From Iphinoe sp. HA4291-MV1 (GTDB taxonomy: Bacteria > Cyanobacteriota > Cyanobacteriia > Cyanobacteriales > Nostocaceae): DNA of 64,000 nucleotides. Both the position numbers and the translations under genes were made by a program. This document shows positions 1 to 64,000 of the stretch, piece by piece (positions within the stretch are counted from its first letter, which is position 1; each line of letters opens with the position of its first letter). The stretch is taken from contig JAHHHH010000004.1 of the NCBI GenBank assembly GCA_019359415.1, positions 1 to 64,000 on the forward strand, read 5' to 3'. The notes under the pieces are model-generated. The model had not been told where the DNA came from, searched no databases, and saw nothing but the letters and a program-made list of their open reading frames with translations.

Positions 1-122
1 TGGTTCGAGATTATGAATTACTACCTGAAACATCGGAGACTTTTATTTATATTGCCATGATCCGTATCATGGTGAGGCGTTTAGCATAATTTTTGACCTC
101 TAAAAACTTTTCAAACAACCTC
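1..122 (+). mobile_element. Right end of an IS5-like insertion sequence (partial)
   Basis: The window opens inside an insertion sequence. It holds the last codons of a transposase and then a terminal sequence whose reverse complement reads GAGGTTGTTTGAAAAG. The end is placed at about 122 because the minus-strand ATPase gene beyond it reads in frame up to that point (codons for YLYYLL) and then runs into the element, meeting a stop at 111-113. The other end and the target duplication lie outside the window. Assignment to the IS5 group rests on the look of the transposase tail and is moderate. Confidence 0.6.
3..89 (+). CDS. Transposase C-terminus (partial, 28 codons visible)
   Basis: An open frame from the window edge ends with the residues YIAMIRIMVRRLA and a TAA stop at 87-89. 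A tail of this kind, on a frame that stops about 30 nt before the element end, is usual for small DDE transposases of the IS5 superfamily in cyanobacteria. Catalytic residues lie outside the window, so activity cannot be judged. Confidence 0.55.
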   Translation, partial: VRDYELLPETSETFIYIAMIRIMVRRLA

Positions 123-2171
123 TAAGAGATAATATAAATAATCTTCTCGCAATGACAGGATGACTCTGGCGTGGGGAACATCTAGGCATTCCCGCAAAAA
201 GTTATAAAAAGTTAGTCTTTGTTTTGGGTCTTTGTAAACGAAGAAAAATTCTTCAAATTGGTCGAAAATTAAAACTGTCAGCAGTTCGTTATCGGCGTTT
301 GTTTGCAATTGGTTAAGGATGGAGTTGACTGCTTCTGCTGTTTCCTTCTGTTGTTGGGAAGAGTTTTGAGGAGAGGTTCGCCTTTGTGCGATCGCCTCAG
401 CCAAGCGATCGCTCAATTCCCGAATCCAATCAGGATAAACTTGCTGTAAAACTGGTACAACATCACGAGTACCGATCGCTCTATTTTTCAATACTGGTAT
501 TAAGCCAGCTTGTAAAATCGAACTTTTGCCAACACCAGATTGTCCGTAAATAATGGTCAGCTTATGATCTGGACGAGCTACGCGTTCGACGAGGCGTTTG
601 ATATCTTGCTCTCTTCCTGTCGCAGCGATTTCTTGAGCGACTGTCTCTTGCTGTTCTACCAGTACTAAAGCAGGGTTTGTCACCTGTTGCTTTGGCTGTA
701 ACCGTCCCGCCCCGATAAAAGCACGAATACCATATTTTTGCTCATTTTCTCGTAGTTCTAGTTTAGTATTGAATGCTTTGAGATATTCACCTTGTTGAAA
801 GTAACAGTTGCGTAACTCCCACAAAATCTGAATGTAAAGCTCTGGATCGTATTGTGCTTTGGTTCTTACTTTAGCTGTTTCTAGGGTAGCTATGGCTTCT
901 TTTTTTTCTCCAAGTGCTACCTGCGCCCTCGCCAAAGCAAATAAATACCAGCCTTGGTGAGCTGATCGCTCCCATTCTAAATCGGCTATTGTCTCTGATG
1001 ATACAGATTTTTCGGCGGTGGATGCTGCATTATGCAAAATCGCCAAAGCTTGTTTTGCTGTTTCTTGAGCTTCTTTCCAAGCTGATTTCGCAAGTGCTAC
1101 CTCAGCTAAAAAACCGTAAGCTCTAGCTAATCTAAACTGATGCGGATAGGTTTGATGTAGAGTGATTGCTTTACGAGCAACGGGTTCTAATTCATCCCAG
1201 CAGTGCATATGTTGCAGGATTGCTCCCAAACCATTGATAAAATTGGCTACCAAATCCTGGCGATTAGCTTGCTCAAATACGGTTATACATTCCTGAAAAT
1301 AATCTTTAGTCGTAACAAGAGCGCTATCGCTCTCCACATGATTTAATACAGCGTAAGTACGCCACCACAAACCCATGCAATAGAGTAGACAGGCGCGTCG
1401 CTCTAGTAATTTGGGAAGTTGGGAATTGGTGTTCGGTAAAAGTGCTAAACTACGCTCGTAATGTTGCCGAGACTGCTCCATTGAACCACGAGTATCTCGA
1501 CCTAAGACAAACTCTAAACTGGCTTCAATTTCTGGATGTAATGTAACGCCGCGATTTTGCAGTTCTACTCGCGCTAACTCTAACTCGGTGCGTCGTGGAG
1601 AACCAATTCCCAGGTTAAGGGCTGTGTTATCGAGAAATCTCCCCGCACCCACCTGTAGAACTTTGGCAAAAACTTCATCGGCTGTTTGCTGGATATATTG
1701 AATCAAATCTTCAGTAGGGATAGCAAACTCAACTGTTGTTGTCCAGCTTTGGAAGTCAGGCGCTAAACGAATCAGCTTTTGCACTACCTCATCTGTTACC
1801 CAAAACACTATAGGAAAGGGAAAATTTTTGCGAAACTCTTCCCTAACTTGGTTTGCACCCATTAGCATAAAATCGATCGCCTTCACCGACTCTAAGCCAG
1901 AGACAATTAATGCTTCGGGATGCTCATTACCCAGTTCTGCTTGAATGGTTGTGTAGAGGGTTGTAACAGACTGCTCCAAAATTATCTCGCGGATTTCCAC
2001 GGGACAAGATGCTTGCAATTCTTGTGTCAGTCGTTGTCGCAAACTAGCAGAATTACAGAGTGCCAAAATCAACGAAAATTCTTCCCTAGAACTTTCAATC
2101 GCCCAAGTTAACTCTTGTAAAGAGTTTTGGTTAAAAGCTGCAATATCTTGGATTTGCCCCTGCTGATTCAT
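111..2171 (-). pseudogene. TPR-repeat/P-loop ATPase, C-terminus cut off by an IS element
   Basis: Large STAND-like signalling or effector protein of unknown target. The first 170 residues have no recognised motif. A helical, TPR-like region follows at roughly 200-480, and then a P-loop NTPase starts with Walker A GQSGVGKSS near residue 545 and a Walker B-like stretch LLTVLIFDQFEEFF near 635. The reading frame enters the IS5-like end at about position 122 and stops at 111, just after LSLREDYLYYLL, so the rest of the NTPase domain and anything beyond it is lost. Proteins of this design usually continue well past this motif. The ATG at 2169-2171 is the first in frame. A degraded copy of about 57 bp of this gene lies at 4741-4797. 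Confidence 0.8.
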
Positions 2172-2282
2172 AATATTGAGTCATTAGTTGTTAGCCCTTT
2201 TAAGTAGGGTGCGTTAGGCTAAAGCCGTAACGCACCGCTATATATAGCAATCCTATCTGATTTGTAAAAATTGCGAATCTCC

Positions 2283-2315
2283 AGAAACCCGGTATCTCAA
2301 AGATACCGGGTTTCT
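2283..2315. repeat. Perfect 15-bp stem hairpin with CAA loop
   Basis: AGAAACCCGGTATCT is followed by CAA and its exact reverse complement. Related hairpins with the AAACCCGG/CCGGGTTT core occur at 4173-4205 and 14300-14365. There is no T-run, so it is more likely a dispersed palindromic repeat than a terminator. Confidence 0.75.
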
Positions 2316-2345
2316 CACCTTTTACGAATGATGCGCGGATTGCTA

Positions 2346-2454
2346 TATAGCGGTTCTCATCCGGATGAAGTACAAATTGATCTCTTGTTCATCCGCGTGA
2401 AGGGTGCGGTTTCTTCATTCTTTAATGTATTACACTCAAATGAAAACCGCTATA
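2346..2454. repeat. MITE-like unit with TATAGCGGTT ends
   Basis: About 109 bp bounded by TATAGCGGTTCTCAT and an inverted partner ending in AAAACCGCTATA. A second, less complete copy lies near 17056-17155 and shares both the TATAGCGGTTCTCA start and the GTATTACACTCAA inner segment. No coding capacity is visible. Confidence 0.55.
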
Positions 2455-2551
2455 ATACGGTGCCTTAGGCGATTTGAGCATGTTTTTCCTTAAAAATCAT
2501 ATCGAAAGAGTGCGCCTAACACACGCTACTACTGTCTTTAATTTTGAATTG

Positions 2552-4022
2552 TTAAAACTCTGCTGCTTCTGCCAGAATCGGGTTTATATCAAACCAAGAA
2601 CCCTCGCGATCGCAATATTCATACACAAATCGACTGTGAACTAAACTGCGATAGTCTTCGTCTCCTCGCACCTGCTTATTTTTTTCCACCTGTCGCAGCA
2701 ATTCCCATTCATCTTTTGTAATTGCTAATTTCATTTGATTGCTACGTGCTTTGACCACACTTTCCAAAATGTTCTTTGAAAGAGGAAGCCGACGTTCTTT
2801 TTTAATCCAATCATAAAGCAACATGAGTAACTCGCGCACGTGACCACCACTAACATGACACAATCGCTCTAAAGTTTCTGGACTGTCAAAAACATCTTTA
2901 ATGAAATCGAAACGAAATTCTTCTGGTACAAGTGGAAAAGCTCTTGCTAGCACCATTTGTTTGAGCAGATATATTCCCTCGTGAGAAACACTACCGTCTC
3001 GTTGCAGCACAGGTACCATTGGCAGTACCTTGGGATTGACCATAAATCGCTGGCTTAATCTTTCTATATCATTTGAAAATCTCAACGATAAAGGCATAGT
3101 ATAAACAACATGGCATCTGAGTTGACGTAACTGTTCTCCCCGATCTACAAAGAGATATTCTGGTTGTGGTCTTCCCCAAGGCTTCTGAGAATTCTCCACA
3201 CGATCAAGATTATCGACAATCACCACCAGTCCCTTTTTACCCCGTTGCTTCAGTTTCTCAACAGCAGGTTGCAGAAGTTCCTCATTAATTGAGTCTAAAA
3301 TTCCTTTCGTTCGGGGACTGATATATTCTCTTAACTTATTGCGGAGTTCTGGGCTGCTTTTTGCTTTAGCTGTAATTTTGCCAATACCCAGCGGAATTGA
3401 TGCCTCAGCAGAAACTTCTAATTCTGCTTGGAAGAGTTTAGTGATACCCTGAAGTAAACTTTTCAACCCTTTAGGTTCACTGAGTTCCAGTTTTTCCAAA
3501 CTTTCAAGACTTTCACTGACTCGGCGGGCGATAGCTAGCATAATATCAGCAATATCCACATCACCCAATTCCAAATCTTGACTAGACTCAAAATAAACGA
3601 CAAAAAAGTCTTTTTCCTCTAATTCTGCTTTTAGCCGCAACAGTTCTGTAGACTTACCGCAGCCAATATGTCCTGTGAATAGTTCACAAGTCGGCTCATC
3701 AGGAGAAAAAAATGTAATATTTTCTTTTAATTCTTCAATTATCCTGCCACCCCGCACCGAGGCGAAATCAATATCAGTAGACCGAAAAGATTTCTAGAAG
3801 GCTTACCATTGGGGCATTCTGGCGGATTGTATACAATCCGCCAGAATGCCCGTATCATCTGCGTTTTGAGCAATAGGGTTGTAGATGAGTTCTCCTGCTA
3901 AGGTAAGCGATCGCTCGACCCTGTGCCCAAAACATCGCCCCAAACCCTCATTCTTGCGTTGACTGACAAAAGTTTTCGGTCTACTGAATATAATATTGCC
4001 TATCTAAGGGATTGCTCACCAC
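2552..4022 (-). pseudogene. P-loop ATPase (AAA/STAND type) split by a 212-bp MITE
   Basis: Cytoplasmic ATPase of unknown role. Walker A GHIGCGKST sits near the start of the downstream part, and a Walker B-like LVVIVDNLDRV follows about 150 residues later. The downstream part alone is open from 3757. Removing the MITE (3775-3986) and one copy of its 5-bp duplication joins codons for NPLDRQYY to IDFASVRGG in one frame and leads back to a GTG start at 4020-4022 (or 4017-4019). I therefore read the native gene as 2552-4022 with the insertion after about codon 12. Whether an internal start rescues expression is unknown; the downstream part still holds the whole ATPase domain. Confidence 0.75.
3775..3986 (-). 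mobile_element. 212-bp MITE, copy A
   Basis: Bounded by the 14-bp inverted repeat CAGTAGACCGAAAA and flanked by the 5-bp duplication AATAT (3770-3774 and 3987-3991). It contains a 38-bp perfect palindrome and a HIP1 site. It runs in the opposite orientation to copies B and D. It lies inside the ATPase gene, and there is no transposase inside. Confidence 0.9.
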
Positions 4023-4130
4023 TAGGGTTTTGCTTGGGTTGCAAGCCAGGTAAAACTTTTGCAAGTCCAGCTTCATAAACTACTGTCCAACAAGGCTTAT
4101 CCCTATTATCTACTTCAGCCCTGTCATGCA
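4000..4130 (-). CDS. Short open frame upstream of the ATPase gene, possibly a gene remnant
   Basis: It would encode 43 residues starting MHDRAEVDNRDKPCW. Its end overlaps the GTG start of the ATPase gene, as in a coupled operon. The frame stays open upstream of the ATG for about 20 codons and then reaches a stop near a hairpin repeat, so this may be the tail of a gene whose front was lost. I do not recognise the family. Confidence 0.3.
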
Positions 4131-4957
4131 TTCCGAAAAAATATTTCAGCAATTTTTCTAGTAGCAAACTTCAGAAGCCCGGTTTCTTGGAGAAACCGGG
4201 CTTCTTGGGATGCGCGATTTTTACAAATGAAATAGGACTTTGATACTAATTTTGGGCTGATTAACGAGAAATTTCCCGATGGGAAAACTAAATCCGAGGC
4301 TTAAACACCTTTAATTCCGATAGTTGCTCAACAAATCCTAAGCAATTTCCCCACAACCTATCACGCAAGGTGATAGGTTGTGGGGAATTTTTTGTTAGTT
4401 CGTCGCGTCTGTGAGGCAATTTGGAGTTCAGTGAAACGCATAGCTTTATTTTTAGCCAAGAAATAGCCTCTTCAACGCGCTAGTCTCACAATTAACCCCG
4501 GTACAACCGGGGTTAACTTTTACCCAATTTCTTGAGCGAGATTCCCTCTTCCCCAAAGGTCACCATGTGACTATAGTGACTTAGGAAACGTTCAACTTCG
4601 CCCCAGTCCTGCTGGGGCTTTCTTATGAAAGGATAGATTGTAGCGTCAATAATTGATTTTGTCTAGTGAATTGCACTCAATAGCCGTGATCCAAGCAAAC
4701 ACGCCATTCCAGCTAATTTGACCTCCAGAACAGCTATGCGGTTGTGTTATCGAGAAATCTCCCCACAACCACTTCTAGAACTTTGACAAAAACTTCGTAA
4801 GTCTTCTTCTCTATATTTTTTTAAAAATCGCAAAAAAACTTAATATTTAGAACAACTACGATATAAGACATAGTAAAATGTTTTTATACAAACTCTTAAA
4901 AAAAATTATTTTTTTCATACAAAATATTAAAAAGAATTACTGTATAATGAGAATATT
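4131..4957. other. Hairpin-rich spacer
   Basis: Contains strong hairpins: 4173-4205 (15-bp stem, AGAAGCCCGGTTTCT), 4347-4387 (17-bp stem with a 7-nt loop), 4492-4516 (11-bp stem TTAACCCCGGT), and a short GCCCCAG/CTGGGGC hairpin near 4600 followed by TTTCTT. The gene relic at 4741-4797 and an AT-rich region before the ABC transporter follow. I see no other gene. Confidence 0.65.
4741..4797 (-). pseudogene. 57-bp relic related to the TPR/ATPase gene
   Basis: The stretch beginning GTTGTGTTATCGAGAAATCT matches 1621-1677 of the TPR/ATPase gene at most positions by eye. Neither flank continues the similarity. It is best read as the surviving piece of a paralogue or of a partial duplication. It is too short to judge function. 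Confidence 0.55.
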
Positions 4958-4966
4958 TTGCTAAAA

Positions 4967-6277
4967 ATGTCTAAAGTCAAAGAAATAAAACAACAGCAAA
5001 AGGTATTACAAAAACTCAAATCGCGCACAGGAATATTTTTTGCTATTTTACTACTGGGCATCATCTTGCTTTCCATCCCGCAAGTCTTATCGCAGCAACC
5101 AGTAGTCTTGAATATGTTGATTACTCCTCCTGATGCTCAACCTTGGAGACAAGGCATCATTAAAGACTTTGAAGCAAAAAATCCGGGCATTCATATTAAT
5201 CTGATTGAAGGTCCAAACGCGACAAATTTGCTGGAAGACCTGTATACTTCAGCATTTATCTTAGGAGATTCTCCCTATGACTTGGTAAATATGGATGTCA
5301 TTTGGACGCCCAAATTTGCTGCTGCTGGATGGTTGTTAGACTTAAGCGATCGCATCACAAAACAAGAGTTAGCAGCATTTTCGCTCAAAGATGTAGAAGG
5401 GGGACGCTACGAAGGTAAGCTTTATGGAATTCCCATGCGCAGTGATGTTGGAGTACTCTACTATCGGCAAGACTTACTCCAACAAGCAAATTTTCAACCA
5501 CCAGAAACCTTTGAAGATTTGCTGAAAATTTCTCAAGCTTTGCAGAAGCAAGGAAAGATAAACTGGGGTTATGTTTGGCAGGGTCGCCAATACGAGGGAC
5601 TAAATGCCATGTTTGTGGAAGTCCTAAAAGGTTTTGGAGGATTTTGGGTGAATCCCAATACTTTGGAAGTTGGACTGGATAAACCAGAGACATTAAAAGC
5701 GATCGCCTTTCTTAAAGAAACGATCCAAGAGGGTATTTCTCCTCGTGGAGTCACAACATACCAAGAAGAAGAAACCAGGCGCTTTTTCCAAAGCGGGCAA
5801 GCAGCATTTATACGCAGTTGGCCTTATCTTTGGCCCTTAGCAAATGCAGAAGATTCGCCACTTAAAGGCAAGATAGGAATTAAACCGATGGTGAGTGTTC
5901 CAGATGAGAGTGGGGGAGGTTGTTTAGGGGGTTGGCGTTTGGGAATTGCTAAATCCTCCAGACATCCAAAAGAAGCCTGGAAAGCCGTCAAATATTTTAC
6001 CAGTGAAGAAGCACAGCGCCAATTTATTTTGAAAGCCGGTTTTGTACCAAGCCGACGCTCACTCTTTAACGATCCACAAATCGTCAGTAAATACCCTCAC
6101 TATCCTCAGTTACTTAAAATAGCTGATAAAGCCGTTTTACGTCCGCCTATTGCCCAATATGCTCAAGTATCAGATATTTTGCAACGTTACCTCAGTGCTA
6201 CACTAACAAATCGTATAACTCCTGAGCGCGCAATGCAGGCGGCTGCTAGTGAAACTAGAAGCTTGTTAAGGAGATAG
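4967..6277 (+). CDS. Sugar ABC transporter, substrate-binding protein
   Basis: Extracytoplasmic solute-binding protein (family 1) that delivers a carbohydrate to the importer encoded next door. A membrane anchor/signal segment (GIFFAILLLGIILLSI) near residues 22-37 is followed by a typical two-lobed binding fold with the motif YGIPMRSDVGVLYYR and the family-typical late segment GGWRLGIAKSS. I prefer the ATG at 4967; a TTG at 4958 would add three residues. A TATAAT-like -10 box lies at 4943-4948, so the mRNA leader may be very short. It is the first gene of a five-gene plus-strand run. The substrate is not evident; related cyanobacterial importers carry glucosylglycerol, sucrose, trehalose or maltodextrins. 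Confidence 0.88.
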   Translation: MSKVKEIKQQQKVLQKLKSRTGIFFAILLLGIILLSIPQVLSQQPVVLNMLITPPDAQPWRQGIIKDFEAKNPGIHINLIEGPNATNLLEDLYTSAFILGDSPYDLVNMDVIWTPKFAAAGWLLDLSDRITKQELAAFSLKDVEGGRYEGKLYGIPMRSDVGVLYYRQDLLQQANFQPPETFEDLLKISQALQKQGKINWGYVWQGRQYEGLNAMFVEVLKGFGGFWVNPNTLEVGLDKPETLKAIAFLKETIQEGISPRGVTTYQEEETRRFFQSGQAAFIRSWPYLWPLANAEDSPLKGKIGIKPMVSVPDESGGGCLGGWRLGIAKSSRHPKEAWKAVKYFTSEEAQRQFILKAGFVPSRRSLFNDPQIVSKYPHYPQLLKIADKAVLRPPIAQYAQVSDILQRYLSATLTNRITPERAMQAAASETRSLLRR

Positions 6278-6313
6278 AGGGACAATGGGCAATGGGCAAG
6301 GGGATAATAACTA

Positions 6314-7219
6314 ATGACTAATCTGCAAACAATAAGAAGTCGAGAACAACGAACAGCGTGGATTTTCTTGCTACCCGCCTTGCTGTTACTGTTGTTTGTC
6401 TTTGGCTATCCAATAGCTCGTGCTTTTTGGTTAAGTTTCTTTACTCAAAATTTGGGAACGAAGCTGCAACCTATCTTTTCTGGTTTTAGCAATTATGTAC
6501 GGATGGCGGGAGATGGTCGTTTTTGGCAGAGTTTCGGGACGACAACAGTATTTACTTTAGCAACGGTGTTGCTTGAGTTACTGCTAGGATTAGGTATTGC
6601 CTTGGTGTTGAACAAGCAGTTTTTTGGCAGAGGAGTGGTGCGTACAATTGCCATCCTACCTTGGGCTTTGCCTACCGCCCTCATCGGTCTTGCTTGGGCT
6701 TGGATTTTTAACGACCAGTTTGGAGTTGTCAATGATATTTTGCTGCAGCTAGGTTTGATTCAAAATGGAATTAACTGGTTAGGAGACCCGACACTAGCAA
6801 TGATAGCCGTGATAGTTGCAGATGTTTGGAAAACAACTCCGTTTATTAGTATCTTGCTATTAGCTGGTTTGCAGTCAATTTCACCCGACTTATACGAAGC
6901 TCATGCGATTGATGGCGCAACACCCTGGCAAAGCTTCTATCAAGTTACCCTACCTTTGTTGATACCGCAAATCCTTATCGCCATGTTGTTTCGGTTTGCT
7001 CAGGCTTTTGGAATTTTTGACTTGATTGCTGTGATGACTGGGGGTGGTCCTGGTGGTGCAACGGAAGTAGTATCGCTGTATATTTACTCTACTGTAATGC
7101 GTTACTTAGATTTTGGGTACGGAGCGGCTTTGGTTGTGGTGACATTTCTTTTATTAATTGCGGCGGTAGTTATTGCTAGTTTTTTGCTCAACAAATCTCG
7201 TATCAATAATACCCTTTAA
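6314..7219 (+). CDS. Sugar ABC transporter permease (MalF-like)
   Basis: Inner-membrane permease of a CUT1-type carbohydrate importer. About six membrane segments are visible, the first at residues 14-34. The EAA loop that contacts the ATPase reads YEAHAIDGATPWQSFYQVTLP near residues 196-215. At 301 residues it has the usual length for a short MalF-like subunit. It follows the binding-protein gene by 36 nt and pairs with the next permease. Confidence 0.9.
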   Translation: MTNLQTIRSREQRTAWIFLLPALLLLLFVFGYPIARAFWLSFFTQNLGTKLQPIFSGFSNYVRMAGDGRFWQSFGTTTVFTLATVLLELLLGLGIALVLNKQFFGRGVVRTIAILPWALPTALIGLAWAWIFNDQFGVVNDILLQLGLIQNGINWLGDPTLAMIAVIVADVWKTTPFISILLLAGLQSISPDLYEAHAIDGATPWQSFYQVTLPLLIPQILIAMLFRFAQAFGIFDLIAVMTGGGPGGATEVVSLYIYSTVMRYLDFGYGAALVVVTFLLLIAAVVIASFLLNKSRINNTL

Positions 7220-7271
7220 TAAACCTTAACCGCTGTAATTCCAAATCCAAAATCTCACATTTAAATTCTCT

Positions 7272-8156
7272 ATGACTGTAACTCAGGACAAATTAACTAC
7301 AAATCCTAAACCAAAAACAAGAGTAAAAATTTCAGGGAAAAATATCTTGCTTTGGGTAGCAATTGCCTTAGTAGTGGTTTTTTGCTTAGCACCAGCAATG
7401 TGGCAGTTACTAACTTCATTTAAAGTGAATCAGGATATTGCCAAAATTCCTACCGTTTATTTCCCCTCTCAAATTACTCTCAATCACTACATTGAAATAT
7501 TCAGCCGTCGTCCGTTTTGGCGCTACATATTAAATAGTGCCTTTGTGTCGATTATTTCTACAGTTTTCTCTTTAGTGTTGGGTGCGCCTGCTGCTTACGC
7601 TTTAGCACGGTTGCGTCCTTGGGGTGGCAGAATTATCCTTGCAGGTATCCTGATTGTAACTTTATTTCCTGGAATTTTATTGTTCTTGGGACTGTTGGAA
7701 ATTATCCAAGGGTTACATCTAGGCAATAACTATTTAGCGCTCATTATTCCATATACTGCTATCAATTTACCATTAACGATTTTAGTGTTACGCAGCTTTT
7801 TTCAGCAATTACCAAAAGACTTGGAAGATTCTGCAAGGGTAGATGGTTACAACACTGCGCAAATGTTAGTGCAAATATTAATACCCATGACACTTCCTGC
7901 TTTGGTAACAACGGGAATTCTCACATTTATTTTTGCTTGGAATGAGTTTATCTTTGCTCTTACGTTTATTACCCGTGAAGACATGAAAACAATTCCCGTT
8001 GCTGCAGCACAATTAGGCGGTGCAACAGTTTTTGAAATTCCCTATGGTCCTATTGCTGCAGCAACCGTTGTTGGAACATTGCCGTTAGTTTTACTCGTTT
8101 TGTTCTTCCAACGCAAGATTATTCAAGGTCTGACTGCTGGTGCTGTTAAGGGATAA
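7272..8156 (+). CDS. Sugar ABC transporter permease (MalG-like)
   Basis: Second permease of the importer, 294 residues with six predicted membrane segments. Its EAA loop reads LEDSARVDGYNTAQMLVQIL, with the conserved DGYN/G spacing of MalG subunits. An N-terminal cytoplasmic stretch of about 25 charged residues precedes the first membrane helix. The gene starts 52 nt after the MalF-like gene and ends 27 nt before the ATPase gene. Confidence 0.9.
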   Translation: MTVTQDKLTTNPKPKTRVKISGKNILLWVAIALVVVFCLAPAMWQLLTSFKVNQDIAKIPTVYFPSQITLNHYIEIFSRRPFWRYILNSAFVSIISTVFSLVLGAPAAYALARLRPWGGRIILAGILIVTLFPGILLFLGLLEIIQGLHLGNNYLALIIPYTAINLPLTILVLRSFFQQLPKDLEDSARVDGYNTAQMLVQILIPMTLPALVTTGILTFIFAWNEFIFALTFITREDMKTIPVAAAQLGGATVFEIPYGPIAAATVVGTLPLVLLVLFFQRKIIQGLTAGAVKG

Positions 8157-8183
8157 TCAACAGATAATTAACAGATAAAAAAA

Positions 8184-9263
8184 ATGGCGAAACTGGAACT
8201 CAAAAACTTAAATAAGACCTATACTCCCAAAGTCATTCCAGTTAAAGACGTTAGTTTAACTGTAGATGACAATGAATTTCTCACTTTACTTGGTCCGAGT
8301 GGCTGTGGTAAGTCTACCACACTGCGAATGATTGCAGGATTAGAGGAACCGACTCACGGTCGGATATTTCTTGGGGATGAGGATATCACGTTTAAGCGAC
8401 CAGGCGATCGCAATATGGCGATGGTGTTTCAAAGCTATGCGCTTTATCCCCATATGTCCGTGTACGAAAACCTAGCCTCTGGACTAAAGCTGAAAAAAAC
8501 TCCTCGCGCTGAAATTCAACAGCGAGTGACAGAAGTTTCAAAACTTCTGGGATTAGAAGAATTATTACAGCGTAAACCTGGTCAACTATCGGGGGGACAA
8601 AGACAGCGAGTCGCAGTCGGTCGAGCGTTAGTGCGTCGCGCCCAAGTTTACTTGCTAGATGAACCACTCAGTAATCTAGATGCACTCCTACGCGAACGAG
8701 TCCGCGCTGATATCAAGCAAATATTTGCCGCCCAGAAAGTTCCAGTAGTTTATGTGACTCACGATCAAACAGAAGCAATGACGCTTTCGACAAAAGTGGC
8801 TGTACTCAGCGATGGTTTCATTCAGCAACTCGACCCACCAGAGCGCATTTACAGCCAGCCAGCTAATTTATTTGTAGCGGGATTTGTTGGTAGTCCGCAA
8901 ATGAATTTGCTCACGCTACCTTGTCAGGGACGTTATGCAACATTAGGTGATGCAAACATACTTTTGCCAGATATACCAACAGTACCACCGGAAATTATCT
9001 TAGGTATCCGTCCAGAACACGTGCGTGTTGCACAACCTGATGATACACAGATAATTCAAGGACAAGTGTATCTGGTGGAAAACTTGGGTATGCACAACTT
9101 GGTCAGTGTGCGTGTTGCAAGTTCCCAGACACAACCATTGACTGTGCGTGCATTGTTACCTCCAGACCAAAGATGGAATAATGAAGAAATTGCATTAGCT
9201 TTGCCGCTTCAGAATATCCACTGGTTTGATGTTCAATCAGGTGAAACTCTTTGGTTGCACTAA
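8184..9263 (+). CDS. Sugar ABC transporter ATP-binding protein (UgpC/MalK-like)
   Basis: Cytoplasmic ATPase that drives the importer. Walker A GPSGCGKSTT lies at residues 37-46, the signature LSGGQRQR at 135-142, Walker B VYLLDEP at 155-161, and the switch His follows in VTHDQTEAM. A C-terminal MalK-type regulatory (OB/TOBE) domain covers roughly residues 235-359 and contains the family motif ILGIRPEHV. The 359-residue length is normal. Such ATPases can serve more than one importer; here the gene directly follows both permeases. Confidence 0.93.
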   Translation: MAKLELKNLNKTYTPKVIPVKDVSLTVDDNEFLTLLGPSGCGKSTTLRMIAGLEEPTHGRIFLGDEDITFKRPGDRNMAMVFQSYALYPHMSVYENLASGLKLKKTPRAEIQQRVTEVSKLLGLEELLQRKPGQLSGGQRQRVAVGRALVRRAQVYLLDEPLSNLDALLRERVRADIKQIFAAQKVPVVYVTHDQTEAMTLSTKVAVLSDGFIQQLDPPERIYSQPANLFVAGFVGSPQMNLLTLPCQGRYATLGDANILLPDIPTVPPEIILGIRPEHVRVAQPDDTQIIQGQVYLVENLGMHNLVSVRVASSQTQPLTVRALLPPDQRWNNEEIALALPLQNIHWFDVQSGETLWLH

Positions 9264-9288
9264 AGTCAAGGATGGGTGAGAATTTTCC

Positions 9289-11067
9289 ATGCTATTTAAG
9301 GTTTTTAAAAATCATAAATCCACTAAAATCTCATTCATCAAGACAGACCCAACCTGGTGCATAGCTTGGGGAGCGATTGATGCAAATTATGAAGGTATAG
9401 CTTGGCGAGACGAAAAAATTGCTGTGTTTCTACCGCATACAGCTTCTGGATTTTTGACAGAAAAACTAGCAATCAGTTCTGGAGAACAATTTGTTGTTGT
9501 TGGTGATGTGTGGTTAACTAACCAAGCACAGTTGCAGCAAAAATTGGGGATTGAACCCAATAGCCTTGCGCTAAGTCCTGTGCAACTAGTTGCTAATCTT
9601 TGGGAAAGATGGGGTTTTGAATGTCTTAACCAACTTGTGGGGATGTTTGCGTTTGTGGTTTGGGATAGGGAAAAACAGGTGTTGCGGTTGGTACGCGATC
9701 GCGTTGGTGCTCGTACTCTCTACTACACGACTACTGGTTCGGTTCGTTGGATTGCGCCCAAATTGAGAACTTTAGCACCCCATCATTCATCCGACTTGGA
9801 TTTAGTCGCTTTGCGCGATTATCTTTGTTGCGCCTTTGTTCCTGGAGAACGAACGCTTTGGCAACAGGTGCGCGAACTGCGTCCTGGAACTGTTTTACAA
9901 TTAAACGACCACAAAGTTCAAGCTTATTGGCAGCTACAAGAAAAGATTACAACAATAGATAAACCTTTAGCATGGCATAGCGATCGCCTGCGAGAACTGC
10001 TAGACCAAGTTGTTCAAGAATATTTACCACCGGAAAACGAACCCGTTGGAGTTTTTCTTTCTGGTGGTTTGGACTCCAGCAGCATCACCGCTTTAGCAGC
10101 AAAATTCCACAATTCCCCAGTCCATACCTTCTCCATTCATTTTGGACCCCTATGTCCCAATGAGTTAGAGTTTTCCAGTCTCGTTGCTTCTCATTGTCAG
10201 ACGCAACACCACATCCTAGAAATTACCTTTCGGGATATGTGGGAGTGTCTACCGGAAACAATGGCGTATTTAGATGACCCCATTGGCGATCCGCTGACTG
10301 TTCCCAACCTCTTGCTGGGACGACTGGCGCGAGAAAGTGTGCAGGTGGTGTTAAATGGCGAGGGTGGTGATCCCTGTTTTGGTGGTCCAAAGAATCAGCC
10401 AATGCTAATTAATAGTCTATATGGTTCCGTTAGCAATCAGGATTCATTGCAAGCTTATTTAATTTCTTTCCAAAAGTGTGCTGCTGACTTACCGCAACTT
10501 TTAAAACCAGAAGTTTGGACAGCAGTACAAACAACACCTTGGGTTTTTGAGGAGGATTTATATTCCCAAGCCAGCTATCTCAATCGTTTAATGGCAATGA
10601 ACATCAAATTTAAAGGTGCTGACCAAATTCTTACTAAAGTTAATAACTTAACTCAAGCTGCTCATATACACGGTCGTTCTCCTCTTTTTGACCAGCGAAT
10701 AGTAGACTTAAGCATGGAAATTCCTCCAAATTATAAGCTTTCTGGAGTTGAAGAAAAAGCGGTTCTTAAAGGAGCGATGCTCCAGCAGGGAGCCTTACCT
10801 AGCGCTATCGCAGATATTTTGCCAGACGCAATTATCAATCGTCCCAAAAGTGGAATGATGGTTCCCGTACAATTAGGATTTCGTAAATATTGGCAACAAA
10901 AAGCAAGAGATTTATTGCTAAGTCGCAATGCAGCGATCGCTCCTTATTTAAACCAGTCGCTAATACGCAATTGGCTAAATTATGAAGGAGATATTTGGAG
11001 TCGTTATGGCGTGAAGCTTTGGTTACTTGTTAGTTTAGAAATGTGGTTGCGAGTGCATCAAAAGTGA
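9289..11067 (+). CDS. Asparagine-synthetase-like amide ligase without glutaminase cysteine
   Basis: Belongs to the asparagine synthase fold. The C-terminal synthetase half has the pyrophosphate loop VFLSGGLDSSS (residues 255-265) and NGEGGDP, which activate a carboxylate with ATP. The N-terminal half keeps the shape of the glutaminase domain (GDVWLTNQAQL, DRVGARTLYY) but has no Cys after Met1; the protein starts MLFKVFKNH. It therefore should not hydrolyse glutamine and may use free ammonia or another amine, as in beta-lactam synthetases or lasso-peptide cyclases. The ATG at 9289 has GGTGAG eight nt upstream and sits 25 nt after the ABC ATPase, so it is probably co-transcribed. Its convergent neighbours include a paralogue (14391-16232). 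The substrate is unknown. Confidence 0.8.
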   Translation: MLFKVFKNHKSTKISFIKTDPTWCIAWGAIDANYEGIAWRDEKIAVFLPHTASGFLTEKLAISSGEQFVVVGDVWLTNQAQLQQKLGIEPNSLALSPVQLVANLWERWGFECLNQLVGMFAFVVWDREKQVLRLVRDRVGARTLYYTTTGSVRWIAPKLRTLAPHHSSDLDLVALRDYLCCAFVPGERTLWQQVRELRPGTVLQLNDHKVQAYWQLQEKITTIDKPLAWHSDRLRELLDQVVQEYLPPENEPVGVFLSGGLDSSSITALAAKFHNSPVHTFSIHFGPLCPNELEFSSLVASHCQTQHHILEITFRDMWECLPETMAYLDDPIGDPLTVPNLLLGRLARESVQVVLNGEGGDPCFGGPKNQPMLINSLYGSVSNQDSLQAYLISFQKCAADLPQLLKPEVWTAVQTTPWVFEEDLYSQASYLNRLMAMNIKFKGADQILTKVNNLTQAAHIHGRSPLFDQRIVDLSMEIPPNYKLSGVEEKAVLKGAMLQQGALPSAIADILPDAIINRPKSGMMVPVQLGFRKYWQQKARDLLLSRNAAIAPYLNQSLIRNWLNYEGDIWSRYGVKLWLLVSLEMWLRVHQK

Positions 11068-11071
11068 AAAA

Positions 11072-12355
11072 TTAACCAAAACTTTCGGAAACGTACATAG
11101 AACTTCCCGTATCATCAACAAGAATCAAAGTACTGTCATCGCTATCTAAAGTGCGGCTTTTCGCTATCCCGCGATTGAGAATTTGAATTAATTTTTTAGG
11201 AGTGAATGATTCTAATTCCAAAAAATTTCCAGATTCTAACCATCCCAATTCTTCGGCTGATAATGGCGAGCGGATTTCGGGTGCTAATTGTTTAGCGTCA
11301 TTAGCTGATTCTGGAGAGGATTGTATGAACATAGCACGACTAGCGGCAATAATTTGGCGTGGCAGTAGTCCGATATCAATAATTGTGACATGACTATTGA
11401 GAAACCAACTGGGATTTGTGCGCAGGTCATTCACTAAACTCACACCTTTGGGACTACAATCATGCAATGCATAAACTGTTAAATCAGGATTGCGACGTAG
11501 CATTTGCATAGTAGTATCAAAAATATTTTGGGGATAGCCAGTGATGCTAAGGATGGCACAATTATTTTCAAAATGAAAGTTATTGGCGATTAACATTTGG
11601 GCAATTACTGCACTATCACAAACAACTAACCTATCAAAACTGTAAGCAGTGACATCAGGATTGATAGCAATAGGTGTACTTTGTTCTTGAGGAGAAGGTA
11701 GAATTTTCGTAATTGAACCATTGATTTGCTGCCAGCGGTTTAACCAACCTTGAACCTGTTCTTGCCTAATTAATGATTCCTGTAGGACTCCGGATTGGTT
11801 TAGTTGTCGAAATCCTAAATATATCGACAGCATTCCCAAAAGAATGTAAATGACAAATAAGATGAATGAATGGAAGACAAACAGGCTGGCAGAAATACCT
11901 GCAACAAGAATGATAAAACCTATCAAGCGCAAAGTTTGAGCATTTTGCTTTCGCTGATGCTGATTAATTAAACTTGACTTAGTATCTTGGTAAATTTTGT
12001 AAATAAACCATACTTGAACTACTAAATTAACTTGAAATAATGCGGATAAGGAGCTCCCGGTAAAAAATATAGCCAAAACATTAAAAACCAGATACTGAAC
12101 CAACCATCCCGACCCACTTATTCTCTTACCTTTAACACGATTATCCAAGAAATAGAAAAATTGCTTAGGTGTGAAAAATAGAGTGTTGTTAGCAGAGATG
12201 TCAGCTATCGCCTTAGCAAACATCGGGTCAGTCATCTTCTCATCATCCTTGTTGGTTGGTTCAAACACAAAAGGATGTTGACATTTAATACACCGACCTT
12301 GATTGTTTGTCCGGTCTTTAAGTTTATTGTCAGTACCACATTGAATGCATTTCAT
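11072..12355 (-). CDS. Membrane protein with N-terminal zinc ribbon, unknown function
   Basis: Starting at the ATG at 12353-12355 the protein begins MKCIQCGTDNKLKDR and carries two CxxC pairs (CIQC and CIKC) about 20 residues apart, a likely zinc ribbon. Two membrane-hairpin regions follow (around LVQYLVFNVLAIFF and LIGFIILVAGISASLFVF), then a soluble domain of about 200 residues. An upstream in-frame start (12451) would add 32 residues that lie over repeat DNA, so I reject it. The stop is only 4 nt from the convergent plus-strand gene. It may be the last gene of the minus-strand cluster, though a repeat-filled gap separates it from the next gene. I do not recognise a family. Confidence 0.7.
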   Translation of the reverse strand: MKCIQCGTDNKLKDRTNNQGRCIKCQHPFVFEPTNKDDEKMTDPMFAKAIADISANNTLFFTPKQFFYFLDNRVKGKRISGSGWLVQYLVFNVLAIFFTGSSLSALFQVNLVVQVWFIYKIYQDTKSSLINQHQRKQNAQTLRLIGFIILVAGISASLFVFHSFILFVIYILLGMLSIYLGFRQLNQSGVLQESLIRQEQVQGWLNRWQQINGSITKILPSPQEQSTPIAINPDVTAYSFDRLVVCDSAVIAQMLIANNFHFENNCAILSITGYPQNIFDTTMQMLRRNPDLTVYALHDCSPKGVSLVNDLRTNPSWFLNSHVTIIDIGLLPRQIIAASRAMFIQSSPESANDAKQLAPEIRSPLSAEELGWLESGNFLELESFTPKKLIQILNRGIAKSRTLDSDDSTLILVDDTGSSMYVSESFG

Positions 12356-12702
12356 AGTAATTTTTTGAGTTACAAGAAAATAGTGATTTCTATTGTTTTG
12401 AAGGAGAGGATTTGAGGAACATTTTTGATTTTTGTGCTTTGCTAAAAGCATCAGTTCTTATTTAAAAAACTACACCTTTTGCGAAAGTCAATTTTTTGAA
12501 TCTGAATCTTTACGAATTATCTGCGTACCCTGCGGGAAGCCCTCCGGGGAAGACCTCCGGTCTCGCTGCGCTAACGGGGGTGCCTCTTTCAGAGGAACTT
12601 CGTTAACGCAATCGACGGGAAGCGGAGCCACTGCGGTGGACGGGTCTCCCGGCATAAAGCAAGTGGCGGCCAAGACTGCGACCCCCTCACCACCTCCGGC
12701 GT
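12356..12702. repeat. GC-rich interspersed-repeat block
   Basis: Between about 12500 and 12720 the sequence is a mosaic of short GC-rich palindromic units (for example GCTGCGCTAACGGGGGTGCC and AACGCAATCGACGGGAAGCG). Long open frames on both strands here are repeat artefacts. The block also supplies the last codons of the decarboxylase-like gene. Confidence 0.65.
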
Positions 12703-14439
12703 CTACATCTGCGGTTCCAAAGACTTTTCATGAATAACCTGATTTGCCAGCAAAACGCTGTAGTCTTCACGTCTACGAATTAAACGGCAGGTGCCATTTT
12801 CCAGTAGTACTTCCGCTGGTTTAGGACGGTGTAAAAAGTGTGATGACATCGCATAGCCATAGGCACCGACATCTAAAATGCCGATAATGTCACCAATTTC
12901 TAACGCTGGTAGTTGACAGTTTCTTCCTAAGAAATCTCGTGAATATGTGGTGTTACCACACACATCCGTGAGATAAGTTTTAGATTGTAAAGATGTTGGA
13001 CGCAACATGTCTACTCTTCCAATTTGTGCAGCTTCTTTCCAGGTAACAATCTCTCGATAACCACCGTATACTGATGGGACACAGAGATTGGCAACTGTGG
13101 TATCTACTCCAACAATTTGCTTTTGTGAGTGCCATTTTACGGAAACAACTTTAGCAAGAAGAGTCGCACATCTGGCAATTGCAGCGCGTCCCGGTTCAAT
13201 GACTAATTCAATTTCTCTTCCTAAACAACTCATTCTGTCGCTTAATTCTCTACCAAACAATTCCCAGTTAAAAGCTGCACCGTCATGATGATATGGGTAG
13301 CCAAAACCACCGCCAAAATCGAGATATTCCCAATCTGGTAAAAGTTGTGCTGTGTTAATCACTGTGTCAATGATTTGGGTAAAAGCTTGTGTCGCATTGG
13401 TTCCAGTACCTCGGTAAAAATGCAAACCACTCAGTTTGAGTTCTCCTTGGCGAGTCATGGCGATAGCTTCGCTGCTGCGCAAAGCGCAGATCACATCAGC
13501 AAATTCTTCTGGGCGCACGCCAATGCGGCTATCACCAGTGATTTCAGGTAGGTTAAGACGTAAGCCAAGCCGAGGTGTTGTAGAACTCTCGGATGCAACG
13601 GAGCCACTCGCGTGCGCGGGTTCCCAAGCCAGCCGCGTGCGGAGGTTCCCTCCGTTGAGCGGACTGGCGTCGCGTTGAGCGATGTGGCGTTCTCTACAGA
13701 AGGAATGATAGACTTCGCAGCACAGTTGCAACTGGGAGACACTATCTAAATTGAGAGTTTTTACACCCCAATTCAGGACTTGTTCCATCTCGGCGCGGTT
13801 CAAGTTGCTACCGCTGTAGACAATTTGCTCTGGCGCAAAACCAGCGTGTAACCCCAGATAAATATCTCCAGGAGTATTGGCGTGCAGTCCCCAACCTTCA
13901 TCACGAAAAATTTGCAGCAGAGAAATATTCCCATTCGTGACGCTGGCAAAACGAAATTGGGTGCGAGGATAGGAAAAAGCTTGGGTGATATGTTGGATAG
14001 TTTGGCGTAAGATGTCAGCTTGGTAAACGTAGAGTGGTGAACCGTAAGTATTCAGCAACTCTTGAGCCAGTTCTTGGGAGAAAGGAAGATACTCCCTTCC
14101 GGATCTAAGATTACCTATCTTCTTTTTTTCTTCCTTCGTGTCCTTTGCGCCTATGTCCTGCGGACACGCTGCGCTAATGCGGTTCGTTAAATGGGGTATT
14201 CTTCTGGCGATTCGGGAGTCAGCGGATGAAGAGTTTAATTCCTGTACAGACGTTGCATCCGAGAGTTCTACATCACTAGGACTTACGCACCATCTGTTAG
14301 AAACCCGGTTTCTTCGTTCGTATTTGGTTGCGAAACAGACGATTTTTGGTAGAAACCGGGTTTCTTTGCGTAAGTCCTGATCACGTTTTTCTAGGCTTGC
14401 CATTTTTTCTGAAATCTCCATAACTGTTGTGGTAGCCAA
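12703..14439 (-). CDS. Type III PLP-decarboxylase-like protein lacking the PLP lysine
   Basis: Fold of the diaminopimelate/ornithine decarboxylase family. Visible family motifs are SPLYVY (134-139), GWGLHANTPGD, YLDFGGGFGYPY, VIEPGRA (phosphate binding), DVCGNTT (active-site Cys) and DVGAYGYAMSS. At the position of the Schiff-base lysine (YAxKAN in the family) the protein reads FASVTNGN, with Val167 in place of Lys. Classical PLP catalysis therefore looks impossible. Residues 1 to about 110 derive from repeat DNA and include a 100-bp inverted repeat; no ATG/GTG/TTG is found near the homologous start, so the true start is uncertain. A second repeat-derived segment (from CRERHIAQRD to SESSTT) interrupts the barrel in frame. 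The frame overlaps the upstream asparagine-synthetase-like gene by 49 nt. Confidence 0.7.
   Translation of the reverse strand: MATTTVMEISEKMASLEKRDQDLRKETRFLPKIVCFATKYERRNRVSNRWCVSPSDVELSDATSVQELNSSSADSRIARRIPHLTNRISAACPQDIGAKDTKEEKKKIGNLRSGREYLPFSQELAQELLNTYGSPLYVYQADILRQTIQHITQAFSYPRTQFRFASVTNGNISLLQIFRDEGWGLHANTPGDIYLGLHAGFAPEQIVYSGSNLNRAEMEQVLNWGVKTLNLDSVSQLQLCCEVYHSFCRERHIAQRDASPLNGGNLRTRLAWEPAHASGSVASESSTTPRLGLRLNLPEITGDSRIGVRPEEFADVICALRSSEAIAMTRQGELKLSGLHFYRGTGTNATQAFTQIIDTVINTAQLLPDWEYLDFGGGFGYPYHHDGAAFNWELFGRELSDRMSCLGREIELVIEPGRAAIARCATLLAKVVSVKWHSQKQIVGVDTTVANLCVPSVYGGYREIVTWKEAAQIGRVDMLRPTSLQSKTYLTDVCGNTTYSRDFLGRNCQLPALEIGDIIGILDVGAYGYAMSSHFLHRPKPAEVLLENGTCRLIRRREDYSVLLANQVIHEKSLEPQM
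13578..13699. repeat. GC-rich repeat inserted in frame in the decarboxylase-like gene
   Basis: A 122-bp unit bounded by TGTAGA and TCTACA-like ends, containing GATGTGGCGTTCTCTACAG. A shorter relative sits in the GH57 gene (32025-32099). It encodes an Arg/Ser/Ala-rich stretch with no counterpart expected in the enzyme family. Confidence 0.65.
14279..14381. repeat. Inverted-repeat element with AGGACTTACGCA ends
   Basis: About 103 bp bounded by AGGACTTACGCA and TGCGTAAGTCCT, with an inner AGAAACCCGGTTTCT / AGAAACCGGGTTTCT pair. It looks like a small MITE or palindromic repeat. It underlies the odd N-terminal extension of the decarboxylase-like frame. Confidence 0.65.
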
Positions 14440-16232
14440 AATGGATGATCAAAAGATTGTTTGCCTGATTCTTCTCCAAAAACGTGTACTCGCCAAAGCT
14501 CCCACATGATAAGCAACCAAAGAATCTCACCAATACGACGCTCTTGAACAGCAGCCCCCAACTGACTACCAGCAATTTGTGCTGCCAGATGCGGACAAAA
14601 GCGGTTTTCGACACGAAGTTTGCCAGGATTTAACCATGTGCCAATCTGACGCCAGAACTCGTTTAAACACCAGGACGTTAAGGGAACTCCCATACCGCGC
14701 TTTTGTCGCCAAACAATTTCTGGCGGTAACCAATTTTCTACGGCTCGCTTGAGGATATATTTCTCGCAGGCTCCCTGCAAGCAGAGTTCTCCAGAAACCT
14801 GGAATGTCCACTCTGCCAGTGGTAAGTCGCAGAAAGGCGATCGCACAAATAACCCATGAGCAAAACCCAAAGCAGTCGCACGCGGATGTATATTTTGTGC
14901 TCCTTTCAACATCAGGGTAGCACGGCGGAGCCGATGGAGAATAGCCTTACAATACGCAGGGTCGAGCGCTTCTGCAATCCACTCTTCTGGATGTAAATTT
15001 TGTATCTGCTCATAAATATGTGGCTGGTAGATTTGAGCTTCGTAACCCCAAAGACGGTGAAAAGTGCGGAGGTATTGCTGGATAAATGTTTCTTGTCCTG
15101 AAAGATTTTCTGTTTGGTAAACGCCTGCTGCTATTAGAGGTTTATTCGTCCAACCAGCAAACAACTGGTCGCCACCTTCGCCATTAAAAATCACCTTGGT
15201 TTCCTGACTAGCTCTTTGTGCTAAAAGAAACAAAGGAACAGTGACTCCATCTCCAAAAGGCAAATCGAGCGCCTGTACAGTAGGAATAATAGCTTTTTTA
15301 ATTTGACGCGGACTAGCATCAACTTTTACCAAAGGAATTTTGAGATGCTGGGCGACAATTTCGGCGTAGGGAGATTCTGGAATGCCTGCGTCACCAAAAT
15401 CTAGAGTATAACCAATCACCTTTACTCCTGCTTGCACCAGCAACGCCGCCACAACAGAAGAATCTAATCCCCCAGAGAGAAAAACTCCGACAGGCTCATC
15501 TTTTAAGTCAGAAATTTGACGTTCAATAACTTGTTGAAACAGAATTTGCAGTTGTTTGAGCGCCGTTGTTTCATCTTTTAGTTGAACGCTTGCTTCACTC
15601 CATTCCCACAACCGTTTGCAAATGGGTGCTGAGAGCGTTTTTGAATCCGGCTGACTTTGCCACACTAACTCAGTTCCCGCAGGAACTGCAAACACATTAG
15701 TAATGGGCGTTAGGGGAGTGGGGACATAAGAAAAACAACTATAACCGTATAAACTAGGAATGCTGACTTCTGGCTTTTCAACTATTTTTAGCAGCAGTTG
15801 CAACTGGGATGCAAACCAAATGATCTCTCCTTGTTGAGTCCAGTACAGAGGCACTCGCCCGAAAGGTTCTCGTCCTAAAATTAGGCGATCGCTTCCCTGT
15901 AGATTTACCCAAGCATCCGGTAAAAATGAACCATCTGAGTCCGAGTCAGTAAAGATTCCTGATGCTGAGATAGCAGCTATTCGTTCTGTGTGATCAGTCT
16001 GAAAATGAATTGGTGGTATTAACTCTTCTTGAAAACCAATGCAAGCAACATTCCAGATAGGATAAGAATTATCCTCAACTCTCGAATCGAAATGAGAGAA
16101 CTTGTGAGAGTTTGTATGTGGCGTTTTGACAATACCTAGCTGCGCTTCTAATTTGCGTCTTTGACCATAACCCCAATATCCAATAAATTGCTGGGGCTGA
16201 GTTGTCTGTTTACCTTGTGGAATACCGCCCAT
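14391..16232 (-). CDS. Second asparagine-synthetase-like protein without glutaminase cysteine
   Basis: Paralogue of the protein encoded at 9289-11067. The synthetase half has VFLSGGLDSSV (residues 251-261) and FNGEGGDQLFAGW, so ATP binding and pyrophosphate chemistry are expected. The N-terminal half is a degenerate glutaminase fold: the protein starts MGGIPQGK and has no Cys2. The ATG lies one nt after the TAG stop of the upstream one-TM gene, which indicates translational coupling. The presence of two such enzymes around a decarboxylase-like protein suggests a dedicated amide-forming pathway, but the substrates are not known. Confidence 0.82.
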   Translation of the reverse strand: MGGIPQGKQTTQPQQFIGYWGYGQRRKLEAQLGIVKTPHTNSHKFSHFDSRVEDNSYPIWNVACIGFQEELIPPIHFQTDHTERIAAISASGIFTDSDSDGSFLPDAWVNLQGSDRLILGREPFGRVPLYWTQQGEIIWFASQLQLLLKIVEKPEVSIPSLYGYSCFSYVPTPLTPITNVFAVPAGTELVWQSQPDSKTLSAPICKRLWEWSEASVQLKDETTALKQLQILFQQVIERQISDLKDEPVGVFLSGGLDSSVVAALLVQAGVKVIGYTLDFGDAGIPESPYAEIVAQHLKIPLVKVDASPRQIKKAIIPTVQALDLPFGDGVTVPLFLLAQRASQETKVIFNGEGGDQLFAGWTNKPLIAAGVYQTENLSGQETFIQQYLRTFHRLWGYEAQIYQPHIYEQIQNLHPEEWIAEALDPAYCKAILHRLRRATLMLKGAQNIHPRATALGFAHGLFVRSPFCDLPLAEWTFQVSGELCLQGACEKYILKRAVENWLPPEIVWRQKRGMGVPLTSWCLNEFWRQIGTWLNPGKLRVENRFCPHLAAQIAGSQLGAAVQERRIGEILWLLIMWELWRVHVFGEESGKQSFDHPFWLPQQLWRFQKKWQA

Positions 16233-16233
16233 A

Positions 16234-16857
16234 CTACTTTACTTCAAATTCTGCTTGGCTAAGTGGGCGATCTTCAACAGACATCTGCACTTTCCATTTG
16301 CCTGAAGCAGATGCAGAACCTATTGTATTGCGGCAGTATGTATCCCAGATAGGTTTATCAATCTCGCGGGTTTGATAGCGGTTTTGCTTGACAATTTGAC
16401 CATTAGGATCAATCCAATTGCACGACAAATCTAGTCTTTGATCCAAAGGTGCATCCTTTAAAGTCACACGGTAAAAGATTTCTGGACTATTTTCACGTGG
16501 GATAATTTTTAAGTTATCGCCATTGTCTTGTGTCAGGGTGATGCGATCTGTTTGGGCGACAACGCGGGCAATGGCAGAATTATGTTGTTGAATAAAAAAG
16601 AACGTACCAGCAATGGCGACTACTAAGGCAGCAATGACGCCCATAATAATTATGCGATCGCGTTTTTGCTGTGCTTCCAAAGCTTGCCGACGCCGCACCT
16701 GAACAAGCGCTTCATCTAGCAAATCTGGTGATAAACCTAATTCCTGTAAAATTTCCTTGACTTGTTCGGCATCAATTTCTGCTTCCCGACGTGCTTGCAG
16801 CCTTTCTACTTCAGCAATTATCTGTGTTAGTTGCTCTGCAGTCAATCGTTGCGTCAT
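16234..16857 (-). CDS. Single-pass membrane protein, unknown function
   Basis: 207 residues. A charged, helical N-terminus (residues 1-65, with a sequence like LTAEQLTQIIAEVERLQARR) suggests a coiled coil or helix bundle. One membrane helix follows (IIIMGVIAALVVAIAGTFFF, about 69-88), then a C-terminal domain of about 115 residues that probably lies outside the cytoplasm. First gene of the minus-strand cluster, coupled by a one-nt gap to the asparagine-synthetase-like gene. I do not recognise the family; its position suggests a partner or anchor for the enzyme. Confidence 0.72.
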   Translation of the reverse strand: MTQRLTAEQLTQIIAEVERLQARREAEIDAEQVKEILQELGLSPDLLDEALVQVRRRQALEAQQKRDRIIIMGVIAALVVAIAGTFFFIQQHNSAIARVVAQTDRITLTQDNGDNLKIIPRENSPEIFYRVTLKDAPLDQRLDLSCNWIDPNGQIVKQNRYQTREIDKPIWDTYCRNTIGSASASGKWKVQMSVEDRPLSQAEFEVK

Positions 16858-17505
16858 AGTTATTGCAACTCCTGTGAAAAAAGCATTTGGTTTTGTACAA
16901 GGATAGTCTCTATTCCTTGGGAAAGGTTGTATATTCGAGAAACGCCTCCTTCACAGCAGCACTGGTAGGGTTTTTGTATACGTAATTAAGTTAAGCTACA
17001 GTTGCTCGCTATCAATTTCCGCTCACTTGGAAATAAAAATTATGGCGTTGCATAATATAGCGGTTCTCACTTGCATATAATACACGCATACGGTAGGGGC
17101 AAAGGCTACCCGTGCCCCTACAAACAATCTGTATTACACTCAATCAGTATAGTTTTTATCAGCTCAGTTGTTCAACCATAAACAGGGAATCATCGTTGAT
17201 GAAATTTATGGTGTCGTGACGACTGGAACTGACTGGAAATTCCTGAGACTTTGTAACCATACTATTTTTATTGACAAAAGCGATTATTTTATCAAGGAGA
17301 TTGATAAAATTTTAGGAATTTTGGTAATGACACTTGTGTCAAAAGACGATTCTCAATAAGTCATTAACAGATTTTTGTATTGACAGTAGTTATAAAAAAA
17401 CCCAGTCTTCTGAAAACGACTGGGCATTATTGTTAGGTTAACCTACTGTGCATTTCGGTTGTATTTACCTAACAATTCAAAAGATTAATAACTTGTTGCA
17501 ATGAA
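16858..17505. other. Spacer with a repeat relic and the hsp20 terminator
   Basis: Holds a partial copy of the TATAGCGGTT repeat (about 17056-17155) and the hsp20 terminator at 17393-17425. A 63-residue plus-strand frame at 17168 has no visible ribosome site or family features and I do not annotate it. Confidence 0.5.
17393..17425 (-). terminator. Rho-independent terminator of hsp20
   Basis: On the minus strand CCCAGTC, a 10-nt loop and GACTGGG are followed directly by seven T residues, 80 nt after the hsp20 stop codon. Confidence 0.8.
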
Positions 17506-17955
17506 TTAGGCAGCTTTATCCAGATTAACCTTGACGACTTTGTTCTTCTCTTCTTCAGATTTAGGCAGTGTCAAATTCAAAATACCGTCTTTGTATTCTG
17601 CTGTGACATTGGTATTCTGAATGCGAGTGGGTAAAGGAATCACGCGTTGGAATTTACCGTAGTGGAATTCACTGCGAGTCATACCCTTTTCTTCAGTCTT
17701 AGTTTCTGACTTGCGCTCACCTTTGATGGAAACAGCGTTTTCTGTGACTTGTACATCCAAGTCTTTAGCTTCGATTCCTGGCAGTTCTAGCTTGAGATGA
17801 ATAGCATCTTCTGTTTCTTGCAATTCAGCCGCTGGAACTTTTAAGAAGTTTCTTTAAAGCAATGCGGATGGTACGAGCATATCATCGAACAAGCGGTTCA
17901 CTTGACGTTGTAAGGAGTTCATTTCTTGCCAAGGATTCCAACGAACTAATGTCAT
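17506..17955 (-). pseudogene. Hsp20 small heat-shock protein with an in-frame stop at codon 34
   Basis: Small heat-shock chaperone that binds unfolding proteins. The native ATG is at 17953-17955, and the first 33 codons read a typical cyanobacterial Hsp20 start (MTLVRWNPWQEMNSLQRQVN). Codon 34 is TAA (17854-17856). The same frame continues after it through RNFLKVPAAELQETEDA into an intact alpha-crystallin domain with the conserved GILNLTLPK motif. There is no frameshift, only the stop. A restart at the TTG at 17821-17823 would give a 105-residue protein lacking the N-terminal arm that drives oligomer assembly. A sequencing error cannot be excluded. Confidence 0.85.
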
Positions 17956-18266
17956 TTTTCTCTCTCCCGTCAATAGGATTTTGTTTAATCAATTCAGCAT
18001 TTAGCTTGCTTTAATTCTCATGTTATTGAAAAACTGAGTGAGCGATAATACGGTTTTTCTCACCTTAATAAATAATGATGACCGAACTTCAATAGGAGGA
18101 GCATAAAAATTCAGAAGAATAGAAAGATAATCAAGGATACCCTCATACCTCTGTCTTGAAAATAGGGAATGGGGAATGGGGAATAGGGAAAGAAATATTT
18201 TCATGCCCTCGTTGTGCCCGAACCGGGCGTGAGGGTCTAGTTTGAAGTCTGTCCCCAAGCTAGATT

Positions 18267-18407
18267 TATAGGAATCCTATTTAATTTTTGAAACACACGT
18301 AGAGTGGGCACTGCCTATCAAAACCCTGATATGGTGGACAAGATATGATAAGCAGTGCCCACCCTACACTACTTAAGATTTTTCATAAATGATTTAGGAT
18401 TCCTATA
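18267..18407. repeat. MITE-like element with TATAGGAATCCTA ends
   Basis: 141 bp with 13-bp terminal inverted repeats TATAGGAATCCTA and an inner imperfect hairpin around GGGCACTGCCTATC and GATAAGCAGTGCCC. Related end fragments appear near 2240 and 56500. No open frame inside. Confidence 0.65.
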
Positions 18408-18901
18408 TCTCCTTTTCCTCTACCCACGTAGACATTAGGCGCACTGTCTTAAATCAACCAGCTGATGATCCTGACTTTTCCCGTTATCTCCGCGCAGGGA
18501 GCGATCGCTTACTATACCCTTAGCCCAAAGCCCTATTCTCTCGTGATTCATTATCATTAAAATTAAGTTTTTGAGAATAAGATAGATTGTGAAACCCTTG
18601 CTATTTCGTTGTTTCACGACTTAACGGGAAAAGTCAGGTTGATGATCCAGCATTCCCTGGTATTACATACCGAGGTGGAGCCAGTGGTACGAGAGTACCA
18701 GTATTGCGAGGAACTGGCTTGCGAGTTCAGACAATCGTTATTGCCAGTCAGCAATGGGGTTTATCAGTTCCACAAATTGTAGATGAGTACAACTTGAGCC
18801 AAACTCAAGTCAACGAGGCTTTGGCTTTCTATATTGCATACAGCCAAGAAATAGATAGAGCCATAGCAGCTGAACAAGCTTTTGAATCGCATCATGTCTA
18901 A
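18398..18901 (+). pseudogene. DUF433-family gene split by a second MITE
   Basis: The downstream part encodes GASGTRVPVLRGTGLRVQTI and VPQIVDEYNLSQTQVNEAL, characteristic of DUF433 proteins, which are often antitoxin-like partners of PIN-type proteins. The upstream part (frame NQPADD) is separated from the rest by the element at 18470-18639. Deleting the element and one TGATGAT copy gives a continuous NQPADDPAFPGITYRGG. No start codon is found before the stop at 18395-18397, so the 5' end is also degraded. No toxin gene is next to it. Confidence 0.7.
18470..18639. mobile_element. MITE of about 170 bp with CCTGACTTTTCCCGTTA ends
   Basis: Terminal inverted repeats of 17 bp (CCTGACTTTTCCCGTTA) with the 7-bp direct repeat TGATGAT at 18463-18469 and 18640-18646. 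The precise right boundary is uncertain by one base. It inserts in the DUF433 gene; insertion plus duplication adds 177 bp, a multiple of three, but introduces an in-frame TAG. No transposase inside. Confidence 0.75.
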
Positions 18902-18989
18902 ACCGTTTCACTTTAATTTTGATACAAATGGAAATTGCCCATTGCGAGCTTGCCCATTTGTATCAGACCCGATCGTGAAATGGTATAAC
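18900..18989. repeat. Repeat with ACCGTTTCAC / GTGAAATGGTAT ends (copy 1)
   Basis: About 90 bp, nearly the same as 34322-34424 apart from the number of CCCATTG heptamers in the middle. The inner segments GATACAAATGG and CCCATTTGTATC are also complementary, so the unit can fold into one long hairpin. It abuts the stop codon of the DUF433 remnant. Confidence 0.7.
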
Positions 18990-19529
18990 CTCTCATTGAT
19001 AGACTTCAGGATTGACACAATTAGGCAATCGCTCCCCCTTCAACCCAGCAATCAGATTAGCGATCGCCATGTTTGCCATTTTTTCTCGTGTTTGACGGCT
19101 GGCACTGCCAATATGAGGTGTAATAATCAGGTTATCTAAAGTCAGTAAGGGGCTATCGGTTGGTATCGGTTCTGGATCGGTGACATCTATGGCAGCACCT
19201 GCAATTTGACCATTCGCAAGCGCTCGGTATAATGCTTCTGGATCTACAACTGCTCCCCGCGCCGTGTTAATGAGAATGGCAGACTGCTTCATCAGTTCAA
19301 ACTGGCGATCGCTAAAAAGATGATATGTATCATCCGATAATGGTGTATGAATTGTCACGAAATCTGCTTCTGGCAGCAGACGTTCAAACGTAGTAAACTC
19401 CACATCTAAAAGTTTTTCTAAATCCTGGTCACACCTGTGTTTGCTAGTATAAAAAATTTTCATATCAAACCCTTTGGCACGACGAGCGATCGCTTGACCA
19501 ATGCGCCCAAAACCAACAATCCCTAAAGT

Positions 19530-19741
19530 CAGTAGACCGAAAACTTTTGTCAGTCAACGCAAGAATGAGGGTTTGGGGCGATGTTTTGGGCACAGGGTCG
19601 AGCGATCGCTTACCTTAGCAGGAGAACTCATCTACAACCCTATTGCTCAAAACGCAGATGATACGGGCATTCTGGCGGATTGTATACAATCCGCCAGAAT
19701 GCCCCAATGGTAAGCCTTCTAGAAATCTTTTCGGTCTACTG
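19530..19741 (+). mobile_element. 212-bp MITE, copy B
   Basis: Same ends (CAGTAGACCGAAAA), length and internal palindrome as copy A, in the opposite orientation. The 5-bp duplication is AAAGT at 19525-19529 and 19742-19746. It interrupts the 2-hydroxyacid dehydrogenase gene in its nucleotide-binding region. Confidence 0.92.
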
Positions 19742-19989
19742 AAAGTCGCACCTGTGATATTCGGTCCTAGGAACAAATTTGGTTCCCATGTCCGCCACTG
19801 ACCCCCACGAGCAAATCGGTCTGCTTCTACCACTCGTCGCACAGCAGCCATGAGTAACGCCCAAGTCAAGTCAGCAGTCGCATCTGTTAATATACCAGGA
19901 GTATGACCAACTGGTATCTTCCGTGCAGTAGCGGCAGGAATGTCAATATTGTCGTATCCAACTGCCATTTGGCTAATAACTTTAACTGA

Positions 19990-20312
19990 TGGGGAGTTTG
20001 AGGGGCTATAAGTCCCCCGCCATAACGGTACTCCGTTTGGCGGTGGGATACATGGACCCCTCATGGAAAAAGACAGCATTCGATGTGCTGCCATGAGTGT
20101 GGATACACAACAGACCGCGATGTTGCTGCTGCGATGGTAGTAGAGCAAAGAGGTCTTGCAGCTGCGGGACTCGCAGTCAAGCTGCCTGTGGAGGTATCGT
20201 TGTCCGGGGACGCAAGTCTAGGCACGACCCGTGAAACAGGAAAACCCAGGAAGTGATTCTTGGAAGCCCCCGCTGTACTCGGTACTCCGAGTCAGTGGCG
20301 GGAGGATGTCAC
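19990..20312 (+). mobile_element. Internally deleted IS200/IS605-type element (TnpB relic)
   Basis: The left part holds the hairpin CCCCCGCCA...TGGCGGTGGG, then a TnpB C-terminal fragment and a right-end hairpin (CCCCCGCT...AGTGGCGGGAGG) ending in GATGTCA, all features of IS605-family ends. It lies in the dehydrogenase gene between codons for IQTAG and VISQMAV. Exact boundaries are uncertain by several bases because this family makes no target duplication. Confidence 0.65.
20062..20256 (+). pseudogene. TnpB C-terminal fragment
   Basis: Reads CCHECGYTTDRDVAAA, the second half of the TnpB zinc ribbon with the RuvC-type D (DRD), followed by MVVEQRGLAAAGLAVKLPVE and a stop at 20254-20256. The rest of the nuclease is missing, so it is inactive. 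Confidence 0.65.
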
Positions 20313-20607
20313 GAGAGGTTCCGGCTGTTTGTATCAGTTGCTGATCAATTTGGTCTGTCAGCAAGCACAGCAAACCATCAATTGTTTTGACCTTTTTTAG
20401 TAAAACTTTATAGGGAGGCGGTTGGCGTTCTTCCCAGACTTCAATAGTAGCAATCTTTTGCAGTTGCTCTAATTTGGTGAGGAGACGGCGAGTGATGAAG
20501 ACTTTGGGTTGAGACATGGTTGAGGGTTTGTTGGGTTTCGCTTACGCTCAACTTAAGCTACTAGCTGCGACAAATGATGTCAACTTAAACCTAAAGGCAA
20601 GAATGAT

Positions 20608-21102
20608 TCAAACCACCGCCATTCTTACATTGATATTCCCACCAATCGCTTTCGAGTAGGGACACAGTTGATGAGCTTGGGCAACTATCTGTTCAGCTTT
20701 CTTGCGCTCTGCATCTGGAATATCAATCGTCATCTCAGCAGCAAGCATATATCCACCATCCGCAGGATCTCGACCAATTGTGACAGCACACGTAACCGTT
20801 GCTTTAGACACATCAACTCCTGCTTTCTGAGCAACTAACGCAAGTGCGCCATGAAAGCAAGCTGCATAACCAGCGGCAAAAAGTTGTTCTGGGTTAGTTC
20901 CTTTGCCATGTCCCCCTAGTTCAGTAGGAAACGCAAGGTCTAAATCCAGCAATCCATCCGAACTGTGAGCATGACCCGACATACGGGCATGTCCTGCTTG
21001 ACCTGGAGTGACAGTCACTGTAGCCGTATACAAAGGTTTCATCGCAGCACCTTCATATTGTTGTTCTAGTTGGTGCATTAGTTTCTCGGTTTCAGGATTC
21101 AT
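20608..21102 (-). CDS. OsmC/Ohr-family organic hydroperoxide reductase
   Basis: Thiol-dependent peroxidase that reduces organic hydroperoxides in the cytoplasm. From the ATG at 21100-21102 (MNPETEKLMHQL) it has 164 residues. The two redox cysteines are visible in GYAACFHGAL and QLCPYSKAI, with the catalytic Glu in NPEQLFAAGYAACF. The C-terminal NINVRMAVV is typical of the Ohr group. An upstream ATG would add 26 residues and I do not favour it. The N-terminal extension of about 20 residues before the core is slightly longer than in classical Ohr. Confidence 0.88.
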   Translation of the reverse strand: MNPETEKLMHQLEQQYEGAAMKPLYTATVTVTPGQAGHARMSGHAHSSDGLLDLDLAFPTELGGHGKGTNPEQLFAAGYAACFHGALALVAQKAGVDVSKATVTCAVTIGRDPADGGYMLAAEMTIDIPDAERKKAEQIVAQAHQLCPYSKAIGGNINVRMAVV

Positions 21103-21263
21103 GGTTCTTGCCTTAACACTACTGTCAGCAGTATAGCCACACATTACGTGCTCTTCGTTTTTAGTTGATCCCCAGTCCACTTAAAATGATAAAGTCACAA
21201 ACATTGATCGCGTATCAGATTTTATCAATCGTTCATCATTTTCTCACTAGAGGTGGAGTGGAG

Positions 21264-22920
21264 ATGAGATGTTTAACCAGCAGGTGTTGGTCGTGGGGAC
21301 TTTTATTAATAAGCAGTATTTTTCTATTTGGGATAGGGTCAGCTAGAGCAGTTGATGAAATTTTGGTACCACCGTCGCCCTTTAAAGGATTGAACGGTAT
21401 TAATTTTGACGCGAAAGGACAACTGTATGTAGGAAGTGTAGTGGAGCAGACTACGTATCGGGTTAATGTCGTGACGGGAGAGTACAAGGTATTTCTTGAT
21501 CGCCCTAAGGGTCAGGCTGATGATTTCATATTTACGCCAAGCGGTCAAATTTTTTATACTGCTTTACTGAACGGTGAGGTGAGAACCTTTGACCCGCAGA
21601 CGGGTAACTTCAAAACTCTAGCTTCGGGTATAAGTGCCATCGATGCGATCGCACGAAATGCTGAGGGTCGCATTTTCGTCGCTCAAAGTTTGAGTTTGCA
21701 GAACACCGGACTTTACGAACTTGACCCAACGGGAGCAACTCCTCCACGCTTGATTCTCAACCTACCGGGATTGAATGCTTTCGAGTTTGGTGCTGATGGG
21801 CTTTTGTACAGTCCCCTTCAATTTACGGGGGAGATTGTCAGAATTAATGTGGATACTGGCACTGTAGAACGGGTTGCTTCAGGTTTGGTGAGTCCCATTG
21901 CCGTTAAGTTTAATTCAAAGGGCGAGCTGTTTGCCTTAGATACTGCAACAGGTCAAGTTCTCTATGTGAACACAATAACCGGGCAAACTCAGGAGAAAGC
22001 GAGGTTGCAACCGGGACTTGACAATCTTGCTTTTGGTCCTAATGATTTATTGTACGCAACCAACTTTGTTGATAGCGATATCAATGAGGTCAATACGGAA
22101 ACTGGTAAAGTTCGTCCTGTTATCGAGAGTTCCGGGCTGACATCTCCTGGTGGAATTGCTGCTTACGGTAACTCTCTATAATATTGCTGATGTCTATGCC
22201 TATCGAGTTTTAGATCGTTTAAGTGGACGCATACTAAAGACAGTGCGCAACATTGTAACGCCCGTTCAAGTTCCCCTTACTGTTTCTATTAATGAGCAAA
22301 ACGCAATTACTAGCAGTTGGTTTTCAGGAGTTGTGCAGCGACTCAATCGGGAAACGGGGGAAGTGTTAGATACTTATACGGGCTTTAGCGTACCTTATGA
22401 TGCTGTTGAGCTTGCAGATAACAGTATTGTAGTTGCTGATTGTGCCAGAGGTCAACTCATACAGATTTTGGATAAAGTCGGCAGCAATAGACGTACAGTG
22501 GTAGAAGGTTTGGGTTGCCCGACGGGTTTGGCAAAAGTTGACGACTCTACTGTTTTGGTCACGGAGTTTCTGAGTAACCAACTCTCGCGAATCAATTTAG
22601 CAACTGGACAACGTCAAGTTATCGCAACGAATTTATCTTCTCCAGAAGGTGTTGCTTACCATCGTGATGGCATTGCAGTGGTTGCTGAAGTTGGTATACA
22701 AAGCCTTAGAGCCATTGATATCAATACTGGTAAAAGTTTTATTTTGAAGGAGAATTTACCCATTGGTTTCGAGGGTTTTCCTGGTGGACCACCACCTTAC
22801 GGGCTGACAGGAGTTGCGATCGCAGGAGATACGGTGTACGTGACAGCAGATAGAGATAATTCTGTTCGTACCGTCAGACTTAAAAAATTTCTACCATCCC
22901 CCAAAGCTCTAGTTCCCTGA
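21264..22920 (+). pseudogene. Secreted SMP-30/NHL-like beta-propeller protein with a +1 frameshift
   Basis: Starts at the ATG at 21264 (ribosome site GGAGTGGAG) with a signal peptide (WGLLLISSIFLFGIGSARA), so it is exported. The rest is a repeated blade pattern such as GLNGINFDAKGQLYVGS, GIAVVAEVGIQSL and VYVTADRDNSVR, as in gluconolactonase/NHL propellers. The first frame stops at 22179-22181 after YGNSL. The second frame resumes at once with IADVYAYRVLDRLSG. Removing one A from CTCTATAATATTGC restores GNSLYIADVYAY, so a one-base insertion near 22178-22182 explains both frames. Intact length would be about 550 residues. A sequencing error is the main alternative. Confidence 0.82.
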
Positions 22921-23498
22921 GTCCGCTTGTTTCTCAGCATTAAAAAATCTCGTATTGTAGGCGTTCAGTTTTACCGGAAAAATTGGGTTTAAAGCCCCGC
23001 ACTTTTAGGGCGGCTTTTTCTAAGTTTGGGAACAAAAACGCCATATCGTGCGACAATAAGAGATAGCGCTAAAGCGCACATAAAAAAGACGAAGTAGGTC
23101 AAGCGGACGGCTCCTGATCCGGAACCCTGGTAGTATAAATCCTAAATCTTGCACAAATGTGGGAGTAAAACAAGGAATCGAATAAATCTTTTCAAACGCG
23201 GTCGGGCAGTCCGTGTGCGCTTGTGGACGTATCCAAACGGGGATATTTGAATGCTTGCATTTGGGTATCTAGGGAGGACGGTTGAAGCAAGAATTCTCAT
23301 GCCTTTAGGCTGAGGAGTGTCAAGCAAGCACTTAGTTGTTTTCATCTGTTCATTCAAAAACCTTCGGGAGTGTGGAAACCTTGTGGCTTTAATTTAACCC
23401 CCACAAAATTGTTTTGTTCCCGACTTTGGAGCTACCCTTTGAGTAATGGTTCATCCGTGAACAGCTTTATTGATACCAGCAATTATTGCTCAACAAAG
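22921..23498. other. Spacer with a decayed TnpB-like relic
   Basis: Apart from the relic at 23145-23324 this 580-bp stretch shows only short palindromes (for example AAAGCCCC...GGGGCTTT-like near 22990) and no convincing gene. Confidence 0.45.
23145..23324 (+). pseudogene. Possible TnpB relic with an IS605-like right end
   Basis: One frame reads LHKCGSKTRNRINLFKRGR, resembling the first half of a TnpB zinc ribbon. About 150 bp later the sequence GAAGCAAGAATTCTCATGCC...GGCTGAGGAGTGTCAAG resembles the hairpin at the right end of such elements. Stops break the frame. Low-confidence assignment. Confidence 0.35.
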
Positions 23499-24335
23499 TT
23501 ATTGCTGTGCCCAAAGAGCGTTCGCGGAGCGTGCGCTTAGCGCAATCGCCTCAGCAAATCCCGCAAATGAACTATAATCTTGAGCAACAATTGAGACATT
23601 TAAGCCTAATTTTTTTGCATTTGCTGCTGTATAAGGTCCAAAGCAGGCGATCGCACAATGTTCATAATCTCTTTTTGAGTCAACCATTTGCAAAAAACTT
23701 GCTACTTCCGCAGTACTACTAAAAGCAATGACATCTATTTTGCCTTGCCGAATCAGATTTAACTCTACCTCATAAATATTTTTGTTTAAACACCGCGTCC
23801 TATAAGTGGGTACACGAGTCACCTTCATGCCTAATTTTTCTAATCCCGCAACAAAGTTTGGAATCACATCGGGTTCTGGAACGCCCACAACTTCTGGAAC
23901 TGGAAGAAGTATATTTTTCTGAGTAATATCTGGAATTTTAGCCAATTCAGCAATGATTCCTGCTGGGCTGGGTTCTTTCGGTACTAAACCGACCTTGACT
24001 CCCAAAGCTGCTAATCTTTCTGCGTCTAATCCTATTCCACAAAAATGGCATTTTGTCAATAAAAATGGGTTTAGCTCCAAATCTTCTAGGCGTTGGAAAA
24101 ATGCATTGATACCGTTTCTACTGGTAAAAGCAATCAAATCAAATGCATCGATATGTTGCAATGCAGCATCTAACTCAGTAAAATTTTCCAATGGACAAGT
24201 TTCGATGGTTGGCATCAAAAGCGGCATACCCCCTTGGTTGATGAGTTGCCCAGATAACCTGGCGGCATAGTTACGAGGTGCAGTCACGATAATTCTTACC
24301 CGGTGTAGGGGAAGTTGTATGGATGGAGTCAGCAG
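23499..24335 (-). CDS. hemD: Uroporphyrinogen-III synthase with a non-canonical start
   Basis: Closes and inverts the linear tetrapyrrole hydroxymethylbilane to uroporphyrinogen III in heme and chlorophyll synthesis. Family features are VTAPRNYAARLSGQLI at the N-terminus, the inner FTSRNGINAFFQRL, and the late FSSTAEVASFLQM and CFGPYTAANAKKLGL. No ATG, GTG or TTG lies before the GTG at 24285-24287, which would remove the first beta strand (RVRIIV). A perfect ribosome site AAGGAGG (24345-24351) is 9 nt before CTG CTG ACT, so translation probably begins at CTG (24333-24335), perhaps a mutated ATG. The last residues (SARSANALWAQQ) come from a GC-rich repeat. Confidence 0.8.
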   Translation of the reverse strand: MLTPSIQLPLHRVRIIVTAPRNYAARLSGQLINQGGMPLLMPTIETCPLENFTELDAALQHIDAFDLIAFTSRNGINAFFQRLEDLELNPFLLTKCHFCGIGLDAERLAALGVKVGLVPKEPSPAGIIAELAKIPDITQKNILLPVPEVVGVPEPDVIPNFVAGLEKLGMKVTRVPTYRTRCLNKNIYEVELNLIRQGKIDVIAFSSTAEVASFLQMVDSKRDYEHCAIACFGPYTAANAKKLGLNVSIVAQDYSSFAGFAEAIALSARSANALWAQQ

Positions 24336-24344
24336 TTTGATTAA

Positions 24345-24351
24345 CCTCCTT
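24345..24351 (-). promoter_or_regulatory. Ribosome binding site that implies a CTG (or ATC) start for hemD
   Basis: Minus-strand AAGGAGG, an optimal Shine-Dalgarno core, with no ATG/GTG/TTG at proper distance. CTG codons follow after 9 nt and an in-frame ATC after 3 nt. Confidence 0.6.
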
Positions 24352-24665
24352 TATAACTACATATATAACTACACAGCAAAGAGAGATAATACGAACTTTC
24401 TGACGCAAAGAAGAACCTTTGCATCTGTGGTGTCTCGACGGTTGATTTTTCTGGCGGTAAATCTACACTTTAGAGGTTTTGCCTTCTCAGTTGTGCAGTG
24501 CAACAGTTAGCGTAGCGACATTTCCGTAGCCGTGGGAGTGTCAGCCCCTTTGGGGAAGTCAAAAGTCACGCATTCAAAAGTCAAGGAGTTTTAAGATGGG
24601 CGACTCGCTAGTTTTTTGGTACGTTAGAGTGTCTTTATCTTAGAAACACACCTTGGAGAATCACC

Positions 24666-26081
24666 TTGCCTCATTCGATTCAACTAGCTCAACCGCCTCT
24701 AGAGTTTATTCCCCAACATTTTAGCCCTGCTGTGTACCATATTGCCAAATGGGCACTGCCTGTTTTGTTGCGGTTTCGGACTCGACCGTGGTTACCAGCT
24801 GGTATCACACAGGTTGAAACAGTGAATGTCGAGAGGCTAGTTCATCTCTATCAACAATTCCAAGCTGGCAAAATTCGGTTTTTGATGGCATTTCGCCACT
24901 CAGAGGTAGATGATCCTCTTTGCATGATGTATTTACTTTCCTACGCTGTACCGAAAGTTGCTCGTCAAAAGGGAATTTCATTACAGTATCCAATTCATTC
25001 TCATTTTCTTTATGACAGAGGGATGACTCTGTGGGCTGGGGATTGGCTGGGTTGGTTCTTTTCTCGATTGGGAGGCTTTCCGATTCATCGAGGTAAGCGA
25101 CTAGATAAGGTTGGTATGCGGACAGCGCGGGATGTGTTTGCCAATGCTAAACTACCAATCAGTGTAGCTCCTGAAGGAGGAACTAATGGACATAGCGAAA
25201 TTGTCAGCTATTTAGAACCTGGTGTTGCTCACATGGGCTTCTGGTGTGTAGAAGATTTGCTCAAAGCTAACCGAACTGAGGAAGTTCTCATTGTACCAAT
25301 AGGTAATCAGTATCGCTACATCAATCCATCTTGGGCAAAACTAGATTGGCTTTTGAGCAAATTGGAAACAGATTGCGGTTTACCAGTACAAGAAGTTGGT
25401 GAATCAAACCTCGTTGACCGAGAAAAAGTTTTCTATGAGCGGCTTTTCCACCTAGGTGAACATATTCTTTCCCAAATGGAACAGTTTTACACTCGTTTTT
25501 ACCATCAAAGTACACCAGCTACAACACAGACCAATCCATCTGCAAATCGTAACCAGGTACTTGAAACTCGACTCCAGACGGTATTAGATAAGTCATTACA
25601 AGCAGCCGAGCAGTATTTTGGACTTGAAAGCCAAGGAACTATCATTGAGCGTTGTCGCCGCATAGAGTCAGCAGGGTGGGATGATATCTACAGAAAGGAT
25701 TTGCCAAACTTGTACGCATTATCACCTATAGAGCGTGGTTTGGCAGATTGGATTGCTGAAGAAGCATCTTTGCGGATACTACATATGCGCCTAGCCGAGA
25801 GTTTTGTAGCAGTCACAGGAACTTATGTTCAACAGAAGCCGAGTTTTGAGAGATTTGCAGAAACGTCCTTAATCTTATTCGACCTCATTGCGCGGATAAA
25901 AGGCGAGAAAAACCCTGCACGCCCTCAGTTAGGTTGGCGAAAATCACGGTTAACGGTAGGTGAGCCGATTTCAGTGACAGAACGTTGGTCAACTTATCAG
26001 ACAAGTCATCAAGCAGCAAGAGGCGCGGTTAATGATTTGACGCGAGATTTGCAAGAGGCGTTGGAGAAAATGATTTCGTGA
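24666..26081 (+). CDS. Glycerol-3-phosphate/1-acylglycerol-phosphate acyltransferase-like protein
   Basis: PlsC-superfamily acyltransferase, probably membrane-associated, acting in lipid synthesis. The HX4D catalytic motif is HSEVDD near residue 78, and the following acceptor-binding blocks read GGFPIHRGKRLD and SVAPEGGTNGHSE (EGG). The C-terminal half (from about 290) is helical and not needed for the core fold. I chose the TTG start at 24666 because GGAGAA lies 9 nt upstream and no ATG precedes the conserved region. The 471-residue length is much longer than typical PlsC (about 250) and the acyl acceptor is not evident. Confidence 0.78.
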   Translation: MPHSIQLAQPPLEFIPQHFSPAVYHIAKWALPVLLRFRTRPWLPAGITQVETVNVERLVHLYQQFQAGKIRFLMAFRHSEVDDPLCMMYLLSYAVPKVARQKGISLQYPIHSHFLYDRGMTLWAGDWLGWFFSRLGGFPIHRGKRLDKVGMRTARDVFANAKLPISVAPEGGTNGHSEIVSYLEPGVAHMGFWCVEDLLKANRTEEVLIVPIGNQYRYINPSWAKLDWLLSKLETDCGLPVQEVGESNLVDREKVFYERLFHLGEHILSQMEQFYTRFYHQSTPATTQTNPSANRNQVLETRLQTVLDKSLQAAEQYFGLESQGTIIERCRRIESAGWDDIYRKDLPNLYALSPIERGLADWIAEEASLRILHMRLAESFVAVTGTYVQQKPSFERFAETSLILFDLIARIKGEKNPARPQLGWRKSRLTVGEPISVTERWSTYQTSHQAARGAVNDLTRDLQEALEKMIS

Positions 26082-26129
26082 AGATGAGCTTCCTATGTCG
26101 TTAAAATTAACGGGCTTTTAAGTAGTTGG

Positions 26130-26260
26130 ACAGAATTAATTACACAATGTCATTGCGAATGAAGCGTTCGCCCTTCTCCCAAAGGGAGAGGCTAGCGCCA
26201 AGGCGTTCCCGTTGGCGCAGCCTGTCCGCAGGACTTACGCTCCGCTCGCAATGACTGTAA
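26130..26260. repeat. Palindromic GC-rich repeat bounded by GTCATTGCGA / TCGCAATGAC
   Basis: The ends GTCATTGCGA and TCGCAATGAC are inverted copies. The inside holds several short hairpins, such as CTTCTCCCAAAGGGAGAG and GCCAAGGCGTTCCCGTTGGC. Dispersed bacterial repeats of this kind are frequent in cyanobacteria. No coding sequence. Confidence 0.55.
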
Positions 26261-26315
26261 ATATTTTTGTCCAGGTACTTATCCTTTTATAGTGTCGGTT
26301 AGTGTCGGTTAAACC

Positions 26316-26732
26316 TCAAACTGTTTCCAGCTTTTCCAAAGCTTGCCGCGCCGTGATGATGGGAATGCCTTCCACCTCGCCCAGGTGCAGCAAATCCCGC
26401 TTATCCCCGGTAACAAGATAATCCGCCTCCCCTGCCAGAGCCGTTGCAATGATGAGGTTGTCGGCCGGATCTTGAGAGAGGGCAGGCACCTCCCCTAACG
26501 TCACGACCTCACTAAAGTAATGCAAGTTCTTCAGTAGATCCGCCGCCTGTTCCGGGGTAAAATACTTTTGTAATTTTGGATAGCCTGCAACGCGCAGAAT
26601 CTCCGCGATCTGCTCACGACTGGTGATCAGGTCAAAGTTTCGCGCCCGCCACTGCCGACAAAGTAAATCGGGCGGCGTGCCGACAGTGATGAGGCTGCTG
26701 ATGAAGATATTGCTATCAAGAACCAGACGCAC
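26316..26732 (-). CDS. PIN-domain toxin (VapC-like ribonuclease)
   Basis: Putative Mg2+-dependent RNase of a type II toxin-antitoxin pair. It starts MRLVLDSNIFISSLI, with the first acidic residue in LDSN. Later acidic positions are seen in LSQDPADNLIIATAL and DYLVTGDKRDLL, the usual PIN pattern. The family is the one with Asp-X-Asn (COG1569-like) rather than classical VapC. It overlaps the upstream antitoxin gene by 17 nt, typical of TA operons. GC content is visibly higher than in its neighbours, which hints at horizontal transfer. Confidence 0.85.
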   Translation of the reverse strand: MRLVLDSNIFISSLITVGTPPDLLCRQWRARNFDLITSREQIAEILRVAGYPKLQKYFTPEQAADLLKNLHYFSEVVTLGEVPALSQDPADNLIIATALAGEADYLVTGDKRDLLHLGEVEGIPIITARQALEKLETV

Positions 26733-26952
26733 GGATGCTGCTCAACGCTTCGTCAACTGTATCGATGATGTCCTGCTGTGAATAGTGAGCATTACGGTTT
26801 TTGATGACTTGTAATTTCTGCTCGAACAACTCCCGCCTTACAGCCTTTTCCACAAAAGCCGCCATATCGCTTTCGTTGCCGCCTTTCTCAGCCAGAAATT
26901 GGCGCACAGATTGGTCAACATCCTCTGAAATGGTTAAAGACCAGTTTACCAT
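26716..26952 (-). CDS. Antitoxin partner of the PIN toxin
   Basis: 78 residues, MVNWSLTISEDVDQSVRQFL at the start, followed by MAAFVEKAVRREL, which looks like a ribbon-helix-helix DNA-binding element, and a C-terminal tail for binding the toxin. It precedes and overlaps the PIN gene, so it probably autorepresses the operon and neutralises the toxin. Assignment rests on position and the RHH-like pattern. Confidence 0.75.
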   Translation of the reverse strand: MVNWSLTISEDVDQSVRQFLAEKGGNESDMAAFVEKAVRRELFEQKLQVIKNRNAHYSQQDIIDTVDEALSSIRASGS

Positions 26953-27554
26953 AAGTCATCTAATGAGAAGTTGCATTCTAATCCGAATATATCAAGTTAC
27001 GGCATACGATGCCCACTGATAGACTGAATATGTCGCAGCTTCCAAGGTTGAGCTATCTAGGGTATGCTGAAAAACTACATAACGCAAATCTAGATTCCAG
27101 ACAGTACAAGAAATGGTAGTTTCAGAGGTTGGTTTCTAAATTCACCCCATAATTTTCCACCGAAGTGCAGGGATTTTGAGCCTTTAAATGCCATAGGCTT
27201 GCACTCGCTTGGAAGAAAAAGGATTGAAACCCCATCTGTGATAGGTTAAGAAAACTGTACGTTTGTCAAGAGGGGTAGAGGAAAAGGTGATAGATCAAGT
27301 TTGGGGACAGGTTTTCGGAGTGATTTGACTACACCTAAATCCTGATTTTCTTTTGCAGCGAAGTACTTAATTGGGTCTGTGGCTTTGCCTTTGTCATAGG
27401 CGACGCTAAAATGGTAAAAACCGCGATAAACCATCTCCAAAGAAATGCGATCAAAAGGGAGAGATAATTCATCAGCGCTCGCGTCACTCAGATCCACCAA
27501 AACAGCGTAAAAAAGCCAAGTAGCCCAAACCTGTAATTTGATACCATTAATAGA

Positions 27555-27635
27555 ACCCTTCGGGTTCGCCACTTGCTTCTCCCAAGGGGAGACGCTACGC
27601 GAACAAGCCGGGGAACCCGTCCAACGCAGTGGCTC
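27555..27635. repeat. GC-rich palindromic repeat inserted in frame in the transposase
   Basis: 81 bp (27 codons) holding hairpins such as CTTCTCCCAAGGGGAGA and AACCCTTCGGGTT. It splits the expected LSYLWTGSINGIKL. Removal restores the usual transposase sequence without a frame change. Confidence 0.65.
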
Positions 27636-27929
27636 ACCAGTCCACAAATAAGACAATCCCAATAAGCGTTTTCCCGTGTGAAAAGCGTCTTCAATCCGCC
27701 AACGCCGACGATATAAATCAGGCGCAAACTTAATACTATCTGGTAAAGGACGCCTGAGTCGTTGTTGCCAATTCTGTTGTAACTGAGGTAGTAAGTCTTT
27801 AAAGGCGTTCTCAAATAATTCAGCAGGAAAAACTAAAAATCTTTGTGCTAGAGACTGTTGAGCAATTTTAGTAGCACGACACCATAACAAATCTTCTCTT
27901 GCTAACAAGCGAGTTAATTCTTGTACACT

Positions 27930-28141
27930 CAGTAGACCGAAAAGATTTCTAGAAGGCTTACCATTGGGGCATTCTGGCGGATTGTATACAATCCGCCAGA
28001 ATGCCCGTATCATCTGCGTTTTGAGCAATAGGGTTGTAGATGAGTTCTCCTGCTAAGGTAAGCGATCGCTCGACCCTGTGCCCAAAACATCGCCCCAAAC
28101 CCTCATTCTTGCGTTGACTGACAAAAGTTTTCGGTCTACTG
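27930..28141 (-). mobile_element. 212-bp MITE, copy C
   Basis: Same orientation as copy A, flanked by ACACT at 27925-27929 and 28142-28146. It is nested inside the IS4-like transposase gene, and so arrived after that IS. Removing it and one ACACT joins QVPSV to QELTRLL in frame. Confidence 0.92.
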
Positions 28142-28591
28142 ACACTTGGAACCTGTCTCCATAGTAGTGTTAACACCGCTGCCACCATCAAGGATAAATT
28201 AATTATACGGTCTCGTAATCCTAATTGCTTATAATATTTTTGTTGGGCAGAAATAGCAGGAGTTAATAAGGCTTGTAAATGTTCAGTAATTACTTCGTTA
28301 TTGATGGTAGGAGTATTGTGTCGCTTGACATGGTCGGGATTACGCTTTGTTTTTTTAGACATCGTGGTGAGCCAAAAAAGTCATCACTTAGTTTGACATC
28401 TTTGTGCGACCTAACAATAACCTATTTATCCTGAAATCGTTCTATTCAAGATTAACGATCGCCTCCACCAAATTAGATTTGATAATGATAATCCAAATAA
28501 GCGGAGGAGAGCCGAGCATTGCTCAAAGCGATTATCATTATCAAAACCTTATTTCTCATTCTTTAGAGGTATTGACAAAATGTAGATAACC

Positions 28592-29437
28592 TTAAACTAT
28601 CACAGATGGATTAGCTTCTCTAAAATCCGTATTTTTGAGCGTCGCTCCTGCAAAATTAGCATCGCTTAAGTTAGCATTACGAAAGCTTGTACCGCCAAAG
28701 GCTGCAAAAGCAACAGCGATGTTGCGAATTAAAGCGTGCTTTTCATCTCCTTTGAGCGATCGCCAAGCAATGTAAGCACTAAGTAAAGCTCCGGCTCCGG
28801 TGAAGGCGATGGTGAAGGCGAAGGCGAAGGCGATTGCCAAGGAGATGTTGAAGGCAATGGCTAAGACTCCGGTGAAAGCGATGGATAAGGCTGCGGTGAA
28901 GGCGAAGGCGAAGCCTCCGGCGATAGCTCCGGCGATGGCGAAGGCAATGGCGAAGGCGAAGACTCCACTGAAGGTGAAGCCTCCGGCGAAGGCGACGTTT
29001 GCAACGCCGATGATATTATTATGGAAGACTAAGGCGAAGACTCCGGCGATGGCGATGACCAAGACGATAGTGAAGGTGATGTTTAAGTTTAATCCTTGAC
29101 GAAGGATAATTATAAAAATAACAATTACTGCTATTAGACCAATCCAAGCCATAACCTGATTTTGTGGAGCTTCCGCGTCAAATATATAAGCTATAAGCGC
29201 TCCGGCGAAGGTGAAGAAAAATGTTGAAACTCCAGATAACAACCACGAAATTATGACTAGAAAAGCAGCCCAACGCCTTTGTAATCCCGCTTTTACAAAG
29301 CTGAAATTCGCACCTCTCAGTTTTGTACCGCTAAAATCAGAGCTGCGGATATCTGCATAGCTAAAGTTCGCCCCTTCAAGATTTTGACCTTTGAAAGAGC
29401 GACCTCGAAGATTTTGACCAGAGAAGTCCTGGGGCAT
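28592..29437 (-). CDS. Pentapeptide-repeat membrane protein, C-terminus truncated by an IS
   Basis: The N-terminal residues 1-48 and C-terminal residues 250-275 have pentapeptide repeats (A(N/D)LXX type: NLRGRSFKGQNLEGANFSYAD; ANLSDANFAGATL). Between them lies a long hydrophobic region (about 58-225) of very low complexity, built of A, F, I and G (AFAFAIA-like), coded by DNA full of GGCGAAGGC units. The final residues PSVIV and the stop are encoded by the IS4-like right end, so the native C-terminal pentapeptide stretch is lost. Function is unknown; such proteins sit in the membrane and may act as scaffolds. Confidence 0.75.
   Translation of the reverse strand: MPQDFSGQNLRGRSFKGQNLEGANFSYADIRSSDFSGTKLRGANFSFVKAGLQRRWAAFLVIISWLLSGVSTFFFTFAGALIAYIFDAEAPQNQVMAWIGLIAVIVIFIIILRQGLNLNITFTIVLVIAIAGVFALVFHNNIIGVANVAFAGGFTFSGVFAFAIAFAIAGAIAGGFAFAFTAALSIAFTGVLAIAFNISLAIAFAFAFTIAFTGAGALLSAYIAWRSLKGDEKHALIRNIAVAFAAFGGTSFRNANLSDANFAGATLKNTDFREANPSVIV
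28790..29060. repeat. Internal low-complexity repeats (GGCGAAGGCGAT-like)
   Basis: Imperfect tandem 6-12 bp units (GGCGAAGGCGAA, GGCGATGGCGAAGGC) within the membrane region of the pentapeptide gene. Replication slippage could change the number of membrane residues without breaking the frame. Confidence 0.7.
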
Positions 29438-29970
29438 AGCTGGGTTGGGAAGATGCTTGCTTTTAAGCTCTAATACACATTAAGTATGTAGTTTTCCGGC
29501 TCAAAAGACAACATTGTTTTATAGTCGCTAATCTCTATCGCCTTTTGGCGAAATTTACAGCTATTTTCAGTTAATAAAACCACAGATGTTGGTAGCATTG
29601 GTGTCAACTTAACGTTTAAACCTTGATTCCACGTTGACTTGACCTCACCCCCGTAAAGCGTAGCTTTACATCCCCTCTCCTTTAAGGAGAGGGGATGTTT
29701 TGGCGCAAGACAAAACCGGGGTGAGGTAGAGCGAGAATTGTGGGTGAGTATAATAGACATCTGGTGAAATTACAGCAGATTCGATGTTTATGAGGTACAG
29801 TAACCGATTCAAATTCAAAGTTTAAAAATCATCCCTGAAATTGGTGTACCTCACGTACCTCAAAAGCGCTGTAATTGTGCGTTGTCTACAACCCTTGTAG
29901 AGACGTTGCATGCAACGTCTCTACATCGTTTTTCCGGAGATATCTATTAGCATCGGGACGAATCAGCCAG
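29438..29970. other. Spacer with palindromic repeats
   Basis: Contains a TGACCTCACCCCC...GGGGTGAGGT inverted unit (about 29637-29729; a relative lies at 57478-57542) and a 30-bp perfect palindrome of GTAGAGACGTTGCA type at 29896-29925. I see no gene. Confidence 0.6.
29896..29925. repeat. 30-bp perfect palindrome
   Basis: TGTAGAGACGTTGCA followed by its exact reverse complement. The same core (GACGTTGCATGC) appears within other GC-rich repeats of the window. Confidence 0.75.
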
Positions 29971-30921
29971 TCATACCGCTGGCTGTCCCTGTTTAACCAC
30001 AATATCCCAGTTAACTTTTATGTAGCCCGGATCAATGTAGGTAAAGTGCGAACTCAATTGCTTATGAGCCTTTGGTAGCGCGTGGAACGGAATTGATGGG
30101 TACAAATGATGCTCTGCGTGAAAGGGCATATTCCACATGAAAAATCGCACAGGTAAGAGCGTCAGCGTTGTGCGCGTATTCGTGAGCAAATTCGCGTCAA
30201 GAGTGCAACCTGTGTGTTCCGCCAGTAGAATAAAACGCAGAATCGTTTGACCAACAAAGAGCGGTAGCAGCCAATAAAGCACAAACCAAGGCTGTCTCAT
30301 TACAATTGAAAGAGCGATCGCAACTGCATAAACAGCTAATTGCCAACGAGTCGAGCGAATCACTTCACCTCGTGCTGATTCTGGGATAAATGGACAATCC
30401 TCAAGTTGAGCGATGATCGCAACCCGAAAATGTCCACGTATCTTTCCTTTCCACCAGGGTAAACCAGTAAGGATTAACAAGTGTTTACCCAAATTGCTCG
30501 GTTTGGGATCAGTAAGTTCCGGATCTTTGCCAGGAACGCGAGTGTAGAGGTGGTGCCACTTGTGATAATAACGGAAGAACGTGCTGTTGTAAAATGAGAG
30601 CAAACCTGCACACCAAGCAACAGCTTTATTTAAACGATGGTTAGTGAAAACGGTTCTGTGAGCGCATTCGTGCATCGGTGCAAACATGGAAGCAATACTA
30701 AAACCGTAGATGACGAGTGCTGGTATTGCCAGTAACCAATTACCAAAGTTTGTCGCCCACAGATAGCCACTGCATCCGGTGACAGTTAGATGAAAAGCCA
30801 GTTGAACCAGCCCTTTCCAGTTAGAGCGATCATTCAAAACACTTAATTCTTGTACACCGAGAATCTGGCGGGGATTGTGCTGCTTATTGGTTTTGCAAGC
30901 TAATAATTTAGGTTGAGTCAT
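29971..30921 (-). CDS. Membrane fatty acid desaturase
   Basis: Di-iron membrane desaturase/hydroxylase. The three histidine boxes are HECAH, HKWHH and HAEHH, which bind the two irons, and at least four membrane helices surround them. The C-terminal HAEHHLYPSIPFHALPKAH is typical of the FA_desaturase family acting on lipid acyl chains. Length 316 residues. Lipid position and substrate cannot be told from sequence; a carotenoid substrate is a weaker alternative. Confidence 0.85.
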   Translation of the reverse strand: MTQPKLLACKTNKQHNPRQILGVQELSVLNDRSNWKGLVQLAFHLTVTGCSGYLWATNFGNWLLAIPALVIYGFSIASMFAPMHECAHRTVFTNHRLNKAVAWCAGLLSFYNSTFFRYYHKWHHLYTRVPGKDPELTDPKPSNLGKHLLILTGLPWWKGKIRGHFRVAIIAQLEDCPFIPESARGEVIRSTRWQLAVYAVAIALSIVMRQPWFVLYWLLPLFVGQTILRFILLAEHTGCTLDANLLTNTRTTLTLLPVRFFMWNMPFHAEHHLYPSIPFHALPKAHKQLSSHFTYIDPGYIKVNWDIVVKQGQPAV

Positions 30922-31062
30922 TTCAAATCAGGACTTATCCAAAGTCCAATTCTCAATTAAAGTCAAGAAATGCAAATGAATGGAGGGGATTCAAAACCTT
31001 ATAGGGGATTGCGCCCTCCGATTTTCGGTCAACTTAAGGATGAACAATCAATTGATAATTGT

Positions 31063-33819
31063 TCATTGATTATGACTCAACCAAGTACTCACATCTACCG
31101 CTAACTTTTGCCCCAGCTTCAACAACTGATAGCACTGAGCAGTATCCTGACCTTTAGCAGTTTTGGCAATAAAGAGTGGCACAATCTGACTATGCAGACA
31201 ACTGGAGTATAGTTCTTGAGAGCGCTCAAGAGAAATGTCAAGATTTAACTGATTTGCCACATCAATTAATCGCTCTAGGCGTTGCAAATCTGCATCAATT
31301 CCATTGGGCTCGTGCAACAATTGCCAGAGAGAACGCAATATCAACTGCTCTAACATCTGCTTGCCTTCGGGAATGTTCAGATGACAATGCAGGTGCTTCG
31401 CTTCTGTAGCGATCGCTTCTAACTCGACGATGTGATTCCAACTTGATAGCGGTTCAGCAATGTCTTGCTCAAGTGAGCGTAATATGATCATACACCGATA
31501 CCCCAAGGCAATTTCCGCTGCGACCTGCAATTCTTGCGGTGCGGGGACTTCATCACGGTGGAATGCCATCAAAACTCCGTAATTGTCACGGTAAGCTTGG
31601 GTATAAAGTTGGTCTAATCGTGACAGGGTTTCTTGACTCAACAGATGCATGAGTCGATGGCGTTCTTCTGCAAAGAGATTTCGCAAGCTGAAAGATTCTT
31701 CACCAAATAACTGTATCATCACTTGGATGGTGTGAGCTGCACTAGCCTGTTGCAGCGCTCCAAACAGCTTTTCTTTTAACTGAGTGTAAGCCAGTCGTCC
31801 CTCGAAGGGTTGAATGCAACAGTGGAAATCCCAACCACCAAGATGTAGAACAGCAAACACTAAATGTTCTCTTTCCCAGGTAATTTCTGATACGAGGTTC
31901 AAATTTCCCACCGCAAGAGTTAATGATCCCATCCGTTGCAATTGATAATCGAGTTCATTCACGGTGTAGCAATAAACTCGCTTTTGATGTGGATGAGAAT
32001 GTTTGCTGGAACCATTTCCATTTTGTGAAGACGCTGCATGCAACGGAGCCACTCGCGTGCGCAGGTTAAGCGCGTTGAGCGATGTGGCGTTCTCTACAGG
32101 TTTGTGGTTGGCAAAGAGTGAGGTAATGGCGTATTGAGCAGCAACTTGTTTAAAGCTGACTTGAGCCGTTAGTACCAACTGGCGATAAACTTCACCACCA
32201 TGTTTGAACAAATCAACATTACTGACTGATTGCTTGAGGTGTTTGAGGAAGCCTTTTTCTAACTGTGCGCCAGCGACATCGCCTGCAAGTTCCAAAGCAC
32301 GTGCGGCGTAACGCAGAATTTGCGTTCCTTCCGGGCGCGAAAGTTCTTCAAAAAACCACCCACAACTGGTGAACATGAGCAAAGCATGACGTTGCATTTC
32401 CAATAAGCGCAGGGCGTCTACTTGTTCACTAGATGTGAATTTATGGCTTTTTTGGTGACGTGACAGGAACCGACTCACGTTTTCACTAGAGCGATCGCGT
32501 ATCACTTGGATGTACTCATCTCTTGCTTGCCAAGGATCAACGAAAAAGTGTTTGCCATGTTCCTCGTATACCAGAATGAGTTGATCCCGTAGCCAATTCA
32601 ACGCATCCCGTAAAGGACGACGCCATTTTTGGTGCCATGTCCCGCCACCACCGCAACCACAATCATCTTGCCATCTATCGACCCCGTGGGCGCAACTCCA
32701 CGCTGTAACTGGCTTTAGTTCAACTTCCCATGTAGGAGTATTCAAGCTGAGGTAGTGAGCAAAGTTGGTTACTGTCCAACCCCAACGAGGAAACTCTTTT
32801 GTAAAGGCGTAAGCTAATGTTTTCTCGGTTCCTCCCTTATGATGTCCGAAGGTTTCCCCATCTGTAGCAACAGAAATTAACTGTGCAGGGCGATGATCCC
32901 CACGCACCGCTGAACCGATGCGTCCTGCCAAATGACTGGAACTGAACAGGACATCACTAAAACCCATATCTCGCGAGATGGGACCATCGTAGAAGAAGAT
33001 GTCGATGTAGGGAGATGAGGGGGATGAGGAAGTTATTTCTTCGCCCACTTCCTGTTCTTCTAATTCCTTTGTCTGTTTCAAGAAGCAACGATACGGGCGT
33101 GTGGGATCAATTTGGCTCCCGCCGACTTCGTGCCATTGCGGGTTGGGATTATCCTTGGTGGGCAAAAGACGACAACGTTGTGCTTGCGATGGTGCAAGCA
33201 CTATAAAGCGAATCCCTTCATCGACTAAAGCTTTCAACGTGGCGTAGTCTACAGCTGTCTCCGCCAGCCACATTCCTTCGGGATCGCGTCCAAAGCGGGA
33301 GCGGAAATCTTGTTTGCCCCAGCGAATTTGGGTGTATTTGTCGCGCTCGTTTGCCAAAGGCATGATGATATGGTTGTATACTTGCGCGATCGCATTGCCA
33401 TGTCCATTCAGGCGATCGCAACTTTTGGCATCTGCTTCCAAAATCTGCTGATAAACCTCTACATCGTGGCGTTCTAGCCACGACATCAGCGTTGGTCCTA
33501 TATTAAAGCTCAAATACTCATAATTATTCACGATCTTCACTAATTCGCCTCCGTCATTTAACACCCTGGCAAAGGCATTGGGACGATAGCATTCATAGTG
33601 AATTCGTTCATTCCAATCATGGAAAGGCGCTGCACCAGGTTGGCGTTCAATCGCGTCTAGATAAGGGTTTTCTCGTGGTGGTTGATAAAAATGCCCATGA
33701 ACAGTGACGTAAACACCTGTAGCCTGTCTCAGGGGATCAGGCATTTCGGTGTTTTTGATATTTTCATGCGGCGTCAAATTTGAACCAGCACTAGCTGGCA
33801 GTTCAGCAGCAGAAGTCAT
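31063..33819 (-). CDS. Glycoside hydrolase family 57 / DUF3536 protein
   Basis: Large cytoplasmic protein related to alpha-amylases/branching enzymes of family GH57. The N-terminal catalytic region has VHGHFYQPPRENPYLD, GMWLAETAVDYATL (near residue 182, with the expected nucleophile Glu in WLAET) and SVATDGETFGHHKGG. The C-terminal half matches the DUF3536 extension, which is helical. Length 918. A 25-codon GC-rich repeat (ENATSLNALNLRTRVAPLHA) is inserted in frame at about 32025-32099, probably in a surface loop. The likely role is glycogen or alpha-glucan metabolism. Confidence 0.85.
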   Translation of the reverse strand: MTSAAELPASAGSNLTPHENIKNTEMPDPLRQATGVYVTVHGHFYQPPRENPYLDAIERQPGAAPFHDWNERIHYECYRPNAFARVLNDGGELVKIVNNYEYLSFNIGPTLMSWLERHDVEVYQQILEADAKSCDRLNGHGNAIAQVYNHIIMPLANERDKYTQIRWGKQDFRSRFGRDPEGMWLAETAVDYATLKALVDEGIRFIVLAPSQAQRCRLLPTKDNPNPQWHEVGGSQIDPTRPYRCFLKQTKELEEQEVGEEITSSSPSSPYIDIFFYDGPISRDMGFSDVLFSSSHLAGRIGSAVRGDHRPAQLISVATDGETFGHHKGGTEKTLAYAFTKEFPRWGWTVTNFAHYLSLNTPTWEVELKPVTAWSCAHGVDRWQDDCGCGGGGTWHQKWRRPLRDALNWLRDQLILVYEEHGKHFFVDPWQARDEYIQVIRDRSSENVSRFLSRHQKSHKFTSSEQVDALRLLEMQRHALLMFTSCGWFFEELSRPEGTQILRYAARALELAGDVAGAQLEKGFLKHLKQSVSNVDLFKHGGEVYRQLVLTAQVSFKQVAAQYAITSLFANHKPVENATSLNALNLRTRVAPLHAASSQNGNGSSKHSHPHQKRVYCYTVNELDYQLQRMGSLTLAVGNLNLVSEITWEREHLVFAVLHLGGWDFHCCIQPFEGRLAYTQLKEKLFGALQQASAAHTIQVMIQLFGEESFSLRNLFAEERHRLMHLLSQETLSRLDQLYTQAYRDNYGVLMAFHRDEVPAPQELQVAAEIALGYRCMIILRSLEQDIAEPLSSWNHIVELEAIATEAKHLHCHLNIPEGKQMLEQLILRSLWQLLHEPNGIDADLQRLERLIDVANQLNLDISLERSQELYSSCLHSQIVPLFIAKTAKGQDTAQCYQLLKLGQKLAVDVSTWLSHNQ
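32025..32099. repeat. GC-rich repeat inserted in frame in the GH57 gene
   Basis: 75 bp running from GACGCTGCATGCAACGGAGC to GGCGTTCTCTACAG, related to the 122-bp repeat at 13578-13699. It adds 25 codons in a gene that otherwise looks intact. Confidence 0.65.
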
Positions 33820-34460
33820 GGAGTATTTCCAAAAAAATAAACAGTGCTTGCAGTTGCGTCCTTTGATAATGCTGATAAACCTTCCTAAAACGGCATTCCA
33901 ACAACAGTTAGTTTCAACAGCAACTATGAGATAGAACTAAATTCCAAAGTACGGTCTTCGTGTTGGGGGTAATCTGCATTATCAAGCAGTCCTTTGCCCG
34001 ATGCAATCGACCATCGACACAAGTCTAGGTTAGCGAGTTTTGTCGTTGGCAATGCTAAAAATTTAATTGTCTTTTAATATATTAAACCGCATCCTTGGTG
34101 TACAATCAGGAATTTACTGGAAACTTTTGCAACGAAAGATTTCAAATTCTACTCATACTACAACCTTATTTTACAAATCTCACTCGATAAAGCAAATAAG
34201 AGGGCTGGGAGTATCCTAGAGTTTAGTCTGTACAAGTGCTGAGTGTAATATATTTAAAAACTCACCAACTGGTGTTGCACAGAAAACTCATTGCTCAGGA
34301 CTTGCTAGGGACTTCCTCCTAATACCGTTTCACTTTAATTTTGATACAAATGGAAATTGCCCATTGCCCATTGCCCATTGCCCATTGCCCATTTGTATCA
34401 GACCCGATCGTGAAATGGTATAACGCATCTGTTTTTAACACTTTCAGCTCAAAATGACAA
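33820..34460. other. Spacer with one hairpin repeat
   Basis: 641 bp between divergent genes. The only notable feature is the inverted-repeat unit at 34322-34424. Promoters of both genes must lie here, but I see no clear -35/-10 pair. Confidence 0.5.
34322..34424. repeat. Repeat with ATACCGTTTCAC ends and CCCATTG heptamers (copy 2)
   Basis: Matches 18900-18989 but carries five CCCATTG heptamers in the loop. The 12-bp ends ATACCGTTTCAC and GTGAAATGGTAT are inverted with one mismatch, and the GATACAAATGG / CCCATTTGTATC segments extend the stem. Confidence 0.75.
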
Positions 34461-35555
34461 ATGTCAGGTAAAAACATTCTATTTCTGGTTTTGTTACTGT
34501 TTATTCCGGTTTCCGTAGCAGCTCATTACTTGAAGTGGGGAGAATTAATAGTTTTCATCACAGCTGGTTTAGCCATTTTACCCTTAGCAGCTTGGATGGG
34601 CGCAGCTACAGAAGAAATTGCTGTCGTGGTTGGTCCAACACTAGGGGGGTTGCTAAACGCCACCTTTGGAAACGCTACGGAACTGATTATTGCCTTAGTT
34701 GCCCTAAACGCTGGACTGGTGGATGTTGTCAAAGCCAGTATCACGGGATCAATTATTGGCAACTTACTACTGGTGATGGGTCTTTCCATGCTTTTGGGTG
34801 GACTGCGCTACAAAGAACAGACATTTCAGCCAATCGTAGCGCGAGTGAACGCTTCTTCTATGAATTTGGCGGTGATTGCGATTCTACTACCCACAGCGAT
34901 GAAATTTAGCTCTGATGGAATTGCCGAGAAAACCCTGCAAAATCTGTCTCTTGCCGTTGCTGTGGTCCTCATTCTCGTCTATGCCCTAACTTTGTTGTTT
35001 TCCATGAAAACTCACACTTATCTTTACGAAGTGGGCATCACAGAAACAGTCACAGAGGAAACACATCTCAATAAATCGTCAAATGTCTGGTTGTGGACTG
35101 GGGTTCTACTAGCATGTACCCTCTTCGTTGCATTGGAATCAGAATTGCTGGTCGATTCTTTAGAAGTAGCCACATCGCAATTAGGTTTGACAGCACTATT
35201 TACAGGGGTGATCCTCGTACCCATTATTGGCAATGCTGCTGAACACGCAACAGCTGTCACCGTGGCAATGAAAGATAAGATGGATCTTTCTGTTTCTGTG
35301 GCTGTGGGATCAAGTATGCAGATTGCCCTGTTTGTTGCTCCCTTTTTAGTTTTAGCAGGGTGGGTATTTGATCAACCGATGGATTTAAATTTCAATCCCT
35401 TTGAATTAGTAGCTGTGGTTGTAGCAGTATTGATTGCTAATAGCATCAGTTCCGACGGTAAGTCGAACTGGTTAGAAGGCACATTACTTTTAGCGGCATA
35501 TGCGGTGTTGGGGTTTGCTTTCTACTTTCTTCCAGTTGTTGATGGTATGGGTTGA
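34461..35555 (+). CDS. Ca2+/H+ antiporter, CaCA family
   Basis: Inner-membrane exchanger that exports Ca2+ in return for protons. The two alpha repeats carry the cation-binding motifs FGNATELIIALVAL (near residue 70) and GNAAEHATAV (near residue 255). About eleven membrane helices are visible and an acidic loop splits the two halves. 364 residues is the normal CAX length. ATG start at 34461. Related cyanobacterial proteins confer salt and alkaline tolerance. Confidence 0.92.
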   Translation: MSGKNILFLVLLLFIPVSVAAHYLKWGELIVFITAGLAILPLAAWMGAATEEIAVVVGPTLGGLLNATFGNATELIIALVALNAGLVDVVKASITGSIIGNLLLVMGLSMLLGGLRYKEQTFQPIVARVNASSMNLAVIAILLPTAMKFSSDGIAEKTLQNLSLAVAVVLILVYALTLLFSMKTHTYLYEVGITETVTEETHLNKSSNVWLWTGVLLACTLFVALESELLVDSLEVATSQLGLTALFTGVILVPIIGNAAEHATAVTVAMKDKMDLSVSVAVGSSMQIALFVAPFLVLAGWVFDQPMDLNFNPFELVAVVVAVLIANSISSDGKSNWLEGTLLLAAYAVLGFAFYFLPVVDGMG

Positions 35556-35744
35556 GAATAGCTTAGCTTTTGCCCATCGTGCACAGCGCAGTGCCCCTTG
35601 GGCAATTGCAAATTGGCAGCTATATTCAGACATGGGTACAGGGGTTTCTTAACAATTGCTCAAAGCCACATATCAAAAGGCTTTTAGTGGTTAGTAGTAC
35701 ATTTGCGGTAACTTCAGTTTAAAACATCCTCTAAAGACTCAAGT

Positions 35745-35945
35745 TTATTCTTCTTTCAAAGTTTCAATCAACAAATCAACTTTCTGCTGTCGCTCTTGCA
35801 AAAAACTCTCACATTGACGCAAATACTCAACAGCAGCTGCAAATTGGTCAAACACCTCTTGTAATTCCAAATCACCCGCCTCAATGCGAGCAATAATTCT
35901 CTCTATTTCAGCAACCTTAGCCTCATAATTCCAACCTTGATTCAT
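35745..35945 (-). CDS. xseB: Exodeoxyribonuclease VII small subunit
   Basis: 66 residues, with [29 protein letters not shown], the two-helix hairpin of XseB. It binds the large subunit to form the nuclease that trims single-stranded DNA ends. It follows xseA by 34 nt. Confidence 0.92.
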
Positions 35946-35979
35946 AAAAACTCTCTGCGTTCTGTTGCGTCTTTGCGGT

Positions 35980-37215
35980 TCATTCCTTAACTTCTACAAC
36001 CTTCACTTTAACCTCACCCTGACCCAGCTGAACCAACAACTCCTCTGCCATACTCAACTCAGCAGCAGAACGAGCGATCGCACCATTTTGCTGACGCACC
36101 ACCGCATAACCACGCTGCAAAACAGCTTTAGGGTCAAGAGTTGCTAACTTTTGGCGCAACATTTCTATATGCTGCGTTGCTTGCTGCAATTGCGCCGTTG
36201 TCGCACGCACCAATTGCTGACGCTTCCAACTGAGTTCCTGTATTTCCTGCTGTACTTGTCGGTCTAACCGTAAGCGCCGCAGGCGGTTTCGCTTTTCGTC
36301 TAGTCTGTTTTGTGCTGTTTCCAAAGAAAAACGTACGCTCTGGTGAAAAGCAACCACTCGTTGCTGATGCTGAGTATACAATTCTGCCAGTGCTGGAACA
36401 ACCAATTCTGCTGCAGCTGTGGGTGTATGCACCGCAGCATCTGCAACCAAATCTACCAAAGATTCATCCCTTTGATGACCAATGCCGGTAATCACTGGAA
36501 TAGAACAATGAGCAACTGCTCGCACCACCCGTTCATCGTTAAAACAAGCTAATTCCTCAACTGCACCACCACCCCGTGCTAAAAGTAGCACCTCGGCACG
36601 TCCATCGGTTTCCACTCGTCGAATAGCATTCACTATAGATTCTGGGGCTTGCTCGCCTTGTACTGTAGCAGGAGAGAAAAGAATATGTAAACCAGGATAC
36701 CTTTGTTTAATAGTCTTTTGAATATCACCCCAAGCCGCAGCTGTGGGTGAGGTGACAACAGCGATCGCTTGGGGATTATGAGGGAGCGATCGCTTTCTTT
36801 GCGAATCAAATAACCCTTCCGCCTCCAACCGTTTTCGCAGTTGCTGGTGTCGTAGCGCTTGCAAACCAACACCAGCTGGCAAAGCTTGCCAAACGGAAAG
36901 CTGATACTCTCCGCGCTCTCGGTAAAGTCTTATACTACCCAAGACAATTAACTGCTCACCTCGAACAGGTATCTGTGCCAGTTTTGCCAGTTGGCTATTC
37001 CACACGACACACTTAATTGCAGCACTACCATCAGGGTCTTGCAGCGTGAAAAATAACCCACTACGATGGTGGCTGGCGCTAGAAACTTCTCCAGTCACCC
37101 AAACTCGTTGCAATTCTTCATCTTGTTCTAGTAAAAAGTGGATGTAGTCAGTTAAACCAGTTACTGAGAGGGCTGTCTCAGCAATAAGGTCGTCAGGAAG
37201 GTCAGAATTTCTCAT
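35980..37215 (-). CDS. xseA: Exodeoxyribonuclease VII large subunit
   Basis: 411 residues. An N-terminal OB-fold (residues 12-110, [23 protein letters not shown]) is followed by the catalytic domain with [29 protein letters not shown] and [18 protein letters not shown], the conserved XseA blocks. A coiled coil near 280-370 precedes the C-terminus and binds XseB. With xseB it forms a two-gene operon. A 103-bp tandem repeat lies just upstream of its start. Confidence 0.95.
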
Positions 37216-37300
37216 CTAAGTTTAGATACAGAGTCAAGCATATTTTCATTTTCTGACTTAAAGTGACCAAAAAAGTACTCAGAACTCGGTAATCAGAATG

Positions 37301-37535
37301 TTGGCTCACCTGTTCCGACAGGAGAAGAAGCATCGCCCTTTGGGCGACGCCAGAGGCGAACGCGCAGCGTGTCGAAGACAAGGGCGAACGCGCCGCGTCT
37401 CCATTGGCTCACCTGTTCCGACAGGAGAAGAAGCATCGCCCTTTGGGCGACGCCAGAGGCGAACGCGCAGCGTGTCGAAGACAAGGGCGAACGCGCCGCG
37501 TCTCCATTGGCTCACCTGTTCCGACAGGAGAAGGA
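37301..37535. repeat. 103-bp tandem repeat, 2.3 units
   Basis: Units start TTGGCTCACC at 37301, 37404 and 37507, and the first two look the same by eye. Each contains CTGTTCCGACAGGAGAAG and several GC-rich hairpins. Part of the unit recurs at 60399-60427. It sits between the divergent xseA and recA genes, so it may affect their promoters. Confidence 0.85.
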
Positions 37536-37815
37536 GAAGATTTAAGTATAAATTGTAGAGTTAATTATTTTGGTGTAGTGGAGGTCTTCTTGGTGTTTTT
37601 AAATAAAATTTGCTACATAGTTATTTTTACTTACCCAAACAAGACAGCTCTTGCGTTAGGATATTGTCACACTTCCCTCTTTAAGAAGTTCTAAACTCGC
37701 AAAGTGTGTTTAAATAAATTATTAGTACATTAGTTCTAATTCGGCTTCCAAACCCTACTCCCTAAAATCTAAACAGATCCACAAATTTATAGATAGAGAT
37801 AGATAGAGGCATCGA

Positions 37816-38898
37816 ATGGCTGTTAACACCACTGACAATGCTGGCAAGCAAAAAGCGCTCAACATGGTACTCAACCAAATTGAGCGTACCTTTGGCAAAG
37901 GAACAATCATGCGCTTGGGTGATGCCACCCGGATGCGAGTAGAGACAATTTCTAGTGGAGCACTCACCCTGGATCTGGCACTAGGTGGAGGTTTACCCAA
38001 AGGACGGGTGATTGAGATTTATGGTCCAGAAAGTTCCGGTAAAACCACACTAGCACTGCACGCGGTTGCCGAAGTGCAAAAAACAGGGGGCATTGCTGCC
38101 TATGTTGATGCTGAACACGCTCTTGACCCTACCTATGCAGCAGCGTTAGGTGTGGACACTGAAAATTTGTTTGTTTCCCAACCTGACACCGGGGAAGCTG
38201 CTTTAGAAATTGTCGATCAACTCGTCCGTTCTGCTGCAGTTGACATTGTCGTTATTGACTCTGTGGCAGCACTTGTTCCCCGAGCTGAAATTGAAGGCGA
38301 TATGGGAGATGCCCATGTTGGTCTTCAAGCGAGATTGATGAGCCAAGCTCTACGTAAAATTACTGGTAATATTGGTAAATCTGGTTGTACAGTTATCTTT
38401 TTGAACCAACTACGCCAAAAAATTGGTATCAGCTACGGTAATCCAGAAACGACAACTGGTGGTAACGCTCTCAAGTATTATGCTTCAATACGCTTAGATA
38501 TTCGTCGGATTCAAACTTTGAAAAAAGGTACTGAGGAATTTGGTAACCGTGTGAAAGTCAAAGTTGCAAAGAATAAGGTAGCACCACCTTTTAGAATTGC
38601 AGAATTTGACATTATCTTTGGTAAAGGTATTTCTACTTTGGGTTGTATTGTCGATTTGGCAGAAGAAACTGGTATCCTTGTCCGCAAAGGAGCTTGGTAC
38701 AGCTACAACGGCGAAAACATCTCTCAAGGACGAGACAACGCCATTAAGTACCTAGAAGAAAAACCTGAATTTATTGAGAAAATTAAGCAGCAGGTGCGTG
38801 AAAAACTAGACATGGGGGCTGTTGTGTCTGCTAACTCCGTTAGCAAGACAAGTGAAGATGACGAAGATGAAGAATTAGAGTTAGTCGAACAAGAGTAA
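37816..38898 (+). CDS. recA: RecA recombinase
   Basis: ATP-dependent strand-exchange protein for homologous recombination. Walker [10 protein letters not shown] is at residues 70-78, followed by VDAEHALDP, the Walker B region [14 protein letters not shown], and the DNA-binding loops ([21 protein letters not shown] and [12 protein letters not shown]). 360 residues with an acidic C-terminal tail ([14 protein letters not shown]) typical of RecA. No LexA-type box is evident upstream. Confidence 0.98.
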
Positions 38899-39035
38899 CA
38901 CTAACGTTGTTGTTCGGTACGTGGAGCGATCGCTCCAGCGTGCCCTGTTCGACAACCGCACGGAGTGCGGTTACTCTGGTTGCAGAGGAACACTCAGCCT
39001 TTTCTTTGAAAAAAGACTTGGCAATATAGGGGTTT

Positions 39036-39947
39036 TCAGGCAGCTTCCTTATGAGGCTCTAGCTCCAACGCTCTCAAAACTTCCTCGGCTGATTGGTAGC
39101 GATGGCGAACTGAGACTTCCAGCATTTTCCGTAATACTATGGTTAAGTGGTCGCTTGTTTTAACCAGTTGTTCCCACAGCATCTTACCAGTTGTTGGGCT
39201 GTAGTCTAAATCTTTAGGAGATTTACCACTGAGTAGATAAATACATGTCACTCCTGTAGCATAGATATCGCTAGCAAAGACAGGACGCAGTGCCATCTGT
39301 TCTGCAGGAGCAAAACCAGGAGTCCCTATAGCATATGCAGTTAATGTCGTTTGCTCAGATTGGTTTGCTAATTGGCTCACTTGGTTATTGACAGCACCAA
39401 AATCAATCAGAACTAATCTGCCATCTTGAGCACGGCGAATAATATTGGCAGGCTTGATATCACGATGAATCACTTTACGCTCGTGGATGTATTGCAGCAA
39501 TGGCAGAATATCGCTCAAAAATTGCTTCACTCCTGCTTCGCTAAAAACTCCGTTGCGCTTAACCTCCTGTTGTAAGGTAATACCATGAATATATTCCTGA
39601 ACCAAATAAAATTGTCTGTGGTCTTCAAAGTAATCCAGCAGCCTTGGTACTTGAGGATGATTGCCAATTTTCCTTAAGGTGAAGGCTTCTGTTTCAAAAA
39701 ATTCTCGCGCCATTTGCACAACTTGTGGTGTGACTTTTGAGGGGCGTAGTTGCTTGAGTACGCAACTTGGCTCTCCAGGTAAGGCTTGATCTCGAGCTAA
39801 AAACGTTGCTCCGAAACCACCTTGACCTAAAGCTTTCATGACCCGATAGCGATCGCGCAACAGCAGTTGCGAACCACAAGACTGACACCTTTCGCTACAC
39901 GCCAAATTTTCTGGATTGGGACACGTGGGATTTATGCAGTAGCTCAT
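39036..39947 (-). CDS. Serine/threonine protein kinase with N-terminal zinc-ribbon
   Basis: Begins MSYCINPTCPNPENLACSERC with four to five Cys, a likely zinc knuckle common in cyanobacterial kinases. The kinase domain covers residues 33-295: LGQGGFGATFLARD (G-loop), CVLKQL (ATP-binding Lys), VIHRDIKPANII (catalytic loop), LIDFGAVN (DFG) and GTPGFAPAEQ (activation segment). It has no C-terminal extension, unlike many relatives with WD40 or pentapeptide tails. The targets are unknown. Confidence 0.92.
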   Translation of the reverse strand: MSYCINPTCPNPENLACSERCQSCGSQLLLRDRYRVMKALGQGGFGATFLARDQALPGEPSCVLKQLRPSKVTPQVVQMAREFFETEAFTLRKIGNHPQVPRLLDYFEDHRQFYLVQEYIHGITLQQEVKRNGVFSEAGVKQFLSDILPLLQYIHERKVIHRDIKPANIIRRAQDGRLVLIDFGAVNNQVSQLANQSEQTTLTAYAIGTPGFAPAEQMALRPVFASDIYATGVTCIYLLSGKSPKDLDYSPTTGKMLWEQLVKTSDHLTIVLRKMLEVSVRHRYQSAEEVLRALELEPHKEAA

Positions 39948-40146
39948 GCACTATCAACTCGTTGCACGAAAAATTACGGGGAATATTCAACTCTCAACTC
40001 ATTATTTAATTCCAAATCATCTCTTACCAGATAATTTTCTCGGGAATTTTCTTGAAGACTTCCTAAAGTTATGTTTACTTTATATAAAGCAAGCGTAATT
40101 CTACGGGATTCACTATATGTAAGTCTTAAGTTATATTAAAATATAA

Positions 40147-40174
40147 TTGAACAAGTGTTCATGTATTGTATATT
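40147..40174 (+). promoter_or_regulatory. Promoter of the metallothionein gene with SmtB-type operator
   Basis: The palindrome TGAACA-AG-TGTTCA (40148-40161) matches the operator recognised by SmtB/ZiaR zinc-responsive repressors. It overlaps a possible -35 box TTGAAC (40147-40152), which is 16 nt from TATATT (40169-40174). Repression in low zinc and release in high zinc would follow. No smtB gene is in the window. Confidence 0.7.
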
Positions 40175-40201
40175 AATTCCAGGAAGAGTTAGGAAAAAAT
40201 T

Positions 40202-40363
40202 ATGACCAGCGTAACCCAGATGAAATGTGCCTGTGAACCTTGCCTGTGTATTGTTTCCTTAGAGAATGCCATTCAAAAAGATGGGAAACACTACTGCTCA
40301 GAAGCCTGTGCGGAAGGGCATAAGACCATGAAAGGCTGCGGTCACAGCGGCTGCGGTTGTTAA
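40202..40363 (+). CDS. smtA: Bacterial metallothionein (SmtA/BmtA type)
   Basis: A 53-residue cytoplasmic metal-binding protein that buffers zinc. Nine Cys (residues 9, 11, 14, 16, 32, 36, 46, 51, 53) and His 40 and 48 form the four-metal cluster. The KCACEPCLC start and the YCSEACAEGH middle match the SmtA family, with the HSGCGC tail. The ATG at 40202 has AGGAAA nine nt upstream. The SmtB-type operator just upstream supports zinc control. Confidence 0.92.
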   Translation: MTSVTQMKCACEPCLCIVSLENAIQKDGKHYCSEACAEGHKTMKGCGHSGCGC

Positions 40364-40376
40364 ATCAGTGAACCAG

Positions 40377-40428
40377 TGAACAGTTATCAGTGAACAGTGA
40401 ATTTGATAACTGATAACTGTTCACGGTT
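40377..40428. terminator. Inverted repeat after the metallothionein gene
   Basis: GTGAACAGTTATCAGT and ACTGATAACTGTTCAC form a 16-bp stem about 12 nt after the metallothionein stop. No long T-run follows, so it may be a dispersed repeat that also acts as a terminator. Confidence 0.5.
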
Positions 40429-40528
40429 AAAAAAAAGACTGAGGATTTAGACTGAAGACGAGGAATTTTTTTCTCTAGTACCCAATTTCCGCTTCCTCAG
40501 TACTTAGTATTCAATTGACAGGTTTGAC

Positions 40529-41827
40529 TTACAGGTTTGACATCACATCTCGTGCGGCTTGTAGTGTCTGCTCAACATCTTCTTCGGTGTGGGCAATGGA
40601 AGTAAACCCTGCCTCAAATTGAGATGGTGCCAGATAAACGCCTCGCTCCAACATTCCACGATGGAACCGTCCGAATTTAGCCGTATCAGACTTTTTGGCA
40701 TCCTCGTAGTTATGAACTGGTCCATTCGTGAAGAATAGACCGAACATCCCGCTAACTTGACCTCCGCAAGCTGCGTGACCTGTTTCTTTGGCAATTTGCA
40801 GCAAGCCATGAGCTAACTTTTGAGTAATGCTGTCCAAATACTCGTATGTACCTGGTTTTTGCAGCAATTCCAGCGTTTTAATTCCCGCAGTCATTGCCAA
40901 AGGGTTACCAGAAAGCGTCCCAGCTTGATAAACTGGACCAGCAGGAGCAACCATTGACATGATATCGCGACGACCGCCGTAGGCTCCTACTGGCAAACCA
41001 CCGCCGATAATTTTGCCTAAAGTTGTTAAATCAGGAGTGACGCCAAACTTTTCCTGTACGCCGCCGTAGGCAATCCGGAAGCCCGTCATCACCTCATCAA
41101 ACACCAACAACGCCCCATGCTCCTGAGTCAGTTCTCGTAGACCTTCTAAGAAACCCGCATCGGGAGGAATAAACCCAGCATTGCCAACGATTGGCTCTAG
41201 AATGACACCAGCAATTTGGTCACGGTTTTCGTCAAACAGTTCCTTGACAGCTTCCAAATCATTGAAAGGAGCAGTCAGGGTATTGCTAGTAACTGATTTG
41301 GGAACACCAGGAGAGTCAGGCAAACCAAGTGTGGCTACACCAGAACCAGCCTTTACTAAGAACATATCGGCATGACCGTGATAGCAGCCCTCAAACTTGA
41401 TGAGTTTATCGCGTCCGGTAAAAGCCCTCATCAAACGCAGCACTGCCATACAAGCTTCTGTGCCAGAGTTGACAAATCTTACCATTTCGATACTGGGAAC
41501 GGCATCAATGACCATTTCTGCCAGTATATTTTCTAGCACACTCGGCGCACCGAAGCTGGTCCCTTTTTCCAAGGCTTCATGGAGTGCTGCGATCACTTCA
41601 GGATGAGCATGACCACAAATAGCTGGTCCCCAAGTTCCCACATAGTCAATATACTGGTTGTCATCCACATCCCAAATATATGCGCCTTTGACTCGGTCAA
41701 AAACGATAGGTTGTCCACCCACAGATTTGAAAGCGCGCACAGGGGAACTGACCCCTCCAGGCATAAGATTTTGGGCAGCAGCAAAGATTTCTTGTGATTT
41801 TGTCGTTTTAATCGTTGTATTTACCAA
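40529..41827 (-). CDS. hemL: Glutamate-1-semialdehyde 2,1-aminomutase
   Basis: PLP enzyme that makes 5-aminolevulinate, the tetrapyrrole precursor. Conserved features are [44 protein letters not shown] and [19 protein letters not shown] with the PLP lysine. 432 residues, ATG start at 41827, intact. Confidence 0.97.
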
Positions 41828-42059
41828 GGTTCTCTCCTACGGTGGTAAATAAGAAGCCCTATCTTAGGATAAGGGTAAGCACTCTTTAGAACTTATATCC
41901 TAGTCAATTAGCTAAACCAAAAAAATAACAATATGTTATACAAGCCCAATTAAGACTTGCCTTTAACACAAGTGAGTTAGAAAAAAAATATCAGCTGCCC
42001 TCTTTAAGAATGGTATCGTGAACCAAGGAACCTATTTCTGATAACACACAATAGCTGGT

Positions 42060-42710
42060 ATGTTTTCTTCCGATTTACATTCACTACACCAAGCCATCCC
42101 TGTTGAAAAAATTCGCTACGATGAAAAGGGTCTAGTGCCAGCAATAGTCCAAGATTATTTGGATGGTACTGTTTTGATGATGGCGTGGATGAATCGGGAG
42201 TCGCTACAAAAGACTTTGGAAACAGGAGAAACTTGGTTTTGGAGTCGTTCCCGTCAGGAGCTATGGCACAAAGGAGCAACATCTGGGCATAATCAGAAAG
42301 TGAAAGGTATCCGTTATGACTGTGATAGTGATGCGCTACTCGTTGGGGTAGAGCAGATAGGAGATATTGCTTGCCATACTGGTGAGCGCAGCTGTTTTCA
42401 CCAAGTGGATGCAAAAATCGTCCCGCCACCAGGAGATACACTGTCGCAGCTTTTTGCCATCATATGCGATCGCCGTGACCACCCCAAAGAAGATTCCTAC
42501 ACCTGTAAGTTGTTTGCAAGCGGTGATAATAAAATTTTGAAAAAGTTAGGTGAGGAAACCGCTGAGGTGGTGATGGCGTGCAAGGATGATGAGCCAGATG
42601 CGATCGCTTCTGAAGTTGCTGATTTGCTTTACCATACTTTGGTCGCGTTAGCTCATCATCAAGTTGATTTGAAGGCAGTTTATCGCAAGTTGCAAGAGCG
42701 TAGGAAGTAA
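42060..42710 (+). CDS. hisIE: Bifunctional phosphoribosyl-AMP cyclohydrolase / phosphoribosyl-ATP pyrophosphatase
   Basis: Two consecutive histidine-synthesis steps in one protein. The HisI half (residues 1-120) has [26 protein letters not shown] and the zinc Cys/His in [10 protein letters not shown] and [10 protein letters not shown]. The HisE half (from about 125) has [13 protein letters not shown], the Mg2+-binding EExxE motif. 216 residues, normal for the fused form. Confidence 0.96.
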
Positions 42711-42810
42711 TTGCACACATCCCTCTCTACCGGCATACCCAAGATTCAATCTTAATGGTCTTCATGTGTGATATAAAACAGCTGAGTACAAAATCTATCT
42801 GTCACTCAAA

Positions 42811-43092
42811 ATGTCCCAAATCAAAGATTTAGTCAGTTTATCTTCACGCATGGCGGCTGCTGTCCGAGCTATAGAAACACAAAGACCTGATGGTTTGTTT
42901 AAAGATCCGGATCCGCTAGCAGCCATACTAGCAGGGGACGACATTATTGCTGAAATCGCGCCAGGAGCTCAACAGTACGAAGACAAAGGTACACCTATTG
43001 TTCCGGTGCGGACGCGCTTTTTTGATGACTTTTTGATGTCACAAGTTGCTCAAATACGGCAAGTTGTTATTCTAGGAGCCGGGATGGATAAG
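42811..43092 (+). pseudogene. SAM-dependent methyltransferase (TIGR00027 type), truncated
   Basis: Only the first 95 residues remain: MSQIKDLVSLSSRMAAAVRA, then RTRFFDDFL and QVVILGAGMDK, the start of the SAM-binding motif I. The frame then runs into the gamma-glutamyltransferase fragment and stops. About two thirds of the enzyme is missing. Confidence 0.8.
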
Positions 43093-43109
43093 CTGATGTG
43101 CAGCTAGAT

Positions 43110-43616
43110 TGTATAAGACGAAAACGTAAAATCATCTATGGTTTTGGATCTGGGGTCGTGGTGCCAAGAACTGGTATTCTACTTAATGACGAGATGGATG
43201 ATTTTGCTGCTGCGCCTGGGGTAGCAAATGCGATCGCACCGCGTAAAACGCCTCTATCTAGCATGACTCCCACCATTGTCACTGAAAATGGTCGCCTTCG
43301 TATGGCAGTGGGGGCGCCTGGTGGTGGTACTATTATCACTCAAGTGTTGCAGGTTATCCTGAATGTATTAGAATACAACATGGATGCTGGCGCAGCTGTT
43401 TCTGCACCCCGCATACATCATCAGTGGTTACCAGATGAGTTAAAAGTGGAACCTCTGGGGTTGGAAGCTCTGACTTTTGCCCAGTTGCAGCTTCGGGGAC
43501 ACAAAATTAAACAAACGCAGCTCTGGGGTAATATTAACTCGATTGTCGTAACACCTGATGGAACTTTAGAAGGTGCAGCTGATCTGCGTGGTGAAGGTTC
43601 TCCTAGGGGTTTGTAG
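43110..43616 (+). pseudogene. Gamma-glutamyltransferase C-terminal fragment
   Basis: Matches the small subunit of GGT from the mature core on: FGSGVVVPRTGILLNDEMDDF, SSMTPTIV and GAPGGGTIITQVLQVILNVL are conserved blocks. The catalytic Thr and the large subunit are missing. Between APGVANAIAPRKTP the usual segment of about 11 residues is also deleted. It is fused end to end with the methyltransferase fragment, marking a deletion junction. Confidence 0.82.
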
Positions 43617-43648
43617 AGAGTGACAACTTTTCTATCTTCTCTGTTGAC

Positions 43649-43900
43649 TCATGACTGAACGGAAGTCCTTGAGTAGAAAAACTCGTTTGCTCTTGCACTT
43701 GGTATCAAAGTCCAACCTGCTTTTGACAGTTTTTGGTAAGTTGCCCAACCCTTGGAACCGCCTGGTATTTCGTAATCTGGGACTGCATATTGCCCAAAAG
43801 CTGTGTAAGGACGCCAAGGTTCATTGGGTGCAGTTTGTAAGTGCAAAATTTTTTCCCCATAGTTGCCAGACTTTGATAACCAGCACATTCGTCGATGCAT
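43649..43900 (-). CDS. Small conserved-looking protein, unknown function
   Basis: 83 residues, beginning MHRRMCWLSKSGNYGEKIL. It is rich in Trp and has a compact PWRPYTAFGQYAVPDYEIPGG stretch, unlike repeat-derived frames. The ATG has GAGGA seven nt upstream (around 43908-43912). The sequence resembles small conserved cyanobacterial proteins, but I cannot assign a family or function. Confidence 0.55.
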   Translation of the reverse strand: MHRRMCWLSKSGNYGEKILHLQTAPNEPWRPYTAFGQYAVPDYEIPGGSKGWATYQKLSKAGWTLIPSARANEFFYSRTSVQS

Positions 43901-44201
43901 GGCAAATTCCTCATGTATGTTATTTAGCTTTATAGTGCATATTCGCAGACATTTGTCAATACCAACATCGCCCTTTTGGAGTACTTTTTTTATCCTTCAC
44001 AACTATTAACCTCAATACTGTTAACCTCAATACTGTTAACCTCAATACAAAGCACACAATTCAAAGCAGACGTAAGATGTGGACGCTTGACAGACGAAAG
44101 CATACTCCAGACGACTACAGCAAACTTCTGTGTTTACCTAATAGTATCTGTGCTTTACAAAAATTGATGTATTGTTGAGTACTTTTTTAGATAGTTCTAC
44201 A
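43901..44201. repeat. Spacer with a 16-bp tandem repeat
   Basis: TTAACCTCAATACTG is repeated about three times at 44007-44048. Otherwise no feature is seen in this 300-bp stretch. Confidence 0.55.
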
Positions 44202-44807
44202 TTATATGGATGAAGCATATAGCTTCTTATCGCTGACAATGTTGCGAATTTGGGCGACTAATTGAGCATATGTCGAAGGAGACAAAATTGGTTCTGCTCC
44301 TTTTAGCGAAATCGGTTGAGCCAAATCAATCCATGACTTACAGCCACCATACTTAGCGCAATAAGGAATTTCCTGCTCTTGGGGGAGTTTGTAAGTCCGC
44401 AGCAGGAGAATATACAGGGGTTGACGCGGTTTCCATTTGAGGCGATCGCTAATAAAGTACTCGTTCCAAATATGAAATGGAAGCAGAGCATTGACTATTG
44501 GCTCGTCACTGACGGGAAAAATATCTGTTATCTCAGCCCAACTGCTGATACGCACTGTCTCTGGACGCCAACCAGATGTGACTGGAATGACCAAATTAGT
44601 ATACTCCGGTTTGAGCAAGAAAGGTTGTTGATGTTCAAACGTTGGGTAAAGTAGAACCTGCTTGTGAGCAACCTCAAAGCGTCCATCACGTTCATGGATA
44701 CCACCTTTGCGGAGGAGCATGATTGTTTTGCCTGTTTCCAAGGCATTGATAGCAACTGCCCATTCTTTGAGTGCATGAGAAGTCATAGTCAGTTCTTGCA
44801 TAAGCAT
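44202..44807 (-). CDS. DUF1802 family protein
   Basis: 201 residues with the family pattern ALKEWAVAINALETGKTIMLLRKGGIHE and a later YILLLRTYKLPQ. Function is unknown; the family is common in cyanobacteria. The start could also be the ATG at 44786-44788 (MTSHALKEW), which lies nearer the conserved part. Confidence 0.82.
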   Translation of the reverse strand: MLMQELTMTSHALKEWAVAINALETGKTIMLLRKGGIHERDGRFEVAHKQVLLYPTFEHQQPFLLKPEYTNLVIPVTSGWRPETVRISSWAEITDIFPVSDEPIVNALLPFHIWNEYFISDRLKWKPRQPLYILLLRTYKLPQEQEIPYCAKYGGCKSWIDLAQPISLKGAEPILSPSTYAQLVAQIRNIVSDKKLYASSI

Positions 44808-44891
44808 CTACTGTAACTCTGATTTAATTTGACGCTAAGACCGATACACTATGTCACTGTCTGAGGAAATGAATTAAAGAATAGTTAAGAA

Positions 44892-45892
44892 TTGATTATG
44901 GAAAAGCGAACACTGGGTACATCAGATGTGAGAATCACGCCCATCTTGGTGGGAACTTGGCAAGCTGGTAAAAAAGCATGGGTGGGTGTTGAGGACACTG
45001 AATCGATTCAAGCAATACGAGCAGCATTTGAAGCTGGCATAACAACGATTGATACTGCCCAGATCTATGGTGACGGACACTCAGAAAGAATTGTTGCTGA
45101 AGCTTTATCTAGTGTTCGAGATCAAGTTGAGTACGGCACGAAAGTTTTTGCTAACCATCTCAAGTACAACCAAGTTATTGAGGCTTGTGACGGTTCTTTG
45201 AAAAACCTCAAAACTGACTATATAGATCTTTACCAAATTCATTGACCCTCTGGTTCCTTCAATTCTGAAGTTGTTCCAATTGAGGAGACAATGAGTGCTC
45301 TTAACCACCTCAAAGAGCAGGGGAAATTTCGGGCAATTGGTGTGTCCAATTTTTCTCGTGCTCAACTGGAAGAAGCAGCTAAGTATGGGCGTATTGATAG
45401 CTTACAACCTCCTTATTCTTTATTTTGGCGGTATTTAGAAAAGGATGCTATGCCTTATTGTATCGAAAACAAGATGACTATCATTGCTTATTCACCTTTA
45501 GCTCAGGGATTGTTGACAGGAAAATTCGGTCCTGATCACAAATTTGACCCACAAGATAACCGCGCTAAGAATAAGCTGTTTCAAGGAGAAAATTTTGAAC
45601 GTGCCCAAATAGCTCTAGAAAAATTGCGCCCCGTTGCAGAACATCATCGGTGTACTCTTGATCGGTGTACTCTTGCCCAGTTAGCATGGTTAATTGCTCA
45701 ACCACAGAGTTGCGCGATCGCGCCTTGCACGTCATCCCGAACAAGCGATTGCGCGGAGCTGCCCCTTGGGCAATCGCAAACGCCCAAGCAGCTTCTATTC
45801 AACTTTCTCCTGAAGAACTTCATCAAATTGATGCCATTGGGCGTATTGTAACTGACCATTTGGACGAGAACCCGATTATGTGGGATTGGTAA
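44892..45892 (+). pseudogene. Aldo/keto reductase with a nonsense codon and a frameshift
   Basis: NADPH-dependent reductase family. The start MEKRTLGTSDVRITPILVG and DTAQIYGDGHSE (catalytic Asp/Tyr) are typical. At 45243-45245 the expected TGG in DLYQIHWPSG is TGA. The frame continues unchanged with PSGSFNSEVVPIEETMSAL. A 15-bp tandem duplication (CGGTGTACTCTTG) lies at 45648-45677. Near 45720-45775 the frame shifts over a GCGATTGC...GCAATCGC palindromic repeat, and the native tail NAQAASIQLSPEELHQIDAIG is in another frame up to 45892. Two independent lesions make this non-functional. Confidence 0.87.
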
Positions 45893-46338
45893 TTCTGAGA
45901 AAAAGACTTCCTTGTCCCCTTGTCCCCCTTTGCCCCTATCCTCTTATTGAGAAGTTCTACAACTTGTAAACTTCAGTAAACAACTGCTGGCAATTTCATA
46001 TAGGGGTGGTAATTTATAAATAGGACATCAAACAAGGCACAACCAAACTGAAAAGGGCAAATGACCATGATGTCCCCCGTCACCAGCCCGAGCAAACGTC
46101 AGCATAAGTATGATAAAAAGTGGCACAGCGCCTAGTTTGAAAGGCGAAGCCAAATCCCAAAGCGGAAAAACAAAAGTATGCTGAGTTTGTTAGTGTTTCT
46201 GTTCACCTTAGTCGTATAACGTTTGTATTTCTTAGCGATAAAAGCAATTTGATCACTACGAGTTTTTTAGAAAAACCTGGTCCCTCTTGACCAGGTTTTC
46301 GCCTTTTCGAGGAATTTTCTGTGGTACAGGCAATGAGA
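45893..46338. other. Spacer with one terminator-like hairpin
   Basis: AAAACCTGGTC and GACCAGGTTTT (about 46273-46303) form an 11-bp stem that would end either strand. The rest of the stretch shows no convincing gene. Confidence 0.55.
46273..46303. terminator. Hairpin terminator candidate
   Basis: An 11-bp stem AAAACCTGGTC...GACCAGGTTTT with a CCTCTT loop, 35 nt after the LOG-like gene (minus strand). The A- and T-rich flanks allow bidirectional use. Confidence 0.6.
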
Positions 46339-46833
46339 TTAACTTGATATTAAAATTATCTTGGTTGTTGCTATTGCATTCTCCACATCATCAACAAAAT
46401 AAACATTTTTTGACACTAATTTCTTGAAAAAGTTTTTACTTTCTTCATCTGCACTCAACAAAATAACTTTCTTATTGCTTTTCAAAGCTAGGGAAATTTC
46501 TGAAGCCGTACCCGCACCCATTCCACAAGCAATTATGACATCACTAGAGAGAACATTGATATTGTTGCGAGCGTTTCCCATATCAGTAAAAATGGCAATA
46601 TCAACCGCTTCAGAAATACCATCGTTATCATGACAAGGAAGAATACCAATAGTTAAACCATCTACAGATTTTGCTCCCCGACTTGCAGCATCCATGACCC
46701 CAACATTTCTTCCACCAGTTAGTAAAATCCATCCCTCTGTTGCAATAAGTTTCCCAAGTTCATAGGCATTTTGCACATCGACTGCTTTAGCCTTTTCTCC
46801 TGGTCCCATTACTCCAATAATGATTTTTCTCAT
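46339..46833 (-). CDS. LOG-like Rossmann protein (TIGR00725 family)
   Basis: Small nucleotide-binding protein of the LOG/lysine-decarboxylase-like superfamily. Visible features are IIIGVMGPGEKA, LLTGGRNVGVMDAASRGA (GGxxGxM) and IIACGMGAGTASEISLAL (the PGGxGTxxE-like loop, here GMGAGTASE). 164 residues. Relatives cleave nucleotide monophosphates, but the substrate of this subgroup is not known. Confidence 0.82.
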   Translation of the reverse strand: MRKIIIGVMGPGEKAKAVDVQNAYELGKLIATEGWILLTGGRNVGVMDAASRGAKSVDGLTIGILPCHDNDGISEAVDIAIFTDMGNARNNINVLSSDVIIACGMGAGTASEISLALKSNKKVILLSADEESKNFFKKLVSKNVYFVDDVENAIATTKIILISS

Positions 46834-46966
46834 TGCAGTTTATTGAGAAGAACACAGCATGCAAAACTCAGAATAAGCATCATTTTAGGTGAAAACGTAG
46901 TTGAAGAGTGATCTGTTGGGGTCAGCGTTAAGCTGGTGTTGAACTAAAAGCTGGAGCCTCTTTGCT

Positions 46967-47569
46967 ATGATACAAAGTGGATTGCGGGCACAACCTGGAA
47001 AGCCAACAGGGATAATTGGTAGAATCGTCGGCTATCTGATGGACATCTATAACCGAGAGGATAATCATTGGACTGTCTCATTACTAGAAATTGGCGAAAC
47101 GAGCAAAGTGCTTGAAATTGGTTTTGGGACAGGATTAGCGATCGCTGACGCTGCGAAGATAACAACACACGGATATGTTTACGGTATTGAACTTTCTGAA
47201 ACCATGCTAAAAGTCGCTCAAAAACGAAATCAGAGCGCTGTTAAGTCTGGTCGTGTGAACCTTCAACTTGGTAATGTGATGGTATTGCCGTTTGAAGACA
47301 ACTATTTTGACATTGTTTACTCAATCAACTGCATTTACTTTTGGGAACCGCCAACTCAAGGTTTGGCTGAGATATATCGCGTGTTAAAACCAGAAGGAAC
47401 TGTAGCGATTACTGCCCGTAATAGAGATGATGAGGTTTACGCTCGGTGGAAACCCAACATGGTCAGAAATTTACTTCAATCTTCTGGATTTGTAAATGTA
47501 AAAACTCTCGATGGATTGAACCCCAAACATCCGATTTATTGTGCAATTGGTAATAAACCTATGAATTAG
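46967..47569 (+). CDS. Class I SAM-dependent methyltransferase
   Basis: 200 residues. Motif I is VLEIGFGTGLAIADAA (residues 46-61), with the acidic residue after the second strand in YGIELSETML and the later FDIVYSINCIYFWEPP. No strong substrate clue. Possibly a methylase of the UbiE/type 11 group. Confidence 0.85.
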   Translation: MIQSGLRAQPGKPTGIIGRIVGYLMDIYNREDNHWTVSLLEIGETSKVLEIGFGTGLAIADAAKITTHGYVYGIELSETMLKVAQKRNQSAVKSGRVNLQLGNVMVLPFEDNYFDIVYSINCIYFWEPPTQGLAEIYRVLKPEGTVAITARNRDDEVYARWKPNMVRNLLQSSGFVNVKTLDGLNPKHPIYCAIGNKPMN

Positions 47570-47764
47570 AAGTAATTGACAAGTCCGACGGTATAACAAG
47601 TCGATGATTTAGTGGTCTTCAATTAGATGGCGATCACCAAACCCCACCTGCAAGTATTGCTGAATTCTGACTTATGGTTTATAGTACTTTTATACTAATA
47701 AACCACTAACTAATTCATTGAACAATCGCTTCCAGGTGAGGTGGCATCATCAAGCTTTTAAAGT

Positions 47765-48646
47765 CTATAAACTTCCAGCAATCATCCCAGCCAGTACGAT
47801 AAAACCAATCCACACGTTTTGCCGGAACATCTCTCCATAAGCAGAATTGGGCAAGTCTTGCTGTCTTAGGCGTGCATACTGCAAAACCCAACTTATAGTA
47901 GCAATAGCAAGACTTATCCAAAAGGTAGGGCGCAGGTGCATAATCAGACCTAGCCAACTGAGTAAAAAAACAGTGCTCGCAAAGAAAATGCCCATTGCAA
48001 TAGGTGCGAAATCACCAAAAAACAGAGCGCTAGAATTCACACCAATTCGACGATCATCTTCTGTATCGCTCATCGCGTAAACAGTATCAAATCCCAATGT
48101 CCACATAATAGTAGCACCCCAAAGAAGCCAGGTGGGGAGTGAAAGATTATGCGTCACTGCACTCCAGCTAATTAAAACGCCAAAACCCCAAGCGATGGAA
48201 AGAACCAGTTGTGGGACGGGAAATACCCGCTTTGCGCCTGGATAAAGCAAAATGACAGGAACTGCTGCCACACACAACCAAAACGAGAGCACGTTAAGAT
48301 AGAAAGCAAGAACTGCTGCACATGCCATCGCCACTATGGCAACTATGATGCCGACTTTCACAGAAAGCGCACGGGAAGCAAGAGGGCGATCGCGAGTTCT
48401 TTCCACTTGTGGATCTATATCTCTATCCCACAAATCATTGACGACACACCCAGCAGCACTTGTGGCGAGAGTACCCAGGATGATAACTCCAACCAGTGGT
48501 AGAGGTGGTTTTCCAGCAGCTGCCAAAAACACAGCCCAAAGAGCGGGAATCATTAAAATTAATCGTCCCTCTGGTTTGTGCCACCGTAAAAGCCGGATAA
48601 TCACAAGCCATATAGGTTCGGTATTACGTTCTGGGGTAGTTAGCAT
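47765..48646 (-). CDS. 4-hydroxybenzoate polyprenyltransferase (UbiA family)
   Basis: Membrane prenyltransferase that couples a solanesyl-type chain to 4-hydroxybenzoate in cyanobacterial plastoquinone synthesis. The two Asp motifs are NDLWDRDIDPQ (near residue 75) and DTVYAMSDTEDD (near 190), which bind the Mg2+-diphosphate. Eight or nine membrane helices. I prefer the ATG at 48644-48646 (MLTTPERN), 12 residues after the longest frame. It is divergent from ppx/gppA, an arrangement known from other cyanobacteria. Confidence 0.9.
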   Translation of the reverse strand: MLTTPERNTEPIWLVIIRLLRWHKPEGRLILMIPALWAVFLAAAGKPPLPLVGVIILGTLATSAAGCVVNDLWDRDIDPQVERTRDRPLASRALSVKVGIIVAIVAMACAAVLAFYLNVLSFWLCVAAVPVILLYPGAKRVFPVPQLVLSIAWGFGVLISWSAVTHNLSLPTWLLWGATIMWTLGFDTVYAMSDTEDDRRIGVNSSALFFGDFAPIAMGIFFASTVFLLSWLGLIMHLRPTFWISLAIATISWVLQYARLRQQDLPNSAYGEMFRQNVWIGFIVLAGMIAGSL

Positions 48647-48919
48647 AGGTAGTAAAAAATGACTAGAGATAGATTCGTTCACACATATTTACATCTATAG
48701 AATATCTTTATCTGATATTTATAAAGTCACAACTATAAGTGGCAACTTGGGATACAACAAGGAAGTCATTTTAGTTGTGGGTAACGGGGTACATTTCCTG
48801 AATCAGGAAGGGTCACAAGATGTTCCACGTGAAAGCAATTTTGTTGTACAAAATACATTGTCTTGCCGATACCGTCGGTATCGCTAGCTTTTAGCATCCT
48901 TAATAGAGAGAAACGATAG

Positions 48920-50569
48920 ATGGTGAATTTAGTTTCAACTGGCTGGGAGAGTCTTCCAACTCAAACAGTTGAGCAAAATCGAATTATCGCTGCTATTGAC
49001 TTAGGTACCAATTCACTACACATGGTAGTTGTGCAAATAGACCCCACACTGCCATCTTTTAGTATTATCGCCAGAGAAAAAGAAACTGTGAGACTGGGCG
49101 ATTGCGAACTTGACACAGGGAATTTGAAACCAGAAGTGATGAAAAGAGCGATCGCCACCTTGGGACGTTTCCAAGAGATAGCAAAAACTCTTAACGTCGA
49201 AACAATCATTGCTGTAGCAACCAGCGCTGTACGAGAAGCCCCCAACGGCAAAGATTTTTTGCAAAGGGTCGAGGACGAGTTGGGTTTAAGCGTTGACTTG
49301 ATTTCTGGTCAAGAAGAAGCGCGACGGATCTACTTAGGCGTGCTGTCGGGGATGGAATTTAACAAAGCGCCCCACATCATCATAGATATCGGTGGTGGTT
49401 CTACAGAATTAATTTTGGGCGACAGTCATGAAGAGCGAACCCTTACCAGTACAAAAGTTGGTGCAGTCAGACTCACTAGTGAGTTAATTACCACTGACCC
49501 TATCAGCAACACTGAGTTTCAGTATCTGCAAGCATACGCACGCGGGATGTTAGAACGTTCCGTTGAAGAAGTACAGGCGAACCTCAAGTTTGGGGAACTC
49601 CCTCGTTTAGTGGGAACATCCGGCACAATTGAAACTCTGGTCATGATTCATGCACGGGAAAAGCTGGACTATGTTCCTTCCACGCTCAATGGCTACGAAG
49701 TGAGTTTAAAAGATTTGCGGGAGTGGGTCAATCGCCTACGGAAAATGAGTAACTCAGAACGAACAGCGATTCCCGGTATGCCAGAGAAACGGTCTGAAGT
49801 TATACTTGCAGGCGCAGTCATTTTACAGGAAGCAATGAACCTTTTGGGAGTTGAGTCGGTCACAGTATGCGAACGTTCCCTAAGAGAAGGTGTCATTGTA
49901 GACTGGATGCTTACCCACGGTTTTATTGAAGACCGCCTACGCTACCAAAGTTCAGTACGCCAGCGGAGTGTCCTGAGAATTGCTAACAAGTACAACGTCA
50001 ATTTAGAACATAGTGATAGAGTAGCAGTCTTTGCCTTAAGTATATTTGACCAAACAAAAGGAACACTCCACAACTGGGAAGCAGAAGAACGGCAACTCCT
50101 TTGGGCTGCGGCAATATTGCATAATTGCGGTCATTATGTCAGCCATTCTTCCCACCACAAGCACTCTTACTATCTCATTCGCAATAGTGAATTACTTGGC
50201 TATAACGAAACCGAGACAGAAATCATTGCTAATTTAGCGCGTTATCATCGCAAATCTGCACCTAAGAAAAAGCATGAGAATTTCCGTAACTTAGTGAGTA
50301 AAAAACACCGACAAGTTGTCAACCAATTGAGTGCTATTTTAAGATTGGCAGTTGCTTTAGATAGGCGGCAAATTGGAGCAATTGTGCGAGTGCAGTGTGA
50401 ATCTTTGCCTGAAGGGCGCAAATTTCATCTCAGAATTTTTCCATCCCGTGCTGATGATGACTGTGCTTTAGAATTATGGAGTTTGGATTATAAAAAAGAT
50501 ATTTTTGAGGCGGAGTTTGGTGTGAAATTAATAGTGACTTTAGAGCTTAATGCTACTGTGTTTAATTAG
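48920..50569 (+). CDS. ppx: Ppx/GppA-type exopolyphosphatase
   Basis: Hydrolyses polyphosphate or pppGpp. The ASKHA phosphatase domain has IAAIDLGTNSLHMVV (residues 23-37), VATSAVREAPNG and IIIDIGGGSTELILG. The C-terminal HD-like part has HNCGHYVSHSSHHKHSYYLI. 549 residues, usual for cyanobacterial Ppx. The choice between Ppx and GppA activity cannot be made from sequence alone. Confidence 0.93.
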   Translation: MVNLVSTGWESLPTQTVEQNRIIAAIDLGTNSLHMVVVQIDPTLPSFSIIAREKETVRLGDCELDTGNLKPEVMKRAIATLGRFQEIAKTLNVETIIAVATSAVREAPNGKDFLQRVEDELGLSVDLISGQEEARRIYLGVLSGMEFNKAPHIIIDIGGGSTELILGDSHEERTLTSTKVGAVRLTSELITTDPISNTEFQYLQAYARGMLERSVEEVQANLKFGELPRLVGTSGTIETLVMIHAREKLDYVPSTLNGYEVSLKDLREWVNRLRKMSNSERTAIPGMPEKRSEVILAGAVILQEAMNLLGVESVTVCERSLREGVIVDWMLTHGFIEDRLRYQSSVRQRSVLRIANKYNVNLEHSDRVAVFALSIFDQTKGTLHNWEAEERQLLWAAAILHNCGHYVSHSSHHKHSYYLIRNSELLGYNETETEIIANLARYHRKSAPKKKHENFRNLVSKKHRQVVNQLSAILRLAVALDRRQIGAIVRVQCESLPEGRKFHLRIFPSRADDDCALELWSLDYKKDIFEAEFGVKLIVTLELNATVFN

Positions 50570-50665
50570 GAAGTAAGGTAAAAGTGCGTTAACGTAGTGC
50601 AACGCACTTTAAATGGGTGTGGTCATACTAAGTAGTTGATTGGGAATTGGGAATTGGGAATCGAG

Positions 50666-50712
50666 CATTGCCCATTGCCCATTGCCCATTGCCCATTGCC
50701 CATTGCCCATTG
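50666..50712. repeat. CCCATTG heptamer tract (STRR)
   Basis: Six tandem GCCCATT units, a known class of short tandem repeats in filamentous cyanobacteria. Similar tracts are at 34359-34393 and 58947-58979. Confidence 0.85.
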
Positions 50713-50716
50713 CCTC

Positions 50717-51448
50717 TTATTCTCCCTGCGGATGCTCCTCCCACAATGTTGTGATCTCGCGCAGGCTTTGATGATTACCATCGCCTAAAATCAGATGATC
50801 TAAAAGAGGAATGCCTAAAAATTGTCCTCCAACTAACAACTGTCGTGTTAATTCGATATCTTCTGAACTGGGTTCCACATTTCCAGACGGATGATTATGT
50901 GCTACTATAATCCGTGTTGCTCCTTGGCGAATAACTTCACGAAAAATTTCTCGAGGAGGAGCTAAAGTTTCCGTTGCTGTGCCAATGGTAATTACTTGCG
51001 TCCCGAGCAGGCGATTTTTCACATCTAATAATAACACCGCAAAACGCTCCTGATTTTGCCACATAAGGTCTTGACTGAGAGCAGCCGCCGCAACCACTGG
51101 GCTATCAATTAACGTGCGTTCTCCTGGACGGGATTGAAATGCTCGTTTCCCTAATTCAATCGCTGCTAAGATAGTCGTCGCTTTTGCTGGACCGATACCA
51201 GGAATTTGCATCAACTCGGCGGCGCTGACATCTCGCAGAACTGCCAAAGGGTCTCGCTGGTGTTTACTCAGTTCCTGTAAAATATGTTGCCCTAGACCTA
51301 CGGCAGAAAGTTTTCCGTGTCCTTGACCGGTACCTAGCAGAATTGCTATTAACTCGGCTGTGGCTAAAATTTTAGGACCATGCGTTAATAACCGCTCACG
51401 CGGGCGCTCGGTCTCAGGTATATCAGCAATTCTAAGGCAATAAGTCAT
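50717..51448 (-). CDS. radC: RadC/JAB-domain protein
   Basis: N-terminal helix-hairpin-helix ([23 protein letters not shown], residues 80-100) and a C-terminal JAMM metalloprotease-like domain with [16 protein letters not shown] (zinc-binding HxHP...SxxD). 243 residues, normal. The historic DNA-repair role of RadC is doubtful and the true function is open. Confidence 0.93.
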
Positions 51449-51579
51449 AAATAAATACAGGGGATCAATGATGGTATATACACTGACTTCACAAGTGCTT
51501 CCCTGTAATTCTGAGAACCTCTAGAGACTTGACAAAATATTTATTTTTCTGCTGCTTTTACGTACTTTTTCTTGATATT

Positions 51580-52518
51580 CTATTGAGAAATTTGTATCGC
51601 TTTGAGCATATGATACGTAATTAATAGCTGGGTGAGGGCGAGAGGGTAACTTTGGATCGCTTCCCCAGTTGTACCTGTGACTTTGCCCAACTCAGGGTTT
51701 CCTTCGCGATCGCATATACTCTTCAGGTAGGGCATATCAGCACAAATAATATGTTCTAGCTGATTGACCTGTTCCAAAGTAGCATGACCATCTACTGCTA
51801 GAACATCAACTGGTTTGCCCATATCCCGATCCAATCCTAAACGGATTGCTGACTCAAAATTACCATCACCATAGTTGATAATCTGGCTAAAATCTGGATG
51901 AGGAATTGTTGGACGGAGTACCAGACGTACATTGAGGTGTCCATTGCTCTGATCCAAATCATCATTAGGAGGGTAAAAACTTACTACAATATCTGACCAT
52001 TGCCGTTGTGGACGAATAAATTGCTCAGAATCTGGTTCACGTTTTTTAAGTTCCTCAAGCACTTGTTCTTCTGTGTACCCTCGTTTTTGCGTATCCCGTT
52101 TGACTTTCCACTGAGCACGTACAGACTCAGGAGGAGCGAGGTAAACTTTAACATCGTAGGAGTCACGAGCACCACGAGTGGAATAACCGAGCAATCCCTC
52201 CACAATCACATATTTACTTGGCTTCACATAAACTGGTGGCTCAAAGGTACCAGTTGTGTGGCTGTAAACAGGTTTGAGAATTGGCTGTCCTGTCCTCAAT
52301 TGCGACAGGTGTTGCTGCATAATATCAAGATGGTTACAGTCAGGATGAAGAGCAGTGATACCAATCTCAGCACGTTGTTTACGGTCGTACTTATGATAAT
52401 CATCTGTACAAATAACCGTAACATTCTCCACCCCAAGAACCTGAGCAATCCCCTTAGTCAGTGTTGTTTTCCCAGCAGCACTGTCGCCAACAATACCAAG
52501 AATTATAGGACGGCTCAT
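51580..52518 (-). CDS. Phosphoribulokinase-like P-loop kinase
   Basis: PRK/uridine-kinase family. Walker A GDSAAGKTT (residues 11-19), TDDYHKYDRKQR near 39 and the later PVYSHTTGTFEPP and VIVEGLLGYSTRGARD match the family. The Calvin-cycle enzyme usually has GVAGDSGCGKST and an EGLHPLYDERVR block; here the latter is EGLLGYSTRGARD. This is therefore probably a second, divergent PRK-like kinase, not the Calvin-cycle one. The substrate is unknown. 312 residues. Confidence 0.82.
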   Translation of the reverse strand: MSRPIILGIVGDSAAGKTTLTKGIAQVLGVENVTVICTDDYHKYDRKQRAEIGITALHPDCNHLDIMQQHLSQLRTGQPILKPVYSHTTGTFEPPVYVKPSKYVIVEGLLGYSTRGARDSYDVKVYLAPPESVRAQWKVKRDTQKRGYTEEQVLEELKKREPDSEQFIRPQRQWSDIVVSFYPPNDDLDQSNGHLNVRLVLRPTIPHPDFSQIINYGDGNFESAIRLGLDRDMGKPVDVLAVDGHATLEQVNQLEHIICADMPYLKSICDREGNPELGKVTGTTGEAIQSYPLALTQLLITYHMLKAIQISQ

Positions 52519-52781
52519 AACTACCCCTTCTTGAAGCTACAGTAAAGTTTGATTATAGATTGTATGTTATCTTACTAATTTTCTAGAGAAATAGAATACA
52601 GCTGGAGAAAGAAAATATTTGCTAGTTACCTTATTAAGTTAGGAATTTTTGACACGAACATTGAAAATCAAGGTTTTTTATCCTTAACAAGTATGTGCAT
52701 TGATTTTTGTAAATAAAAAAATACTTTAATAAATAATCTATATAAAATTAGCCAGTAGTCATTAGCCATTAGTAGCAGAAC

Positions 52782-53447
52782 ATGGCAAACAAAACGTTGG
52801 GACTTGAAAAAAATCTTTATGACTACTTGCACTCAGTTTCATTGCGAGAGCCAGCTATTTTGGCGCAATTGAGAGACGAAACAGCGCAGCATCCAATGAG
52901 CAGAATGCAGATTGCTCCAGAACAAGGACAATTTATGGCACTGCTGGTGCAATTGATGGGACCAAAGAAAACTTTAGATATAGGTGTTTTTACAGGCTAT
53001 AGTTCCCTAGTGGTAGCATTGGCACTACCACCAGAGGGTAAAGTTGTTGCTTGTGATGTCAGTGAGGAGTATACGGCGATCGCCCGTCGTTATTGGCAGC
53101 AAGCAGGAGTGGCGGATAAAATTAAACTACACATAGCTCCAGCACTAGAGACTCTGGATAGCTTCATAGCAGCAGGAGAAGCAGGTACCTTTGATTTTGC
53201 CTTCATTGATGCAGATAAAAGCAACTACAATAACTACTACGAGCGAACTCTACAACTTTTACGTCCAGGTGGGTTGATGGCGATCGATAATGTGTTGCAG
53301 TCAGGGCGAGTCGCAGATCCCCAAGAGCAAGATAAAGTAACCAACACTATACGCGCCTTTAATCAAAAACTGCATGGTGATCCACGAATCACCATCAGCA
53401 TGGTACCAATTGCAGATGGATTAACTTTAGCGCTAAAGCTTGGTTAG
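52782..53447 (+). CDS. O-methyltransferase, class I (CCoAOMT-like)
   Basis: 221 residues. SAM motif TLDIGVFTGYSSLVVALALP, the following ACDVSEEYTAIARRYW and the metal-binding FDFAFIDADKSNYNNYYE plus DNVLQSGRVADP match divalent-cation-dependent catechol/caffeoyl-CoA O-methyltransferases. Cyanobacterial relatives methylate small catechols. ATG start, stand-alone gene. Confidence 0.9.
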   Translation: MANKTLGLEKNLYDYLHSVSLREPAILAQLRDETAQHPMSRMQIAPEQGQFMALLVQLMGPKKTLDIGVFTGYSSLVVALALPPEGKVVACDVSEEYTAIARRYWQQAGVADKIKLHIAPALETLDSFIAAGEAGTFDFAFIDADKSNYNNYYERTLQLLRPGGLMAIDNVLQSGRVADPQEQDKVTNTIRAFNQKLHGDPRITISMVPIADGLTLALKLG

Positions 53448-53570
53448 TTCTTAGACTAGAAGTCACCGACAGCAGTTGTAAGAAAGTGAGAAATTGAAAT
53501 AACAATAAAGCCCTCGGCTCATTACCAGGGCTTTGAAATCTTCTGAAAGTTTCCCTAGAATGTGCTTAAG

Positions 53571-54037
53571 AGAAGCTAATCCCAGAGAATACCACCCAAC
53601 ATATCCCAGGTTTTCGGACCTACGATACCATCCACAACCAAGTTGTATTCTTGCTGGAAGTTTCTCACAGCTTGCTCTGTTTGCTCTAGAAAGTTTCCAG
53701 TCCGTGAATCACTCTTAAGGTAATCTAGAGCAATTAAGATATTCTGCAACAATTTCAGTAGACCGAAAACTTTTGTCAGTCAACGCAAGAATGAGGGTTT
53801 GGGGCGATGTTTTGGGCACAGGGTCGAGCGATCGCTTACCTTAGCAGGAGAACTCATCTACAACCCTATTGCTCAAAACGCAGATGATACGGGCATTCTG
53901 GCGGATTGTATACAATCCGCCAGAATGCCCCAATGGTAAGCCTTCTAGAAATCTTTTCGGTCTACTGAATTTCACAGCGCCACCAGTATCGCCCTTTCGT
54001 AGAACTGGTAATTCCTTACTAGCTGTTGCTTGCATGA
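53571..54037 (-). pseudogene. Peptidoglycan-binding domain protein split by MITE copy D
   Basis: The N-terminal part reads MQATASKELPVLRKGDTGGAVK, the start of a PG_binding_1 repeat. After the MITE the frame continues LLQNILIALDYLKSDSRTG, then QTEQAVRNFQQEYNLVVDGIVG and ends WDMLGGILWD. Removing 53756-53967 and one AATTT restores GAVKLLQN and a complete small wall-binding protein of about 83 residues. The ATG at 54035-54037 is the likely start. Confidence 0.85.
53756..53967 (+). mobile_element. 212-bp MITE, copy D
   Basis: Same orientation and by-eye identity as copy B, flanked by AATTT at 53751-53755 and 53968-53972. It lies in the peptidoglycan-binding gene. Confidence 0.92.
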
Positions 54038-54069
54038 TTCAGATCCTCCGTTATTGTATTTTGATAAGC

Positions 54070-55398
54070 TTAACCACGCTCCAGATACTTCTTAATGCAA
54101 TGCACAGAACCTAAGTTTTGTGCAAAGGGGTGAAAGTCAGTGAGTTGGTGAACGACAAAACCTAGTTCTTCCCAGATGCGTTTGTTTTCTGCATCAATGA
54201 GAGCCAGATCCGCCCAAGCACCATGACCGTATGTTGGTAGCCAGACGTGATTTCCATGATACATGTCAATTTGCACTAGGCTGTTATTTGCTGTAGCAAA
54301 ATACCACATCCGAAGTTTCTCTTCAGGATAATCGACATAAGTAATTGGTAGAGGGTTACGAATGACATCAAACCCAGCATTTTGCAAATTGTAAGCTATG
54401 TCATCGAAAATCTGTGCGATCGCATGCTCAACAGGAGGACGATCAAGAATTCGGTCTGCATGAGTAGGTGATCCAACCAGTAACCGATATTTGCCATTTG
54501 CATCACGTCCTGTTAGAGAAATGAACATATCAATGTGAAATATCGGCTGTTTATTCCCAGTGCCAGAATATATCACTTCCGTCCATATCTCTCCATTTAC
54601 GGAAATTTTACGTGTTGTTTCTTGAGGAACAGGAAGTTGTGTACCTACGTACAAGATTTGACGATTTGAGTCAAAGGTTTTCTCATACAGATGCTTGACA
54701 AAGGTATCTACATCAGTACCTTCGGGAACAATGATATTTCCACTATCTTGGATAAGATTTTTAGTATTTTCTGGGTAATCAGCACCTATAAGAACAAAAT
54801 CATCCCCAATCAGCACATTTCCACCTTGAAAATAAAGAGGAGACTGAATACTTTGTATTTGAGTGGCTTCTGCGACTAACTCCGCAATTGCAGCATCACT
54901 CGCTCTTCTAAAAGTGTATGGCTCTACCAAGAAAACCGTTGCTGGTTGGATTGATACATCCTGAACCACAACATAAGGGTCTTCAGCCCACACTAGAAAA
55001 CTCAAATACTCAGGTGCTTCCACGATAGTAGAACGATCAGAGGCATTTGCGGAATCTAGGACTGCTTGCAAATCGTCAGTGACACTCGGATGACTGAGGA
55101 TAGTAAACTGAGTTGTTGCAGGCAACTGGCGAAACAAATCCTCATAAACCTGCTTATAACTATACTCTCCGTTCGCATACGCTGGGTAACACAGAAGAAT
55201 ATGTTTAATCTGACCATGAGCAGAGGAGATAATTCTTGGTTCACGAGGTCCAGGCTTGAGAATTCTTGCTTGTAGTTCCCTAATTACCGTTGGGCTAGCA
55301 GCAAGTTTAGCAAAATTTAGCTCTGGTTTGTTGCGACGAGCTAAACTTGCTGGCAATGGTAAAGGATTCTTTCGTATCTGATTGTTTGTAGTCGTCAT
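54070..55398 (-). CDS. Agmatine deiminase/PAD-like guanidino-group hydrolase
   Basis: Pentein-fold enzyme (Pfam PAD_porph type). Features are FLVWAEDPYVV (Asp), FQGGNVLIGDDF, PIFHIDMFISLTG (catalytic His) and a late GSVHCIKKY with the nucleophile Cys. It probably hydrolyses the guanidinium of agmatine or of peptidyl/free arginine. Length 442 is longer than classical AguA (about 370). Confidence 0.8.
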   Translation of the reverse strand: MTTTNNQIRKNPLPLPASLARRNKPELNFAKLAASPTVIRELQARILKPGPREPRIISSAHGQIKHILLCYPAYANGEYSYKQVYEDLFRQLPATTQFTILSHPSVTDDLQAVLDSANASDRSTIVEAPEYLSFLVWAEDPYVVVQDVSIQPATVFLVEPYTFRRASDAAIAELVAEATQIQSIQSPLYFQGGNVLIGDDFVLIGADYPENTKNLIQDSGNIIVPEGTDVDTFVKHLYEKTFDSNRQILYVGTQLPVPQETTRKISVNGEIWTEVIYSGTGNKQPIFHIDMFISLTGRDANGKYRLLVGSPTHADRILDRPPVEHAIAQIFDDIAYNLQNAGFDVIRNPLPITYVDYPEEKLRMWYFATANNSLVQIDMYHGNHVWLPTYGHGAWADLALIDAENKRIWEELGFVVHQLTDFHPFAQNLGSVHCIKKYLERG

Positions 55399-55762
55399 AA
55401 TCTAAGTGTTTAGGACTTACGCATTGACAGAAGTATGATTCTGTAGATTTTCTGAATAGAAGTTACGCTTAGAAAGCTTTCCTTCTACATTTCTAGTAAA
55501 TGCCAGCAAAATCAAGTTATGCACTTCTTATATAACGCTACAAATTAATGCAAAGCTATACAAAGTTTGCCAAAGCAGGTGTAAGTCTCGTGTAGCCACA
55601 CCAGGCGCGGGTGACGGCTACTCGTTAACCAAACCGTGTTGCGTCACTAACCCCGTCCATGTATTTATGGGCGGGGTTAGTGGCGGTTGAATTGTTCAAC
55701 TAGTTCCGAATTTTCAGACACTTACCACCAAAACTTCATATCCCGTTTGCTACACTTAATAT
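55399..55762. other. Spacer with a strong 16-bp hairpin
   Basis: CACTAACCCCGTCCAT (55645-55660), the loop GTATTT and ATGGGCGGGGTTAGTG (55667-55682) form a near-perfect stem with one G-U pair. It is not followed by a T-run. Its role is unknown; it lies 80 nt before Yfr1. Confidence 0.55.
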
Positions 55763-55834
55763 AAGCAAACATTCTGTTTGCTCCTCACACCACACCTGAG
55801 TTCTCTTGTTCATCAATGGCAAGAGAGCTTTTTC
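55763..55834 (+). ncRNA. yfr1: Yfr1 small regulatory RNA
   Basis: Contains the hallmark unpaired motif CTCCTCACACCACACC (55781-55796). It is flanked by a short 5' stem-loop (AGCAAAC-ATTCT-GTTTGCT) and a 3' terminator stem (GAGTTCTCTTG...CAAGAGAGC) followed by TTTTTCTT. This is the canonical arrangement of Yfr1, a 54-72 nt RNA found in most cyanobacteria and known to pair with porin mRNAs. A TACACT -10-like box lies at 55751-55756. Exact ends are inferred. Confidence 0.8.
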
Positions 55835-55863
55835 TTATGTTTTGGTAACATTATTTAGCTGTT

Positions 55864-56433
55864 TTACTGCTGTACCATTTCTGTTGTGAGCTTTTCTTTA
55901 TCTTTACGGCGTTTTCTAGCGTAAAGCTGAATAGTTACCGCCATCGCAATAATCATAGCGACAATACCCCAAACTGTGAGATCTGTGGGGAGATTGTTTT
56001 TAAACACAGCTAGCAATACAATCACCACTAACATGACTGTGGGCGCTTCATTTAACGCCCTCAGCTGCTGACTATTCCATTTGCACGTGTCTTGGGCTAA
56101 CTGCTTCATAAGACGCTTGCAGTAATGATGATAGCCAAGCAAAAGGACCACAAATCCTAGTTTGACATGCAACCATCCTTCTTTGAGAACATCTGGTTCT
56201 GTCGTCAATAAACCAATCGCCATTGCTACCGTTACCAGCATCCCTGGAGTTGTGATGATATTGTAGAGACGCTTTTCCATTATCTGATACTGATTTTTCA
56301 GTATTGTGCGTGCTGGTTCTGGTTCTTGGTTGGCTTCAACATGGTAGATGAAAAGACGCACGAGGTAGAACAAACCAGCAAACCAAACGACTATACCGAC
56401 AAGGTGAAAAGCTTTAAACCAGGAATAAGCCAT
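55864..56433 (-). CDS. hemJ: Protoporphyrinogen oxidase HemJ
   Basis: Membrane protein that oxidises protoporphyrinogen IX in cyanobacterial heme/chlorophyll synthesis. The MAYSWFKAFHLVGIVVWFAG start, NQYQIMEKRLYNIITTPGM and GWLHVKLGFVVLLLGYHH carry the conserved His, Arg and Lys residues of the family. Four membrane helices, 189 residues. The Yfr1 terminator lies just downstream of its stop. Confidence 0.93.
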   Translation of the reverse strand: MAYSWFKAFHLVGIVVWFAGLFYLVRLFIYHVEANQEPEPARTILKNQYQIMEKRLYNIITTPGMLVTVAMAIGLLTTEPDVLKEGWLHVKLGFVVLLLGYHHYCKRLMKQLAQDTCKWNSQQLRALNEAPTVMLVVIVLLAVFKNNLPTDLTVWGIVAMIIAMAVTIQLYARKRRKDKEKLTTEMVQQ

Positions 56434-56542
56434 GAATCTTTTTCTCCATCAATGGATTTTTGGGGATTTTTGACACACGTAAATGATGTAAGGGTGCTAT
56501 AGAAATCCTATCTGAATTAATGAAACTGAACTGTGGTTAATG

Positions 56543-57394
56543 TCAATCGGTATTTTTGACACGAACAAAAGGCAAAAGGTCTTCAAGAATTGTTTCGTGG
56601 TAGTGTTCTTGAGGATAGTGCCCAACACTGTTAAGTTTAATTAAACTTCCTTGTTCTAGAGAACTCACAAAATCTTGAGCCATATCTATAGGTAGCCAAG
56701 GGTCAATCATTCCCCATAGAATTAAAATTGGTTGGTGCGATTGTTTAAAGCCAACTTCGATTTCTGTCATGGCTGAGCGTAACTGTAAATTACGGATAGT
56801 TGCTAGGAGACTTCTTCCAGCAGCAGAACTTTTTAAAAAGGGTTTACGATAAATGTTTAAATCTTTTTCTGCAATGATGTAACGGGAACCACCTTCTAGA
56901 GTCCGGTCAACCAGCAGCGGGTCTTGGGTTATAATTTCACCTGCAAGAGGTAATCCCATCTGTTGAATTTTCCAGGGTAACTTTGCGCGACTAGAAATTG
57001 GTGTGTTCAGTATGGCTATATTGGCAATTTGTTCTGGATGACGCAAGACATATTGTAGACCCACAGAACCTAAAAAGCCTTGCACAACTAAGGAAAAACG
57101 TTCAAGTTCTATGGATTTTACAAACTCTTCTAAAGCCGTAATAAAAGCATCAGGCGTGTAAGCAAAATCTCTTTTGTCTGGTTTGGCAGAAAAACCAAAG
57201 CCAATCCAATCAGGCGCTATGACTCTTGTTCCTTGCTTTGCCAAAGCTGGTATAATATTGCGCCAACTATAACTTTGTGATGGTAAACCATGCAGTAGTA
57301 ATACAGGAAGTAAGTCAGTTCTACCAATAGGTAAAGCTTCCCGGTAAAACCATTCTAAGGACCCGACTTGAATTTTGTTTTCTGTTATTGACAT
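56543..57394 (-). CDS. Alpha/beta hydrolase-fold protein with unusual nucleophile elbow
   Basis: Fold related to haloalkane dehalogenases/epoxide hydrolases. The oxyanion region is LLLHGLPSQSYSWRNI, the acid region LILWGMIDPWLP and the catalytic His is in SVGHYPQEHYHE. At the nucleophile elbow the sequence is LVVQGFLGSVG, where Asp or Ser would be expected in VVQDWGG-type motifs, so a Gly appears at the nucleophile position. A shifted nucleophile (Ser in LGS) is possible. The ATG at 57392-57394 (MSITENK) is preferred to the upstream TTG. Confidence 0.8.
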   Translation of the reverse strand: MSITENKIQVGSLEWFYREALPIGRTDLLPVLLLHGLPSQSYSWRNIIPALAKQGTRVIAPDWIGFGFSAKPDKRDFAYTPDAFITALEEFVKSIELERFSLVVQGFLGSVGLQYVLRHPEQIANIAILNTPISSRAKLPWKIQQMGLPLAGEIITQDPLLVDRTLEGGSRYIIAEKDLNIYRKPFLKSSAAGRSLLATIRNLQLRSAMTEIEVGFKQSHQPILILWGMIDPWLPIDMAQDFVSSLEQGSLIKLNSVGHYPQEHYHETILEDLLPFVRVKNTD

Positions 57395-57477
57395 TTGAAT
57401 TTCTGAATGAAAAGTTTTAGGCAAAAGGGTTAAGAAGAAAAAGAAGTTTGTTATTTGTATTGGAAATTGTGATAGGT

Positions 57478-57542
57478 TTTACCTCACCCCGCCCTTCGGT
57501 CACCCCTCTTTGAACTCGCACCAGAGGGGATGGGGGTGAGAT
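57478..57542. repeat. CCTCACCCC-type palindromic repeat
   Basis: ACCTCACCCCGCCC and GGGGATGGGGGTGAGAT face each other around GC-rich inner hairpins. Related to 29637-29729. It lies just upstream of the hydrolase gene. Confidence 0.55.
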
Positions 57543-57671
57543 CGTTTTATTATAAGTAATTAAGCGAACCTGATATGAGTGAACTTATTGGAAGCTGCTA
57601 ATAATCCTCTGAGGTTGGTTTTGTTTATCCAGCCATGACTGCTTATCGTTAGGTTAAAATTGGGTTATCGA

Positions 57672-58820
57672 TTATGATTGGCTAGCAATAATCATCTCAC
57701 GAATCGCGTAAGCTGTTGCTGGTGCAAGTAAAATGCCATTACGATAGTGTCCAGTAGCAAGGAGGACGTTGCTATATCCAGGTAACTTACCAATCACTGG
57801 TGCTGGACGTCCTTCAGGACGGGGACGTAACCCTGACCAAGTAGAAATCGTTGTCGCGGTTGCTAAGTCTGGACAAAAGGCGATCGCCTGTTTTCTAACT
57901 GACTCTAGCAGTTCTTTATCGGCTATGACCTCATCTTTCTTAGTCGGAAATTCGACAGTCGCACCTATCCAGTAATCCCCACCACCTATGGGGACAATAT
58001 GGACATCATCACCTGTAATCACTGGTTGGAAGTCAGGATTTCCAAGAGAATGTTCTAAGCGAACGCGCAAAGCTTGTCCTAGCACAGGGCGAATATCAAC
58101 CATTTGCTCTAATTGTGCGCTCAGCAAAGAAGAACCCAGTCCCGCTGCCACAACAAACCAATCAGCAGCAATTTTTCCCTCTATCGTCTCAAGTTGGTAG
58201 CAATATTTTTCAGAATCTCTTTCTCGATAAGGGGATAGAGGCTGGGGTTCTATACCCAAAACCTGAACACCAAATTTAAAATCAACGTCATTATGCTTTG
58301 CAGCATCAACGAGAGCCAATGTGAGTGCTGTTGGATCAACTTGGCGATCGCACGGAGAGTAAACAGCACCCCTTATCTTACCGTTATCAACCTGAGGACA
58401 AACTTGCTTGAGTTTAGCAGTATCCCAAATTTCTAGGGAAAAACCTTGAGATTGGCGGATTTGTTGCAACTTTTCCCATTCTGGGATTCCTCCATCCTCT
58501 TTTTCTAAAGAAGGCATGGAGGGTTCAGGTAGCAGCATGAGAATTCCCTGACGGTTGAAGTGAATTGTACGACCTGTAAGAGCTTCTAGTTCAGGAATGA
58601 GAGTTTCATAACGTAGGATACTTGTTTGTCGCATCTGCCAAGCCTTCCCCTTAGTTTTTTGGCTGATTATAGCCATCAAAACACCCAGTGCTGCTCCTGT
58701 AGAAGCTTGTGCAGGTAGTTGTCGGTCAAAAACTGTGATTTTTAGCCCTTTTACCTTGCTCAGTTCATAAGCAATTGCAGCCCCAACTACACCGCAACCG
58801 ATGATAACTACATGACTCAT
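57672..58820 (-). CDS. FAD-dependent amine oxidoreductase (glycine oxidase/DadA-like)
   Basis: DAO-family flavoenzyme. The ATG at 58820 gives [20 protein letters not shown] with the dinucleotide-binding GxGxxG. C-terminal [23 protein letters not shown] and [11 protein letters not shown] complete the FAD site. The first 49 residues of the longest frame ([10 protein letters not shown]...) are heptamer-repeat DNA and are rejected. Relatives oxidise glycine (ThiO, thiazole synthesis) or D-amino acids. Length 382. Confidence 0.87.
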
Positions 58821-58829
58821 TTTTCTGCG

Positions 58830-58979
58830 AGTGAAGAGAGAAAAGATGAGGGAATTGGGCATGAGGCAATGGGCATCGGGCATTGGGAACTCGGAACTCG
58901 GAACTGGGAATTGAGAATTAGAAACTGGGAATTGGGAACTGCCCCTTGCCCATTGCCCATTGCCCATTGCCCATTGCCC
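58830..58979. repeat. Heptamer tracts (GGGAACT / CCCATTG)
   Basis: Imperfect GGGAA(C/T)T repeats followed by five tandem CCCATTG units. These produce the spurious N-terminal extension of the oxidoreductase frame. Confidence 0.8.
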
Positions 58980-59010
58980 TCTTCATCCCCCCATCTTTCC
59001 CTTCACCCTA

Positions 59011-59484
59011 TCACGCCTCGCTTTCTTCTGACGGGCTGCTTGTTTCCGGAAGCAGTTGTAGGAATTTGTCAATGTCTGTGAAAGCAGCCAGGGAGTTAAT
59101 CAAGGCACCATTTGCGTTACCAACCTCAGTGGCTTGGTCAATTTTTATGAGGTTATCTAACAAATCACGCACTAACTTACGCCCTACTGGTTGCTGTTTG
59201 GGTAGCAGATTGGATGTGACGTAGTTCATCGACAGCCTTGCTTCTGCCATGGGACCGTGTGTGAAGTTTCTAACTTTCACCCACTGTCTGGTTTCGATGA
59301 GATTTTGCAGTTCTTGTGAGCGCTCTTGTACAGCTTGAATGTCAGGAACGTATTCTTGAATTTTCACCAGTTGATCTTGTGTGTATGTTGGAGGTGGTGT
59401 TGCGACGCTAGGACCGCCACAACTAATGAGAAATGTTGCCAACAATACCAGAATGAATGACAAAATTGAGCGTTGACGCGCCAT
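59011..59484 (-). CDS. psbQ: Photosystem II lipoprotein PsbQ (CyanoQ)
   Basis: Lumenal lipoprotein that stabilises the oxygen-evolving side of photosystem II. The signal peptide ends in the lipobox LISC (Cys at residue 22), followed by a proline-rich linker and a four-helix bundle ([59 protein letters not shown]). 157 residues, usual length. Confidence 0.92.
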
Positions 59485-59766
59485 AAGCTGAACTTATTTT
59501 ACTTACCAATGACCAGTGTCATTTTAGATCGCTAGCGTATCTATCGTGCTTATTAACGACGGATTTTGCTGAAAATCTTCTATCTCCACTTAATATTTTC
59601 TGTGAAAGGCGCATTTTGATGTTTTTTTCTGGAAAAATTGAGTACAATTGCTTAAAATAGCTGTTCCATTACAAAAACCGTCTTCCCTTCTCTACATCTG
59701 TACAGCGCAAGGTCTTGCGCCTCCAAACCCTCACATCCCTGGTGAAATAACGTAGGAGTTGTTTTC

Positions 59767-60183
59767 GTGAACGCAGCTGAGATGGCAACAAACTTTGAAT
59801 TCGCCAGCAAGATTGCTACCGTAGTTAATTTATTCAAATCTGAGTTTCCAGATGCCAGATCGGATCTTAAACCTTGGAGAAATGATCCGCAAACCAGAGA
59901 GTTAGTCGATCCAGATTCTATAGACATCGGCTTTCACTTTCCTGGCATCAGTAAATCATGGCAAAGCCGCAGTATATTAATTCAAATCCGTTTTTATCAA
60001 GACCCTTTAAATGGTTCACGTCGTGCAATTGGCGTAGAAGTTGCTGGTTTCAATCATCTTGGTGAACAGTGGCGACTTTCTACAGTAGAAAATTGGAGTT
60101 TTGTGGGAACTTCCGCGCCTTCTCCACAGATAGGAGAAAAGCTCAAACAGTTTTGCAAGCAGATACTGGAAATTTTTAACTAG
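59767..60183 (+). CDS. Conserved-looking protein, unknown function
   Basis: 138 residues from the GTG at 59767 (MNAAEMATNFEF). It has an ordered alpha/beta pattern with IDIGFHFPGISKSW, ILIQIRFYQDP and AIGVEVAGFNH and no membrane segment or signal. No domain recognised. A weak alternative start is the ATG at 59782. Confidence 0.7.
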   Translation: MNAAEMATNFEFASKIATVVNLFKSEFPDARSDLKPWRNDPQTRELVDPDSIDIGFHFPGISKSWQSRSILIQIRFYQDPLNGSRRAIGVEVAGFNHLGEQWRLSTVENWSFVGTSAPSPQIGEKLKQFCKQILEIFN

Positions 60184-60521
60184 TACCGCTCTTGTGTTTG
60201 TCATCCATTCAAAAGTCAAAAGTGATCCAGTACGGGGGTGTTAGCAAGGGCGTTAGCGACGTAGGAGCGTCAGCAGCGCTCTTGGTAGGTTTCCCTCTCA
60301 ATAGCAAAGACGCTACGCGTTGGCTCAAGCCTCCTTTAGGACTTACCGCAGGCGACTGGTGCTCGCGTTGGCGGAGCCTCTCGTAGAGAAGCGTATCTGT
60401 TGGCTCACCTGTTCCGACAGGAGAAGGATTCACCCGTAAGCGCAAAGCGCAGGCTCCGCCAACAAAGCAGCATCTCCTTTAGGAGAAGGGTAGCTTTATT
60501 TCCGCCATTGTGTACTAGTTC
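60184..60521. repeat. GC-rich repeat block sharing sequence with the 103-bp tandem repeat
   Basis: Contains TTGGCTCACCTGTTCCGACAGG at about 60399-60420, the same start as the 37301 repeat units, and several short hairpins (GAGCCTCTCGTAGAG, CTCCTTTAGGAG). Long open frames here are repeat artefacts. Confidence 0.65.
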
Positions 60522-60665
60522 CACAATTCATCTCGCCGCCAAGTTTGCGAAGGTTTACAAATTCAAGAACAAGAAATTTGGCTATTAATCCATGTAGAAA
60601 TCCAGGCAAAATCAGAAGACACTTTTGCTGAAAGAATGCTTTCTTACCAACCTGCGAATTTTTGA
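60522..60665 (+). pseudogene. Rpn/PD-(D/E)XK nuclease fragment
   Basis: Frame reads RRQVCEGLQIQEQEIWLLIH, then VEIQAKSEDTFAERML and a stop. The HVEIQ/FAERM pattern is the core beta strand and catalytic E-x-Q of Rpn-type (transposase_31-like) nucleases. Only about 47 codons survive, fused to repeat DNA. It is a different subfamily from the intact gene at 60876-61721. Confidence 0.6.
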
Positions 60666-60875
60666 CATTTGAATTTAGTAAGTCAGTAGTTTGGACAAGT
60701 CATCTCATCACAGGGCGATCGCTTGCGATCCAAAGCGCTAGTTCTTGTGCGATCGTAGTCAACATTCGTCTATAAATCGTGCGTTAGCGTAACTTACCGC
60801 AGGTATCGTTCCTCCCAAGAACGACCAGAAAATCAACCTGATGAGAGCGCCTGTTTACTCACACGAGCCAAGCGA

Positions 60876-61721
60876 TCACGCCTCTAACCAAGCCTGCAAA
60901 TCAGCCAAACTGGTAAAATCTAGCAAGTCTTCACCCAACTCTTCCAGCTCTGATAATGGCAAATCCGAAACCAAAGAACACACATCCTGGGGAAGTTCTC
61001 CTAATCGCTTCGTCAACAGTCGGATAACTAAATTAACTGTTGCTTCCTGTCGTCCTTCCTGTCGTCCTTCCTCCTTAATTTCCCGATAAACCCTCGTTTC
61101 CTTCAGCGTGATGTCCAGCATCGACTCCACCTCCGCTCGACTCAGTTCATCAAACCGATAAGTCATGATTGTCGTGATCATCTCAATTATCGCACGACTT
61201 GCTGGCAAAGAGACTTCTTGACGAGTTCTAGCTAACAAATACCGGGCTGACTCTGGGGCTTGTTCTGACTCCACCGTCGTCAACACCATCACTGCCACCC
61301 ACAAAGGCAACTGGCGGATGTCTCCTAACTCATCCAAATACACCCGATGCACTTGGTTACCTTTAAGTAACGTTCGATGAGGATGAAGATTACTTTGTTC
61401 CGTACTGCGTGAGGGATAAATGATTACCGCTTGCCAATCACTAAATCGTGCCCGATTGCGATAAAAGTACAATGCTGATTCCGCAAATATCCGTTCATAA
61501 AGCTGTTCGTCTTTTTGGAATTGCACCTCGCAGAAATAGACTACTCCTGCACCTTCGTCTTCTGGCGGCAGAAACACCCCATCGATTTCAAATTTGGGTT
61601 CTTTGACTGCCACTGAATCAAACCGATATGCTTGGGCATTAGCGGGGGGATTGGTTAAAAGTTCAAATAGTAAAGTGGGAGATTGTTGAAATAGTTTATA
61701 AAAAATTGAATCACGCCGCAT
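60876..61721 (-). CDS. Rpn-family nuclease (DUF2887/DUF4351)
   Basis: Putative recombination-promoting DNA nuclease. The start RRDSIFYKLFQQSPTLLFEL and the PD-(D/E)XK core EIDGVFLPPEDEGAGVVYFCEVQFQ (D and ExQ) are present. The C-terminal part carries REIKEEGRQEGRQEA and VIRLLTKRLGELPQDV, the DUF4351 tail. 281 residues, complete. Such genes are mobile or domesticated in many cyanobacteria. Confidence 0.87.
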   Translation of the reverse strand: MRRDSIFYKLFQQSPTLLFELLTNPPANAQAYRFDSVAVKEPKFEIDGVFLPPEDEGAGVVYFCEVQFQKDEQLYERIFAESALYFYRNRARFSDWQAVIIYPSRSTEQSNLHPHRTLLKGNQVHRVYLDELGDIRQLPLWVAVMVLTTVESEQAPESARYLLARTRQEVSLPASRAIIEMITTIMTYRFDELSRAEVESMLDITLKETRVYREIKEEGRQEGRQEATVNLVIRLLTKRLGELPQDVCSLVSDLPLSELEELGEDLLDFTSLADLQAWLEA

Positions 61722-61929
61722 GCAGCATTTTAGTGAATCGTTAACCCTATGAAATATCTAACCACACATCTCCTGACATTGCTATTTCATTACCGCTAAA
61801 CCCATTTCCAAACACACCCTAATCTTTACTAATCGCCTTTACAAATATCCTCTTACAGAATATTTTCAGTTGCGATCACTTTTATTAATAAAATCTTCTA
61901 TTATGTTGATGTATGTTTCCTGGTTTTCA

Positions 61930-62349
61930 TCATTCATCATTTTTAGCTACCTTGCAGCCACCATCAACGCAATAGGTCGATTTATAGGTACTAGAACGCT
62001 TGCCAAAGATGGTGTAGCGGTTATCCCGGATTTGTTCGTAAAAGCGATTGCCTGCCCATTCTACCCCAGGTAAAGCGCGATATGCATCTACAAATACACT
62101 ACCTGAAGGCAACAGCTTCCCAATCTCAAGAGCAGCTACACTACCTTGCCAGCGTCTTTCTGGTGCATCTGCATCAATGAGAATCATACCTAACTCACAA
62201 TCTTGGGGTGTTATTCCCCACTGTTGGAGAGTTAGCTCGTCTTGCATAGGGGCATAGCGAAAAAGTTGTCCCTTATCAAGAGTCTCCAGTATTTGCACTC
62301 CTGTGACACAGAGATTGCAATTCCCATCGTAGATAACCAAGTAACTCAT
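61930..62349 (-). CDS. DCC-family (DUF393) thiol-disulfide oxidoreductase-like protein
   Basis: 139 residues. The DGNCNLC motif at residues 8-14 gives the DCC signature (DxxCxxC), followed by RYAPMQDE and GSVAALEIGKLLPSG. Probably a small cytoplasmic thiol protein. Role unknown. Confidence 0.88.
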   Translation of the reverse strand: MSYLVIYDGNCNLCVTGVQILETLDKGQLFRYAPMQDELTLQQWGITPQDCELGMILIDADAPERRWQGSVAALEIGKLLPSGSVFVDAYRALPGVEWAGNRFYEQIRDNRYTIFGKRSSTYKSTYCVDGGCKVAKNDE

Positions 62350-62491
62350 AGAATTTGCCTATCCTGTTTGAACACTTAGTGTGCTAACATTTATAACATA
62401 ATTTTTTTTCTTTTGAAGACATTATCTCAGTTGTCTAAAAAAGTAAGTGTGGGAATCTACCTTAAAAGCGATCATCTATGGGGTGAAAGCA

Positions 62492-63397
62492 ATGCCAACA
62501 GAGGAAATCATAAATGTTGATTTTGCTCAAGAATATCCATATTCACAAATTCTTCCGCGATCGCCCCTTGCAACCAGTTACCATGCCAATTGGGATGGTA
62601 TTCGCCTGGATTATCATCAACAGCCAGGATGTGAAACACCAGAACATAGTCCTCAACAGCACGTCATCAGTGTCAGTCTTACAAAACAGCCTATTAACGT
62701 AGAACGGGTGTTGAACGGACACGTCCAGCATGAGTGTATTCAATACGGTGACGTTGTAGTCATTCCAGAAAGCAGCTATCACAAATTAAGCTGGGAGATA
62801 GAAGCTGAATTTTTAGTCCTTAGTTTAGAAAAAGCTTTCTTTGCTCGTGCTGCCTATGATTCAGTAGATTTGCAACAGGTGGATATTGTACCACATTTTG
62901 CTGACTCAGATCCGTTGATTCAACAAATTGGACTGGCACTGCATTCAGAACTGGAATCAGATGGTACGGGTAGCCGTGTGTATATAGAATCTCTAACAAC
63001 AACTCTCTGCATTCATCTACTAAAACACTATTCTGTATCTTCCCCAAAGATTGTTAAACATGCAGAAGGACTTTCGCGTTTGAAGTTGCAGCGAGCTATT
63101 GAATATATCAATCAAAACTTAGAAAAAGATTTAGGATTAGCTGAGATTGCGACAGCAGTGGGGATGAGTATGTATCATTTCTCGCGCCTCTTTAAACAAT
63201 CCACTGGTTTTTCGCCGCACAAATATGTGATGAATTGCAGAATAGAGAGAGCGAAAAGGTTATTAACGAAAACAGAGGAAGCAATGGACGAAATTTATCA
63301 GCAAGTAGGTTTTCAGACCCAAAGCCACTTCACAAATGTCTTTCGCAAACTCATAGGTACAACACCTAAAGCGTATAGAAAACAGGTGAATATATAG
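62492..63397 (+). CDS. AraC-family transcriptional regulator
   Basis: 301 residues from the ATG at 62492 (MPTEEIINV). The C-terminal 100 residues hold the two helix-turn-helix motifs: LAEIATAVGMSMYHFSRLFK and MDEIYQQVGFQTQSHFTNVF, then LIGTTPKAYRKQ. The N-terminal half is a cupin-like sensing domain. A GTG start at 62447 would add 15 residues. The target and ligand are unknown; no divergent partner gene is adjacent. Confidence 0.9.
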   Translation: MPTEEIINVDFAQEYPYSQILPRSPLATSYHANWDGIRLDYHQQPGCETPEHSPQQHVISVSLTKQPINVERVLNGHVQHECIQYGDVVVIPESSYHKLSWEIEAEFLVLSLEKAFFARAAYDSVDLQQVDIVPHFADSDPLIQQIGLALHSELESDGTGSRVYIESLTTTLCIHLLKHYSVSSPKIVKHAEGLSRLKLQRAIEYINQNLEKDLGLAEIATAVGMSMYHFSRLFKQSTGFSPHKYVMNCRIERAKRLLTKTEEAMDEIYQQVGFQTQSHFTNVFRKLIGTTPKAYRKQVNI

Positions 63398-63486
63398 GTT
63401 TTGTAGCTTTCACATGGTGCGTTAGTGCTACTTGTAATCTACTATCAGCTTTTGAATTGAGGAGAGTGCAAATTCTTTTGCCCTGA

Positions 63487-63939
63487 CTATATTCTAAATA
63501 CTGGATAATCAGGATGTTCCGGATTTGAAATCAACCGCTGATTCTTACAATCTACCAGTAAATCTGATGATTCCAACACAGTCTGACCAATCAGCACCTC
63601 ATCGCCTGCAACCAAAGCAGATTCAGTCGTCTCACGTCCTTCTATCTCAATAATCACAGGTCCAGTCAATCCTACAGCTTCCTGTCTACCATCAGCGTAC
63701 TTTGCTATCTGCTGACCTCGTATTCTTAAACCAAGCTTTTCTACTATTTCCATAGGCAAAACAGTTCGTACTGCGCCAGTATCTACAAGTGCTTGTGTCT
63801 GGTGAACACGTAACTGATTGGGATTAAGTAGTCCTCGCTTGACTAATTCTTCATCCACTGCATTTATGAGTTTCACCTGTACTCTGACTTCTCCGATGTC
63901 CTCGCTAACCACACGCTCAGAACGATTAAAACTTAACAT
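63487..63939 (-). CDS. Retropepsin-like aspartic protease
   Basis: 150 residues. A single active-site motif ALVDTGAVRTVLP (DTG) and a later LIGQTVLESSDLLVD indicate a clan-AA protease that must dimerise to form an active site. No membrane segment. Proteins of this kind often occur near addiction modules in cyanobacteria, but no partner is visible here. Confidence 0.85.
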   Translation of the reverse strand: MLSFNRSERVVSEDIGEVRVQVKLINAVDEELVKRGLLNPNQLRVHQTQALVDTGAVRTVLPMEIVEKLGLRIRGQQIAKYADGRQEAVGLTGPVIIEIEGRETTESALVAGDEVLIGQTVLESSDLLVDCKNQRLISNPEHPDYPVFRI

Positions 63940-64000
63940 ATAACCTGTACCTCCAAATTACCAGAGCATCTGCAACGCCTAAACGAAGTGAGTCAAATTG

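Follow-up and report, generated by a model that had tools for sequence, protein, structure and literature searches.

A MITE with ISH3-type ends and a recent burst of copies in the cyanobacterium Iphinoe sp. HA4291-MV1

In a 64-kb stretch of the Iphinoe sp. HA4291-MV1 genome, hereafter the window, the same 212-bp segment is found four times, which raises the question of what this segment is, which enzyme moved it and how recently. The initial annotation had reported four copies of 212 bp, with 5-bp duplications that begin with A and end with T and an inner palindrome of 38 bp. The coordinates given for the copies proved exact, the four sequences are 100% identical after orienting, and the duplications AATAT, AAAGT, ACACT and AATTT are all perfect over 5 bp and all of the A...T type; the palindrome, however, is of 40 bp (self-match 38-77 of the element). 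The copies lie two per strand. The 14-bp terminal repeat CAGTAGACCGAAAA has 8 exact occurrences in the window, and a scan that allowed up to two mismatches returned 9 matches, compared with 0.47 in shuffles. The size of 212 bp, the lack of a transposase gene, the perfect 14-bp terminal inverted repeats, the target duplications and the many copies are those of a MITE. The features of the window copies are as follows.

3775..3986, + strand: MITE copy 1, 212 bp, close to the 5′ end of a P-loop NTPase ORF or immediately before it
3770..3774 (left) and 3987-3991 (right): target duplication AATAT of copy 1
3775..3788, + strand: left terminal inverted repeat of copy 1, CAGTAGACCGAAAA
3973..3986, - strand: right terminal inverted repeat of copy 1
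3812..3851: perfect 40-bp palindrome of copy 1, absent from the other 27 aligned family members
19530..19741, - strand: MITE copy 2, in a D-2-hydroxyacid dehydrogenase gene; duplication AAAGT at 19525-19529 and 19742-19746, palindrome at 19665-19704
27930..28141, + strand: MITE copy 3, within what is probably the transposase gene of a different IS; duplication ACACT at 27925-27929 and 28142-28146, palindrome at 27967-28006
53756..53967, - strand: MITE copy 4, in a short PG_binding_1 ORF; duplication AATTT at 53751-53755 and 53968-53972, palindrome at 53891-53930

A search of the genome for the element ends, with a count of the copies, had been called for by the initial annotation, and the host's own assembly (7.36 Mb, 140 contigs, 95% complete) was scanned. 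It holds 129 exact terminal repeats, together with 55 subterminal sequences of the first type and 58 exact ones of the second type, plus one with two mismatches. The catalogue compiled from it contains 52 complete copies and 9 copies cut by contig ends (3 first-type and 6 second-type ends), and it explains both subterminal counts, since 52 + 6 = 58 and 52 + 3 = 55. The element thus occupies more than 50 sites, with at least six further copies interrupted by contig ends. Of the 52 complete copies, 43 match the window copy exactly and 9 differ from it by one common substitution, C154A; no private changes were found among the 52. The copies are oriented 27 one way and 25 the other way. A perfect 5-bp duplication flanks 48 of the 52, and ANNNT is present on both sides of all 52, including the four with unmatched duplications, and likewise at the 9 cut ends. 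These four may derive from recombination between copies or from mis-assembly, and the identity of the copies may be overstated, since short-read assembly can merge the rare variants of a repeat.

Several contigs of this genome are described here in their own right. The first 12,943 bp of contig C115 (L074) are rich in insertions, with five MITE copies inside 9.5 kb and, beyond them, ISH3-type ends at 10805 and 12917. The two ends of contig C91 (38,377 bp; L064, L065 and L077) are the halves of one MITE copy with the same duplication, ATTGT; this contig encodes Mob_Pre and DnaB and probably represents a circular ~38-kb plasmid. Contig C79 (L330-L332), which is listed as viral in IMG/VR, encodes a terminase and a DNA methylase close to one of its ends, and several of its ten searched proteins are nonribosomal-peptide-synthetase-like or host-like.

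We then compared the insertion sites with those of the nearest relatives, judging the window copies only, at copies 1 and 2. Copies 3 and 4 were uninformative, the first because the gene that holds it is repeated, the second because its near flanks have no alignment in the congeners. At the site of copy 1 the flanks adjoin with one 5-bp overlap in four of seven congeners (G001, G002, G004 and G006); for the remaining three, no such alignment across the site was obtained. At the site of copy 2 the flanks adjoin with the duplication present once in six of the seven, and the seventh (G003) aligns in part. Hence, both testable window sites are empty in relatives. The recent burst that had been proposed from the window alone is borne out by these empty sites, by the 52 complete copies with at most one common substitution and by the proportion of duplications that are still perfect.

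The initial annotation had also placed each copy in a gene and had considered four insertions out of four in coding DNA unusual for a MITE. The first statement stands in part: three of the copies are in ORFs of 299-435 aa, but copy 1 lies within the first 7% of its ORF, or just upstream of it given a later start codon, and the ORF of copy 4 is just 80 aa long, with a PG_binding_1 (peptidoglycan-binding) domain. The ORF of copy 1 scores 22.1 bits with KAP_NTPase (cut-off 20), and the gene that holds copy 3 scores 19.9 bits with DDE_Tnp_1, below the 23-bit cut-off. The second statement was not upheld: four of four in coding DNA is expected by chance about one time in five, and with a threshold of 100 aa the count in the window is three of four. 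Genome-wide, 25 of the 52 insertions are in ORFs of at least 100 aa, compared with 69.0% of 1040 random points (two-sided binomial p = 0.002) and 67.3% of 1040 ANNNT points (p = 0.005); the control points were drawn from the same flanks as the copies, and these flanks are short at a few contig ends. An insertion preference for genes is thereby ruled out, and long ORFs are hit less often than chance, either through selection or through the choice of targets. In addition, the dehydrogenase gene of copy 2 carries a second insertion of about 328 bp (window 19986-20313), which is missing at that site in the congeners and has partial relatives in G007 (98%) and G005 (91%); its end may resemble that of a small IS200/IS605-type element.

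Which transposase could have moved the element was approached through its ends. In the available text of De Palmenaer et al. 2008 (PMC2266710), ISH3 elements are described with CRGT ends, with duplications that usually span five bases and are bounded by A and T, and with a Y-(2)-R-(3)-E-(3)-R transposase motif, in a family so far limited to archaea. The MITE begins with CAGT at both ends and its duplications, given above, fit this description. Full elements with near-identical ends of about 20 bp and 5-bp duplications are present in a congener and in other Nostocales, as listed below together with related elements.

L110:1761-3609, congener G005: 1849 bp, duplication ACCGT, 378-aa DDE protein
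L238, Spirirestis: exact duplication AATTT
L117, G013: exact duplication AAAGT; gene broken by frameshifts, in three frames
L326, Tolypothrix PCC 7601 plasmid: exact duplication AAATT; ends with one mismatch
L131: exact duplication ATATT; ends more divergent
L130: exact duplication CTGAG; ends more divergent
L328, named plasmid: exact duplication AGAAA; ends more divergent
L177: duplications that differ by one mismatch; gene broken
L204: open frame of 385 codons; duplications do not match
L327, Trichormus plasmid: record begins inside the element, one end seen

The transposase of L110, the sole protein scored, reached 233.9 bits on the NCBIfam profile NF033541 for ISH3 (cut-off 225) and 28.5 bits on Pfam DDE_Tnp_1 (cut-off 23). 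It carries YRLRFGIESSYR, which corresponds to the published motif, and the motif was found in five of six proteins tried (L110, L130, L131, L204 and L238), the sixth, from L201, being the product of a different gene. The elements measure 1448-1534 bp in L117, L130, L131, L177, L238, L326 and L328 and 1849 bp in L110, compared with a published ISH3 range of 1225-1500 bp, which some of the first seven exceed slightly. Judged from these sequences, ISH3 is most likely the parent family of the MITE. An exact extended end is present in 13 of 60 relatives (own genome counted), with 0-6 per genome in 59 relatives compared with 70 in the own genome. The duplication CTGAG of L130 and AGAAA of L328 lack the A...T pattern, which suggests that the duplication is of 5 bp in length and that A and T represent a target preference, outside the element.

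The terminal repeat of the MITE is perfect over 14 bp, and over 19-20 bp it has at most one mismatch to the ends of the closest full elements. The window element differs from these in its 212 bp and in its lack of a transposase, with only the terminal ~20 bp in common, and a plain deletion derivative of any full IS found was rejected on this ground. A search for elements of 400-4000 bp between MITE-type ends found none in the loci retrieved from other genomes (most own-genome loci excluded). Two structures of other kinds were observed among the loci with ISH3-type ends. In Kamptonema sp. UHCC 0994 (L201:5388-6235) such ends and the duplication AATGT enclose 848 bp in which a DUF6985 gene replaces the transposase, a possible mobile insertion cassette. 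In L110, a 13-bp inverted repeat around about 134 bp (element positions 145-278) lies between the left end and the transposase gene; it is perhaps a nested small element, and explains just part of the extra length.

No parent transposase had been seen in the window, and this holds for the whole assembly, in which no intact ISH3 gene was found and the NF033541 profile gave no match at E <= 10. One decayed remnant of 43 aa with two stops is present on contig C60, and its neighbourhood best matches the more divergent L130/L131-type elements; six ISH3-type ends are left in the genome. One of them is at the start of contig C63, which begins 124 bp inside an ISH3-type right end that is 83% identical to L204 and shows this IS end only, without transposase. 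Where a contig end cuts a MITE copy, the break lies 120-124 bp into the element, and the sum of this inside length and the flank common with another copy is 125-127 in eight of nine cut copies and 131 in one, so that in eight of nine cases the breaks fit a k=127 assembly at a repeat. Since C63 breaks 124 bp inside an ISH3-type end, as the contigs do at MITE copies, a multicopy ISH3 parent may well have been lost from the assembly, and an assembly gap may explain why no parent transposase is seen.

The MITE belongs to a wider family, with a match in 67 of 218 genomes of the host's family (own counted) in a survey that scored three candidates per genome and gives presence rather than copy numbers. 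The five best places in three other genomes are 79-85% identical to the MITE; the nearest match, at 85%, is in G120, where the element has exactly the sequence of the one in Tolypothrix campylonemoides L208. The ~210-bp MITEs of other Nostocales (T. campylonemoides L208, and L223) resemble the window element in ends, length and interior blocks, and have perfect A...T duplications as well. We aligned 28 members: 26 chosen by hand among 45 candidate stretches, together with the window copy and an older own-genome copy (L070); from the 30 listed, L096 (a near duplicate of L080) and L231 (apparently mis-oriented) were left out. The interior blocks are common to all 28 and absent from the closest full ISs. 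In contrast to the other 27, only the window lineage has the perfect 40-bp palindrome. In G024 (L283, outside the alignment) the inner 18 bp are palindromic and the outer part is not, which suggests that the perfect palindrome arose by correction of an imperfect one. RNAalifold on the 28 members found only the terminal repeats and no conserved inner hairpin. For nine inner pairs, 71.3% of the cells were paired compared with 68.4% in shuffles, a level that 18 of 500 shuffles reached and that speaks weakly in favour of pairing, and slid partners gave 27-49%; no excess of changes on both sides was seen at these pairs, and a stem at shuffle p <= 0.02 was obtained in only 2 of the other 27 members. 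These results do not establish a conserved hairpin, and a relict quasi-palindrome is possible. A regulatory role was discarded, given that an Rfam search of the window had no match at the gathering threshold and that around copy 1 there was no terminator-like site and one promoter-like match, near the 0.7 expected.

We propose, with a probability of roughly 0.85, that the element is a non-autonomous MITE with ISH3-family ends, moved by an ISH3-family transposase into ANNNT targets that are duplicated. In this model the transposase, a DDE enzyme with a 5-bp staggered cut, would recognise the terminal repeat and, acting in trans, would move the 212-bp element into ANNNT sites, which would become duplicated. 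One or two master copies would have been the source, amplified very recently, and the transposase gene would reside on a multicopy element dropped by the short-read assembly. Counting against this explanation are the lack of an intact ISH3 gene in the assembly, the L130/L131-type affinity of the C60 remnant, the one cut copy with a sum of 131 and the L130 and L328 duplications without A...T. The same lack of a gene would be expected if the transposase had arrived briefly from outside, for example on a plasmid, and had then been lost, leaving the MITE stranded. This course of events is less likely than the one proposed: plasmids of Tolypothrix and Trichormus that are classed as conjugative carry ISH3 transposases 80-84% identical, and one MITE copy lies on the contig that encodes Mob_Pre and DnaB, but C63 ends inside an ISH3-type end like a collapsed multicopy repeat, and the smallest of the 48 of 140 contigs covered measures 10,371 bp, so that a short IS contig may have been left out.

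It is rather doubtful that the near-identity is partly a product of assembly, with rare private variants collapsed and a burst older than it appears. The k=127 breaks of eight of nine cut copies would fit such a collapse, as would the four unmatched duplications, which look as if they came from recombination or mis-joining, and contig C79 is identical to the metagenome-derived IMGVR_UViG_3300036393_000020 over 3,113 bases compared; however, the variant carried by 9 of 52 copies was retained in the assembly, and 48 of the 52 duplications are still perfect. The palindrome offers another reading, in which template switching perfected the 40-bp stretch, and the hairpin or cruciform so formed rendered the MITE hyperactive and set off the burst, for instance by bringing the ends together or by exposing single strands at replication; we regard this as unlikely. 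A conserved repeat kept for a regulatory or structural host function, with no recent parasite expansion, is very improbable. The interior blocks are conserved across genera in the 28 aligned members, and the strand is much more strongly folded than its shuffles (z = -7.8), mainly owing to the palindrome, but this reading is largely refuted by the sites that are empty in congeners, several copies interrupt ORFs, Rfam gave no match at the gathering threshold, and covariation lends no support to the inner hairpin.

The preferred reading, a MITE mobilized by an ISH3-family transposase, was then set against what has been published. The cyanobacterial MITE Nezha is reportedly about 134 bp long with an 8-bp duplication, and would in this differ from the window MITE. 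Both are short non-autonomous elements in a cyanobacterium, Nezha (Zhou et al. 2008) being cited in the MITE review PMC10969869, and the term ISH3 was not found in the available part of that review. ISH3 is placed mainly in archaea in the available text of PMC9208149, and the accessible part of PMC5853447 has one ISH3 in a Nodularia strain. ISH3 genes are today annotated in cyanobacteria, in contrast to the family as described from archaea only in the 2008 text at hand (PMC2266710); RefSeq annotates ISH3 transposases on Nostocales plasmids, with haloarchaeal relatives 31-35% identical among the matches listed. In the open PubMed Central literature, which excludes most subscription work such as the Anabaena PCC 7120 insertion-sequence survey, we found no name for this Nostocales MITE family, no link between the ISH3 family, cyanobacteria and a MITE, and nothing on a Brasilonema genome together with a transposase; a search there for the letters CAGTAGACC gave, among the matches listed, other subjects by title.

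These results indicated that a MITE with ISH3-type ends and a recent burst is well supported. A widespread Nostocales MITE family is thereby linked to ISH3, whose first description covered archaea only. Furthermore, the host offers a natural experiment, that of one lineage in which 52 complete copies are near-identical and congeners that have 0-6 exact extended ends each, the difference lying at a newly formed palindrome.
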